From contig NZ_JAAALN010000007.1 in the NCBI RefSeq assembly GCF_009906795.1, forward strand, positions 1 to 38,422: DNA of 38,422 nucleotides, read 5' to 3'. The DNA is from Kineococcus siccus. Lineage in GTDB: Bacteria; Actinomycetota; Actinomycetes; Actinomycetales; Kineococcaceae. Of the stretch, positions 1-38,422 are shown piece after piece. A model generated the notes under the pieces. That model saw only the letters and a list, made by a program, of their open reading frames with translations. It ran no database searches and was not told the origin of the DNA. Numbering within the stretch: position 1 is the stretch's first letter; every line of letters begins with the position of its first letter. The translations under genes were made by a program, and so were the position numbers.

Positions 1-14
1 GTCGCTGACCGCGC

Positions 15-842
15 TCAGCCGTAGAGGGCGGCGTAGTTCTCGCGCAGGAACATCCGCGCCAGCTCGCCGTCGCCGGCCGCGGCGCGCAGCCGGGCCAGCT
101 CGCCCACGTGGTCGCCCCACGGCTCGTCGCTGGCGAACAGGACGCGGTCGGCGCCGGTGCCGCGGCGCTGGATCTCGGCCACCAGCCAGCGCGGGGCGAA
201 GCCGAGGGCCCAGCTGGTGTCGGTGTAGACCTTCTTGCCGGCCTCGACCCAGTCGAAGAACCGGCCGCCGATCAGCTTGATGTGGGCGCTCATCCCGCCG
301 CCGAGGTGGACGAGGTGGATGCGGACGTCGTCGCCGTAGCGGTCGACGAGCGTGCCGACGGCGTCGATGTCCGAGGCCGCGCCCGGGGAGGTGTGCACGT
401 GCACGACGAGGTCGTGCGCGGCCGCCGCGGCGAAGATCGCCTCGATCTGCGGCTGCGACGTCGGGTCGTCCACGCCGCCGCCCAGCAGGAAGCTCGTCTT
501 CAGCGCCACGACACCGCGCTCGCCGGCGAGGGCGAGGGCCTCGCCCGTCAGCTCGGCGTCCTCGGCGCGCGGGGACGTCCACAGCCCGCAGCGGATCCGG
601 TCGTCGCGGTCGGCCGCGTCCAGGACGAGGTGGTTGAGGGCGAACGAGGCCGCCGCGACGGGGACCCCGTAGTTGGGCAGGACGAGCGCCCGCTCGGTGC
701 CCTCCCGGTCCAGGTCGGCCAGCAGCTCGTCGACGCTCGCGCGGGCCGTCGTGGCGGGCGACACGGCCGGGCCCCCGTAGAACGGGTGCGCCGGGAGGGT
801 CCCGAGGTGGCGGTGCGCGTCGAACACGCGCGCGGCGAGCAT
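15..842 (-). CDS. Amidohydrolase-2 family metal-dependent hydrolase
   Basis: 275-residue TIM-barrel hydrolase of the amidohydrolase-2 type (uracil/ACMSD-like decarboxylases and lactonases). The N-terminal metal motif is DAHRH (residues 8-12). A central HVHTSP segment, an HLVHLGGG strand and a late FASDEPWG motif supply the expected further metal and acid residues. Length fits the family. The substrate cannot be read from sequence. The ATG at 842 has no Shine-Dalgarno, but TGTACT lies six bases upstream, with TTGACC (875-880, read on the minus strand) 20 bases further up, suggesting a leaderless transcript. It is the last gene of a minus-strand series and probably acts in the cytosol. Family placement is fairly sure, function is not. 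Confidence 0.8.
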   Translation of the reverse strand: MLAARVFDAHRHLGTLPAHPFYGGPAVSPATTARASVDELLADLDREGTERALVLPNYGVPVAAASFALNHLVLDAADRDDRIRCGLWTSPRAEDAELTGEALALAGERGVVALKTSFLLGGGVDDPTSQPQIEAIFAAAAAHDLVVHVHTSPGAASDIDAVGTLVDRYGDDVRIHLVHLGGGMSAHIKLIGGRFFDWVEAGKKVYTDTSWALGFAPRWLVAEIQRRGTGADRVLFASDEPWGDHVGELARLRAAAGDGELARMFLRENYAALYG

Positions 843-932
843 GCGAGGAGTACACGCCCGCGGTGTTTCGCACCGGTCAACTCCGGAACACGGGTGTGTT
901 TCCGGCGGCTCCGGACGGGGCCGGACGAGGCC

Positions 933-2180
933 TCAGGCCGGGGGGAGCGGGTGGGGTGCGGTGTCCGGCGAGGCGTCGGGCGAGGGGACGCGGCGGCGGC
1001 GGCCCGCCGGACGCTCCTCGACCTCGGGCAGCTCCGCCGCCCCGGGCACCAGCACCATCCGGACGTAGCGCAGCACGACCGCGACGATGGCGGCCAGCGG
1101 CACCGCGAGGAACGCCCCGGTGATGCCGAACAGCGTGCCCCCCACCGTCACCGAGCCGATGACGACGACGGGGTGCAGGGCCAGCGACCGCCCCACCAGC
1201 AGGGGCTGCAGGACGTTGCCCTCCAGCTGCTGCACGATCAGGACGATGCCCAGCACGACGAGCGCCTGCACCCAGCCCAGGGCGACCAGCGCCACGAGGA
1301 CGGCCAGGGCGCCGCTCGCGACGGCGCCCACGATGGGGATGAACGCGGCGAAGAACACCACGACGGCGAGCGGCAGGGCCAGCGGGACGCCGACGATGCG
1401 CAGGCCGATGCCGATGAACACCGCGTCGACGAGGGCGACCGCGGCCTGGGACAGGATGAAGCCGCGCAGCGCGGCCCACACGCGCGTGCTGAGCTCGCTC
1501 ACGTGGCGGTGCGAGCGCTCGTCGAGCCAGCGCCGCGACCACGGCAGCAGCCGGTCGCCGTCGGAGAGGCAGAAGAAGGTCAGCACGAGGACGAGCAGGG
1601 CGGTGACGACGCCGGACCCGACGCTGCCGACACCGCTGACGATCCCGCCCGCGATGCCCTGCGCGTTGGCCTGCAGCTCGGTCGTCACCTGGTCGACGAC
1701 GGTGTCGATCTGGGTGTCGCCGAGGTTCAGCGGCGGTCCGGTGACGTAGGTCTGCACCTCCGTCAGGCCCGCGGTCGCCGAGTCGGTGATCTCCTGCACC
1801 TGCCCCGCGACGTTCGGCACGAGCGCCGCGAAGACCCCGACGACGGCGACGACGAGCAGCAGGAGCGTCACGAGGGCGGCCAGCGCGCGGGGCAGGACGG
1901 CCCGCAGGACGTGGGTCAGCGGCCACAGCACCGCGCTCAGCAGGACCGCCAGCAGCAGGGGCAGCAGCAGCGACCAGCCCTTGCCCAGCAGCCACAGCAG
2001 CCCGGACACGCCCAGGCCCAGGACGAGCAGCCGCAGCGTCCACCGCGACGCCTCGGTGACGCCGCGCTCGAGGGCCCCGCCCGGACGGCGGCTGCGGCCC
2101 CCCGTCGCCGCCCGGTGCGACGGGGCGGTCGGCGGGGACGGGACGGCGTCGCGGGGCGCGGGAGGGGTGGTGTCGCTCAC
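933..2180 (-). CDS. AI-2E family transporter (PerM/YdiK-type membrane protein)
   Basis: 415 residues with about eight hydrophobic helices between residues 50 and 385, flanked by Pro/Arg-rich cytosolic tails. The pattern of helix pairs near the N-terminus, a long polar stretch (about 120-215) and four closely spaced C-terminal helices is that of the AI-2E/PerM superfamily, exporters or antiporters of varied substrates. The motif PIVGAVASG around residue 285 is typical. The family name comes from the E. coli autoinducer exporter. Nothing here indicates quorum sensing, and other members are Na+/H+ antiporters. The GTG at 2180 has GACGAT six bases upstream, so it may be leaderless. It follows the MBL gene by 36 bases on the same strand and could also be cotranscribed with it. 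Confidence 0.88.
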   Translation of the reverse strand: MSDTTPPAPRDAVPSPPTAPSHRAATGGRSRRPGGALERGVTEASRWTLRLLVLGLGVSGLLWLLGKGWSLLLPLLLAVLLSAVLWPLTHVLRAVLPRALAALVTLLLLVVAVVGVFAALVPNVAGQVQEITDSATAGLTEVQTYVTGPPLNLGDTQIDTVVDQVTTELQANAQGIAGGIVSGVGSVGSGVVTALLVLVLTFFCLSDGDRLLPWSRRWLDERSHRHVSELSTRVWAALRGFILSQAAVALVDAVFIGIGLRIVGVPLALPLAVVVFFAAFIPIVGAVASGALAVLVALVALGWVQALVVLGIVLIVQQLEGNVLQPLLVGRSLALHPVVVIGSVTVGGTLFGITGAFLAVPLAAIVAVVLRYVRMVLVPGAAELPEVEERPAGRRRRVPSPDASPDTAPHPLPPA

Positions 2181-2216
2181 CCCGTGATCGTCCCAGCCCC
2201 GCGCCCCCCGGGGGGC

Positions 2217-2858
2217 TCAGTGGCCCCGGTCGACCCACTCCTGCAGGTGCGGGGCCTCGTCGCCGACCGTGGTGTCGCCGCCGTGGCCCGTGTGCACCCG
2301 CGTCTCGGGAGGCAGCTCCAGCAGCACGTCGCGGAGGGAGGCGACGATGGTGCCGAAGTCGGAGAAGGACCGCCCGGTCGCGCCCGGCCCGCCGGCGAAG
2401 AGGGTGTCGCCGGTGAAGACGGTGGCCAGCGTCGGCGCGTACAGGCAGACCGACCCGGGCGTGTGGCCGGGGGTGTGCAGCACGTGCAGCTCGGTGCCCG
2501 CGACCGTCACGACCTCGCCGTGCGTCAGGTCCGTCGTCGCGACGCCCGGGTTGGTCAGCTCCCAGACCTCGCGGTCGGCGGGGTGCAGCAGCACCGGCAC
2601 GGTCCGCTCCGGCGTGGAGAACCGCTGCGCCAGCGCGGGTGCCTGCCGGACGTGGTCGTCGTGGGCGTGGGTGGCCACGACGGCCAGCAGGGTCCGGTCG
2701 CCGACCGCGGCCGCGATCGCGTCGACGTCGTGGGGCGCGTCGAGGACGACGCACTCGCGGTCGTCGCCCACGATCCACACGTTGTTGTCGACGTCGAAGG
2801 TCTGCCCGTCGAGGCTGAAGGTGCCGGACGTGACGAGGTGCTCGACGCGGGCGCTCAC
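2217..2858 (-). CDS. MBL-fold metallo-hydrolase paired with mycothiol-dependent formaldehyde dehydrogenase
   Basis: 213-residue metallo-beta-lactamase-fold hydrolase of the glyoxalase II type. Visible zinc motifs are THAHDDH (about residues 55-61), [16 protein letters not shown] and a terminal HTGHGGD. The GTG start at 2858 overlaps the stop of the dehydrogenase gene by four bases (GTGA), which implies translational coupling. In mycobacteria the mycothiol-dependent dehydrogenase also has an MBL-fold neighbour. The likely role is hydrolysis of S-formylmycothiol, the dehydrogenase product, to formate and free mycothiol; this is inference from context, not from catalytic residues. It acts in the cytosol. 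Confidence 0.85.
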
Positions 2859-3949
2859 AGGACCACCACCGAGCGCAGGACGGAACCGGCCTTCATGGTG
2901 GCGAACGCCTCCTCCACGTCGCCCAGCCCGATGCGCTCGGAGACGAAGGCGTCCAGCGGCAGCCGCCCGGCCGCGTGCAGCTCGAGCAGCTGCGGGAAGT
3001 CGCGCTCGGGCAGGCAGTCGCCGTACCAGGACGACTTCAGGGCCCCGCCGCGGCCGAACACGTCCAGCAGCGGCAGCTCCAGCGTCATCTCGGGCGTCGG
3101 GACGCCGACCAGGACGACGGTGCCCGCGAGGTCGCGCGCGTAGAACGCCTGCCGCCACGTCTCGGGGCGCCCGACCGCGTCGATCACGACGTCGGCGCCG
3201 AAGGAGTCGGTGAGCCCCTGCACGGCCGAGACGACGCCCGCCTCGTCGAGCCCGCGGGAGTTCACGGTGTGGGTGGCGCCCAGCTGCTTCGCCCACGCGA
3301 GCTTGCGGTCGTCGAGGTCGACGGCGATGACCCGTCGCGCCCCGGCGAGGACCGCCCCGGCGACCGCTGCGCAGCCCACGCCGCCGCAGCCGATGACGGC
3401 GACCGTGTCCCCGCGCTGCACGGGGGCCGTGTTGACGGCCGCGCCGAGGCCGGCCATGACGCCGCAGCCCAGCAGGCCCGCGACGGCGGGGTCGATGCCG
3501 GCGTCGACCTTCGTGGCCTGCCCGGCGGCCACGAGGGTCTTGGGGGTGAAGGCGCCGATGCCGAGGGCCGCCGACAGCGGGGTCCCGTCGGTCAGCGTCA
3601 TGGGCTGCGAGGCGTTGTGGGTGGCGAAGCAGTACTGCGGGCGCCCGCGCTTGCAGGCCCGGCACTGCCCGCACACGGCCCGCCAGTTCAGGACGACGGT
3701 GTCGCCGACCGCGACGTTCGTGACGCCCTCGCCGGTCGCGGCGACCGTGCCGGCGGCCTCGTGGCCGAGCAGGAACGGGTACTCGTCGTTGATCCCGCCC
3801 TCGCGGTAGTGCAGGTCGGTGTGGCAGACGCCGCACGCGGCGACGTCGACGACGACCTCACCGGCGAGGGGTTCCGGGACGACGACGTCCACGGTCTCGA
3901 CGGGGGCGCCCTTGGTGCGCGAGATCACTCCGGGAACGGTCCAGGCCAT
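2855..3949 (-). CDS. mscR: S-(hydroxymethyl)mycothiol dehydrogenase (formaldehyde detoxification)
   Basis: 364-residue zinc-dependent class III-like alcohol dehydrogenase. It oxidises the formaldehyde-mycothiol adduct with NAD+ to S-formylmycothiol. Visible features: catalytic zinc site ACGVCHTD (about residues 33-40) and GHEAAG; structural zinc cysteines in [15 protein letters not shown] (about 93-107); Rossmann motif GCGGVG near residue 189. The sequence from [18 protein letters not shown] onward and the length match the mycothiol-specific branch rather than general ADHs. TAGGGT (3956-3961, minus strand) stands six bases before the ATG with no room for a Shine-Dalgarno, so the transcript is probably leaderless. 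Its stop overlaps the start of the MBL hydrolase. The gene implies that the host makes mycothiol. Confidence 0.9.
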
Positions 3950-3955
3950 GGCCGG

Positions 3956-3961
3956 ACCCTA
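3956..3961 (-). promoter_or_regulatory. Leaderless -10 element of the mscR-MBL operon
   Basis: TAGGGT on the minus strand, six bases before the ATG at 3949. This fits the actinobacterial TANNNT -10 box of leaderless genes. No Shine-Dalgarno fits in the gap. Confidence 0.6.
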
Positions 3962-4024
3962 GTGGCCTCCTCGGACGCGCGGGGGCCGGCGGCCGGCGCG
4001 ACGAGGGGGCGCCCGATCCGCCGG

Positions 4025-4030
4025 TAGCCT
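4025..4030 (+). promoter_or_regulatory. Leaderless -10 element of cysS-rlmB
   Basis: TAGCCT, seven bases before the GTG at 4038, with no Shine-Dalgarno between. It is back to back with the mscR promoter in the 88-base divergent gap, which also holds a GGCCGGCGGCCGGC GC-rich stretch. Confidence 0.55.
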
Positions 4031-4037
4031 TGAGGCC

Positions 4038-5456
4038 GTGAGCCTGCGCCTGTACGACAGCGCCGCCGGCACCGTGCGCGACTTCGTGCCCCTCGTCGAG
4101 GGCCGCGTCGGCATGTACGTCTGCGGCGCGACCCCCCAGGGGTCGCCCCACCTCGGCCACGTCCGGTCGCAGGTGGCCTTCGACGTGCTCCGGCGCTGGC
4201 TGACCGTGCGCGGCTACGCGGTGACGTCGGTGCGCAACGTCACCGACATCGACGACAAGATCCTCGCGAAGGCCGCCGAGGCGGGCGAGGAGTGGTGGGC
4301 GCTCGCCCACCGCCACGAGCGCGAGTTCTCCGCGGCCTACGACGCGCTCGGCGTGCTGCCCGCGACGATCGAGCCGCGGGCCACGGGCCACGTCCCCGAG
4401 ATGGTCGAGCTGATCGAGCGGCTGATCGCGACCGGGCACGCGTACGCGGCCGCCGACGCCTCGGGCGACGTCTACTTCGACGTGCGCTCCTGGCCCGCCT
4501 ACGGCGAGCTGACCCGCCAGCGCCTCGCCGACATGGAGCCCGCGTCCGACGCCGACCCCCGCGGCAAGCGCGACCCGCGCGACTTCGCCCTGTGGAAGGG
4601 CGCGAAGCCGGGGGAGCCCGCGACGGCGTCGTGGGCGACGCCGTGGGGCCGCGGCCGCCCGGGCTGGCACCTGGAGTGCTCCGCGATGGCGGGGCGCTAC
4701 CTGGGCGCGGAGTTCGACGTCCACGGCGGCGGGCTGGACCTGCGGTTCCCGCACCACGAGAACGAGCAGGCGCAGTCGCGCGCCGCGGGCGACCGCTTCG
4801 CGCGGTACTGGATGCACAACCACTTCGTGACGATGGCCGGCGAGAAGATGAGCAAGTCGCTCGGCAACGTCCTGGGGGTGCCGCACCTGCTCGGGCAGGG
4901 GCACCGCGCCGTCGTCCTGCGCTACTACCTCGTCGCGGGGCACTACCGCTCGCACCTGGAGTACTCCGAGACCTCGCTCGTGGAGGCCGAGGCCGCCTAC
5001 GCGCGGCTCGAGGGGTTCCTGCGGCGGGCGGCGGAGCGCCTCGGCGGGGACGTCCCCGCCGTCGACGTGGCGCCGGAGTTCGCGGCGGCGATGGACGACG
5101 ACCTCGCGACGCCGGCGGCGCTCGCGACCCTGCACGAGGCCGCCCGGGCCGGCAACCAGGCGCTCGCGGCCGGGGACGCCGGGGCCCTGGCCACCGCCGC
5201 CGGGCAGGTGCGCGCCGGGCTGAGCGTGCTGGGCCTGGACCCGGCCAGCGAGCCGTGGGCCTCGGCCGGCGGCTCCGACCACGCGCGCGCGGCACTCGAC
5301 GTGCTCGTGCGCGCGCGTCTGGAGGACCGTGCGACCGCCCGCGCCGCACGGGACTTCGCCACCGCGGACGCGGTGCGCGACAGCTTGGAGGACGCGGGCA
5401 TCGTGATCGAGGACACGCCCACCGGAGCCCGGTGGTCGCTGGAGGGCGAGCAGTAG
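4038..5456 (+). CDS. cysS: Cysteine--tRNA ligase
   Basis: 472-residue class I aminoacyl-tRNA synthetase charging tRNA-Cys. The HIGH-type motif is SPHLGHVRS (about residues 36-44), preceded by MYVCGAT carrying a zinc-ligand Cys. WHLECSAM and HHENEQ supply the remaining zinc ligands. KMSKS lies in [11 protein letters not shown] (about 270). The C-terminal DALR-like helical domain is present. The KMSKS-containing catalytic core, C-terminal helical domain and 472-residue length argue for CysS rather than the related mycothiol ligase MshC. The GTG at 4038 is supported by the TAGCCT box seven bases upstream. Its TAG stop shares one base with the rlmB GTG start, so the two are coupled. Confidence 0.96.
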
Positions 5457-6442
5457 TGGCAGGCAACAGTCAGCGTCGCGGCGCGGTGCGAGGGTCCAAG
5501 AAGGGCCCCTCCGTCGGGACCGGCGGCAAGAACCGCCGGTCGCTCGAGGGCAAGGGGCCGACCCCCAAGGCCACCGAGCGGCCGTACCACCCCGCGGCCA
5601 AGCAGGCGGCGAAGGCCGCGCACCGCGCGGCCACGTCGAACCGCGCCCCGGCCGGGGGCGGGCCGAACCGGCAGCCGCGCGGCCGCACGGGCGGCAAGAA
5701 GCAGGCCGAGACGGAGTGGATCGCGGGCCGGAACTCCATCGTCGAGGCGCTGCGCTCCGACCTGCCCATCACGGGCATCTACGTGGCCAGCCGCATCGAG
5801 TCCGACGACCGCGTCAAGGAGATCCTCAAGGCCGCGGGCGACCGCAGCATCCCGCTGCTGGAGGCCTCGCGCGCCGACCTCGACCGGTTCACCGAGGGCG
5901 CCGTGCACCAGGGCGTCGCGGCCACCGTGCCGCCGTACGAGTACCTGCACCCCGAGGACCTGCTGGACCGCGCCGCCGCCGTCGGCCACCCGCCGCTGCT
6001 CGTGGCGCTCGACGGCGTCACCGACCCCCGCAACCTCGGCGCCGTGGTGCGCTCGGTCGCGGCGTTCGGCGGTCACGGCGTCGTCGTGCCCGAGCGGCGC
6101 GCGGCCGGCATGACCGCCTCGGCGTGGAAGACGTCGGCCGGGGCGGCCGCGCGGATCCCCGTCGCCCGCGCCACCAACCTCACGCGGGCGCTGCAGGAGT
6201 ACCAGCAGGCCGGGCTGTTCGTCGTGGGCCTCGACGCGGGCGGTGACGTCGAGCTGCCGGACCTGCGCCTGGCCGACGGCCCGATCGTCGTCGTGGTCGG
6301 CGCCGAGGGTGCGGGCCTGTCGCGGCTCGTGCGCGAGACGTGCGACCAGGTCGTCAGCATCCCGATGGCCGGTCGCTTCGAGTCGCTCAACGCGGGCGTC
6401 GCGGCGGGGATCGCGCTGTACGAGGTCGCCCGGCACCGCTGA
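5456..6442 (+). CDS. rlmB: 23S rRNA (guanosine-2'-O-)-methyltransferase RlmB
   Basis: 328-residue SpoU/TrmH-family methyltransferase, which in E. coli modifies G2251 of 23S rRNA. Residues 1-85 form a Lys/Arg/Gly-rich basic extension typical of actinobacterial members. Residues about 86-160 (from [14 protein letters not shown]) are the SpoU substrate-binding domain. The C-terminal SPOUT knot carries [25 protein letters not shown] and [14 protein letters not shown], the three SpoU motifs. The GTG at 5456 overlaps the cysS stop by one base (TAGTG). The cysS-rlmB pairing is common in actinobacteria. The gene ends just before a strong hairpin. Confidence 0.94.
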
Positions 6443-6450
6443 CGCGGGGT

Positions 6451-6477
6451 CGCCCCCGGGACGTGCTCCCGGGGGCG
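6451..6477. terminator. Bidirectional hairpin between convergent rlmB and ABC permease genes
   Basis: Perfect inverted repeat with 11-base arms, CGCCCCCGGGA and TCCCGGGGGCG, around a five-base loop (CGTGC). It lies nine bases after the rlmB stop and eleven before the end of the convergent permease gene. There is no U-tract, as is usual in GC-rich actinobacteria. Confidence 0.75.
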
Positions 6478-6487
6478 GACGCGTTCG

Positions 6488-7345
6488 TCACGAGGGGCGG
6501 GGCCGACGGTAGGAGCGGCGCGTCCACGCCCAGCCGAGGACGGTCAGGGCGACGCACCAGCCGACGGCCGTCCACGTCGTGGTCGCGTCGAGCGGGGTGC
6601 CCCCCAGCAGGCCCCGCACGGTCTCGATCACCGGCGTGAACGGCTGGTGCTCGGCGAAGAGCCGGACCGCGGTGGGCATGGTGTCGACGGGCACGAACCC
6701 GCTGCCCAGGAACGGCAGCAGCAGCAGGACCATCGGGGTGTTCGAGGCCGACTCCACCGACCGGGCCGCCACGCCCATCGCCACGGCCAGCCAGGTCAGC
6801 ACGACCGCGAACAGGGTGAAGAAGCCGGCGAGGCCGAGCCAGCCGGCTCCGCCCGCGCCGGGCCGGAACCCCAGCAGGACGGCGACGCCGAGCACGGCCG
6901 CGGCGGCCACGAGCGTCTGCAGGACGGCCCCGACGACGGAACCGCCGAGCACCGCGACGGGGGCGACGGGCGTGGTGCGCAGCCGCGTGACGATCCCGCC
7001 CGTCATGTCCATGGCCACGCCGATCGCGGTGGCCTGCGCGATGCTCGACGCGGTCATGACGAGGACGGCGGGCGCGATGTAGTCGAGGTAGGCGGCGCGC
7101 CCCGCGGCCCCGGGGGCGGTGCCCGCGGCGACGCCCGCGCCGAAGGCCCCGCCGAACACGTAGACGAAGAGCAGCAGCAGCACGACGGGCATGAGCACGA
7201 TCAGGACGGTCAGCGACGGGTAGCGGACCATCCGCAGCAGGCTGCGCCGCGTCATGGTGGCGAGGTCGCGCGCGGCGCGCGGCAGGCCGGCGCGCGCGGT
7301 GCGGTGCGGGGCGGCGGGGTGCGGTGCGGCGGCGACGGTGCTCAT
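6488..7345 (-). CDS. ABC-2 type transporter permease (DrrB-like)
   Basis: 285 residues with six predicted membrane helices: about 48-75, 95-125, 130-155, 160-190, 195-215 and 255-275. The start is the ATG at 7345: a strong GGAGGAGG lies upstream and the codon overlaps the stop of the ATPase gene (ATGA). The cytosolic N-terminus is followed by TMTRRSLLRMVRYPSL, the usual lead-in to helix 1 in daunorubicin-resistance-type exporters. It is the membrane half of the pump powered by the ATPase encoded just upstream. The substrate is unknown; antibiotics or lipids are possible for this class. Confidence 0.88.
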   Translation of the reverse strand: MSTVAAAPHPAAPHRTARAGLPRAARDLATMTRRSLLRMVRYPSLTVLIVLMPVVLLLLFVYVFGGAFGAGVAAGTAPGAAGRAAYLDYIAPAVLVMTASSIAQATAIGVAMDMTGGIVTRLRTTPVAPVAVLGGSVVGAVLQTLVAAAAVLGVAVLLGFRPGAGGAGWLGLAGFFTLFAVVLTWLAVAMGVAARSVESASNTPMVLLLLPFLGSGFVPVDTMPTAVRLFAEHQPFTPVIETVRGLLGGTPLDATTTWTAVGWCVALTVLGWAWTRRSYRRPRPS

Positions 7346-8112
7346 CGGGCCACCTCCTCCTGGGTCCGGTCCTGCGTGGGTGCGGTGAGGGCGAGGAAGA
7401 CGTCGTCGAGGGAGCCGGCGTCGTGGGCGGCCTTGAGGCCGGCCGGGGTGTCGTGCGCGACGAGGCGGCCGCCGTGCAGGACGGCGACGGCGTCGGCCAG
7501 CTGGTCGGCCTCGTCGAGGTACTGCGTGGTGAGCAGCACGCTGGTGCCGCCGGCGACCAGGCCGCGCACCTGCTCCCACAGGTCGCGGCGGGCGCGGGGG
7601 TCGAGGCCGGTCGTGGGTTCGTCGAGGAACACGACCTGCGGGCCGGGGACGAGCGTCATGGCCAGGTCGAGCTTGCGCCGCATGCCCCCGGACAGCTGCT
7701 GGCCCTGCTTGCGGGCGGCGTCGCCGAGGCCGAACCGCTCGACCAGCTCCGCGGTGCGGGCGCGACCCTCGCTGCGGGGCAGGTGGAACAGGTCGGCCAC
7801 CAGGCGCAGGTTCTCGGCGACGGTGAGCAGCGGGTCGACGGCGGAGAGCTGGCCCGTCACGCCGATGAGGTGGCGGACGGCCTGCGGGGCGCGGGCGACG
7901 TCGTGGCCCAGGACGCGGGCGGTGCCGGCGTCGGCGGGCAGCAGCGTCGAGAGGATCGAGACGACGGTGGTCTTGCCCGCCCCGTTGGGGCCGAGCAGCG
8001 CGGTGACCGTCCCGGCGGGGACCGTGAGGTCCACCCCGTCGAGCACGGTCTGGGCGCCGTAGCGCTTGGTGAGTCCGGCGATCTCGATCGCCGGGGTCGC
8101 TGAGGTGGGCAC
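7342..8112 (-). CDS. ABC transporter ATP-binding protein (DrrA-like)
   Basis: 256-residue ATPase. Walker A is GPNGAGKTT (about residues 38-46), the signature is LSGGMRRKLDLAM, Walker B is VVFLDEPTTGLDP, and the switch is LLTTQYLDEADQLAD. This is the DrrA/daunorubicin-resistance class. The GTG at 8112 is chosen because GAGGAGC lies 6-10 bases upstream and IEIAGLTKRYG begins shortly after; a longer reading frame upstream lacks homology-like sequence. It is cotranscribed with the permease (four-base overlap) and, across a 49-base gap holding a hairpin, probably with the EXLDI gene. Confidence 0.92.
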   Translation of the reverse strand: MPTSATPAIEIAGLTKRYGAQTVLDGVDLTVPAGTVTALLGPNGAGKTTVVSILSTLLPADAGTARVLGHDVARAPQAVRHLIGVTGQLSAVDPLLTVAENLRLVADLFHLPRSEGRARTAELVERFGLGDAARKQGQQLSGGMRRKLDLAMTLVPGPQVVFLDEPTTGLDPRARRDLWEQVRGLVAGGTSVLLTTQYLDEADQLADAVAVLHGGRLVAHDTPAGLKAAHDAGSLDDVFLALTAPTQDRTQEEVAR

Positions 8113-8139
8113 GACTGCTCCTCGTGGCTGGGCCGGGTT

Positions 8140-8160
8140 CCTCCCGGCGGCGCCGGGAGG
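8140..8160 (-). terminator. Intercistronic hairpin after the EXLDI gene
   Basis: CCTCCCGGCG and CGCCGGGAGG form a 10-base inverted repeat around one central base (in practice an 8-bp stem with a 5-nt loop). It starts right after the EXLDI stop and ends 28 bases before the ATPase start. It could be an attenuator or mRNA-processing stem setting the ratio of EXLDI to the pump, or a full terminator. Confidence 0.5.
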
Positions 8161-8161
8161 G

Positions 8162-8677
8162 TCAGATGTCGAGGTCCTCGACCTCGGGTTCGCCGGCGTG
8201 GACCTCCACCAGCGCAGCGAGTTCGGCCGGGACGGCGGCACGCAGGTCCGCCAGGCCGTCGAAGACCAGGAGGACGTTCGTCGCGGGCGTCTCGCCCCAC
8301 TGCTGGTCGGCGCTGACGTACTTGCGCCAGCCCGTGAGCCGGCCGTCCCTGCCGGCGGTGTGCACGAAACCCCCGGGCCGCGCGACGTGCACGGCGAAGC
8401 GGCCGCTGCGGGTGCGGTAGACGCGGTAGTGCTCCTCGTCCCCGCCGGCGACGCGGTGCCAGTCGATCAGCAGCACGCCCTGGAACCGCTGCTTCCTGGC
8501 GCCCGCACCCACGCGGACGGTGATCTCCTCGTAGCCATCGGCGCGGCCCTCCTCGACCTCGACGAGCCGGTGGACGGCCTTGGAGATGGCGGCCGACAGG
8601 TTCCCTCCCGTGAGGTCCTGCGCGCGCTGGAACACGGGGAGGTCGCTGTCGGAGACGTAGATCGTCTTGTTCGGCAC
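8162..8677 (-). CDS. EXLDI-type protein preceding a DrrAB-like exporter
   Basis: 171-residue soluble protein ending in EVEDLDI, the C-terminal signature that gives the EXLDI family its name, as I recall it. The start is taken as the GTG at 8677 (PNKTIYVSDSDLPVFQRAQ), where the conserved-looking sequence begins. The frame stays open further up, but that extension runs through the promoter. Residues 1-50 resemble a short ribbon-helix or helical DNA-binding-like segment (LSAAISKAVHRLVEVEEG); the rest is mixed alpha/beta with no recognised catalytic motif. Such proteins sit beside DrrA-type ATPases, as here. A regulatory or sensing role for the pump is inference only. Confidence 0.75.
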   Translation of the reverse strand: MPNKTIYVSDSDLPVFQRAQDLTGGNLSAAISKAVHRLVEVEEGRADGYEEITVRVGAGARKQRFQGVLLIDWHRVAGGDEEHYRVYRTRSGRFAVHVARPGGFVHTAGRDGRLTGWRKYVSADQQWGETPATNVLLVFDGLADLRAAVPAELAALVEVHAGEPEVEDLDI

Positions 8678-8700
8678 GCTCTCATCGTAGCGATGGAACC

Positions 8701-8728
8701 AGTATACGCATACGTCTACGTACATCAA
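8701..8728 (-). promoter_or_regulatory. EXLDI-ABC operon promoter with embedded palindromic operator
   Basis: On the minus strand TTGATG (8723-8728) and TATACT (8701-8706) are separated by 16 bases, an unusually AT-rich promoter for this genome. The spacer contains TACGT-AG-ACGTA, a perfect 12-base palindrome (8711-8722), followed by further TACG steps at about six-base spacing. The position between -35 and -10 suits a repressor of TetR or PadR size. No such regulator is encoded next to it. Confidence 0.65.
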
Positions 8729-8762
8729 GGGTTCTGCCCAGCGGGATGCCGGATCAGCCTGC

Positions 8763-9320
8763 GTGACCGGGGCCGACGTCGTCGCCTGCGACCTCGCCCC
8801 GGAGCTGTTCGCCGACGGGCGCCGCCGCGACGCCGACGCCGGGGTGGACGTCACCTGGGTCGAGGCGGACGCCGAGGACCTGCCGTTCGGCGACGGCGAG
8901 CCCGACGCGGTGATCTCCTGCGTCGGGGTGGTGTTCGCCCCGCACCACGCGGCGGCCGCCGCGGAACTCCTGCGCGTCTGCCGGCCCGGCGGGACCCTCG
9001 CCCTGCTGAGCTGGACGCCGGCGGGTCTCGTCGGGCAGCTCTTCGCGACGATGGGGCCCTACGCGCCGCCGCCGCCCGCCGGGGCGCAGCCGCCGCCGCG
9101 GTGGGGCGAGGAGGCCCACGTGCGCGGGCTGCCCGGGGACGGGGCGGAGGTGCTGACGGCCGAGCGTCGCACGCTGCACGTCGAGCACCCCGGTCGCGTC
9201 GCGGCCCTGGGCGCCGCCCTCGACGACCTCGCCGCCCGGTGCACCGGGGAGGACGGGGCGATGGAGCGGGAGTACCTGCTCCTGACGGCCCGCCGCCGCG
9301 GGGCGCCCGCCACCTCTTGA
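8763..9320 (+). pseudogene. Remnant of a class I SAM-dependent methyltransferase
   Basis: The frame reads like the C-terminal two thirds of a Methyltransf_11/25-type enzyme: ADVVACDLAPELF, WVEADAEDLPFGDGEPD, VFAPHHAAAAAELLRVCRPGG and LLSWTPAGLVGQLF are in family order. The N-terminal SAM-binding loop (LDVGCGTG-type) is missing, and no upstream in-frame sequence supplies it. After RRTLHVEH the usual 50-60 residue helical segment is also absent, and the text jumps to ALDDLAARCTGEDGAMEREYLL. Two deletions make a working enzyme unlikely. The GTG at 8763 is merely the first possible start. Loss of the 5' end lies right at the EXLDI promoter region, so the missing piece may have taken a neighbouring gene with it. 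Confidence 0.7.
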
Positions 9321-9346
9321 CCTGAGACCGTCCGGGCACACAACGT
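9317..9346 (+). promoter_or_regulatory. Promoter of the Mau-like operon
   Basis: TTGACC (9317-9322), an 18-base spacer, then CAACGT (9341-9346), which ends six bases before the GTG at 9353. This fits a leaderless actinobacterial promoter; the -10 is a weak match (A2 and T6 only). Confidence 0.5.
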
Positions 9347-9352
9347 GGTCAC

Positions 9353-9874
9353 GTGAACACCACGGTGGTGCCCTACCTGGCGGGTTCCCTGCTGCTGCTC
9401 CTGGCCGGGGTCGCCAAGCTCCGCCGGCCGCTGGGGACCCGGCAGGCCCTGCGCACGCAGGGCCTGCCGTCGGCAGCCTGGCTCGTGCGCTCGCTCGGGG
9501 CGGTCGAGGTCCTGCTCGCGGTCGCCGCCTTTGCGCAGGTGCCCGGCGCTGCGGCCGGTGTCGCGCTGGCCTACCTCGGGTTCAGCGGGTTCGTCGTGCT
9601 GGCGCTCGTGCGCAAGCGCCCGCTCAGCTCCTGCGGCTGCTTCGCGGGCCCCGACGTCCCGCCGACCCCGGGCCACGTCGTCGTGACGGCGCTCGCCGCG
9701 GCCGCCGCGACCCTCGTCGCGCTCGGGCGCCCCGCGGGCGTCCCGGCCCTGCTGGACGCCGGCCCGGCCACGGCGCTCGCCGTCACCGGCTCCGCCGTCC
9801 TCGTGGCCTGGCTCGCGCTGCTGCTGATGACGCGGCTGCCGGAGCTCGTGGCCCTGCGGGGGGCGGCCGCGTGA
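9353..9874 (+). CDS. MauE/DoxX-family redox-associated membrane protein
   Basis: 173 residues with four membrane helices (about 5-22, 45-65, 72-92 and 105-160 as a pair) in the MauE/DoxX arrangement. A cytosol- or periplasm-facing CGCF motif (about residues 93-96) sits in the loop after helix 3, as expected for a quinone- or thiol-redox protein. In Paracoccus, MauE together with MauD is needed to form the disulfides of the methylamine dehydrogenase light chain. The gene opens the operon, and its stop overlaps the start of the MauD-like gene by four bases (GTGA). It probably passes electrons between the membrane and the thioredoxin-like partner; the direction and quinone link are inference. 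Confidence 0.85.
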   Translation: MNTTVVPYLAGSLLLLLAGVAKLRRPLGTRQALRTQGLPSAAWLVRSLGAVEVLLAVAAFAQVPGAAAGVALAYLGFSGFVVLALVRKRPLSSCGCFAGPDVPPTPGHVVVTALAAAAATLVALGRPAGVPALLDAGPATALAVTGSAVLVAWLALLLMTRLPELVALRGAAA

Positions 9875-10725
9875 CCGCGCTCGTCGTGGGCCTGACCGTG
9901 GCCGTCGCCCTGCTGGGCGTGGTCGTCGCGGGCCTGCTGCGCAGCCACGCCGAGATCCTGCGCGCGCTGCACGAGCTGGGCGCGGGGCGCGAGGACACCG
10001 CGCCCGGCAGCGCCGGGGGGCCCGTGGACCTGCCGTTCGAGGTCGGCCGCGGGGTGCTGTCCGCGGCCGGCGGCGGGGCCGGGGTGACGGGCAGCGCCGC
10101 CCCGGACGTCGTGGGCGCCACGCCCGCGGGCGACACCGTGCAGGTCAGCGTGACCGCCGGCGGCGGCGCGACCCTCGTCGCGTTCCTGTCCAGCGGCTGC
10201 CTGACCTGCCACGGGTTCTGGGAGCGCTTCGCCGCCTCCGCCCCGGGGTTGCCGCCGGCCACCCGCCTCGTCGTCGTGACGCAGGGGCCCGAGCGGGAGA
10301 GCGCCGGCGCGGTGCAGCGGCTCGCGGGGCCCGACCTGCTCGTGGTCATGTCGACCGCGACCTGGGAGGCCTACGAGGTGCCGGGCTCGCCGTACTTCGT
10401 CCTCGTCGACGCCGCGACGGGCCGCGTCGCGGGCGAGGGCAGCGCGACGGGCTGGGACCAGGTGCAGCGCCTCGTGGGGGAGGCGGCCGGCGACCTGGCG
10501 CTCGCGCGCAGCGCCGGTGCGCACCACGACCACTCCCACCGCCGGGACGCGGGCGACGGACCGCACCGCGAGGCGCGCGCCGACCGCGAGCTGCTGGCGG
10601 CCGGCATCGCCCCGGGCCACCCGAGCCTGCAGCTGACCGCCGACGAGGTCGTCGACCTCGACCGCGCAGACGAGGCCTCCCAGCCCGGCGGCCACGCCGG
10701 TGCGGGCGCGCCGGGCCGGGACTGA
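9871..10725 (+). CDS. MauD-like membrane-anchored thioredoxin-fold protein with His-rich tail
   Basis: 284 residues. One N-terminal membrane helix (about 2-23), a linker, then a thioredoxin-like domain (about 70-215) with the active-site motif SGCLTCHGFW (CxxC near residues 110-113) and a probable cis-Pro in VPGSPYFVLVD. This is the MauD layout: an anchored thiol oxidoreductase outside the membrane. The C-terminal 75 residues are an unusual extension starting with HHDHSHRRD and rich in charged residues, which could bind metal. The GTG at 9871 is set by the four-base overlap with the MauE-like gene. Its context predicts oxidation or isomerisation of the cysteines of the Tat-exported protein at the operon end. 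Confidence 0.82.
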   Translation: MTALVVGLTVAVALLGVVVAGLLRSHAEILRALHELGAGREDTAPGSAGGPVDLPFEVGRGVLSAAGGGAGVTGSAAPDVVGATPAGDTVQVSVTAGGGATLVAFLSSGCLTCHGFWERFAASAPGLPPATRLVVVTQGPERESAGAVQRLAGPDLLVVMSTATWEAYEVPGSPYFVLVDAATGRVAGEGSATGWDQVQRLVGEAAGDLALARSAGAHHDHSHRRDAGDGPHREARADRELLAAGIAPGHPSLQLTADEVVDLDRADEASQPGGHAGAGAPGRD

Positions 10726-10729
10726 GCGC

Positions 10730-10810
10730 GTGAGCCTCGCGGCGTGGGCGCTCCTCGCGGGCGTGCCCACCGCCGTCGTCGCGGCGCTGCGTTCGATGTG
10801 GTCGCCTTGA
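10730..10810 (+). CDS. Possible 26-residue membrane micropeptide
   Basis: A short GTG-started frame begins four bases after the MauD-like stop and ends nine bases before the next gene. It encodes 26 residues: MSLAAWALLAGVPTAVVAAL, then a short RSMWSP tail, a plausible single membrane helix. Its placement in an otherwise overlapping operon, filling the only sizeable gap, favours a real gene. The upstream GGGCCGGGACTGAGC gives only a weak Shine-Dalgarno. It could equally be non-coding spacer. Confidence 0.35.
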   Translation: MSLAAWALLAGVPTAVVAALRSMWSP

Positions 10811-10819
10811 GGCGAGTCG

Positions 10820-11428
10820 ATGCTCTCGAGCATCACCCCGCTCGGTGAGCGGGGCCGCGCCAGCCGGTGGCCCGTCACGGTCGCCTTCCACCTCCTCGGG
10901 TCGGCCGCCGCCGGCGCCGCGCTCGGTGCAGCCCTCGGCCTCGCCGGCGCGCTGCTGCCCCTCGAGCGCGACGTCCCCGCGGCCGTCGCCCTGGTGCTCC
11001 TCGCGGGCTTCTGCGCCGCGGCCGTGGCCGTCGAGACCGGCCGCCTCCCCGCGCTGCCCACCTGGCACCGCCAGGTCGACGAGGACTGGCTGCACCGCTA
11101 CCGCGGCTGGGTCTACGGCCTCGGCTACGGGGCCCAGCTGGGGGTCGGTGTCGTCACGATCGTCACGTCGCCGCTGCTCTACGCCGCCCTGGCGCTGGCG
11201 CTGCTGACGGGCGGCCCCGCGGCCGGCGCCGCCGTCGGGTTCGCGTTCGGCCTCGCGCGGGCCGCGCCCGTGCTGGCCACCCGCACCGTCACCACGGCCG
11301 CCCGCCTCGGCGCGGCGCACCGGCGGCTGGAGCGCCTGGCGCCGGCCGGACGGACCGCGGCCGCCACCACCGCCGCGCTCCTGGTGCTCGCGTGCGCCGC
11401 GCAGCTCGTCCTCGGGGCGCCCGCGTGA
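10820..11428 (+). CDS. Uncharacterised multi-pass membrane protein of the Mau-like operon
   Basis: 202 residues with about five to six hydrophobic helices: 18-45, 53-70, 100-125, 128-150 and 180-200. A polar loop LPTWHRQVDEDWLHRYRGW (about residues 77-95) carries two His and three Trp. The segment VYGLGYGAQLGVGVVTIVTS resembles membrane helices of CcdA/DsbD-like or related redox carriers, but there are no cysteines in the helices, so I do not assign a family. ATG at 10820 follows TGAGGCGAG. The stop overlaps the start of the next micro-ORF by four bases. Likely an accessory of the MauE/MauD-like relay or of export. Confidence 0.78.
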   Translation: MLSSITPLGERGRASRWPVTVAFHLLGSAAAGAALGAALGLAGALLPLERDVPAAVALVLLAGFCAAAVAVETGRLPALPTWHRQVDEDWLHRYRGWVYGLGYGAQLGVGVVTIVTSPLLYAALALALLTGGPAAGAAVGFAFGLARAAPVLATRTVTTAARLGAAHRRLERLAPAGRTAAATTAALLVLACAAQLVLGAPA

Positions 11429-11493
11429 GGAACGAGGAGACGGCGACGACCACCGACGCGACCACGACGACAGGAGGCTGCTCGTGCTGCTGA
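11425..11493 (+). CDS. Possible 22-residue Thr-rich peptide ending GGCSCC
   Basis: The GTG at 11425 overlaps the previous stop (GTGA). The frame runs 22 codons through a Thr-rich stretch (ATTTDATTTT) to a C-terminal GGCSCC and stop. It overlaps the start of the next gene by ten bases. The end of this frame also encodes that gene's ribosome site (AGGAGG at 11472-11477), so the Cys-rich tail could be a by-product of the ribosome site followed by GTGCTGCTG. The frame may act as a coupling leader, a true small peptide, or nothing. Confidence 0.35.
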   Translation: MRNEETATTTDATTTTGGCSCC

Positions 11494-11951
11494 GCGCACA
11501 CGGGATGGGGCTCGACGCCCCACCCGGCTGGGAGGTCCGCATCTCTCGGCGGACGGCCGCGGGCCAGGAGGGGGACTCGCGCACCCGGCCCGTGCTGCAC
11601 GCCGCGACCGTCGCGCTGCCCGTGGTGCGCGGCGACTTCGGCGGCGGCGTCACCGGGCTGCTCTCGGCGACGGACCTGTTCGTGTCGCTGTTCGAGCAGG
11701 GGCCCGACGCCGTGGGCACCGCGCTGTTCTCCGACCGCGGCCGTCCCCGTCCCGTGGCGGCGGACTTCTCGCCGAACCGTCTGCAGCGCACCATCGCGGG
11801 CCAGTCCGGCGGCCAGTGGTTCTTCACCGAGGCCGGACGGGCCTTCAGCCTCTACGTCGTCCTCGGCAGCCACGCCCGGCGCGTGGAGCTCGTGAACCGA
11901 CTGACGGGCGTCCTGTCGACGCTCGACCTCACTCCGGGAGACGCCTCGTGA
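11484..11951 (+). CDS. Uncharacterised small soluble protein upstream of the MauA-like gene
   Basis: 155 residues with no signal peptide, membrane helix or cysteine. The GTG at 11484 is chosen for the perfect AGGAGG six bases upstream; an ATG at 11505 (MGLDAPPGWEVRI) is the alternative. Recognisable blocks are LDAPPGWEVRISR, PVLHAATVALPVVRGDFG and a C-terminal WFFTEAGRAFSLYVVLGSHA that looks conserved and structured (strand-helix). I do not recognise a named family. Its stop overlaps the start of the Tat-exported Cys-rich protein by four bases (GTGA), so the two are produced in step. A cytosolic chaperone or assembly factor for that precursor is a reasonable guess. Confidence 0.75.
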   Translation: MLLSAHGMGLDAPPGWEVRISRRTAAGQEGDSRTRPVLHAATVALPVVRGDFGGGVTGLLSATDLFVSLFEQGPDAVGTALFSDRGRPRPVAADFSPNRLQRTIAGQSGGQWFFTEAGRAFSLYVVLGSHARRVELVNRLTGVLSTLDLTPGDAS

Positions 11952-13387
11952 GCACACCGCTGGTCGACCGCCTCGCCGGCCTGCTCGCCACCCGCACGGG
12001 CCGCCGGGGGTTCCTCGCGCGCACGGCCGTCGTGGGTTCGGCGCTGACCGTCGGGCCCGTGAGCTTCCTGACCCGCCCGGGCACGGCCTACGCCGCGGTG
12101 TGCGGCATCGACTCGACCTGCTCGTCGGGGTACACGGTGTTCTGCGCCACCATCAGCGGCGGCGTGAACCGCTGCCCGCCCGGCAGTCTCGTCGGCGGCT
12201 GGTGGAAGTCGGAGGGGTCCGGGTTCTGCTGCGGCGGCGCGCGCTACTACGTCGACTGCCACAGCTACTGCTCGTGCGGCTGCAGCGGACGCAGCACCTT
12301 CTGCGGCGAGGGCTGCCGCGCCTGCTCGTGCGGGTGCGGACCCGCGGGGCAGTGCGACCAGCGCAAGGTGTGCTGCAACGAGTTCCGCTACGGCCAGTGC
12401 CGCCAGGACGTCCGGTGCACGGGGCCCGTGTGGTGCCGCGTCGTCACGTGCACGCCGCCGTGGCGGATCCCGGCCTGGGACTGCTCGACGACGAGCGCGA
12501 CCGACCAGCGCACGGGGTCGCACGGGGCGCCGTCCCTGCAGGACTGCACGGCCATCGGCAGCCGCTACACCGCGCTCGGCGGGCAGGGCGGGGTGCTGGG
12601 CGAGGCGCGCACGCCGGAGCTCGCCACGCCCGCGGGTGACGGCGCCTACCAGCACTTCGACGCCGGGTCGGTCTACGTCTCCAACCGCACGGGCGCGCAC
12701 GAGGTCCACGGCGCGATCCGCGAGGCGTTCGCGCGCAGCGGCTGGGAGGCCGGGCCGCTGGGCTACCCCCTCACCGACGAGACGCCCACCCCCGACGGGC
12801 GCGGGCGGTTCAACCACTTCGAGCGGGGGTCCGTCTACTGGACCGCCGCGACGGGGGCGCACGAGGTGCACGGCGCGATCCGCGAGCGGTGGCGGGCGCT
12901 GGGCTGGGAGCGCGGCCCGCTGGGCTACCCCGTCACCGACGAGAGCACGACGCCCGACGGGCGCGGCCGCTACAACCACTTCGAGGGCGGCGACCCCTCC
13001 GGTGACGGGTCCGCGTCGGTGTACTGGACCGCGGCCACGGGCGCGCAGGCGGTGCTGGGCGACGTCCGCGAGGTGTGGGCCGCCTCGGGCTGGGAGACCG
13101 GTCCGCTCGGGTACCCGGTCACGGGCGAGGTCCGCACCCCGGACGGGCGGGGCCGGTTCACCCACTTCGAGCGCGGATCCGTCTACGCCTCGGCCACCAC
13201 GGCCGCCACGCCGGTCCTCTCGCCCGTGCGCGAGGCGTGGGCGGCGGCGGGCTGGGAGACGGGCCCGCTCGGCTACCCCGTGGCGCCCGCCCGGCCCGCG
13301 GGCCCCGACGAGGTCCGGCAGGAGTTCCAGCGCGGGTCCGCGCGGCTCACCGTGAGCACCGGGGCGGTCGTGCTCGTCCCGGCCTGA
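11948..13387 (+). CDS. Tat-exported Cys-rich MauA (methylamine dehydrogenase light chain)-like protein with five LGFP repeats
   Basis: 479 residues. The Tat signal has GRRGFLART (about residues 18-26), a hydrophobic stretch and cleavage near TAYA-AVCG (about 52). Residues 53-210 hold 24 cysteines. Light-chain-like landmarks: a CPPG block, followed 9-10 residues later by a WW pair (candidate for the first TTQ tryptophan); a VCCN segment; and a PVWC block (second Trp, followed by Cys as in MauA). MauA normally has an Asp just before its CC pair; here Val is found, so TTQ formation is doubtful. Residues about 215-479 are five LGFP-type repeats (LGGQGGVLGE, then four GWExGPLGYP units), which bind actinobacterial cell wall. 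GTG at 11948 overlaps the preceding stop. No heavy chain or MauG is nearby. Confidence 0.75.
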   Translation: MSTPLVDRLAGLLATRTGRRGFLARTAVVGSALTVGPVSFLTRPGTAYAAVCGIDSTCSSGYTVFCATISGGVNRCPPGSLVGGWWKSEGSGFCCGGARYYVDCHSYCSCGCSGRSTFCGEGCRACSCGCGPAGQCDQRKVCCNEFRYGQCRQDVRCTGPVWCRVVTCTPPWRIPAWDCSTTSATDQRTGSHGAPSLQDCTAIGSRYTALGGQGGVLGEARTPELATPAGDGAYQHFDAGSVYVSNRTGAHEVHGAIREAFARSGWEAGPLGYPLTDETPTPDGRGRFNHFERGSVYWTAATGAHEVHGAIRERWRALGWERGPLGYPVTDESTTPDGRGRYNHFEGGDPSGDGSASVYWTAATGAQAVLGDVREVWAASGWETGPLGYPVTGEVRTPDGRGRFTHFERGSVYASATTAATPVLSPVREAWAAAGWETGPLGYPVAPARPAGPDEVRQEFQRGSARLTVSTGAVVLVPA

Positions 13388-13406
13388 GACCACCGCGGGG
13401 GCGGCG

Positions 13407-13421
13407 GTCCCGGGCCGGGAC
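13407..13421. terminator. Hairpin between convergent MauA-like and aldose epimerase genes
   Basis: GTCCCGG and CCGGGAC form a seven-base inverted repeat around one base (GC-only, effective loop larger), in the 54-base gap between the two stops. No U-tract. Confidence 0.45.
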
Positions 13422-13441
13422 GAGGGCGGTGCGGCGGCGGC

Positions 13442-14620
13442 TCAGTCCGACAGGGCGAACACCGTGGTCGTCTCGTACGTCTCGCCGGGCCGCAGCACCG
13501 TGGACGGGAACCCCGGCTGGTTCGGGGAGTCCGGGAAGTGCTGGGTCTCCAGGGCGAGGCCGTCGCCCTGGCGGTACACCCCCCCGCCCGTGCCCACGAG
13601 GGTGCCGTCGAGGAAGTTGCCCGAGTAGAACTGCAGACCCGGTTCCGTCGTGAGGATCTCCAGCGTGCGCCCGCTGTCCGGGTCGTGGACGGTGGCGGCC
13701 TCCTCGAGCTCGTCCTCCGTGTCGCGGTCGAGGACCCAGTTGTGGTCGTAGCCCTGCCCGAAGAGGATCTGCTGGAACGGTTCCCGGATCCGCTCACCGA
13801 CGGGGGTCGCCCGCCGGAAGTCCATGGGGGTCCCCGCCACCGGCGCCAGCTCCCCGGTCGGGATCAGCGTCGCGTCGACGGGGGTGTACCGCGACGCGGG
13901 GATCTCCAGCTCGTGGTCCTCGATCGACCCCGAGCCCTCACCGGACAGGTTCCAGTACGTGTGCTGGGTGAGGTTGACGACCGTGGGCGCGTCCGTCGTG
14001 GCCTCGTAGTGGACCGTCAGCTGCTGGTGGCGGTCGAGCGTGTAGGTCACCTCGGTGGTGAGCTCGCCGGGGTAGCCCTGGTCGCCGTCGGGGCTGACGA
14101 GCCGCAGCCGCAGCGACACCTCGCGCGATCCGCTCACGGGGGTCGCCTCCCACACCCGCTTGTCGAAGGAGTCCGTCCCGCCGTGCAGGCTGTTGGGCCC
14201 GTTGTTCAGCGGGAGCTGGTGCTCGACGCCGTCGAGGGTGAACTTCCCGCCCGCGATCCGGTTGCCGTAGCGGCCGATCAGGGCACCGAAGTAGGGACCC
14301 GGGTTGTTGCCGGCGACGTAGCCCTCGAGGTCGTCGAAACCCAGGACGACGTTGTCGCGGTCGCCGTCGGAGTCCGGCACCTCGAGGCTCTGGACGATGC
14401 CGCCGTAGGTGATGACGCGGACCGTCATGTCACCGTTGACGAGCGTGTAGCGCTCCACGGCCTCGCCTCCGGGCGTCGTGCCCCAGGCCTCGGCGGAGAT
14501 GCTCGGGCGGGACTTGGCGGCCGCGGCCGTGGCCGCGGTGACGCCTGTGGCGGCCACGAGGCCGAGGCCGAGGACGGCGGCGAGGGCGCGCGTGCGCCCG
14601 GTGCTGGGACGGGGGGGCAT
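13442..14620 (-). CDS. Secreted aldose 1-epimerase (galactose mutarotase)
   Basis: 392 residues. An N-terminal signal peptide (RTRALAAVLGLGLVAATG, cleavage near TAAAAK, about residue 36) is followed by a complete mutarotase domain. Motifs include TYGGIVQSL, GRYGNRIAGG (substrate Arg/Asn), NSLHGG, the catalytic-His region NLTQHTYWNLSG, and QGYDHNW; a Glu occurs in the late LALETQHFPDSPNQP segment. It interconverts alpha and beta anomers of hexoses outside the cell. The start at 14620 is chosen because GGGAGAACC lies two to ten bases upstream; an earlier ATG would add 14 residues before the signal peptide. It is driven by a strong promoter (14689-14717) with an operator-like repeat in its leader. 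Confidence 0.92.
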   Translation of the reverse strand: MPPRPSTGRTRALAAVLGLGLVAATGVTAATAAAAKSRPSISAEAWGTTPGGEAVERYTLVNGDMTVRVITYGGIVQSLEVPDSDGDRDNVVLGFDDLEGYVAGNNPGPYFGALIGRYGNRIAGGKFTLDGVEHQLPLNNGPNSLHGGTDSFDKRVWEATPVSGSREVSLRLRLVSPDGDQGYPGELTTEVTYTLDRHQQLTVHYEATTDAPTVVNLTQHTYWNLSGEGSGSIEDHELEIPASRYTPVDATLIPTGELAPVAGTPMDFRRATPVGERIREPFQQILFGQGYDHNWVLDRDTEDELEEAATVHDPDSGRTLEILTTEPGLQFYSGNFLDGTLVGTGGGVYRQGDGLALETQHFPDSPNQPGFPSTVLRPGETYETTTVFALSD

Positions 14621-14656
14621 GAGGTTCTCCCGGTGGTGAGGCGTCGTTGCCGCCCG

Positions 14657-14673
14657 GTGCACGGGTGGTGCAC
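14657..14673 (-). promoter_or_regulatory. Operator-like GTGCAC-N5-GTGCAC in the epimerase leader
   Basis: Two copies of the self-complementary hexamer GTGCAC (14657-14662 and 14668-14673), centre to centre 11 bases, about one helical turn. They lie roughly 10-25 bases downstream of the predicted transcription start and before the start codon, a suitable place for a repressor. Confidence 0.4.
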
Positions 14674-14688
14674 AGGGGGAGTGCGGCG

Positions 14689-14717
14689 AACGTAGGGCTG
14701 CGCCCCAGCGGTGTCAA
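14689..14717 (-). promoter_or_regulatory. Promoter of the secreted aldose epimerase
   Basis: On the minus strand TTGACA (14712-14717) and TACGTT (14689-14694) are separated by exactly 17 bases, a near-consensus vegetative promoter. The transcript would start near 14682, giving a leader of about 60 bases with a good Shine-Dalgarno. Confidence 0.75.
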
Positions 14718-14881
14718 CGGGGCGTCGTGCGCCGTGCGCGCAGCGGCGCGCGCTGGGCCGGACGGGGGTGGCCCCCGCGTCCGGCGGGACCGGCTCGCGG
14801 GAGCCGGTGCCCCTGTCGGCGCCGCGCGGGCGTGGTCGAGGATGGGACCGGTGCGCGCCGCCGCGGTGGGCGGGCGCCCGC
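14718..14881. other. Divergent intergenic centre with GC hairpins
   Basis: Middle part of the 318-base gap between the aldose epimerase and MarR genes. It holds CGGGGG-TGG-CCCCCG (14763-14777) and ACCGGCTC-GCGG-GAGCCGGT (14789-14808), two adjacent perfect hairpins, between the two promoters. I find no credible gene here. They may separate the divergent transcription units or be operators. Confidence 0.45.
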
Positions 14882-14910
14882 TTGACACGACCGGCGGGGC
14901 GGACAACAAT
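14882..14910 (+). promoter_or_regulatory. Promoter of the MarR-family gene
   Basis: TTGACA (14882-14887), 17 bases, AACAAT (14905-14910). It is followed by TTG-AAGCCG-CAA (14911-14922), an imperfect palindrome that could be an autoregulatory MarR site, and by GAGGAGGA before the GTG at 14939. Confidence 0.65.
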
Positions 14911-14938
14911 TTGAAGCCGCAACAACCGAGGAGGACCC

Positions 14939-15448
14939 GTGACCGAACCCCGCTGGCTCTCGCCGGACGAGCGCCGCGTGTGGTTGCGGCTGGCCGCCCT
15001 CATGCAGCTGCTGCCGGCGGCCCTGGACGCGCAGCTGCAGCGCGACGCCGACCTCACCGCGACGGCCTACCTGACCCTCGCGATGCTCTCGGAGGAGGAC
15101 GACCACCGCCTGCGCATGAGCGAGCTCGGGGCCCGCTCCAACGCCAGCCCCTCGCGCATGTCGCACGTCGTCGCCCGTCTCGAGAAGGACGGCTACGTGC
15201 GCCGCGAGCGCAGCACCGACGACGGCCGCGGGCAGGTCGCCGTCCTCACCGACGCGGGCCTCGCGAAGCTGGAGGAGACCGCGCCGGGGCACGTCGAGCA
15301 CGTGCGGCAGCTGGTGTTCGACCCGCTGGCCCCCGAGCACCTCGACCAGCTCGACGAGGTCGCCTCGGCCATCCTCGGCGTGCTCGACCCGGGTGGCCGC
15401 TTCGCCGCGACCGCCCTGGCGCGGAGCCGGTGCTCCGGCCAGGGCTGA
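14939..15448 (+). CDS. MarR-family transcriptional regulator
   Basis: 169 residues, all-helical ends with a winged helix at about residues 45-110. LTATAYLTLAMLSEEDDHRL leads into MSELGARSNASPSRMSHVV (recognition helix), and the wing is YVRRERSTDDGRGQVAVLT. It is a dimeric repressor or activator typically released by phenolic or oxidative ligands; the ligand is unknown. GTG at 14939 follows a strong GAGGAGG and a good promoter. It is divergent from the secreted epimerase, but that gene lies 318 bases away with its own elements. It converges with the NAD-dependent epimerase gene, leaving only four bases between stops. Confidence 0.92.
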   Translation: MTEPRWLSPDERRVWLRLAALMQLLPAALDAQLQRDADLTATAYLTLAMLSEEDDHRLRMSELGARSNASPSRMSHVVARLEKDGYVRRERSTDDGRGQVAVLTDAGLAKLEETAPGHVEHVRQLVFDPLAPEHLDQLDEVASAILGVLDPGGRFAATALARSRCSGQG

Positions 15449-15452
15449 GCCG

Positions 15453-16349
15453 TCAGAGGTCGGCGGGCGGGAACCCGACCTCGCCGCGCCAGGAGTGCCG
15501 GGGCTCGTAGCCCAGCACCCGGCGGGCCTTGTCGATCGACAGCAGCGTCTCGTGCGGGGCGAGCTCCTTGCGGACCTCCACGCCCGGGAACACCTCGGCC
15601 ACCAGGTCGGCGCTCGAGCGGCTCATGACCGTGTCGGCGTTGGCGATGATGAACACCTCGACCCCGGACTCCGCGCGCTGCAGCGACAGGCGCACGGCCT
15701 GCGCGCCGTCGCGCGCGTCGATGTAGCCCCAGAGGTTCCACTGCCGCGACGCCACGTCGGCGTCGAAGGAGGGGAACGCCGCGTACTTGTCGACCGACAT
15801 GACGTTGGAGAAGCGCAGGCCCGTCATCGTGAGGTCGGGGTTCCACCGGCAGAAGTGGTGGGCCATCTCCTCCTCGAGCGCCTTGACCAGCGAGTACGTG
15901 GACTCCGGCCGCACGCGGTACTCCTCGTCGAGGGGCACGTACGGCGGCGGGGTGTCGAAGGGGATGCCCAGCAGGGTCTCGCTCGAGGCCCACACGACGT
16001 TGTCGATGCCGGCCTGACGGGCCGCCTGGAACACGTTGTAGGTCGCGGGCGCGTTGTTGGCGAACGTCGCCGCGTTGGGCATCAGCCCGGCGGAGGGCAC
16101 CGCGGCGAGGTGCACGACGGCGTCGACGCGGGGGCCGCGCTCGTCCGTGCCGCCCGAGAGCACCTCGAGGACCTGGCCGTAGTCGGTCAGGTCGACGGCC
16201 ACGAAGTCGCCCGACCAGCCGGGCGGCGGCGTGCGGTCCAGGGCCAGGACGCTCCAGCCGTGGGCGGCGAGGTCGGCCACGACGACGCGGCCGAGACCAC
16301 CGCCGGCACCCGTGACGGCGACGCGGCCACCCTCGGGGGCGGCGCTCAC
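15453..16349 (-). CDS. NAD-dependent epimerase/dehydratase (extended SDR)
   Basis: 298 residues. The Rossmann motif GAGGGLG lies at about residues 15-21, and HLAAVPSAG follows the expected beta-strand. The catalytic pair is YSLVK (about 152-156) with Ser in VWASSETL upstream. A C-terminal substrate domain ends in SWRGEVGFPPADL. It resembles UDP-glucose 4-epimerase-like and uronate-dehydrogenase-like SDRs; the substrate cannot be decided. GTG at 16349 places the motif near the N-terminus as usual. It lies 84 bases downstream of the DUF4032 gene on the same strand and may be cotranscribed with it. Confidence 0.85.
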   Translation of the reverse strand: MSAAPEGGRVAVTGAGGGLGRVVVADLAAHGWSVLALDRTPPPGWSGDFVAVDLTDYGQVLEVLSGGTDERGPRVDAVVHLAAVPSAGLMPNAATFANNAPATYNVFQAARQAGIDNVVWASSETLLGIPFDTPPPYVPLDEEYRVRPESTYSLVKALEEEMAHHFCRWNPDLTMTGLRFSNVMSVDKYAAFPSFDADVASRQWNLWGYIDARDGAQAVRLSLQRAESGVEVFIIANADTVMSRSSADLVAEVFPGVEVRKELAPHETLLSIDKARRVLGYEPRHSWRGEVGFPPADL

Positions 16350-16433
16350 GCGAGGGCCCCGGTGCGGGCGGGCAGGGGCAGGTGGGACAACGTCATCGTC
16401 CTCTTCCGGTCGGTCGTGCTGGGGGGAACCCGG

Positions 16434-17708
16434 TCACCGGTCGGCGATGACCCGGATGGCTTCGGTGTCGACGCCCAGGACCGCGCGCTCGTCCGGCTTG
16501 TCCGGCAGGACGCCCACGACGTAGGAGTCCACGGCCTCCTCGATGCCGACGTCGCGCCCGGCCCGCTCGGACAGGTACCAGCGGTGCTCGAGGACCTCGT
16601 GGAACAGCTCGGCCGCCTCCATCTTCCCGCGCAGCTCGCGCGGGACGTGGCGCTGGACGGGCTCGAAGACCGCGGCCACCCAGTCGTGGGCCACGATCTC
16701 CTCGTCGTCGCTCTGCCGGTCGGTCGCGGCCCGGTAGGCGTCGAGGTCGTTGAGCAGGCGCCGCGCCTGGTTCTCCTCGGCGTCCAGGCCCGTCAGGCGC
16801 AGCAGCCGGCGGGAGTGGTGACCCGCGTCGACGACCTTGGGCTCGATGCGGACCGTGGTGCCGTCGATGTCGGTCGTGATGGCGAGCTCGCCGACGTCGA
16901 AGCCCAGCTCGTTGAGCCGGCGGATCCGCGCGTCCACGCGCCAGCGGTCGCCGCGGCCGAAGGACTCGGGTTCGGTGAGCTCCTGCCACAGGGTCCGGTA
17001 GCGGGAGATGATCCGGTCGGAGATTGCCAGGACCTCGTCCATGTCCGCGTCGAGGGCGCCGCTGGCGACGACGTCCATCAGCTCGCCCGCGATGTTGGTG
17101 CGCGCCACGTCCAGGTCGTACTCGCGCTGCCCGTCGGAGACGACGTCGTACAGCTCGCCCGTCTCGGCGTCGACGAGGTAGGCCGCGAAGGCGCCGGCGT
17201 CGCGGCGGAACAGCGTGTTCGACAGCGACACGTCGCCCCAGTAGAAGCCGGTCAGGTGCAGCCGCACGAGCAGCACGGCGAGGGCGTCGACGGCGCGCTT
17301 GGCGGTGTCCGGGCGCAGCGTCTGGCTGTACAGCGCGCGGTAGGGCAGCGAGAACTGCAGGTGCCGCGTGATGAGGACGGAGTTCAGGGGCTCGCCGTCG
17401 GGCGCGGTGCGCCCGGTGATGACGGCCACGGGCTGCACCGAGGGCACCTCGAGGCGGTTGAGCAGGCGCAGCATCCGGTACTCCCGGTGCGCGATCTCCG
17501 CGTTGGTCTCCTTGACGGCGAGCACGCGGCTGCCGAGCTTCACGAACCGCACGACGTGCCGCGAGATGCCGCGCGGCAGCGCGGCGAGGTGGTGCTCGGG
17601 CCACTCCTCGAGCGGCACCTGCCACGGCAGGTCCAGCAGCTCCGGGTACGGCCGGGCGGCGGTGATCTGCAGCGAGGTCGTCGTCGTGGGCGTGCTCACG
17701 GGGATCAT
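16434..17708 (-). CDS. DUF4032 kinase-like protein
   Basis: 424 residues. The N-terminal two thirds resemble lipopolysaccharide-kinase/protein-kinase folds: an AVKETN strand with a possible catalytic Lys (about residue 57), TGFYWGDVSLSNTLF as the catalytic-loop equivalent (D and N spaced as in HxDxxxxN, with Trp-Gly before the Asp), and AYLVDAETGE in the DFG position. The C-terminal part is the DUF4032 helical domain. Substrate unknown. Two adjacent ATGs exist; the one at 17708 has six bases to GGAGG, the one at 17711 only three. The gene lies next to the UgpC-type ATPase, a neighbour pairing I associate with actinobacteria. Confidence 0.82.
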   Translation of the reverse strand: MIPVSTPTTTTSLQITAARPYPELLDLPWQVPLEEWPEHHLAALPRGISRHVVRFVKLGSRVLAVKETNAEIAHREYRMLRLLNRLEVPSVQPVAVITGRTAPDGEPLNSVLITRHLQFSLPYRALYSQTLRPDTAKRAVDALAVLLVRLHLTGFYWGDVSLSNTLFRRDAGAFAAYLVDAETGELYDVVSDGQREYDLDVARTNIAGELMDVVASGALDADMDEVLAISDRIISRYRTLWQELTEPESFGRGDRWRVDARIRRLNELGFDVGELAITTDIDGTTVRIEPKVVDAGHHSRRLLRLTGLDAEENQARRLLNDLDAYRAATDRQSDDEEIVAHDWVAAVFEPVQRHVPRELRGKMEAAELFHEVLEHRWYLSERAGRDVGIEEAVDSYVVGVLPDKPDERAVLGVDTEAIRVIADR

Positions 17709-17770
17709 CATGCCCCTCCGGGAGCGGTTGTCCTGCCGGGTGGGCGCCGGGCGGAGCGCGGGCAGACGGC

Positions 17771-17802
17771 GGGGCCGCCACCTCGGCAGAGGTGACGGCC
17801 CC
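17771..17802 (-). terminator. Hairpin terminator downstream of the ABC ATPase gene
   Basis: Fourteen-base arms GGGGCCGCCACCTC and GAGGTGACGGCCCC with one mismatch, around a GGCA loop. It begins 22 bases after the ATPase stop (minus-strand direction), just upstream of the DUF4032 gene. It suggests the two genes are at least partly separate units. Confidence 0.7.
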
Positions 17803-17823
17803 GTCGTTCGCGGTGCGGGACGC

Positions 17824-18909
<1,086 letters not shown>

Positions 18910-19272
18910 CGTCGTCTTTCCTCTCCACCGGCAGGTACGTGCCGGACGATCCGTCGTGGAATGGACCCGGTGCGGTGGGCGAGCCGGGCTCGCCGTGGCA
19001 CTGCGGGTGTGTGTGGTTGTGCCGGGGGCACGGGGCCCCGCCGGAGGTCCACGTCGAAGTGGGCCGAGCGGGAGTCACCTGCGACTCCGACCCCGTGGTG
19101 CCGTCCCCACACGAGGTCGCGGCGCCGCGGTGAGCCAGATCCTGTCCTACGGATCCGCGTCCGTCCAGGGATGTGATGCAGCCCACACGGTGTTCACCCG
19201 GGTGGACGCCCGCCGCGGCGTCCGGGGGTGGCCTGGTCGCCGGTGGCCCCGGCGGTGGAGGAGGATCGGGGC
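18910..19272. other. Palindrome-rich divergent intergenic region
   Basis: 363 bases between the ABC ATPase and antiporter-subunit genes, with no convincing coding frame. It contains several inverted repeats: CCGGCA-GGTACG-TGCCGG (18928-18945, ATPase leader), GGCGAGCC-G-GGCTCGCC (18978-18994), CGGGGCCCCG (19031-19040) and GGAGTC-ACCTGC-GACTCC (19071-19088). A GT-rich run (TGCGGGTGTGTGTGGTTGTG) lies at about 19002-19021. Regulatory sites for the sugar ATPase are likely, but neither promoter could be fixed with confidence. Confidence 0.5.
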
Positions 19273-19755
19273 GTGGACCTGGAAGAGACCAAGCTGCCGG
19301 GCGTGGGGCTGCGCCACGACTTCACGACCGCGCGCGGGCGCCGGATCGGGGTCGTCTCCCAGCGCGGCGGGGACCGTGAGCTGCTCCTGTACTCCCAGGA
19401 CGACCCCGACGCGTGCCACGCCGTGGTCGACCTGGACCCCGACGAGGCGGAGGTGCTCGCGGAGCTGCTCGGCCAGCCGCGCGTCGTCGAGCGCCTCGCC
19501 CGGCTGCGCGAGCAGGTCGAGGGGCTGGCCACGGAGGGCATCTACGTCGAGCCCGGCTCGCCCTTCGACGGCCGCACCCTCGGCGACGCCGCCATCCGCA
19601 GCCGCACCGGGGCCTCGGTGGTCGCGCTCGTCCGCGCCGGCGAGGTCCTCCCGTCGCCCGCACCCTCCCAGCGCTTCCAGGCGGGCGACAAGGTCGTCGT
19701 CGTCGGGACGCAGGAGGGGGTCCGCGCCACCGCGGACGTCCTCGCGAACGGCTGA
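19273..19755 (+). CDS. TrkA-C (RCK_C) regulatory subunit of a K+/H+ antiporter, KhtT-like
   Basis: 160 residues. The N-terminal part (LPGVGLRHDFTTARGRRIGV) and the C-terminal RCK_C/TrkA-C domain (about residues 75-158, ending in QAGDKVVVVGTQEGVRA) match KhtT-like proteins that gate CPA2 antiporters in response to nucleotides or pH. GTG at 19273 has GGAGGAGG eight bases upstream. The antiporter gene begins six bases after its stop, so the two form a unit. The protein is cytosolic and peripheral to the membrane subunit. Confidence 0.85.
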   Translation: MDLEETKLPGVGLRHDFTTARGRRIGVVSQRGGDRELLLYSQDDPDACHAVVDLDPDEAEVLAELLGQPRVVERLARLREQVEGLATEGIYVEPGSPFDGRTLGDAAIRSRTGASVVALVRAGEVLPSPAPSQRFQAGDKVVVVGTQEGVRATADVLANG

Positions 19756-19761
19756 GCCGGG

Positions 19762-20943
19762 GTGCACACCGCTGCTCTGCTCATCGAGCTCGGCGCGGTC
19801 ATCCTCGGCCTGGGCCTCGTCGGCCGGCTCGCGGGCACGCTGGGCATCAGCCCCGTCCCGCTCTACCTGCTGGCGGGCCTGGCGTTCGGCGCTGGCGGCA
19901 TCTTCCCGCTCAACGCCCCCGAGGAGTTCCTCGACGCCGCCTCCGAGATCGGCGTCGTCATGCTCCTGCTGCTGCTGGGGCTGGAGTACACGGCGGGGGA
20001 CCTGCTGGGCAACCTGCGCCGGCAGGCGCCCGTCGGCGTCCTCGACCTGTTCCTCAACGGCCTCCCCGGGGCCGCCTTCGGGCTGCTCCTGGGCTACGGC
20101 CCGGTCGGGGCGCTCGCGATGTTCGGGATCACCGCGGTCAGCTCCTCGGGCATCGTCGCCAAGGTCCTCGCCGACCTCGGCCGGCTCGGCAACCGGGAGA
20201 CGCCCAGCGTCCTCGGCATCCTCGTGCTCGAGGACCTGGGGATGGCCGTCTACCTGCCCGTGCTGACCGCCGTCCTGGCGGCCTCGGGGGTGTGGGAGGC
20301 GACCGGCTCGGTCGCCGTCGCCCTGGCGTGCCTGGCCGTCGCGCTCGTCGTGGCCCTGCGCTGGGGCGCCGTGATCTCCCGGTTCGTCTCGGCGGGGTCC
20401 AACGAGGTGACGCTGCTGCGCGTGCTCGGGCTCGCGCTGCTCGTCGCGGGGGTCGCGGAGCAGCTGCACGTCTCGGCCGCGGTCGGCGCGTTCCTGCTCG
20501 GCATCGCGCTGTCCAACGACCTCGACGAGGAGGCGCACCGCTCGCTGGAGCCGCTGCGCGACCTCTTCGGCGCCGTGTTCTTCGTGAGCTTCGGGCTGAC
20601 GACCGACCCGAGCACGCTGCCGCCCGTGCTGCTGCCCGCCGCCGGGCTCGTCGTCCTCGGCGTCCTGACCAAGCTCGTCACGGGGTGGTTCGCCGCGAAG
20701 CGGGCGGGCATCGCCGTCCCCGGCCGGATCCGCGCCGGGGCGGCGCTCGTGCCGCGCGGGGAGTTCTCGATCGTCATCGCGGGCCTCGCCACCGCGGCCG
20801 GCCTCGACCCGCAGCTCGCGGCGCTGGCCGCCGCCTACGTGCTGTCGATGGCGGTGCTCGGCCCCCTGCTCGCGCGCTGGGCCGACCCCGTCGCGCGTCG
20901 CTACGTGCGCCGGCAGCGCGAGCGGGCGGCCACCGCCCGCTGA
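19762..20943 (+). CDS. CPA2-family K+(Na+)/H+ antiporter, KhtU/KefB-like
   Basis: 393 residues of almost continuous membrane helices (about 12). Motifs of monovalent cation/proton antiporter-2: VMLLLLLGLEYTAGDLLGNL, AVSSSGIVAKVLADL, VLEDLGMAVYLPVL (transport Asp) and SAAVGAFLLGIALSND. The protein lacks the C-terminal TrkA-N domain of KefB; the separate RCK_C protein encoded just upstream takes that role, the Bacillus KhtTU arrangement. It probably expels K+ (or Na+) in exchange for protons and so works in pH and osmotic adjustment. GTG at 19762 lies six bases after the KhtT-like stop. Confidence 0.9.
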   Translation: MHTAALLIELGAVILGLGLVGRLAGTLGISPVPLYLLAGLAFGAGGIFPLNAPEEFLDAASEIGVVMLLLLLGLEYTAGDLLGNLRRQAPVGVLDLFLNGLPGAAFGLLLGYGPVGALAMFGITAVSSSGIVAKVLADLGRLGNRETPSVLGILVLEDLGMAVYLPVLTAVLAASGVWEATGSVAVALACLAVALVVALRWGAVISRFVSAGSNEVTLLRVLGLALLVAGVAEQLHVSAAVGAFLLGIALSNDLDEEAHRSLEPLRDLFGAVFFVSFGLTTDPSTLPPVLLPAAGLVVLGVLTKLVTGWFAAKRAGIAVPGRIRAGAALVPRGEFSIVIAGLATAAGLDPQLAALAAAYVLSMAVLGPLLARWADPVARRYVRRQRERAATAR

Positions 20944-20950
20944 CCCGCGG

Positions 20951-21754
20951 TCAGGGCGTGCGGCGCAGCGCGGCGAGGTGGGTCAGCAGCACGGCCACCT
21001 CGGCCGGGTCGGCGACCCGGTGCCCGGCCCGGGTGTCACCCGGGCCGACCTTGACCGTCACGTCGCCCGCGTCGGGGTCGAGGACCGCGAAGGCGTCCTC
21101 GTCCGTGACGTCGTCGCCCGCGAACAGCACGGCCTCGACCGGGGCGCCCGCGGCGCCCAGCGCCTCGCGCAGCCGCAGCAGCCCGGCGCCCTTGCCCAGG
21201 GGCACCGCACCCAGCTCGACGACCTCCTTGCCGCGCAGCGCGTGCACGCCCGGCAGGGCCGCGGGCCCCGCCAGGGCGGCGCGGGTCGCCTCGACCGCGA
21301 CCACCCGGTCGGCGGCCCGGGTGTGCAGGACGGCCGACATGGGCTTGCGCTCGACCGACGTGCCGGGGTGCGCCGCCACGAGGGCGTCGAGCTCCTCGCC
21401 CAGGCGTTCCAGCAGGGCCTGCTCGGCCGCGTCCAGCCGGCGCCCGCCGCCGGGGGCGTCGAGCGAGCTCTGGGTGCCGTGGCCCCCCACGAGCCGGACG
21501 CCCGGCGGGGGCTCCGCGCAGGCCGCGAGGTCGGTGATGTCGCGCCCCGAGACGAGGGCCACGTCCGTCGTGCGGACCAGCTCGGCGAGCGCCTGCGCCG
21601 AGGCGGGCAGCGCGCGGGCGGCCGAGGGCACCTCGACGATGGGGGACAGGACGCCGTCGAAGTCGAGGGCCACGAGGACCCGGCCGCGCCCGGCGAAGGC
21701 CTCGAGCGCCGCGACCAGCGAGGGGCGCAGGACGTCGACCGCGCGCGTGCTCAC
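20951..21754 (-). CDS. otsB: Trehalose-6-phosphate phosphatase
   Basis: 267-residue HAD phosphatase that removes phosphate from trehalose 6-phosphate. HAD motif I is [10 protein letters not shown] (about residues 28-37) with the nucleophile Asp. [10 protein letters not shown] is motif II, GGHGTQ follows the cap, and [13 protein letters not shown] near the C-terminus is motif IV. Length and motif spacing fit OtsB. GTG at 21754 overlaps the otsA stop by four bases (GTGA), so synthesis is coupled. Its stop lies seven bases from that of the convergent antiporter gene with no clear terminator. Confidence 0.93.
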
Positions 21755-23193
21755 GACGCACGCTCCGCCGCGGCCGCCTGCGGGTTGTGCTCGGCGTGGT
21801 GCTGCGCGAGCGCGTCCAGGAACGACGCGGCCCACCGCTGCACGTCGTGGTCGCCGACCCGCCGGCGCAGGGCCCGCATCCGCCGCCCCGCCTCGCGCGG
21901 GGACATCGCGAGCGCCCGCACGATGGTGTCCTTCAGGCCGTCGATGTCGTGCGGGTTGATCATCAGCGCCTGGCCCAGCTCGTCGGCGGCCCCCGTGAAC
22001 TCCGAGAGGACGAGGACGCCCCGCTCGTCGTGCCGCGCGGCGACGTACTCCTTCGCGACGAGGTTCATGCCGTCGCGCAGCGCGGTCACGAGCATGACGT
22101 CGGCGGCCAGGAACAGCGCCGCCATCTCCTCGCGCCCGTAGGAGTGGTGCAGGTAGTGCACGCCGGTGTGCGCGATGGTCGAGTAGGTGCCGTTGATGCG
22201 CCCGACGGTGACCTCGACGTCCTGGCGCAGCTGCACGTACTGCTCGACGCGCTCGCGGCTGGGGGTGGCGACCTGCACGAGCGCGGCCTCGCCGACCTGC
22301 ACGCGGCCGTCGTCGAGCAGCTCCTCGAACGCCTTGAGGCGGTGCAGGATCCCCTTGGTGTAGTCGAGGCGGTCGATGCCCAGCAGGACGTGCTCCGGGT
22401 CGCCCAGCTCGTGGCGGATCTCCGCGGCGCGGGCCTTGACGTCGTCGCGCTGGGCGAGCTGGTCCAGCGCCCCGAAGTCGATGCTGATGGGGAACGACGC
22501 GGCGCGGACCTCGCGGCCCTCCTCGGCGTCGAGGCGGATCCGCCCGGCCCGGGCCGGCAGGTTGCGCGCCCGGCGGCACGCGCGGGTGAAGTTGTTGGCG
22601 TCGGCGGCGCGCTGGAACCCGATGAGGTCGGCGCCCAGCAGCCCGTCGATGATCGCCGCGCGCCAGGGCAGCTGGGCGAAGATCTCGAACGGCGGGAAGG
22701 GGATGTGGTTGAAGAAGCCGATCGAGAGGTCCGGCCGGCGGCGGCGCAGCATCCGCGGCACGAGCTGCAGCTGGTAGTCCTGCACCCAGACGGTGGCGCC
22801 CTCGGCGGCCTGCTCGGCCGCGGCCTCGGCGAAGCGCTCGTTGACCGCGACGTAGGCCTCCCACCAGCTGCGGTGGTAGCCCGGCGCCACGATCACGTCG
22901 TGGTAGAGCGGCCACAGGGTGCCGTTGGAGAAGCCCTCGTAGTAGTCCTCGACCTCCTCGGCCGACAGCCCGATCGGCACGCACCGCACGCCCTCGGCGT
23001 CGAAGGGCTCGGGCGGCTCACCGGGCGCCCCGGCCCAGCCGACCCAGGCGCCGTCCTCGCGCTGCATGACCGGTTCGAGCGCGGTCACGAGGCCGCCGGG
23101 GCTGCGCCGCCACGACGTGCCGCCGTCGGGCTCCTCGACGCGGTCGACGGGGAGGCGGTTGGCCACCACCACCAGGTCGTAGTCGCCGGCCAT
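21751..23193 (-). CDS. otsA: Trehalose-6-phosphate synthase
   Basis: 480-residue GT20 glycosyltransferase making trehalose 6-phosphate from a nucleotide-activated glucose and glucose 6-phosphate. Motifs: VVANRLPV at the N-terminus, [38 protein letters not shown] (donor phosphate contact) and [17 protein letters not shown]. Complete and of usual length. ATG at 23193 is preceded by GGAGGAGG. A TAGTGT -10 lies at 23229-23234 (minus strand). With otsB it forms a stress-sugar operon. It is divergent from the Ser/Thr kinase gene. Confidence 0.95.
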
Positions 23194-23228
23194 GGGGTGG
23201 TCCTCCTCCGTCGGTGATCGTGGTCCGG

Positions 23229-23234
23229 ACACTA
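23229..23234 (-). promoter_or_regulatory. -10 element of otsA-otsB
   Basis: TAGTGT on the minus strand, about 35 bases before the ATG, leaving room for the GGAGGAGG ribosome site. No clear -35 was found. Confidence 0.45.
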
Positions 23235-23321
23235 CCGGCCGCCACCGCCGTCCACCCGTCGGTGGACGCCGGCGCCCGCGAGCCCCGTCCGGAGGACGAG
23301 GTCGCCGGGGCCGCCCTGTCG

Positions 23322-23327
23322 TACCGT
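23322..23327 (+). promoter_or_regulatory. Leaderless -10 element of the Ser/Thr kinase gene
   Basis: TACCGT, seven bases before the GTG at 23335, with no Shine-Dalgarno between. Confidence 0.5.
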
Positions 23328-23334
23328 TGCGGTC

Positions 23335-25305
23335 GTGGTCACCCCCTTCCCCCGGTCCCCCGGCGACGCGTCCCCGCGCCCGGCCGGGGACGGGGGCGCG
23401 CGCCCGTCCCTCGCGCACGACACGCCCTCGCTCGGCTTCGCGCCCGGCCAGCACGCGCCGGCGCCCGGGTCGCGGCTGGGCCGCTACCGCCTCGACCGCG
23501 TCGTGGGGGAGGGCGGCATGGGCGTCGTCTACCTCGCCCTCGACCCCGACCAGCGCGCGGTCGCGCTCAAGGTGCTCAAGCCCCACATCGCCGCGGACCC
23601 GCACGCGCGGCAGCGGCTCGTGCGCGAGGTGGCCACCCTGGAGCGGGTCCGCTCGCCCCGCGTGGCCGAGGTCCTCGAGGCCGACGTGGAGGGGCCCTGG
23701 CCCCACCTCGTGACGCGCTACGTGCCCGGGATGCCGCTGGACGCCGTCGTCGAGTCGCGCGGGCCGCTGACCGGGACGGCGCTGCGGGACCTCGGGCACG
23801 GCCTCGCGGAGGCGCTGCACGCCATCCACGCGGCGGGCGTCGTGCACCGCGACCTCAAGCCCGGCAACGTCCTGCTCCTCGACGGCCTGCCCGTCGTCAT
23901 CGACTTCGGCATCGCCCACGTCGCCGACGACGTCCGGCTGACGTCCACGGGGCTCGTCATGGGCACGCCCGGCTACCTCTCGCCCGAGGTCGTCGCGGGC
24001 GGCCACGTCTCGCCGGCCACCGACTGGTGGGGCTGGGCCGCGACCGTCGCCTACGCCGCGAGCGGGCGGGCGCCCTTCGGCAAGGGCCCCATGGAGGTGG
24101 TCCTCGACCGCGTCCGGCGCGCCGACGTCGACCTCGCGGGCGTCCCCGGCCCGCTGCGGGCCCCGCTGCTCGCGGCGCTCGCCGTCGACGCCGCGGACCG
24201 CCCGGACCCGGCCGTCCTCCTGCGGGCCCTGGACGGCGCCACGACGGGCGCGGTGCCGCAGACGCCGCCGCGCGGCGCGACCGCGTCGCGGTTCTCCGCC
24301 CTCATGGCCCCCGAGACCGCCGCCGTTCCCGTCGCGCCGCCGCCCCCGTCCGCCGCGGCGACGACCGCGGTGCCGCCCGCCGCCGACGCGACGTCGGTGC
24401 TGCCCGCCGTCGGACGCCGCGGGGAGGGGCGTGACGTGGCGGGGGGCGACGCCGCCCGCCGGGCGCAGCAGGCGCCGCCCGGCTGGATCCCCGGGGTGCC
24501 GGGCCCGGGTCACGCCTCCCCGGCCCCGCCGGCCGCGCGGACCCAGCAGTTCGGTGCGCCGCCGGGGCCACCGGGACAGCAGTTCGGGCCGGGACAGCCG
24601 TTCGGGCCGGGTCAGCAGGTCGGGCCGGGTCAGCAGGTCGGGCCGGGTCAGCAGGTCGGGCCGGGACAGCAGGTCGGGCCGGGACAGCAGGGCGCCCGGC
24701 CCACCCGCCTCGGCACCAGCGGCGAACCCGCCCGGCCGCAGCGCAGCTGGACGCTGCTGGCGGGGCTGGTCGCGCTGGTCGGCGTCTTCGCCGTCGCCCC
24801 CACCGCGGGCGTGCTCCTCGTGCTCGTGCTCAGCGTCCTCGCCCGCACGGTCGACCGGGCCGCCGCCGGGCTGTTCCGTCGCCGCTGGGAGGCGGGACCC
24901 CGCTCCAGCGACGTCTTCGCGGTCGGCTTCGCCACGCCGTGGCACGTCGTGCGGGCCGTGCTGTCCACCGCGGTGGCCGCGATCATCCCGGTCCTCGTGG
25001 GCCTCAGCGTGGTGTTCATCGGCGCGACGCTCACGCAGGGCGGCGGCGCGGCGGACCCCGGGTCCCCGGCGCTGCTGGCGCTCGGCGGCCTCGCCGGCGT
25101 GCTGGTCGGCTGGCACGGCCCCGGCAGCCGTCCCCTGCAGCGGGGTGGGCGCACCCTCGTGCGGAGCCTCCTGCGGGGTGAGCGCGAGACGGGGGTCGTC
25201 ATCGGCGTCCTGCTCCTCGTCGCGGTCGCCGCGCTGCTGACCGCGCTCGGCGCGCAGGGACCCGACTGGACCCCGCTGTCGCAGTCGCCGTTCCAGCTGT
25301 TCTGA
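23335..25305 (+). CDS. Membrane Ser/Thr protein kinase (PknB type) with hexapeptide repeat linker
   Basis: 656 residues. Kinase domain about 51-305: GEGGMGVVY glycine loop, VALKVLK (Lys79), [11 protein letters not shown] (171-181), VIDFGIAHV (188-196) and [10 protein letters not shown] long Ala/Pro/Gly linker follows and contains about six GQQVGP-type hexapeptides (residues about 413-452). The C-terminal third has four hydrophobic segments (about 466-500, 540-570, 585-600 and 625-645) instead of the single helix plus PASTA domains of PknB, so what it senses is unknown. GTG at 23335 is leaderless-type. It is divergent from otsA across a 141-base gap, so common stress control is possible but unproven. 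Confidence 0.9.
24573..24690 (+). repeat. In-frame 18-bp tandem repeat within the kinase gene
   Basis: About six and a half 18-base units of the type GGTCAGCAGGTCGGGCCG, coding GQQVGP (variants GQQFGP and GQPFGP at the left). The central three copies are identical, so recent expansion or contraction is likely. Confidence 0.85.
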
Positions 25306-25327
25306 GCGCGCGCGCCCTGGCGGCGCG

Positions 25328-26266
25328 TCAGGCCTCCGCCGCGAGCGCCCGCCGGCCGTGCCCGGCCAGCGAGGCCCCCCGCGCCGGGTCGCTCACCCCG
25401 TCCGCGACGACGACGGCGTGCCGGAACCGCAGCGTCGCGCCGGCTGCGAACGGCAGCTCCTCGACGGCGAAGGGGGCGGGGCACAGGCCCGGGTACTCCT
25501 CGCTGCGAGCGAACCACGGCGGCGGGTGGCGGGGGTTGTCGGCCGCGTCGAGGAGCAGGACGGTCGAGGTGGCGTCGGCGTCGTCGTGACGTCCGCAGAA
25601 CGCCATCCACTCCGCGGTCCGGCCGCGCTGGTCGTCGCCGCCGACCCGGTCGGCCGTGACGACGTCGCCGCCCCGGAAGGACAGCGGGCCGCGCCAGAAG
25701 AACCCGCCGTACCCGGCGTCGCTCCGCCCGGCCGTCGCGGGGCTGCCGATGGCGGTCGGGGCGCCGCCGACGTTGGTCATCGCCGACGACGACGTCAGCA
25801 CCCAGGCGGGGCCGGCGTCGCGGACCGTGAGTTCCCGGTGCTCGCGCACCACGAGCCGGCCCGACTGCGTCGTCCAGGCCAGGTCGTGGGCGAACCGGGC
25901 CACGCCGTCGGCGGGGGAGCCCTCGGTCGCGGTGCGCACGGCGACGGTGTCGACCGACCCGTCGTTGGGCAGCTGCACGTAGCCCTCGCCGCGCACGAAG
26001 GTCGGCCCGCCCCAGAAGTTCTCGTGCCCCAGGTGGGGCAGGGACCAGGCGATCCCGCGGTGCCACACGTGGTCCGCCGGCCGGTAGCCGGAGACCAGGT
26101 GGCCCGCGAGCGTGCGCACGGGGTGCAGGAACGGGCGCGGGGCCTCCAGCTGCGGCACCTCGTGGCGGTAGGCGTAGCGGGCGACCTCCACGCCGCCGCA
26201 GCGCACGGTGAACTCGCCCGCGACCGCGTCGTGCCGCGCGACGAGCTCGCGGCCGGGCGGGGTCAC
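25328..26266 (-). CDS. DUF6807 family protein (carbohydrate operon)
   Basis: 312 residues, mostly beta, with [20 protein letters not shown] (about residues 66-85) and the late [12 protein letters not shown] and YPGLCPAPF segments that I associate with DUF6807 (annotated as PmoA-like). No catalytic role is known to me. The GTG at 26266 overlaps the stop of the oxidoreductase gene by four bases (GTGA); an alternative GTG at 26284 would add six residues. Its partners, a Gfo/Idh/MocA dehydrogenase and a LacI regulator, suggest a part in breakdown of a sugar or sugar acid. Confidence 0.8.
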
Positions 26267-27402
26267 GGCCTCGCGCCCGGCCACACCGCACCGGGGCCGT
26301 CCATCCGGCGCGCGAAGGGGTCGTCGGGGCCGATCTCCCCGCGGCGCACCGCGCGGCCCGTGAAGGCGGAGCGGTAGGTCGCGGCGACGAGCTCCAGGGT
26401 GTCGCGTGAGGTCGCGAGCGCGACCGGCGGGACCCGGCCCGCGTCCAGGGCGGCGAGCACCTCGGCGAACTGCGCCTCATGGCTGCTGCGCACGCCCCGC
26501 GGCTCGCGGGCCCAGGCCGCGGCGAGCGCCGCCTCGTGCCCGGGGGCCGCGGTGACGGTGAAGTCCTCGTCGCCGTAGCCGTAGAGGTGCTCGAGCTCGA
26601 TCGAGGCGTGCTCGAGGTCGAAGCGCATCACGGTCGTCTCGCGCGGGGAGACGACGGAGTTCACGACGCTCGCGAGGGCGCCCCCGGCGAAGCGGACCGC
26701 GGCCACGGACACCTCCTCGGTCTCGGTGGGCCGCGAGCCGCGCGCGGCCATGGCGGTGACCTCCTCCCACGGACCGAGGACGGCGAGCAGCACGTCGACC
26801 TGGTGGATGCCGTGGCCCGTGGTCGGCCCGCCGCCCTCCAGGGCGAACGTCCCGCGCCACGGCACCTGGAAGTAGGCGTCGGGCCGGTACCACTGGGTCA
26901 GGCACGTCGCGACGAGCGGGCGGCCCAGCGAGCCGTCCGCGACGATCGAGGCGAGCCGGCGCACGCCCGAGCCGAAGCGGTGCTGCGACACGACGGCGAC
27001 CGAGCCGGGTGCGGCCGCCTCGGCGGCGAGCAGCCGGTCCACCTGGGCGAGGGAGAGCGCGACGGGCTTCTCGACGACGACGCTCGCGCCCGCGGTCAGC
27101 GCGGCCTCGGCGAGGGCGACGTGCGAGGACGGCGGCGTGCAGATGCACACGAGGTCGACGGGGCCGGAGCCCAGGACCTCGGCGAGGGAGGTGGCGGTGC
27201 GGGGGACGTCCCAGTGCCGGGCGAAGTCCTCCGCCCGCCCGGCGTCGACGTCGACGGCGGCGACGACGCGCACCCGCGGCCCGGCCGCGCGCAGCGCCCG
27301 GGCGTGCGACTCGGCGATCGCCCCCGTGCCGACGACCACGACGTCGTAGCGGCGGCCGGCGGGCACGGGGTGGTCTCGGACGGTCGGGGAAGCGCTCTCC
27401 AC
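26263..27402 (-). CDS. Gfo/Idh/MocA family oxidoreductase
   Basis: 379 residues. The N-terminal Rossmann fold has VVVGTGAIAESHARAL (about residues 21-36), CICTPPSSH, and VVEKPVALS carrying the EKP motif. The C-terminal alpha/beta domain has GGGPTTGHGIHQVDVLL, including the His-x-x-Asp typical of inositol/glucose-fructose dehydrogenases. It uses NAD(P) on a sugar or cyclitol of unknown identity. The GTG at 27402 follows GGGAGC. An AAGCGCT core, part of a LacI-type operator, lies right at the start codons (27388-27394). Coupled to the DUF6807 gene. Confidence 0.9.
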   Translation of the reverse strand: MESASPTVRDHPVPAGRRYDVVVVGTGAIAESHARALRAAGPRVRVVAAVDVDAGRAEDFARHWDVPRTATSLAEVLGSGPVDLVCICTPPSSHVALAEAALTAGASVVVEKPVALSLAQVDRLLAAEAAAPGSVAVVSQHRFGSGVRRLASIVADGSLGRPLVATCLTQWYRPDAYFQVPWRGTFALEGGGPTTGHGIHQVDVLLAVLGPWEEVTAMAARGSRPTETEEVSVAAVRFAGGALASVVNSVVSPRETTVMRFDLEHASIELEHLYGYGDEDFTVTAAPGHEAALAAAWAREPRGVRSSHEAQFAEVLAALDAGRVPPVALATSRDTLELVAATYRSAFTGRAVRRGEIGPDDPFARRMDGPGAVWPGARP

Positions 27403-27452
27403 GCTCCCATCCTGGCCCCCGCGGGCGGCGGGCCCGCGCCCGCCCCGCCGCG

Positions 27453-28562
27453 TCAGCCCGCGACGCGCGGGGTGCTCGCCCGCAGCAGCACGCGTCCGTC
27501 GACGTGCTGCACGCGGCGCTGCGCCGGCTCGGGCGCGTCCAGCAGGTCGAACACCGCCCCGCCGATGTCGCTGAGCGGCAGCCGGACCGTGGTCAGCGCG
27601 GGGGTGATGTCGCGCAGCGTGGGGATGTCGTCGAAGCCGGCGACCGCCACGTCGGCCGGCACCCGCAGGCCCGCGTCGCGCAGCGCCGCGATCGCGCCCA
27701 CGGCCATGACGTCGTTGGCGGCGAACACGCACGGCGGCGCAGCGCCCCCCGTGCGCGGCCGGCCGGGCGAGCCGAGCAGCCGGGTGACGGCCTCGTGGGC
27801 GCCGTCGCGCGTGAAGGGGGACGCGATCACCCGGCGGTCCCCGGGGGCCACGCCCGCCGCGGCGAGCGTGCCGGTGAAGCCCGCCGTGCGCTCGGCCGCC
27901 GTGAGCAGGTCGCCCGGGCCGCCGAGCACGACGAACTCGCGGTAGCCCGCGTCCAGCAGGGCGCGGGCGAGCTGCGCGGCCCCGTCCGCGTTGCCCAGCA
28001 GCACGGTGTCGACGTCGAGGACGTCCTGCGTGACCGCTGCGACCCGCCCGCCCGAGGCGCGGAACGCGTCGAGCTCGGCCCGGAGCGCGGCCACGCTGTC
28101 GTCGTCGCGCCACCGGCTGCCCACGAGCACGACCGCCCGCACGCGCTGCCGGCGCAGGGCCGCGACCTGCGCGACCTCCCGGGTCCGCGACCCGTCGGTC
28201 ACCGCGAGCGTCACGATGACGTCGGCGGCGGCCGCCCGGGTCATGAGCCCGGCCGCGATGGTGGAGAAGTAGGGGTCGGCGATGTCGTGCACCACGAGCC
28301 CCACGACGTCGGAGCGCCCGCGCGCCATGGCCTGGGCCTGGGCGTTGGGGGAGTAGTCGAGCCGGGCGGCGGCGTCGGCGACGCGCTCGCTGAGGGCCCG
28401 GCCGACCGTGCGGGTGCTGCCGTTGAGCACGCGCGAGGCGGTGGCGAGCGAGACGCCCGCCTCGCGTGCCACGTCGTCCAGGGTCACCGGCCCCGCCGGA
28501 CCCCGCCGCGGCCGGCGGCGCGCGGCGGAGTCGGCGTCGTCGGGGGGGCTGGCGGCGCTCAC
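27453..28562 (-). CDS. LacI-family transcriptional regulator
   Basis: 369 residues. After a 26-residue Arg/Ala-rich tail, the LacI helix-turn-helix VTLDDVAREAGVSLATASRV and hinge (VADAAARLDYSPNAQAQAM) lead into a periplasmic-binding-like sensor domain (DVVGLVVHDIADPYFS ... VAVAGFDDIPTLRDITPAL). Complete. GTG at 28562 gives the normal N-terminus. It is placed upstream of the Gfo/Idh and DUF6807 genes on the same strand with 50 bases between, and so is the likely local regulator. Confidence 0.93.
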   Translation of the reverse strand: MSAASPPDDADSAARRRPRRGPAGPVTLDDVAREAGVSLATASRVLNGSTRTVGRALSERVADAAARLDYSPNAQAQAMARGRSDVVGLVVHDIADPYFSTIAAGLMTRAAAADVIVTLAVTDGSRTREVAQVAALRRQRVRAVVLVGSRWRDDDSVAALRAELDAFRASGGRVAAVTQDVLDVDTVLLGNADGAAQLARALLDAGYREFVVLGGPGDLLTAAERTAGFTGTLAAAGVAPGDRRVIASPFTRDGAHEAVTRLLGSPGRPRTGGAAPPCVFAANDVMAVGAIAALRDAGLRVPADVAVAGFDDIPTLRDITPALTTVRLPLSDIGGAVFDLLDAPEPAQRRVQHVDGRVLLRASTPRVAG

Positions 28563-28566
28563 GCCG

Positions 28567-28833
28567 TCATCCTGCCGGGTGGTCCTCCGGCTCGGGCCCG
28601 CGGCGGTGGGCCTCGCGCTCCGCGACGTCGTGCAGGGCGCGCCGCTTGACGGCCTCGCCGAACAGGCACAGGCCCGCGTTCAGGGCCACGAGACCCACGG
28701 TGCCCTGCCCGGCCCAGCGCGCGACGCCGCTGCGCCCGCGCCGGGTGGAGGCGTCGACCGCCACGCTCACCCCCGCCCCGACGAGCAGCAACCCGCTGGG
28801 AGCCAGCACCTGCCAGGCGCGGTAGTCGTCCAC
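28567..28833 (-). CDS. Small two-helix membrane protein
   Basis: 88 residues: DDYRAWQVLAPSGLLLVGAG forms helix 1 (about 8-27), a basic loop DASTRRGRSG follows, then helix 2 (about 40-60), and a charged C-terminus AEREAHRRGPEPEDHP. No named family recognised. The GTG at 28833 is preceded six bases up by CAGGCT, possibly a leaderless -10. It ends four bases before the LacI start, so the two are probably cotranscribed. Confidence 0.65.
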   Translation of the reverse strand: MDDYRAWQVLAPSGLLLVGAGVSVAVDASTRRGRSGVARWAGQGTVGLVALNAGLCLFGEAVKRRALHDVAEREAHRRGPEPEDHPAG

Positions 28834-28877
28834 GGGCCCAGCCTGCCGTGCGGTGCGCCGCCGCGCAGCCGCGGCCC

Positions 28878-29165
28878 TCAGAGGAGGTCGGCGTACTCCT
28901 CGCGGTGGCGCTGCACGTGCAACCGGACGAAGGAGCACGCGGGCAGGACCTTGAGGCCCCGCCGGCGGACGTCCAGGAGCGCCTCGTGCACGAGCTGCGT
29001 CGCGAGGCCCTCGTTCTCGTGCTCGGGCGCGACCTCGGTGTGGGTCATGGCCAGGACGCCGTCGCGCGGCACGTAGTCCGCGATGGCGACGAGCTCGCCG
29101 TCCAGGCGCCCCTCGTAGCGGTGCGCCACCTCGTCGTGCGTGACGACGAGCTGCTGGGTGCCCAC
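28878..29165 (-). CDS. Small GNAT N-acetyltransferase (YjdJ-type)
   Basis: 95 residues, the size of the minimal GCN5-related family (YjdJ/Yheo type). RYEGRLDGELVAIADY gives strands 1-2, MTHTEVAPEHENEGLATQLV is the acetyl-CoA loop (usually Q/RxxGxA; here ENEGLA), and LPACSFVRLHVQRHREEYADLL is the usual C-terminal end of this subfamily. GTG at 29165 is preceded by GGGAGGCACC. Substrate unknown; a small amine or protein is possible. Confidence 0.88.
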   Translation of the reverse strand: MGTQQLVVTHDEVAHRYEGRLDGELVAIADYVPRDGVLAMTHTEVAPEHENEGLATQLVHEALLDVRRRGLKVLPACSFVRLHVQRHREEYADLL

Positions 29166-29281
29166 GGTGCCTCCCGGGATCGACTGACGGCGCCAACGCC
29201 GGGCGCGGGCGCCTGCTTCCCGGCGGCCGCACGACCGGGCGCGGGCTCCGCCGGGGACCCGGGGCGAGGGCCGCCCGCGGC

Positions 29282-29287
29282 TACGAT
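29282..29287 (+). promoter_or_regulatory. Possible -10 of the tRNA-Thr gene
   Basis: TACGAT, 34 bases before the mature tRNA 5' end. No recognisable -35. Confidence 0.35.
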
Positions 29288-29321
29288 GAGCGGGTCGCAG
29301 GGCGCGCGCCGCCCCGCCTCG

Positions 29322-29394
29322 GCCAGCATGGCGCAACTGGTAGCGCACCGAACTTGTAATTCGGGGGTTGGGGGTTCGAGTCCCCCTGCTGGCT
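29322..29394 (+). tRNA. tRNA-Thr (anticodon UGU)
   Basis: Cloverleaf folds cleanly: acceptor GCCAGCA/TGCTGGC, D-arm GCGC-AACTGGTA-GCGC, anticodon stem CCGAA/TTCGG with loop CTTGTAA (anticodon TGT), T-arm GGGGG-TTCGAGT-CCCCC. The discriminator is T, and CCA is not encoded (TCCG follows). It reads ACA-type Thr codons. Confidence 0.95.
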
Positions 29395-29409
29395 CCGCCG
29401 TCCGCCGCG

Positions 29410-29440
29410 CCCGCCCGGTCAGCTCCCCGCCCGGTCAGCT
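29410..29440. repeat. Short tandem duplication at the S9 peptidase stop
   Basis: CCCGCCCGGTCAGCT occurs twice (29410-29424 and 29426-29440) with one base between. The second copy carries the peptidase stop codon, and the first carries a second TCA outside the gene. Confidence 0.7.
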
Positions 29441-31312
29441 GCCCGCCGGCTCGCGCCCGGGCTGGAGGTGCTCGGCCAGGAACCGGACCATCGTGGCCGC
29501 CAGCCGCTTCTTCGACGCCGCCCGCCGGTACTCGTGGCCCTCGCCGGTGAGCTCGAGGTAGTCGACCGGACGGCCCAGCGCCCGCAGCGCCGCCACCACC
29601 TGGTGCGCCTCGCCGATCGGGACGTTGGTGTCCAGCTCACCGTGCACCACGAGCAGGGGCACGGTGATGCGGTCCGCCCGGGCGAGCGGCGAGACGTCCT
29701 CGATGAGCTTGCGGTCGCGCTCGGGGTGGCCGTACTTCGACACCGCGGCCGCGGCGATCCACGGCTCGGTGTCGCGGTAGAACGTCGTGAGGTCCGACAT
29801 CCCGCAGATGTCGATGCCCGCGGCGAAGACGCCGGGGGAGAAGGCGAGCGAGGCGAGCGTCAGGTACCCGCCGTAGGAGCGCCCGGTCACGGCGATCCGC
29901 TCCGCGTCGGCCAGGCCCCGCCGCACGAGGTGGTCGGCGCACGCCAGCACGTCCGCGAACGCGCCGTAGCGGCCCTCGACGTCGTCCGCGTGCACGAACT
30001 CGCGGCCGAACCCGGAGGAACCCCGGACGTTCGGCGCGAGCACCGTGAAACCCGCGGCCACCAGCGCCTGCGCCTGCGGGTTGAACGTGGGCCGCTCCTG
30101 CGCCTCGGGGCCGCCGTGCAGGCTCAGCACCGCGGGGCCGGGACCGTCCTGGCCCGGGGGCCGGTACAGCCAGCCCGTCAGCGCCAGGCCGTCCTCCGCC
30201 TCGAACGTCTCGAGGACCGGCACGACGCAGGGGCGTTCCGGCAGCGGGGGCCCCTCCGTGACGCGGCTCCAGACGTGGGTCAGGGTGTCGACGTGCCACA
30301 GCTCGCGCGGCCGCTGCGGGCCCTCGACGCCGAGGACGACGCTGCCGCCGTCGCGCGAGAGCACCGGGTTCGCGGCCACCAGGCCCGGCAGCCCCGGGAT
30401 CGTCGTCCGGTCGTGGGTGGTGGTGTCGAACAGCTCGAGCTCGCTGGAGCCCGCGACGTTCCAGACGAGCAGCAGCAGGCGTCCCGCGTCGTCGGCGTCC
30501 AGGCCCTCCAGCTCGGCGTCGTCGCGGAACGCCAGGGTGCGCGGCTCGCCCTTGAAGCCGTTGGGGCCGAACGGCATCCCGATCAGCTGCCGGCGCGGCA
30601 GCCCCACGTCGGAGGCCAGGTAGACGTACACGGGGCCCGTGTGGCCCTCGGGTGCGGGCCGCAGCAGCGCGACGTCGGTCGAGCCCGTCGCGCCGTGCGG
30701 GAGCAGCGTGGAGTGCTCGTCCATGAGCCGGTCGACGACCGTGCAGAACTGCTGGCCGCGCTCCCCGTCGATGAGGACGAGGAACCGCTCCTCGAGCGAG
30801 ACGTCGAGGACGTGGAAGAGGTCGCCGACGGCGAGCGGGTCGAGCCGCCCCGTCGCGGGGTCGCCGAGGAACGAGCGCGTGCCGTGGCCCCCGTCGGGCG
30901 GGAACGTCACGACCACCCGGTGACCGCTGCGCGTCCACGGGCCGAGCTCGGCGTGCTCGTGGGCGTCGCCCGCGATCCGCCGGGCGTCGCTGCCGTCGGG
31001 GCGCACGACCCAGACCTGCGTGCGCACCCCGCCGTCCGTGGCGACGGCGCACGCGAGCCAGCGGCTGTCCGCGGCCCACGTCACCGAGACCACGGGGTCC
31101 GCGGACAGCGGGACGTGCCGGGCCGCGGGTGTCGGGCCGTCGAGCACGACGTCCTGGATCCACAGCTGCGGCACGCCGGAGCGGTCGGAGATGAACGCCA
31201 CGGTGCGCGCGTCGGGCGTCATCGTGGGGCCCCAGCTGCCCCAGGCGTCGACGAGGTCGTCGGCGAAGGCGATCGCCGTGTCGAGGCCGGGCAGCGCCGT
31301 CGTCGTCTCCAT
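29435..31312 (-). CDS. S9 family (prolyl-oligopeptidase-like) serine peptidase
   Basis: 625 residues. Residues 1-360 are a WD/TolB-like beta-propeller (SDRSGVPQLWIQD, VSVTWAADSRWLACAV, NPVLSRDGGSVVLG). Residues about 365-620 are an alpha/beta-hydrolase. The Ser nucleophile is in TGRSYGGYLT, Asp in VVHGELDTNVPIGEA and His in GEGHEYRR, with oxyanion sequence SLHGGPEAQ. No signal peptide, so probably cytosolic, cleaving small peptides. ATG at 31312 has CACGAT six bases upstream (possible leaderless promoter). It sits 47 bases after the amidotransferase gene on the same strand, so cotranscription with the ligase-amidotransferase pair is likely. Confidence 0.9.
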   Translation of the reverse strand: METTTALPGLDTAIAFADDLVDAWGSWGPTMTPDARTVAFISDRSGVPQLWIQDVVLDGPTPAARHVPLSADPVVSVTWAADSRWLACAVATDGGVRTQVWVVRPDGSDARRIAGDAHEHAELGPWTRSGHRVVVTFPPDGGHGTRSFLGDPATGRLDPLAVGDLFHVLDVSLEERFLVLIDGERGQQFCTVVDRLMDEHSTLLPHGATGSTDVALLRPAPEGHTGPVYVYLASDVGLPRRQLIGMPFGPNGFKGEPRTLAFRDDAELEGLDADDAGRLLLLVWNVAGSSELELFDTTTHDRTTIPGLPGLVAANPVLSRDGGSVVLGVEGPQRPRELWHVDTLTHVWSRVTEGPPLPERPCVVPVLETFEAEDGLALTGWLYRPPGQDGPGPAVLSLHGGPEAQERPTFNPQAQALVAAGFTVLAPNVRGSSGFGREFVHADDVEGRYGAFADVLACADHLVRRGLADAERIAVTGRSYGGYLTLASLAFSPGVFAAGIDICGMSDLTTFYRDTEPWIAAAAVSKYGHPERDRKLIEDVSPLARADRITVPLLVVHGELDTNVPIGEAHQVVAALRALGRPVDYLELTGEGHEYRRAASKKRLAATMVRFLAEHLQPGREPAGS

Positions 31313-31359
31313 CGCCCCATCGTGGAGCACCGGGGCCCCCGCCGTCGTGGCGGGGCCGC

Positions 31360-33144
31360 TCACCCGGCGCCGTGCTCCTGCAGCCACATCTCCAGCACCG
31401 CGAGCTGCCACAGCGCGTTCGAGCCGAGCGTGGTGCGCTCGGCGTTCGGGTCGGCCAGCAGCCGGTCGACCGTGGCCCGCGGGAACAGCCCGCGCCGCCG
31501 CGCGGCCGGGTCGGTCAGCGCGTCGCGCACGCGCGCCAGGTACGGGCCCTCGAGCTGGCGGACGGCGGGGACGGGGAAGTAGCCCTTGGTCCGGTCGATC
31601 ACCTCGTCGGGCACGACCCCGCGGGCCGCCCGCTTCAGGACGCCCTTGCCGCCGTCGGCGAGCTTGAGCTCCGGCGGGACCCGCCCGGCCAGCTCGACGA
31701 ACTCGTGGTCGAGGAACGGCACGCGGGCCTCCAGCCCCCACGCCATGGTCATGTTGTCGACGCGCTTGACCGGGTCGTCGACCAGCATCACGGTCGTGTC
31801 GTTGCGCAGGGCCGCGTCGACCGACGTCTCCGCGTCGGCGCGCGCGAACTGCGCGGCGATGAACTCGGTCGCGACGTCGCGCTCGGGCAGCCACTCCGGG
31901 GCCAGCACGTCGCCGAGGCGGGAGAACCGGCGGTCGAAGAACACCCGCGCGTACGCCTCCGCGGCCTCACCCCGGGGAACCCCCTGCAGGGGCGGGTACC
32001 AGTCGTAGCCGCCGAGCACCTCGTCGGCCCCCTGACCGGACTGCACGACCTTCACCGACGCCGAGACGTCCTGCGAGAGCAGGTAGAAGGCGACGCAGTC
32101 GTGGCTGACCATGGGTTCGCTCATGGCCCGCACGCTGCCGTCGACGCCCGGCAGCAGGCGCGCGGAGTCGATGGCGATGCGGTGGTGGTCGGTGCCGAAG
32201 CGCTGCGCCACGAGGCTCGAGTACTCGAACTCGTCGCCGGACTCCCCGCCCGCGGCGTCGAAGCCGATGCTGAACGTGGCCAGGTCGGTCTGCCCCGCCT
32301 CGGCCAGCAGCGCCACCACGAGGCTCGAGTCGATGCCGCCGGAGAGCAGGACGCCCACGGGGACGTCGGCCACCGTCCGCCGCCGCACCGCGACCCGCAG
32401 GGACGCCAGCAGCGCCTCCTCCCAGTCGCGGGAGGTCCAGTCCGCGCGGTCGGGGTCGCGGGAGAAGTCGGGTTCCCAGTAGACGTGCTCGCGGCTCGTG
32501 CCGTCGGGTTCGACGACCCGCACGGTCGCCGGCGGCAGCTTGCGGACCCCCGCGAGGATGGTGCGCGGCGCGGGCACCACGGAGTGGAACGTCATGTACT
32601 GCGCCAGCGCGGTGCGGTCGAGCGACGTGTCGACCCCGCCGCCGGCCAGGAGGGCCTGGACCGTGGACGCGAACCGCAGGCGCCCGGGCCGCTCGTCCAG
32701 GTACAGGGGTTTGACGCCGAGCCGGTCGCGGCCCAGGACCACGCGGCCCGACGCGTGCTCGTGGATCGCGAACGCGAACATGCCCAGGAAGTGCTGGACG
32801 CAGTCGGTGCCCCACTGCGCGTAGGACTTCTCGACGACCTCGGTGTCCGACGTGGACGCGAAGCGGTGGCCCAGGGCCTGCAGCTCCCGCCGCAGCGCCT
32901 CGTGGTTGTAGATGCAGCCGTTGAAGACGACCGAGAGGCCGGTCGCGTCGTCGACCATGGGCTGCGACCCCGCCGCCGACAGGTCGATGATCGACAGCCG
33001 CCGGTGCCCGAGCGCCACGGGCCCCCGCGTGTGCACGCCCTCCCCGTCGGGACCGCGGTGCGCCAGGCACGCCGTCATCCGGGTCACGGCACCGACGTCG
33101 GCCCTGCCCCCGTCGAACCTCAGCTCACCGGCGAACCCGCACAC
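31360..33144 (-). CDS. Asparagine synthetase-like amidotransferase (N-acetylglutaminylglutamine-amide type)
   Basis: 594 residues. The class II glutaminase domain has Cys2 (MCGFAGELRFDG), RGPDGEGV, and NGCIYNHEAL, in which the NGCIYN reading rather than NGEIYN is, as I recall, typical of the NAGGN amidotransferases. The synthetase domain has the PPi loop VLLSGGIDSSLVVAL (about residue 258) and QGADEVLGGYDWY. The GTG at 33144 has GGAGGGGG upstream; the initiator is removed to expose Cys2. The start overlaps the end of the ligase gene by 20 bases. The expected reaction is ATP-dependent amidation of a C-terminal carboxylate, with the ligase product as the likely acceptor (inference). Confidence 0.88.
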   Translation of the reverse strand: MCGFAGELRFDGGRADVGAVTRMTACLAHRGPDGEGVHTRGPVALGHRRLSIIDLSAAGSQPMVDDATGLSVVFNGCIYNHEALRRELQALGHRFASTSDTEVVEKSYAQWGTDCVQHFLGMFAFAIHEHASGRVVLGRDRLGVKPLYLDERPGRLRFASTVQALLAGGGVDTSLDRTALAQYMTFHSVVPAPRTILAGVRKLPPATVRVVEPDGTSREHVYWEPDFSRDPDRADWTSRDWEEALLASLRVAVRRRTVADVPVGVLLSGGIDSSLVVALLAEAGQTDLATFSIGFDAAGGESGDEFEYSSLVAQRFGTDHHRIAIDSARLLPGVDGSVRAMSEPMVSHDCVAFYLLSQDVSASVKVVQSGQGADEVLGGYDWYPPLQGVPRGEAAEAYARVFFDRRFSRLGDVLAPEWLPERDVATEFIAAQFARADAETSVDAALRNDTTVMLVDDPVKRVDNMTMAWGLEARVPFLDHEFVELAGRVPPELKLADGGKGVLKRAARGVVPDEVIDRTKGYFPVPAVRQLEGPYLARVRDALTDPAARRRGLFPRATVDRLLADPNAERTTLGSNALWQLAVLEMWLQEHGAG

Positions 33145-35683
33145 GGGAACCCCCTCCGTCGTCGTCGCCCGTCACGATCCAGGTGTCCTTGGCGCCGCCG
33201 CCCCGCGAGGAGTTCACGACCAGGCTCCCCTCGGGCGCCACGCGGGTCAGGGCCACGTCCGCCAGCGTGCAGTCCTCCCGCTCGGTGCCCGTGACGTGCA
33301 CGAACGCCCGCAGGTCCACGTGGCGCGGGTGCAGGACGCCGTCGGACAGCGACGGGACCGAGGACAGCTGCACCACCTCCTGCGCCACCCAGTCCCGCGG
33401 CCGGGCGGCGATCTGCGCCCGGCGCTCGGCCACCTGCGCGGCCGTCGCGGCGGGGCCGATGAGGACGCCGGCGCCCCCGTAGCCGTCGACCGGCTTCGTC
33501 ACCAGCTCGCCGACGCGCTCCAGCACGGCCCGGCGCTCGCCCTCGTCGCTCGTGCGGTAGGTCGGCACGGAGTCCAGCAGCGGCCGCTCGTCGAGGTAGT
33601 AGCCGATGAGCTCCGGCACCGAGCGGTAGACGCCCTTGTCGTCGGCGACGCCGTTGCCCGGGGCGTTGGCCAGCACGACGGCGCCCGCGGCCGCGGCCTC
33701 GAGGACCTCGCAGCCGATCGGGCGGCCCCGCGCGTCGCACAGGTCGACGAGCTCGCCGTCCAGGCGCAGGTACAGCGAGCCGACCGGGTCGGACGTGGCG
33801 CGGTGCACGACGCGCCCGCGCACGACGGCCAGGTCGTCGGCGCCCACGAGCAGCAGCCCGGCACCGTCCGCCAGCCGCCGGTGCTCGAACCAGGCGCCGC
33901 TGCCCGGCCCGCTGGAGAGCAGCGCGGCGCGGGTGCCGGGCTTGGACCCCGAGAGCAGGGTCGAGCGCAGCAGCTCGAACGCCGTCGCCGGGTCGGCCAG
34001 CCCGGCCGGCCGGGGCAGGTCGGGCAGCACGGCGTCCAGCAGCGACCGCGTGGCGATCGCGTAGGCGGCCCCGCTGGGGTTGCGGAGGTTGTCCTCCAGG
34101 ACCCGCCACCCGCCGTACTCGTTGCGCACCAAGTCGAAGCCCTGCACGGCCGCCCGCACGACGTCCGCGGGCAGCCGCGTGGCCTCCTCCCGCCAGCCGG
34201 GGGCGCCGCGGACGCTGCCGGGGGGCAGGACCCCGTCGGCGACGATCCGCTGCTCGCCGTAGACGTCGCGCAGGAAGCACTCCAGGGCCCGGGCGCGCTG
34301 CACGAGGCCCGTGCGCAGCTCGGCCCACTCGTGGGGGCTGATGATCCGCGGCACGAGGTCCACCTCGAACGGCTGCTCGGCCCCGTCGACGACGAAGGCG
34401 AGGTGGTGCGCGGCCGACCAGGCGGCCTTCTCGGCCTCCCGCCGCGCCAGGTCCTCCGGCGCCAGCCCGCGGACGAACTCCACGACGTCGCGGTAGGCCG
34501 CCCGCGGCAGCGACGAGGCACCGATCGCCTCGTCGCCGGCCCGGGCGCGGTAGCGGCGCAGGGCCTGCGGGGCGGGGGTGGCGGCGCCCGCCTCGCCGTG
34601 CGTCTCGGCCACGACGAGGCGCACGACGTCGTCCAGGTCGCCGCGCTCGACGAAGGCCGCGCGCTGGCGGTCCGCGGAGTTGCCGCGCGCGAGCGCGGTC
34701 TCGGCGAGCTCGCCCACGTCGTCGGCGTCGCCGAGCTCCTCCAGCTGCGGGCGCAGCCGCGCGACGAGCGCCCGGACCACCTCGGCCGCGGGCCGGGGGC
34801 GCGGGTGGTCCGTGCCGTCGAGCAGGTGCCCGGACAACCCGCCGCGCGCGGCCTGCCAGACCCCGGCCCGGTACAGCGGTGCCGGCACGAGGGGGACCGG
34901 CCGCCCGGCCTCGGCGTCCAGCTCGGCGGCGCGCACGAGCGCCCGGAAGAGCCCGGCGACGAGCACGGCGTCGTCGACGACCGGGCAGGCGTCGGACAGC
35001 CGCAGCTCCAGCGTGGGCGCGTGCGCGGAGGGCCGGACGTCGAAGTACGCCATCTTGGCGTCGGCGATGACGCCGGAGGTGATGAGGTCGCCCAGGAGGG
35101 CGTCGTAGTCGGCGGCGCACGACAGGGGGCCGGTCGGGCCGGAGCTCGGCCAGCGCTGCCAGATCGTGGTGCGGATGCTGGCGTAGCCCGTGTCCTGGCC
35201 GTTCCAGAAGGGCGAGCTGGCCGACAGGGCCAGCAGGGTCGGCAGGTCCCGCGCGAGGCGCTGCATCACGTCGACGGCCAGGTCGCGGTCGGAGACGCCC
35301 ACGTGCACCTGCAGCCCGCAGATGAGCTGCTCGTCCACCAGCAGGCGGTACTGCTCGTGCATGCGCCCGTAGCGTCCCGTCGCGGTCAGCTCGAAGTCGG
35401 CGAACGTCGACCGCGGCGCCGTCCCCACGGCGGCGACCCCGAGTCCCTCACGCGCCGCGACCTCGACCAGGCCGCGCCGCAGGCGCACGAGTTCGGCCCG
35501 CAGCGCGGAGAGCGAGCTCACGACGTCGGTGTTCGTCTCCACGGTCGTGCGCTGCAGCTCCGCGGAGTAGGACCGCCCCGGGAGCCGGGAGAGCAGCTGC
35601 GGAGCCCGCGCGGACAGCTCCCACCGCTCGAGGTCGATGAGGTGGAGCTCCTCCTCCGCCCCGAGCGTCAGTTCCGCACCCAT
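33125..35683 (-). CDS. Fusion of GCS2-type carboxylate-amine ligase and circularly permuted ATP-grasp enzyme
   Basis: 852 residues. Residues 1-370 form a glutamate-cysteine-ligase-2/YbdK-like domain: LGAEEELHLIDLE, VETNTDVVSSL, LQVHVGVSDRDLAVDVMQRL and SASSPFWNGQDTGYAS. Residues about 385-835 are a circularly permuted type-2 ATP-grasp domain (COG2308-like): VDLVPRIISPHEW, RDVYGEQRIVADGVLPPG, NEYGGWRVLEDNLRNPSG, LTKPVDGYGGAGVLIGP and late VVNSSRGGGAKDTW. Both domain types form amide bonds using ATP, so one protein could join three building blocks or work in two steps. ATG at 35683 has TAGGTT six bases upstream (leaderless). The gene overlaps the amidotransferase gene. The product is unknown; a NAGGN-like or gamma-glutamyl peptide is plausible. 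Confidence 0.88.
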   Translation of the reverse strand: MGAELTLGAEEELHLIDLERWELSARAPQLLSRLPGRSYSAELQRTTVETNTDVVSSLSALRAELVRLRRGLVEVAAREGLGVAAVGTAPRSTFADFELTATGRYGRMHEQYRLLVDEQLICGLQVHVGVSDRDLAVDVMQRLARDLPTLLALSASSPFWNGQDTGYASIRTTIWQRWPSSGPTGPLSCAADYDALLGDLITSGVIADAKMAYFDVRPSAHAPTLELRLSDACPVVDDAVLVAGLFRALVRAAELDAEAGRPVPLVPAPLYRAGVWQAARGGLSGHLLDGTDHPRPRPAAEVVRALVARLRPQLEELGDADDVGELAETALARGNSADRQRAAFVERGDLDDVVRLVVAETHGEAGAATPAPQALRRYRARAGDEAIGASSLPRAAYRDVVEFVRGLAPEDLARREAEKAAWSAAHHLAFVVDGAEQPFEVDLVPRIISPHEWAELRTGLVQRARALECFLRDVYGEQRIVADGVLPPGSVRGAPGWREEATRLPADVVRAAVQGFDLVRNEYGGWRVLEDNLRNPSGAAYAIATRSLLDAVLPDLPRPAGLADPATAFELLRSTLLSGSKPGTRAALLSSGPGSGAWFEHRRLADGAGLLLVGADDLAVVRGRVVHRATSDPVGSLYLRLDGELVDLCDARGRPIGCEVLEAAAAGAVVLANAPGNGVADDKGVYRSVPELIGYYLDERPLLDSVPTYRTSDEGERRAVLERVGELVTKPVDGYGGAGVLIGPAATAAQVAERRAQIAARPRDWVAQEVVQLSSVPSLSDGVLHPRHVDLRAFVHVTGTEREDCTLADVALTRVAPEGSLVVNSSRGGGAKDTWIVTGDDDGGGSRVRVRR

Positions 35684-35689
35684 CGCGTC

Positions 35690-35695
35690 AACCTA
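35690..35695 (-). promoter_or_regulatory. Leaderless -10 of the ligase-amidotransferase operon
   Basis: TAGGTT on the minus strand, six bases before the ATG at 35683, with no Shine-Dalgarno. Further up, TTGACT (minus strand, 35756-35761) is too distant to serve as its -35. Confidence 0.6.
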
Positions 35696-35881
35696 GTCCG
35701 GGAAACGGCCCCTGCGGCCGCCGCGCCCGGAACGACCTGCGACTATCACTCACAGTCAACTCTTGTGACGCTCCAGTGCGCGGTTCCCTGCGGCGTGTTG
35801 CCGCCGGGTTTCCGCCGGGTTGCGGGCCGGTACCTCCCGCCTGCGCGCGGCCGGCCCCCTGGAACGCCCGCGCGGGAGCCG

Positions 35882-35887
35882 TAGGGT
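35882..35887 (+). promoter_or_regulatory. -10 of the uronate-dehydrogenase-like gene
   Basis: TAGGGT, about 49 bases before the GTG at 35936, leaving a leader with GGAGGAGG. The region between the two divergent -10 boxes (35696-35881) holds an AT-richer stretch (about 35741-35773) but no coding frame that I trust. Confidence 0.45.
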
Positions 35888-35935
35888 CGACGCACCGCCC
35901 GGCGCCCTGCGGGGCGCTCGGTGGAGGAGGAACGG

Positions 35936-36751
35936 GTGCAGCGGCTGCTGGTCACGGGTTCGAGCGGCGGCATGGGCCGCCTCCTGCGCGAGCGGCTGGC
36001 CCGGCCCGGCCGGGTCCTGCGGCTGCTCGACCTCGCGCACCCGGACGACGTCGTGGCCTCGCCCGACCTCGAGCTCCGCACGGGCTCGGTCACCGACCCG
36101 GCGGTCGTGGCCCGCGCGCTCGACGGCGCCGACGCCGTGCTGCACCTGGCCGGCATCAGCGTCGAGGGCCCCTGGCCCGACGTCCTGGACGTCAACGTGC
36201 ACGGCACGTGGTGCGTCCTCGACGCGGCGTCCCGCACGGGGGCCCGCGTCCTGCTCGCCTCCAGCAACCACGCGGTCGGGATGCTGGCCCGCGCCGACGC
36301 GGGGCCGCAGGGCGTCCCGGCCGACGCCCCGCCTCGCCCCGACACCTACTACGGCTGGTCGAAGACCGCGGGGGAGTCCCTGGGCCGGATGTACGCCGAC
36401 CGCACGGGCCTCGACGTCGTCGCCCTGCGGATCGGCAGCTGCTTCGCGGTGCCGACGAACGTCCGCGCGCTGTCGACGTGGCTCTCGCCCGACGACGCCG
36501 CGCGGCTCGTCGAGGCCTGCCTCGCCGCGCCGTCCCCGGGGTTCCGGACCGTGTGGGGCATCTCCCGCAACACGCGCCGGTGGTTCTCCCTGGCCGAGGG
36601 CGAGGCGCTGGGCTACCACCCGCTCGACGACGCCGAGCGCTTCGCGGCGGACGTGCTCGCCCGGGCGGAGCCCGACGAGGTCCTCGACCTCGTCGGCGGC
36701 GGGTTCACGGAGTACGTCCTCGGGACGACGTCGCGGCCGCCGCGCCCCTGA
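35936..36751 (+). CDS. NAD-dependent SDR, uronate-dehydrogenase-like
   Basis: 271 residues. The nucleotide motif TGSSGGMG is near residue 7; HLAGISVEGPWPDVLDVNVH (about 70-90), ASSNHAVGM (catalytic Ser and substrate contact) and YYGWSK (Tyr/Lys pair, about 143-148) are in order. The SNHAVG-type loop and short C-terminus are typical of uronate dehydrogenases that oxidise glucuronate or galacturonate to aldarolactones. GTG at 35936 is preferred to one at 35921 because GGAGGAGG lies directly between them. Followed by the permease after a gap of about 90 bases with its own -10, so they may be separate units. Confidence 0.85.
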   Translation: MQRLLVTGSSGGMGRLLRERLARPGRVLRLLDLAHPDDVVASPDLELRTGSVTDPAVVARALDGADAVLHLAGISVEGPWPDVLDVNVHGTWCVLDAASRTGARVLLASSNHAVGMLARADAGPQGVPADAPPRPDTYYGWSKTAGESLGRMYADRTGLDVVALRIGSCFAVPTNVRALSTWLSPDDAARLVEACLAAPSPGFRTVWGISRNTRRWFSLAEGEALGYHPLDDAERFAADVLARAEPDEVLDLVGGGFTEYVLGTTSRPPRP

Positions 36752-36804
36752 CGGCCCGGCGCGGCGGCCCGGCCGGATCCTCCCCGCGGAGGCGCTCGGG
36801 GCCC

Positions 36805-36810
36805 TACGGT
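36805..36810 (+). promoter_or_regulatory. -10 of the ethanolamine permease gene
   Basis: TACGGT, 32 bases before the GTG at 36843, with GAGGAGGAG (36828-36838) between. Confidence 0.45.
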
Positions 36811-36842
36811 GCGGAGCACCGAGCCCGTCGAGGAGGAGACCC

Positions 36843-38330
36843 GTGGAAACCCCGTCGTCCCGCAGGCCGTCCGTGACCTACGCCTCCGCCGAGGAGGGCT
36901 ACTTCGACAAGCGCGGGCTCAAGCGCTCGGCCGGGTTCTGGGGGTTGTGGGGCATCGGCGTCGCCGCCGTCATCTCCGGCGACTTCTCGGGCTGGAACTA
37001 CGGCATCAGCTCCGCCGGGTGGGGTGGTTTCGTCATCGCCGTCGTGCTCGTGACGGTGATGTACGTCGCCATGCTCTGCAGCATCGGCGAGATGTCCGCC
37101 GCCATGCCGCACACGGGCGGCGCGTACTCCTTCGCCCGCGCCGCGATGGGCCCGTGGGGCGGGTTCGTCACCGGGATGGCCGAGACGATCGAGTACGTGG
37201 CGACGACCGCGGTCGTCGTCTACTTCTCCGCCTCCTACGCCGACGGCATCACCTCCGAGCTGTTCGGGGTGTCGCTCCCGCCGTGGCTGTGGTGGGTCCT
37301 GCTCTACGGGGTGTTCCTGGCGCTGAACATCGTCGGCGCCGAGGTGTCGTTCCGCTTCGCCCTCGTCGTCTCCGTGCTGTCCCTGCTGGTGCTCGCGGTC
37401 TTCGCCGTGCTCGCGCTGACCTCCGACGCGCTGGAGGGGGCCAAGCTCTTCGACATCGCCCCCGACCCCGGGGCGAGCACCTTCCTGCCGCACGGGCTCG
37501 GGCCCGTGGTGCTCGCGATGCCGTTCGCCATGTGGCTGTTCCTGGGCATCGAGGAGCTGCCGCTGGCGGCCGAGGAGGCGCACACGCCGACGCGCGACAT
37601 CCCGCGCGCGGGCCTGTGGGGCCTCGCGACCCTCGTCGTCACGGGCGCCGTGGTCGTCGTCCTGAACCCCGCCGTCACGGGGGCCGCGGCGCTCGGCGAG
37701 TCCGACGAACCCCTGCTGGACGGGTTCCGCGCCATCCTCCCGGGCGGGGACCTGGCGGCCGTGCTGTCGGCGTTCGCCCTCATCGGGCTCCTCGCGTCGC
37801 TGCAGGGGATCATGTACGCCTACGGCCGCAACGTGTACTCCCTCTCCCGGGCGAGGTACTACCCGAAGGCGCTGTCGCTGACGGGGTCGCGCAAGACGCC
37901 GTGGGCGGCCCTGCTCGCCGGGGCCGTGGTCGGCTTCCTGGCGCTGCTCGTCGTGCAGTTCAGCGGCAGCGAGGCGGCCGGTTCGATCGTCCTGAACATC
38001 GCGGTCTGGGGTGCCGTCGTCGCCTACGTCCTGCAGATGGTGTCGTTCGTCCTGCTCCGGCGGCGGTTCCCGCGGGCCACGCGGCCCTACCGCAGCCCGG
38101 TCGGCGTCCCCGGCGCGGTGCTGGCGGGCGCCCTGGCCCTCGTGGTCTTCGTCGGCTTCCTGTTCAACGCCACCTACCGGCCCGCCATCGTCGCGATCGC
38201 CGTGGTGTTCGCGATCGGCCTCCTGGGTTTCGCGCTGCACGGCCGGCACCGCCTGGTGCTGTCGCCCGAGGAGGAGTACGCGATGACCGGCGGCCTGGCG
38301 GGGGAGGCGGCGGACGACGCCGCGCGCTGA
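36843..38330 (+). CDS. eat: Ethanolamine permease (APC superfamily)
   Basis: 495 residues with about twelve membrane helices. The N-terminal YFDKRGLKRSAGFWGLWGIG and VISGDFSGWNYGI are characteristic of the Eat-type ethanolamine transporters. MSAAMPHTGGAYSFARAAMGP and GIEELPLAAEEAHTP are APC motifs in helices 3 and 6-7. The C-terminal tail is acidic. GTG at 36843 follows a strong GAGGAGGAG. In related bacteria the gene sits near ethanolamine ammonia-lyase (eutBC), which would lie beyond the right edge if present. Substrate assignment rests on overall similarity to the family. Confidence 0.85.
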   Translation: METPSSRRPSVTYASAEEGYFDKRGLKRSAGFWGLWGIGVAAVISGDFSGWNYGISSAGWGGFVIAVVLVTVMYVAMLCSIGEMSAAMPHTGGAYSFARAAMGPWGGFVTGMAETIEYVATTAVVVYFSASYADGITSELFGVSLPPWLWWVLLYGVFLALNIVGAEVSFRFALVVSVLSLLVLAVFAVLALTSDALEGAKLFDIAPDPGASTFLPHGLGPVVLAMPFAMWLFLGIEELPLAAEEAHTPTRDIPRAGLWGLATLVVTGAVVVVLNPAVTGAAALGESDEPLLDGFRAILPGGDLAAVLSAFALIGLLASLQGIMYAYGRNVYSLSRARYYPKALSLTGSRKTPWAALLAGAVVGFLALLVVQFSGSEAAGSIVLNIAVWGAVVAYVLQMVSFVLLRRRFPRATRPYRSPVGVPGAVLAGALALVVFVGFLFNATYRPAIVAIAVVFAIGLLGFALHGRHRLVLSPEEEYAMTGGLAGEAADDAAR

Positions 38331-38422
38331 GGCGTCCGGTGCGCGGTCGGCGGCCCCTCAGGCGGTGACGTCCGAGGCGGGCGCGGCGGCGGTGCGGCGG
38401 CCGACCGCGCACCGGACGCCTC
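38329..38422. repeat. Perfect 23-bp inverted repeat at the window end
   Basis: Left arm GAGGCGTCCGGTGCGCGGTC plus GGC (38329-38351) and its exact reverse complement (38400-38422) enclose 48 bases. The left arm starts inside the permease stop codon and the right arm ends exactly on the last base of the window. It is either a large hairpin or an assembly fold-back. Confidence 0.85.
38358..38422 (-). CDS. Possible C-terminal end of a convergent gene (partial)
   Basis: An open frame on the minus strand enters from the right edge and ends with a TGA at 38358-38360, giving about 20 residues ending in AAAPASDVTA. Composition is coding-like (GC-rich third positions), but the piece is too short to identify and overlaps the inverted repeat, so it may be artefactual. 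Confidence 0.25.
   Translation of the reverse strand, partial: GVRCAVGRRTAAAPASDVTA

Follow-up and report, generated by a model that had tools for sequence, protein, structure and literature searches.

Among the described systems closest to the operon studied here, the mau cluster of Paracoccus denitrificans PD1222 (NC_008688.1) likewise contains MauF, MauE and MauD, together with a Cys-rich, MauA-related protein that bears a twin-arginine leader. The megaplasmid of Thermomicrobium roseum (NC_011961.1) carries MauE, a MauD-like protein and a MauF with an in-frame TGA, which is publicly annotated as a truncated 'hypothetical protein'. MauE and MauD beside a Cys-rich product are also found in decRiPPter clusters of Streptomyces; as described in the relevant part of PMC7794033, the authors found no other mau orthologues there, and the product is a candidate peptide rather than a Tat protein anchored in the wall. 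Of known selenoprotein families, Table 1 of PMC13188914, a 2026 inventory, lists 119 from prokaryotes; none is named MauF or similar, although a few entries are unnamed hypothetical proteins. These families resemble the present case in having selenocysteine (Sec) in place of a redox Cys, a SECIS-type hairpin and a thiol-redox context, the nearest membrane kinds in that table being YeeE/YedE, the SO_0444 transporter and the rhodanese/DsbD fusion TsoB.

The window, a stretch of 38,422 nucleotides of Kineococcus siccus DNA, harbours a co-directional operon at positions 9353–13387, in which we recovered the MauE-like, MauD-like, membrane, small soluble and Tat-exported 24-Cys genes proposed by the sequence-only reading, together with the three GTGA overlaps, at 9871, 11425 and 11948. 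The gene positions were as proposed, except that the first 'micro-ORF' and the 'multi-pass membrane protein' of that reading are one gene; we identify its product as MauF, an identity that had been overlooked along with the predicted Sec. The features are as follows.

9353–9874, forward strand: MauE-like membrane protein, 173 aa, with a CGCF pair (PF07291, 55.2 bits, cut-off 27)
9871–10725, forward strand: MauD-like thioredoxin-type protein with CLTC (family profile against MauD)
10730–11428, forward strand: MauF homologue, 232 aa, predicted selenocysteine at residue 27 (MauF profile matches)
10808–10810, forward strand: TGA in frame within WSP-U-GESMLSS, predicted to encode Sec (TGA in 17/17 aligned loci)
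10836–10854, forward strand: hairpin of the bacterial SECIS type with a stem of 8 bp, its GGU loop beginning 33 nt downstream of the TGA; −14.8 kcal/mol (SECIS model fit)
11425–11493, forward strand: 22-aa micro-ORF ending GGCSCC (counterpart seen in K. rubinsiae L020 only)
11484–11951, forward strand: small soluble protein, 155 aa (homologues in most relatives' operons)
11948–13387, forward strand: Cys-rich protein exported by Tat, with a MauA-related domain (24 Cys) and five LGFP repeats (PF08310, 294 bits)

Of the first 19 loci read (L017–L035), 13 have all five genes together, so that the gene set is more than a chance arrangement; several of the remaining six loci are interrupted by contig ends. 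Compared with the P. denitrificans cluster, the operon is without MauB, amicyanin, MauJ and MauG, and the earlier claim that MauB and MauG are missing holds beyond the window for the whole genome. With the Paracoccus plasmid as a positive control that matched in both searches, MauB (PF06433) was found in none of the 31 operon-bearing genomes (this genome and 30 relatives, some of them incomplete drafts), and the MauG-type PF03150 in one relative, G374 (23.4 bits, 31.6 with neighbours, cut-off 25.6). The window's MauF subfamily (at least 133 bits, a line chosen after viewing the list) and the Cys-domain protein occur in the identical 31 of 396 genomes of the phylum, an agreement between searches whose alignments were partly built from each other's matches, 16 of the 31 genomes having first been found via the Cys domain. 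The earlier proposal of an orphan set of Mau maturation genes that goes with a Cys-rich envelope protein and lacks a recognisable heavy chain or MauG is therefore supported. Recruitment of MauE/MauD for another Cys-rich product was put forward earlier for Streptomyces RiPP-like clusters, as the part of PMC7794033 on these clusters states.

The count of 24 cysteines in the exported protein was borne out, and the 20 aligned domains of the family contain 18 to 26 Cys each, with many CxC and CC motifs, followed by C-terminal modules that differ by lineage (LGFP, CWB2, others). By profile comparison the protein appears distantly related to MauA: hhalign gave 94.8% over 82 columns only, from the Tat leader to CPPG...W, and thus partly over the Tat leader itself. 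The proposed MauA likeness survives to this extent, but a PF02975 search at E 1 matched neither the window protein nor any of 20 members, and the second Trp of the TTQ pair is missing from the aligned rows outside Kineococcus. Searching the own genome with PF02975 returned nothing, and since the control genomes were equally silent, this result alone does not show absence. A PDB sequence search with the Cys domain yielded no credible relative (best E 1.6), and the predicted model of the domain was poor (pLDDT 58.3), which made the fold search from it uninformative.

Two other roles for the Cys-rich protein have to be weighed against disulphide formation. The domain might bind metal or clusters, MauF, MauE and MauD keeping it reduced for loading. 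The DsbD_2 family, which MauF matches, includes reductant carriers, and the CxC and CC motifs of so Cys-rich a domain would suit such a function; however, the Tat-type leader and wall-binding modules place the protein outside, and its relation to MauA favours disulphides, so that we regard metal or cluster binding as improbable. More improbable still is that the operon forms a genuine TTQ amine dehydrogenase system with a large subunit and a TTQ enzyme that escaped recognition. The first TTQ Trp is present in 20/20 aligned rows, within an invariant GWW, and the second in three, all from Kineococcus, where VWC stands against IWC or NWC in MauA; both features would fit a TTQ protein. In the 17 non-Kineococcus rows, however, the second position, which lies outside the hhalign range and was read from the alignments by eye, is Val, Ile, Met, His or Gln, unlike in the MauA-like proteins of T. 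roseum, which keep both Trp positions. The PF06433 and PF03150 counts given above also speak against a dehydrogenase, as does the lack of any cytochrome or cupredoxin Pfam match in the five operon proteins scanned. TTQ is thus unlikely for this family, which further differs from P. denitrificans MauA in that the operon's protein has wall-binding repeats.

Turning to the membrane protein, the sequence comparisons indicate that it is MauF, read through an in-frame TGA. Open reading frame calls split the gene at TGA 10808 into an N-terminus (10730–10810) and a remainder (10820–11428), yet one family profile matched the MauF proteins of P. denitrificans (92.5 bits, E 2.4e-29) and Methylobacterium sp. 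DM1 (89.2 bits, E 2.6e-28), both E-values referring to a small protein set. The cysteine of the Paracoccus WSPCG motif aligns exactly with the TGA, the window motif being WSP-U-G. In the first aligned set, TGA stands at this position in 17/17 loci and TAA or TAG in none; U27 is the sole Cys/Sec column conserved across all 17 rows, and the flanks R-6, W-3, S-2, P-1, G+1, S+3, L+5, S+7, I+8, P+10, G+12 and E+13 are invariant. The 26 codons before the TGA look coding, with 29/20/61 differences at codon positions 1/2/3 among four Kineococcus sequences.

The protein also matches PF13386 DsbD_2 above the cut-off (32.7 bits, cut-off 24.9). CcdA has an SP-Cys motif near its first helix and two redox residues; MauF shares the motif but has one conserved redox residue, and its PF02683 match is below the cut-off. 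Foldseek with the predicted MauF model placed CcdA in the top row, a weak match (prob 0.90, E 0.09, TM 0.37), and VIA-align gave middling Z to transporters, CcdA not being among the rows listed. No NCBIfam model matched the window MauF or four other family members, and a PDB sequence search with the MauF alignment found no credible relative (best E 0.038). A tblastn search with the single window sequence found nothing in a plasmid collection that contained two MauF genes and the T. roseum gene, which shows that a single-sequence search is too weak here.

Across 63 family loci the codon is TGA in 53 and Cys in 10, the latter comprising eight Actinomycetota loci and the two MauF genes of Paracoccus and Methylobacterium; G267, G189, G287 and G109, where the match does not span the codon, were left out. 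SelA was present in 47/49 TGA-type genomes and 1/8 Cys-type genomes (Fisher p 1.1e-6, which, as all such values here, treats related genomes as independent and so overstates their independence), against a background of 235/396; these cross-tables were compiled by hand from search listings. The figure of 1/8 omits G214 (24 bits), whose residue was not read and whose inclusion as Cys-type would give 1/9 (p 2.0e-7). The two TGA-type genomes without SelA are 68% and 73% complete. Within the window's MauF subfamily, SelA accompanied 26/26 TGA-type and 0/3 Cys-type genomes (p 2.7e-4). In G382, which has no SelA match, this operon comes with a Cys-type MauF; G100, with SelA and a Cys-type MauF, is the exception.

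The hairpin following the window's TGA conforms to the bacterial SECIS model as worded in the legend to Fig. 2 of PMC13188914. So do 46 of 50 distinct TGA loci, window included (duplicates L065, L066, L072, L073, L074 and L078 removed; L118, L124 and L127, missed by the search pattern, outside the count), compared with a mean of 17.0 (sd 3.1, max 26, 200 runs) on synonymous resampling of the same loci with one pooled, not genome-specific, codon table. The model was satisfied after the Cys codon in 1/10 Cys-type loci and at 99/644 other Cys codons. The four TGA loci that fail are L076, L080, L098 and T. roseum, which differs from the window in this respect. Minimum-energy folding gave the window stretch no stability beyond that of dinucleotide shuffles (z −0.67).

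The genome itself carries selD, tRNA-Sec, selA and selB on one contig, tRNA-Sec scoring 69.5 bits (cut-off 47) and selA 304 bits, with selD assigned from its AIRS domains and gene position; its FdhA has one in-frame TGA. Because the tRNA-Sec model gave matches at E 0.001 in every one of the 24 genomes and 14 controls, only scores clearly exceeding the cut-off count: G189, which has SelA, gave none above it, and G134, without SelA and of Cys type, gave some barely above it (best 48.7 bits).

Taken together, the Sec/Cys exchange at the codon, the SelA correlation, the SECIS-type hairpin and the Sec machinery make the MauF of this operon very probably a selenoprotein. The least credible alternative of all is an ordinary stop at the TGA, which would end a 26-aa leader peptide, the membrane protein being restarted at ATG 10820 by translational coupling: the ATG does follow the window's TGA at a distance of 9 bases, and the public T. 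roseum annotation begins the gene after its TGA, but two proteobacterial MauF and eight Actinomycetota homologues read through with Cys at this position, L031 has CTG (Leu) where the window has the ATG, and both the SelA correlation and the SECIS enrichment argue against it.

With MauF as a predicted selenoprotein, in contrast to the Cys-containing MauF of Paracoccus, the operon is highly likely to encode a MauF(Sec)-MauE-MauD maturation relay and its likely Cys-rich substrate, with no recognisable dehydrogenase. This estimate covers what the sequences show, namely a single MauF gene spanning the TGA, the Sec/Cys exchange, the Sec machinery and the SECIS-type hairpin; the chances of the relay mechanism itself we put at about even. 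In this mechanism, the selenol of MauF, its only conserved redox residue, would form a transient selenenylsulphide with MauE (CGC) or MauD (CxxC), and electrons would pass across the membrane in the proposed order and direction. MauD would thereby form or correct disulphides in the exported domain of 18–26 Cys, its substrate being held at the envelope by the lineage-specific C-terminal modules.

On a wider view, which we consider somewhat more probable than the mechanism, MauF would be an unrecognised selenoprotein family across Actinomycetota and a Thermomicrobium plasmid, split into three or more Sec subfamilies whose neighbours are different Tat-exported Cys-rich proteins, and MauF-MauE-MauD a general selenium-dependent extracytoplasmic disulphide factory, methylamine dehydrogenase maturation being just its best-known customer. 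The selenoprotein MauF appears to have been unlisted until now, ordinary gene calling cutting its gene in two. Our literature searches found no paper joining selenoproteins with MauF, none on the topic by title among those listed for MauE, none combining selenoprotein, cytochrome c biogenesis and SECIS, and only unrelated titles for selenoprotein and Kineococcus. If correct, these findings would add one more family to the selenoprotein list, place selenium in extracytoplasmic oxidative folding, account for such genes being annotated as truncated proteins, and make wall-anchored Cys-rich proteins the defined client of a defined machine. We know of no role for MauF, which would gain a single testable catalytic residue, and the same operon with either a Sec or a Cys MauF offers a natural experiment.

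Among the remaining genes, the 22-aa GGCSCC reading frame was dropped as a candidate conserved peptide because of its single counterpart, and the small soluble protein (11484–11951) matched neither Pfam nor NCBIfam. A CGC[FAW] motif was found in 20/21 MauE-like homologues read. The MauD-like protein (9871–10725) had no Pfam match; its family profile aligned to MauD with hhalign at 98.2% (E 4e-14, single comparison), and CxxC was present in 24/25 homologues read, the exception being a fragment. The N-terminus of this protein is hydrophobic, as judged by eye.

The operon of the window (9353-13387, + strand) contains the whole gene set proposed in the sequence-only reading, and the three GTGA overlaps described there were located at 9871, 11425 and 11948. 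The first micro-ORF and the membrane protein, which had been taken for separate genes, share one reading frame and form a single gene running through an in-frame TGA, predicted to encode selenocysteine (Sec, U).

Genes of the operon
9353-9874, + strand, MauE-like protein
9871-10725, + strand, MauD-like protein
10730-11428, + strand, membrane protein (MauF), 232 residues with the TGA at 10808-10810 read as Sec
11484-11951, + strand, small soluble protein
11948-13387, + strand, Tat-type protein (24 Cys, five LGFP repeats)

When intergenic gaps were read in all frames, R-x-x-W-S-P, TGA, G-x-S-M/L-L-x-S was found upstream of the membrane protein in all 16 loci read that have that gene. With the window added, all 17 loci carry TGA there, invariant residues flank it on both sides, and the Sec column is the sole Cys/Sec column conserved in every row. 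Before the TGA, the differences among four Kineococcus sequences number 29, 20 and 61 at codon positions 1, 2 and 3, respectively.

Judged by sequence, this membrane protein is MauF: the family profile scored 92.5 bits against P. denitrificans MauF and 89.2 bits against that of Methylobacterium sp. DM1, each of these carrying TWSPCGYSS, equivalent to MWSP-U-GES in the window. MauF of P. denitrificans gave no match in Pfam at E 0.1 or in NCBIfam at E 1, which may be why the link is invisible from such models. On a Thermomicrobium roseum plasmid (L109, NC_011961.1), a 'hypothetical protein' is annotated from just past an in-frame TGA (LWSP-TGA-GYSM), and this gene adjoins those for MauE and a MauD-like protein. 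Also in this region (693-9325) are MauA-like sequences at 693-1145 and at about 5900-6312, each retaining both Trp positions, propeller-like hypotheticals recognised by eye, and a MauE whose N-terminal part is long. Elsewhere in the window genome, the MauF profile gave another, weak match (G000:C399:7229-7576, 20.9 bits) with no internal stop.

On a single contig (L111, G000:C173) the window genome has selD (AIRS domains), tRNA-Sec, selA and selB next to a formate/nitrite transporter, and its formate dehydrogenase gene has one in-frame TGA. Because the tRNA-Sec model matches weakly in every genome and in every control, only the score of 69.5 bits (cut-off 47) beside selA is counted. In another genome, G085, under 1 kb separates selA from the gene for the Cys domain, the N-terminal Cys-rich part of the Tat-exported protein.

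The hairpin at 10836-10854 (GGU loop, 33 nt spacing, -14.8 kcal/mol) conforms to the bacterial SECIS model as given in PMC13188914 (loop of 3-9 nt, stem of 4-16 bp, a G among the first two loop nucleotides, spacing of 16-37 nt, -7.5 kcal/mol or better). In total, 52 of the 56 loci tested do so, or 46 of 50 once six duplicates are removed; synonymous resampling, drawn on a pooled codon table, gave 17.0 loci (sd 3.1, maximum 26, 200 runs). The model was also fitted by one of ten Cys-type MauF genes and at 99 of 644 Cys codons elsewhere in the operon genes. The stem changes on both sides, e.g. CCCCCGTG/CACGGGGG and CCCCCATG/CATGGGGG. Counting against the hairpin, simple minimum-energy folding gave the window stretch a stability ordinary for its composition (z -0.67). 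The Cys-type mauF of Methylobacterium sp. DM1 (L110) has a GGTC-loop hairpin with 29-nt spacing, as in one Sec group, which at -6.2 kcal/mol is too weak for the model.

The MauF profile matched 62 of 396 phylum genomes: 49 with one TGA inside, in every case within the P-x-G motif, nine without TGA though spanning the codon, and four not covering it. Eight of the nine have Cys at the codon and make up the Cys-type count, the ninth (G214, 24 bits) being left out. SelA, found in 235 of the 396 genomes, was present in 47 of 49 TGA-type versus one of eight Cys-type genomes, namely G100 (Fisher p 1.1e-6, only a guide since the genomes are related); the two TGA-type genomes without a SelA match are 68% and 73% complete. 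The Sec/Cys label needs 3 changes on a tree with 53 Sec and 10 Cys sequences (63 in all), compared with 9.5 in shuffles, and 2 of the 3 are forced by starred branches. Within the window's subfamily, the Cys-type sequences number three and group together in one starred clade; SelA had no match in their genomes, and in one of these, G382, the operon is complete with Cys at the MauF codon.

No NCBIfam model matches the window's MauF or four other members of the family, and none of the 119 prokaryotic selenoprotein families in Table 1 of a 2026 inventory is named like MauF (PMC13188914). A full-text search, with subscription journals mostly outside its coverage, found no paper on selenoprotein and MauF together.

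The mau proteins mature methylamine dehydrogenase; disulfide formation in its beta subunit has been a speculated role of MauE, and the function of MauD is described as unclear (PMC7794033, citing van der Palen 1997). Recruitment of MauE and MauD to other Cys-rich products has already been suggested there for Streptomyces. The redox residues kept in the operon are CGC of MauE, CxxC of MauD, and the one Sec or Cys of MauF. CcdA-type carriers use two Cys, and MauF is unlikely to act alone as such a carrier because it has no second conserved Cys. In the likeliest scheme, a short-lived selenenylsulfide would join its Sec to MauE or MauD; we infer both the order of this relay and its direction.

The window's MauF subfamily (133 bits or more, a line drawn after the list was viewed) and the Cys-domain protein occur in an identical set of 31 of 396 genomes, sixteen of them first found through the Cys domain and used in the MauF alignment, fifteen new. 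The absence of MauB noted around the operon extends to all 31 operon-bearing genomes, where PF06433 had no match; that of MauG holds in 30, which lack a CCP_MauG match; G374 has one (23.4 bits, or 31.6 with neighbours). Both searches did match the Paracoccus plasmid. Other Sec subfamilies (e.g. FGPUGLSMVET, LWSPUGLSVTET) likewise adjoin Tat-type Cys-rich proteins in loci examined, these proteins showing faint similarity to MauA, mainly in the leader. Such subfamilies, among others, were seen at L095-L101 and L112-L127; some of these loci adjoin other Cys-rich proteins of Tat type, and two of those proteins, when scanned, gave no Pfam match.

The proposed MauA likeness of the secreted protein stands in part. 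The alignment of the Cys-domain and MauA profiles (hhalign 94.8%) takes in 82 columns, starting with the Tat leader and reaching CPPG...W, and beyond these the Y..DC and C-x-C elements correspond when both alignments are read by eye; the second TTQ position is Trp in only three of 20 rows, all Kineococcus. TTQ is therefore unlikely as the function of the family, and Kineococcus members may have it.

The first 200 residues of the secreted protein matched in 16 of 198 phylum genomes, the window genome included; the four named loci matching its Cys domain are Kineococcus species (82-92% identity). All five genes, in varying order, occur in 13 of 19 loci (L017-L035), several of the remaining six ending at contig edges and L022 being without the membrane protein. 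Among eight Cys proteins scanned, the C-terminal parts differ (LGFP; CWB2 with weaker LGFP; sub-threshold FG-GAP; no Pfam match), so the Cys domain is their common part. The soluble protein (GWE...GRAFSLYVV), which has no Pfam or NCBIfam match, travels with the operon. Between its gene and that of MauF, a 22-aa ORF (11425-11493) ends in TTTTGGCSCC, with a counterpart seen only in K. rubinsiae (L020; ATTGGCSCC). In the latter, the Cys-domain match (6001-6822) falls in two pieces in different frames, and a frameshift or an assembly error is conceivable.
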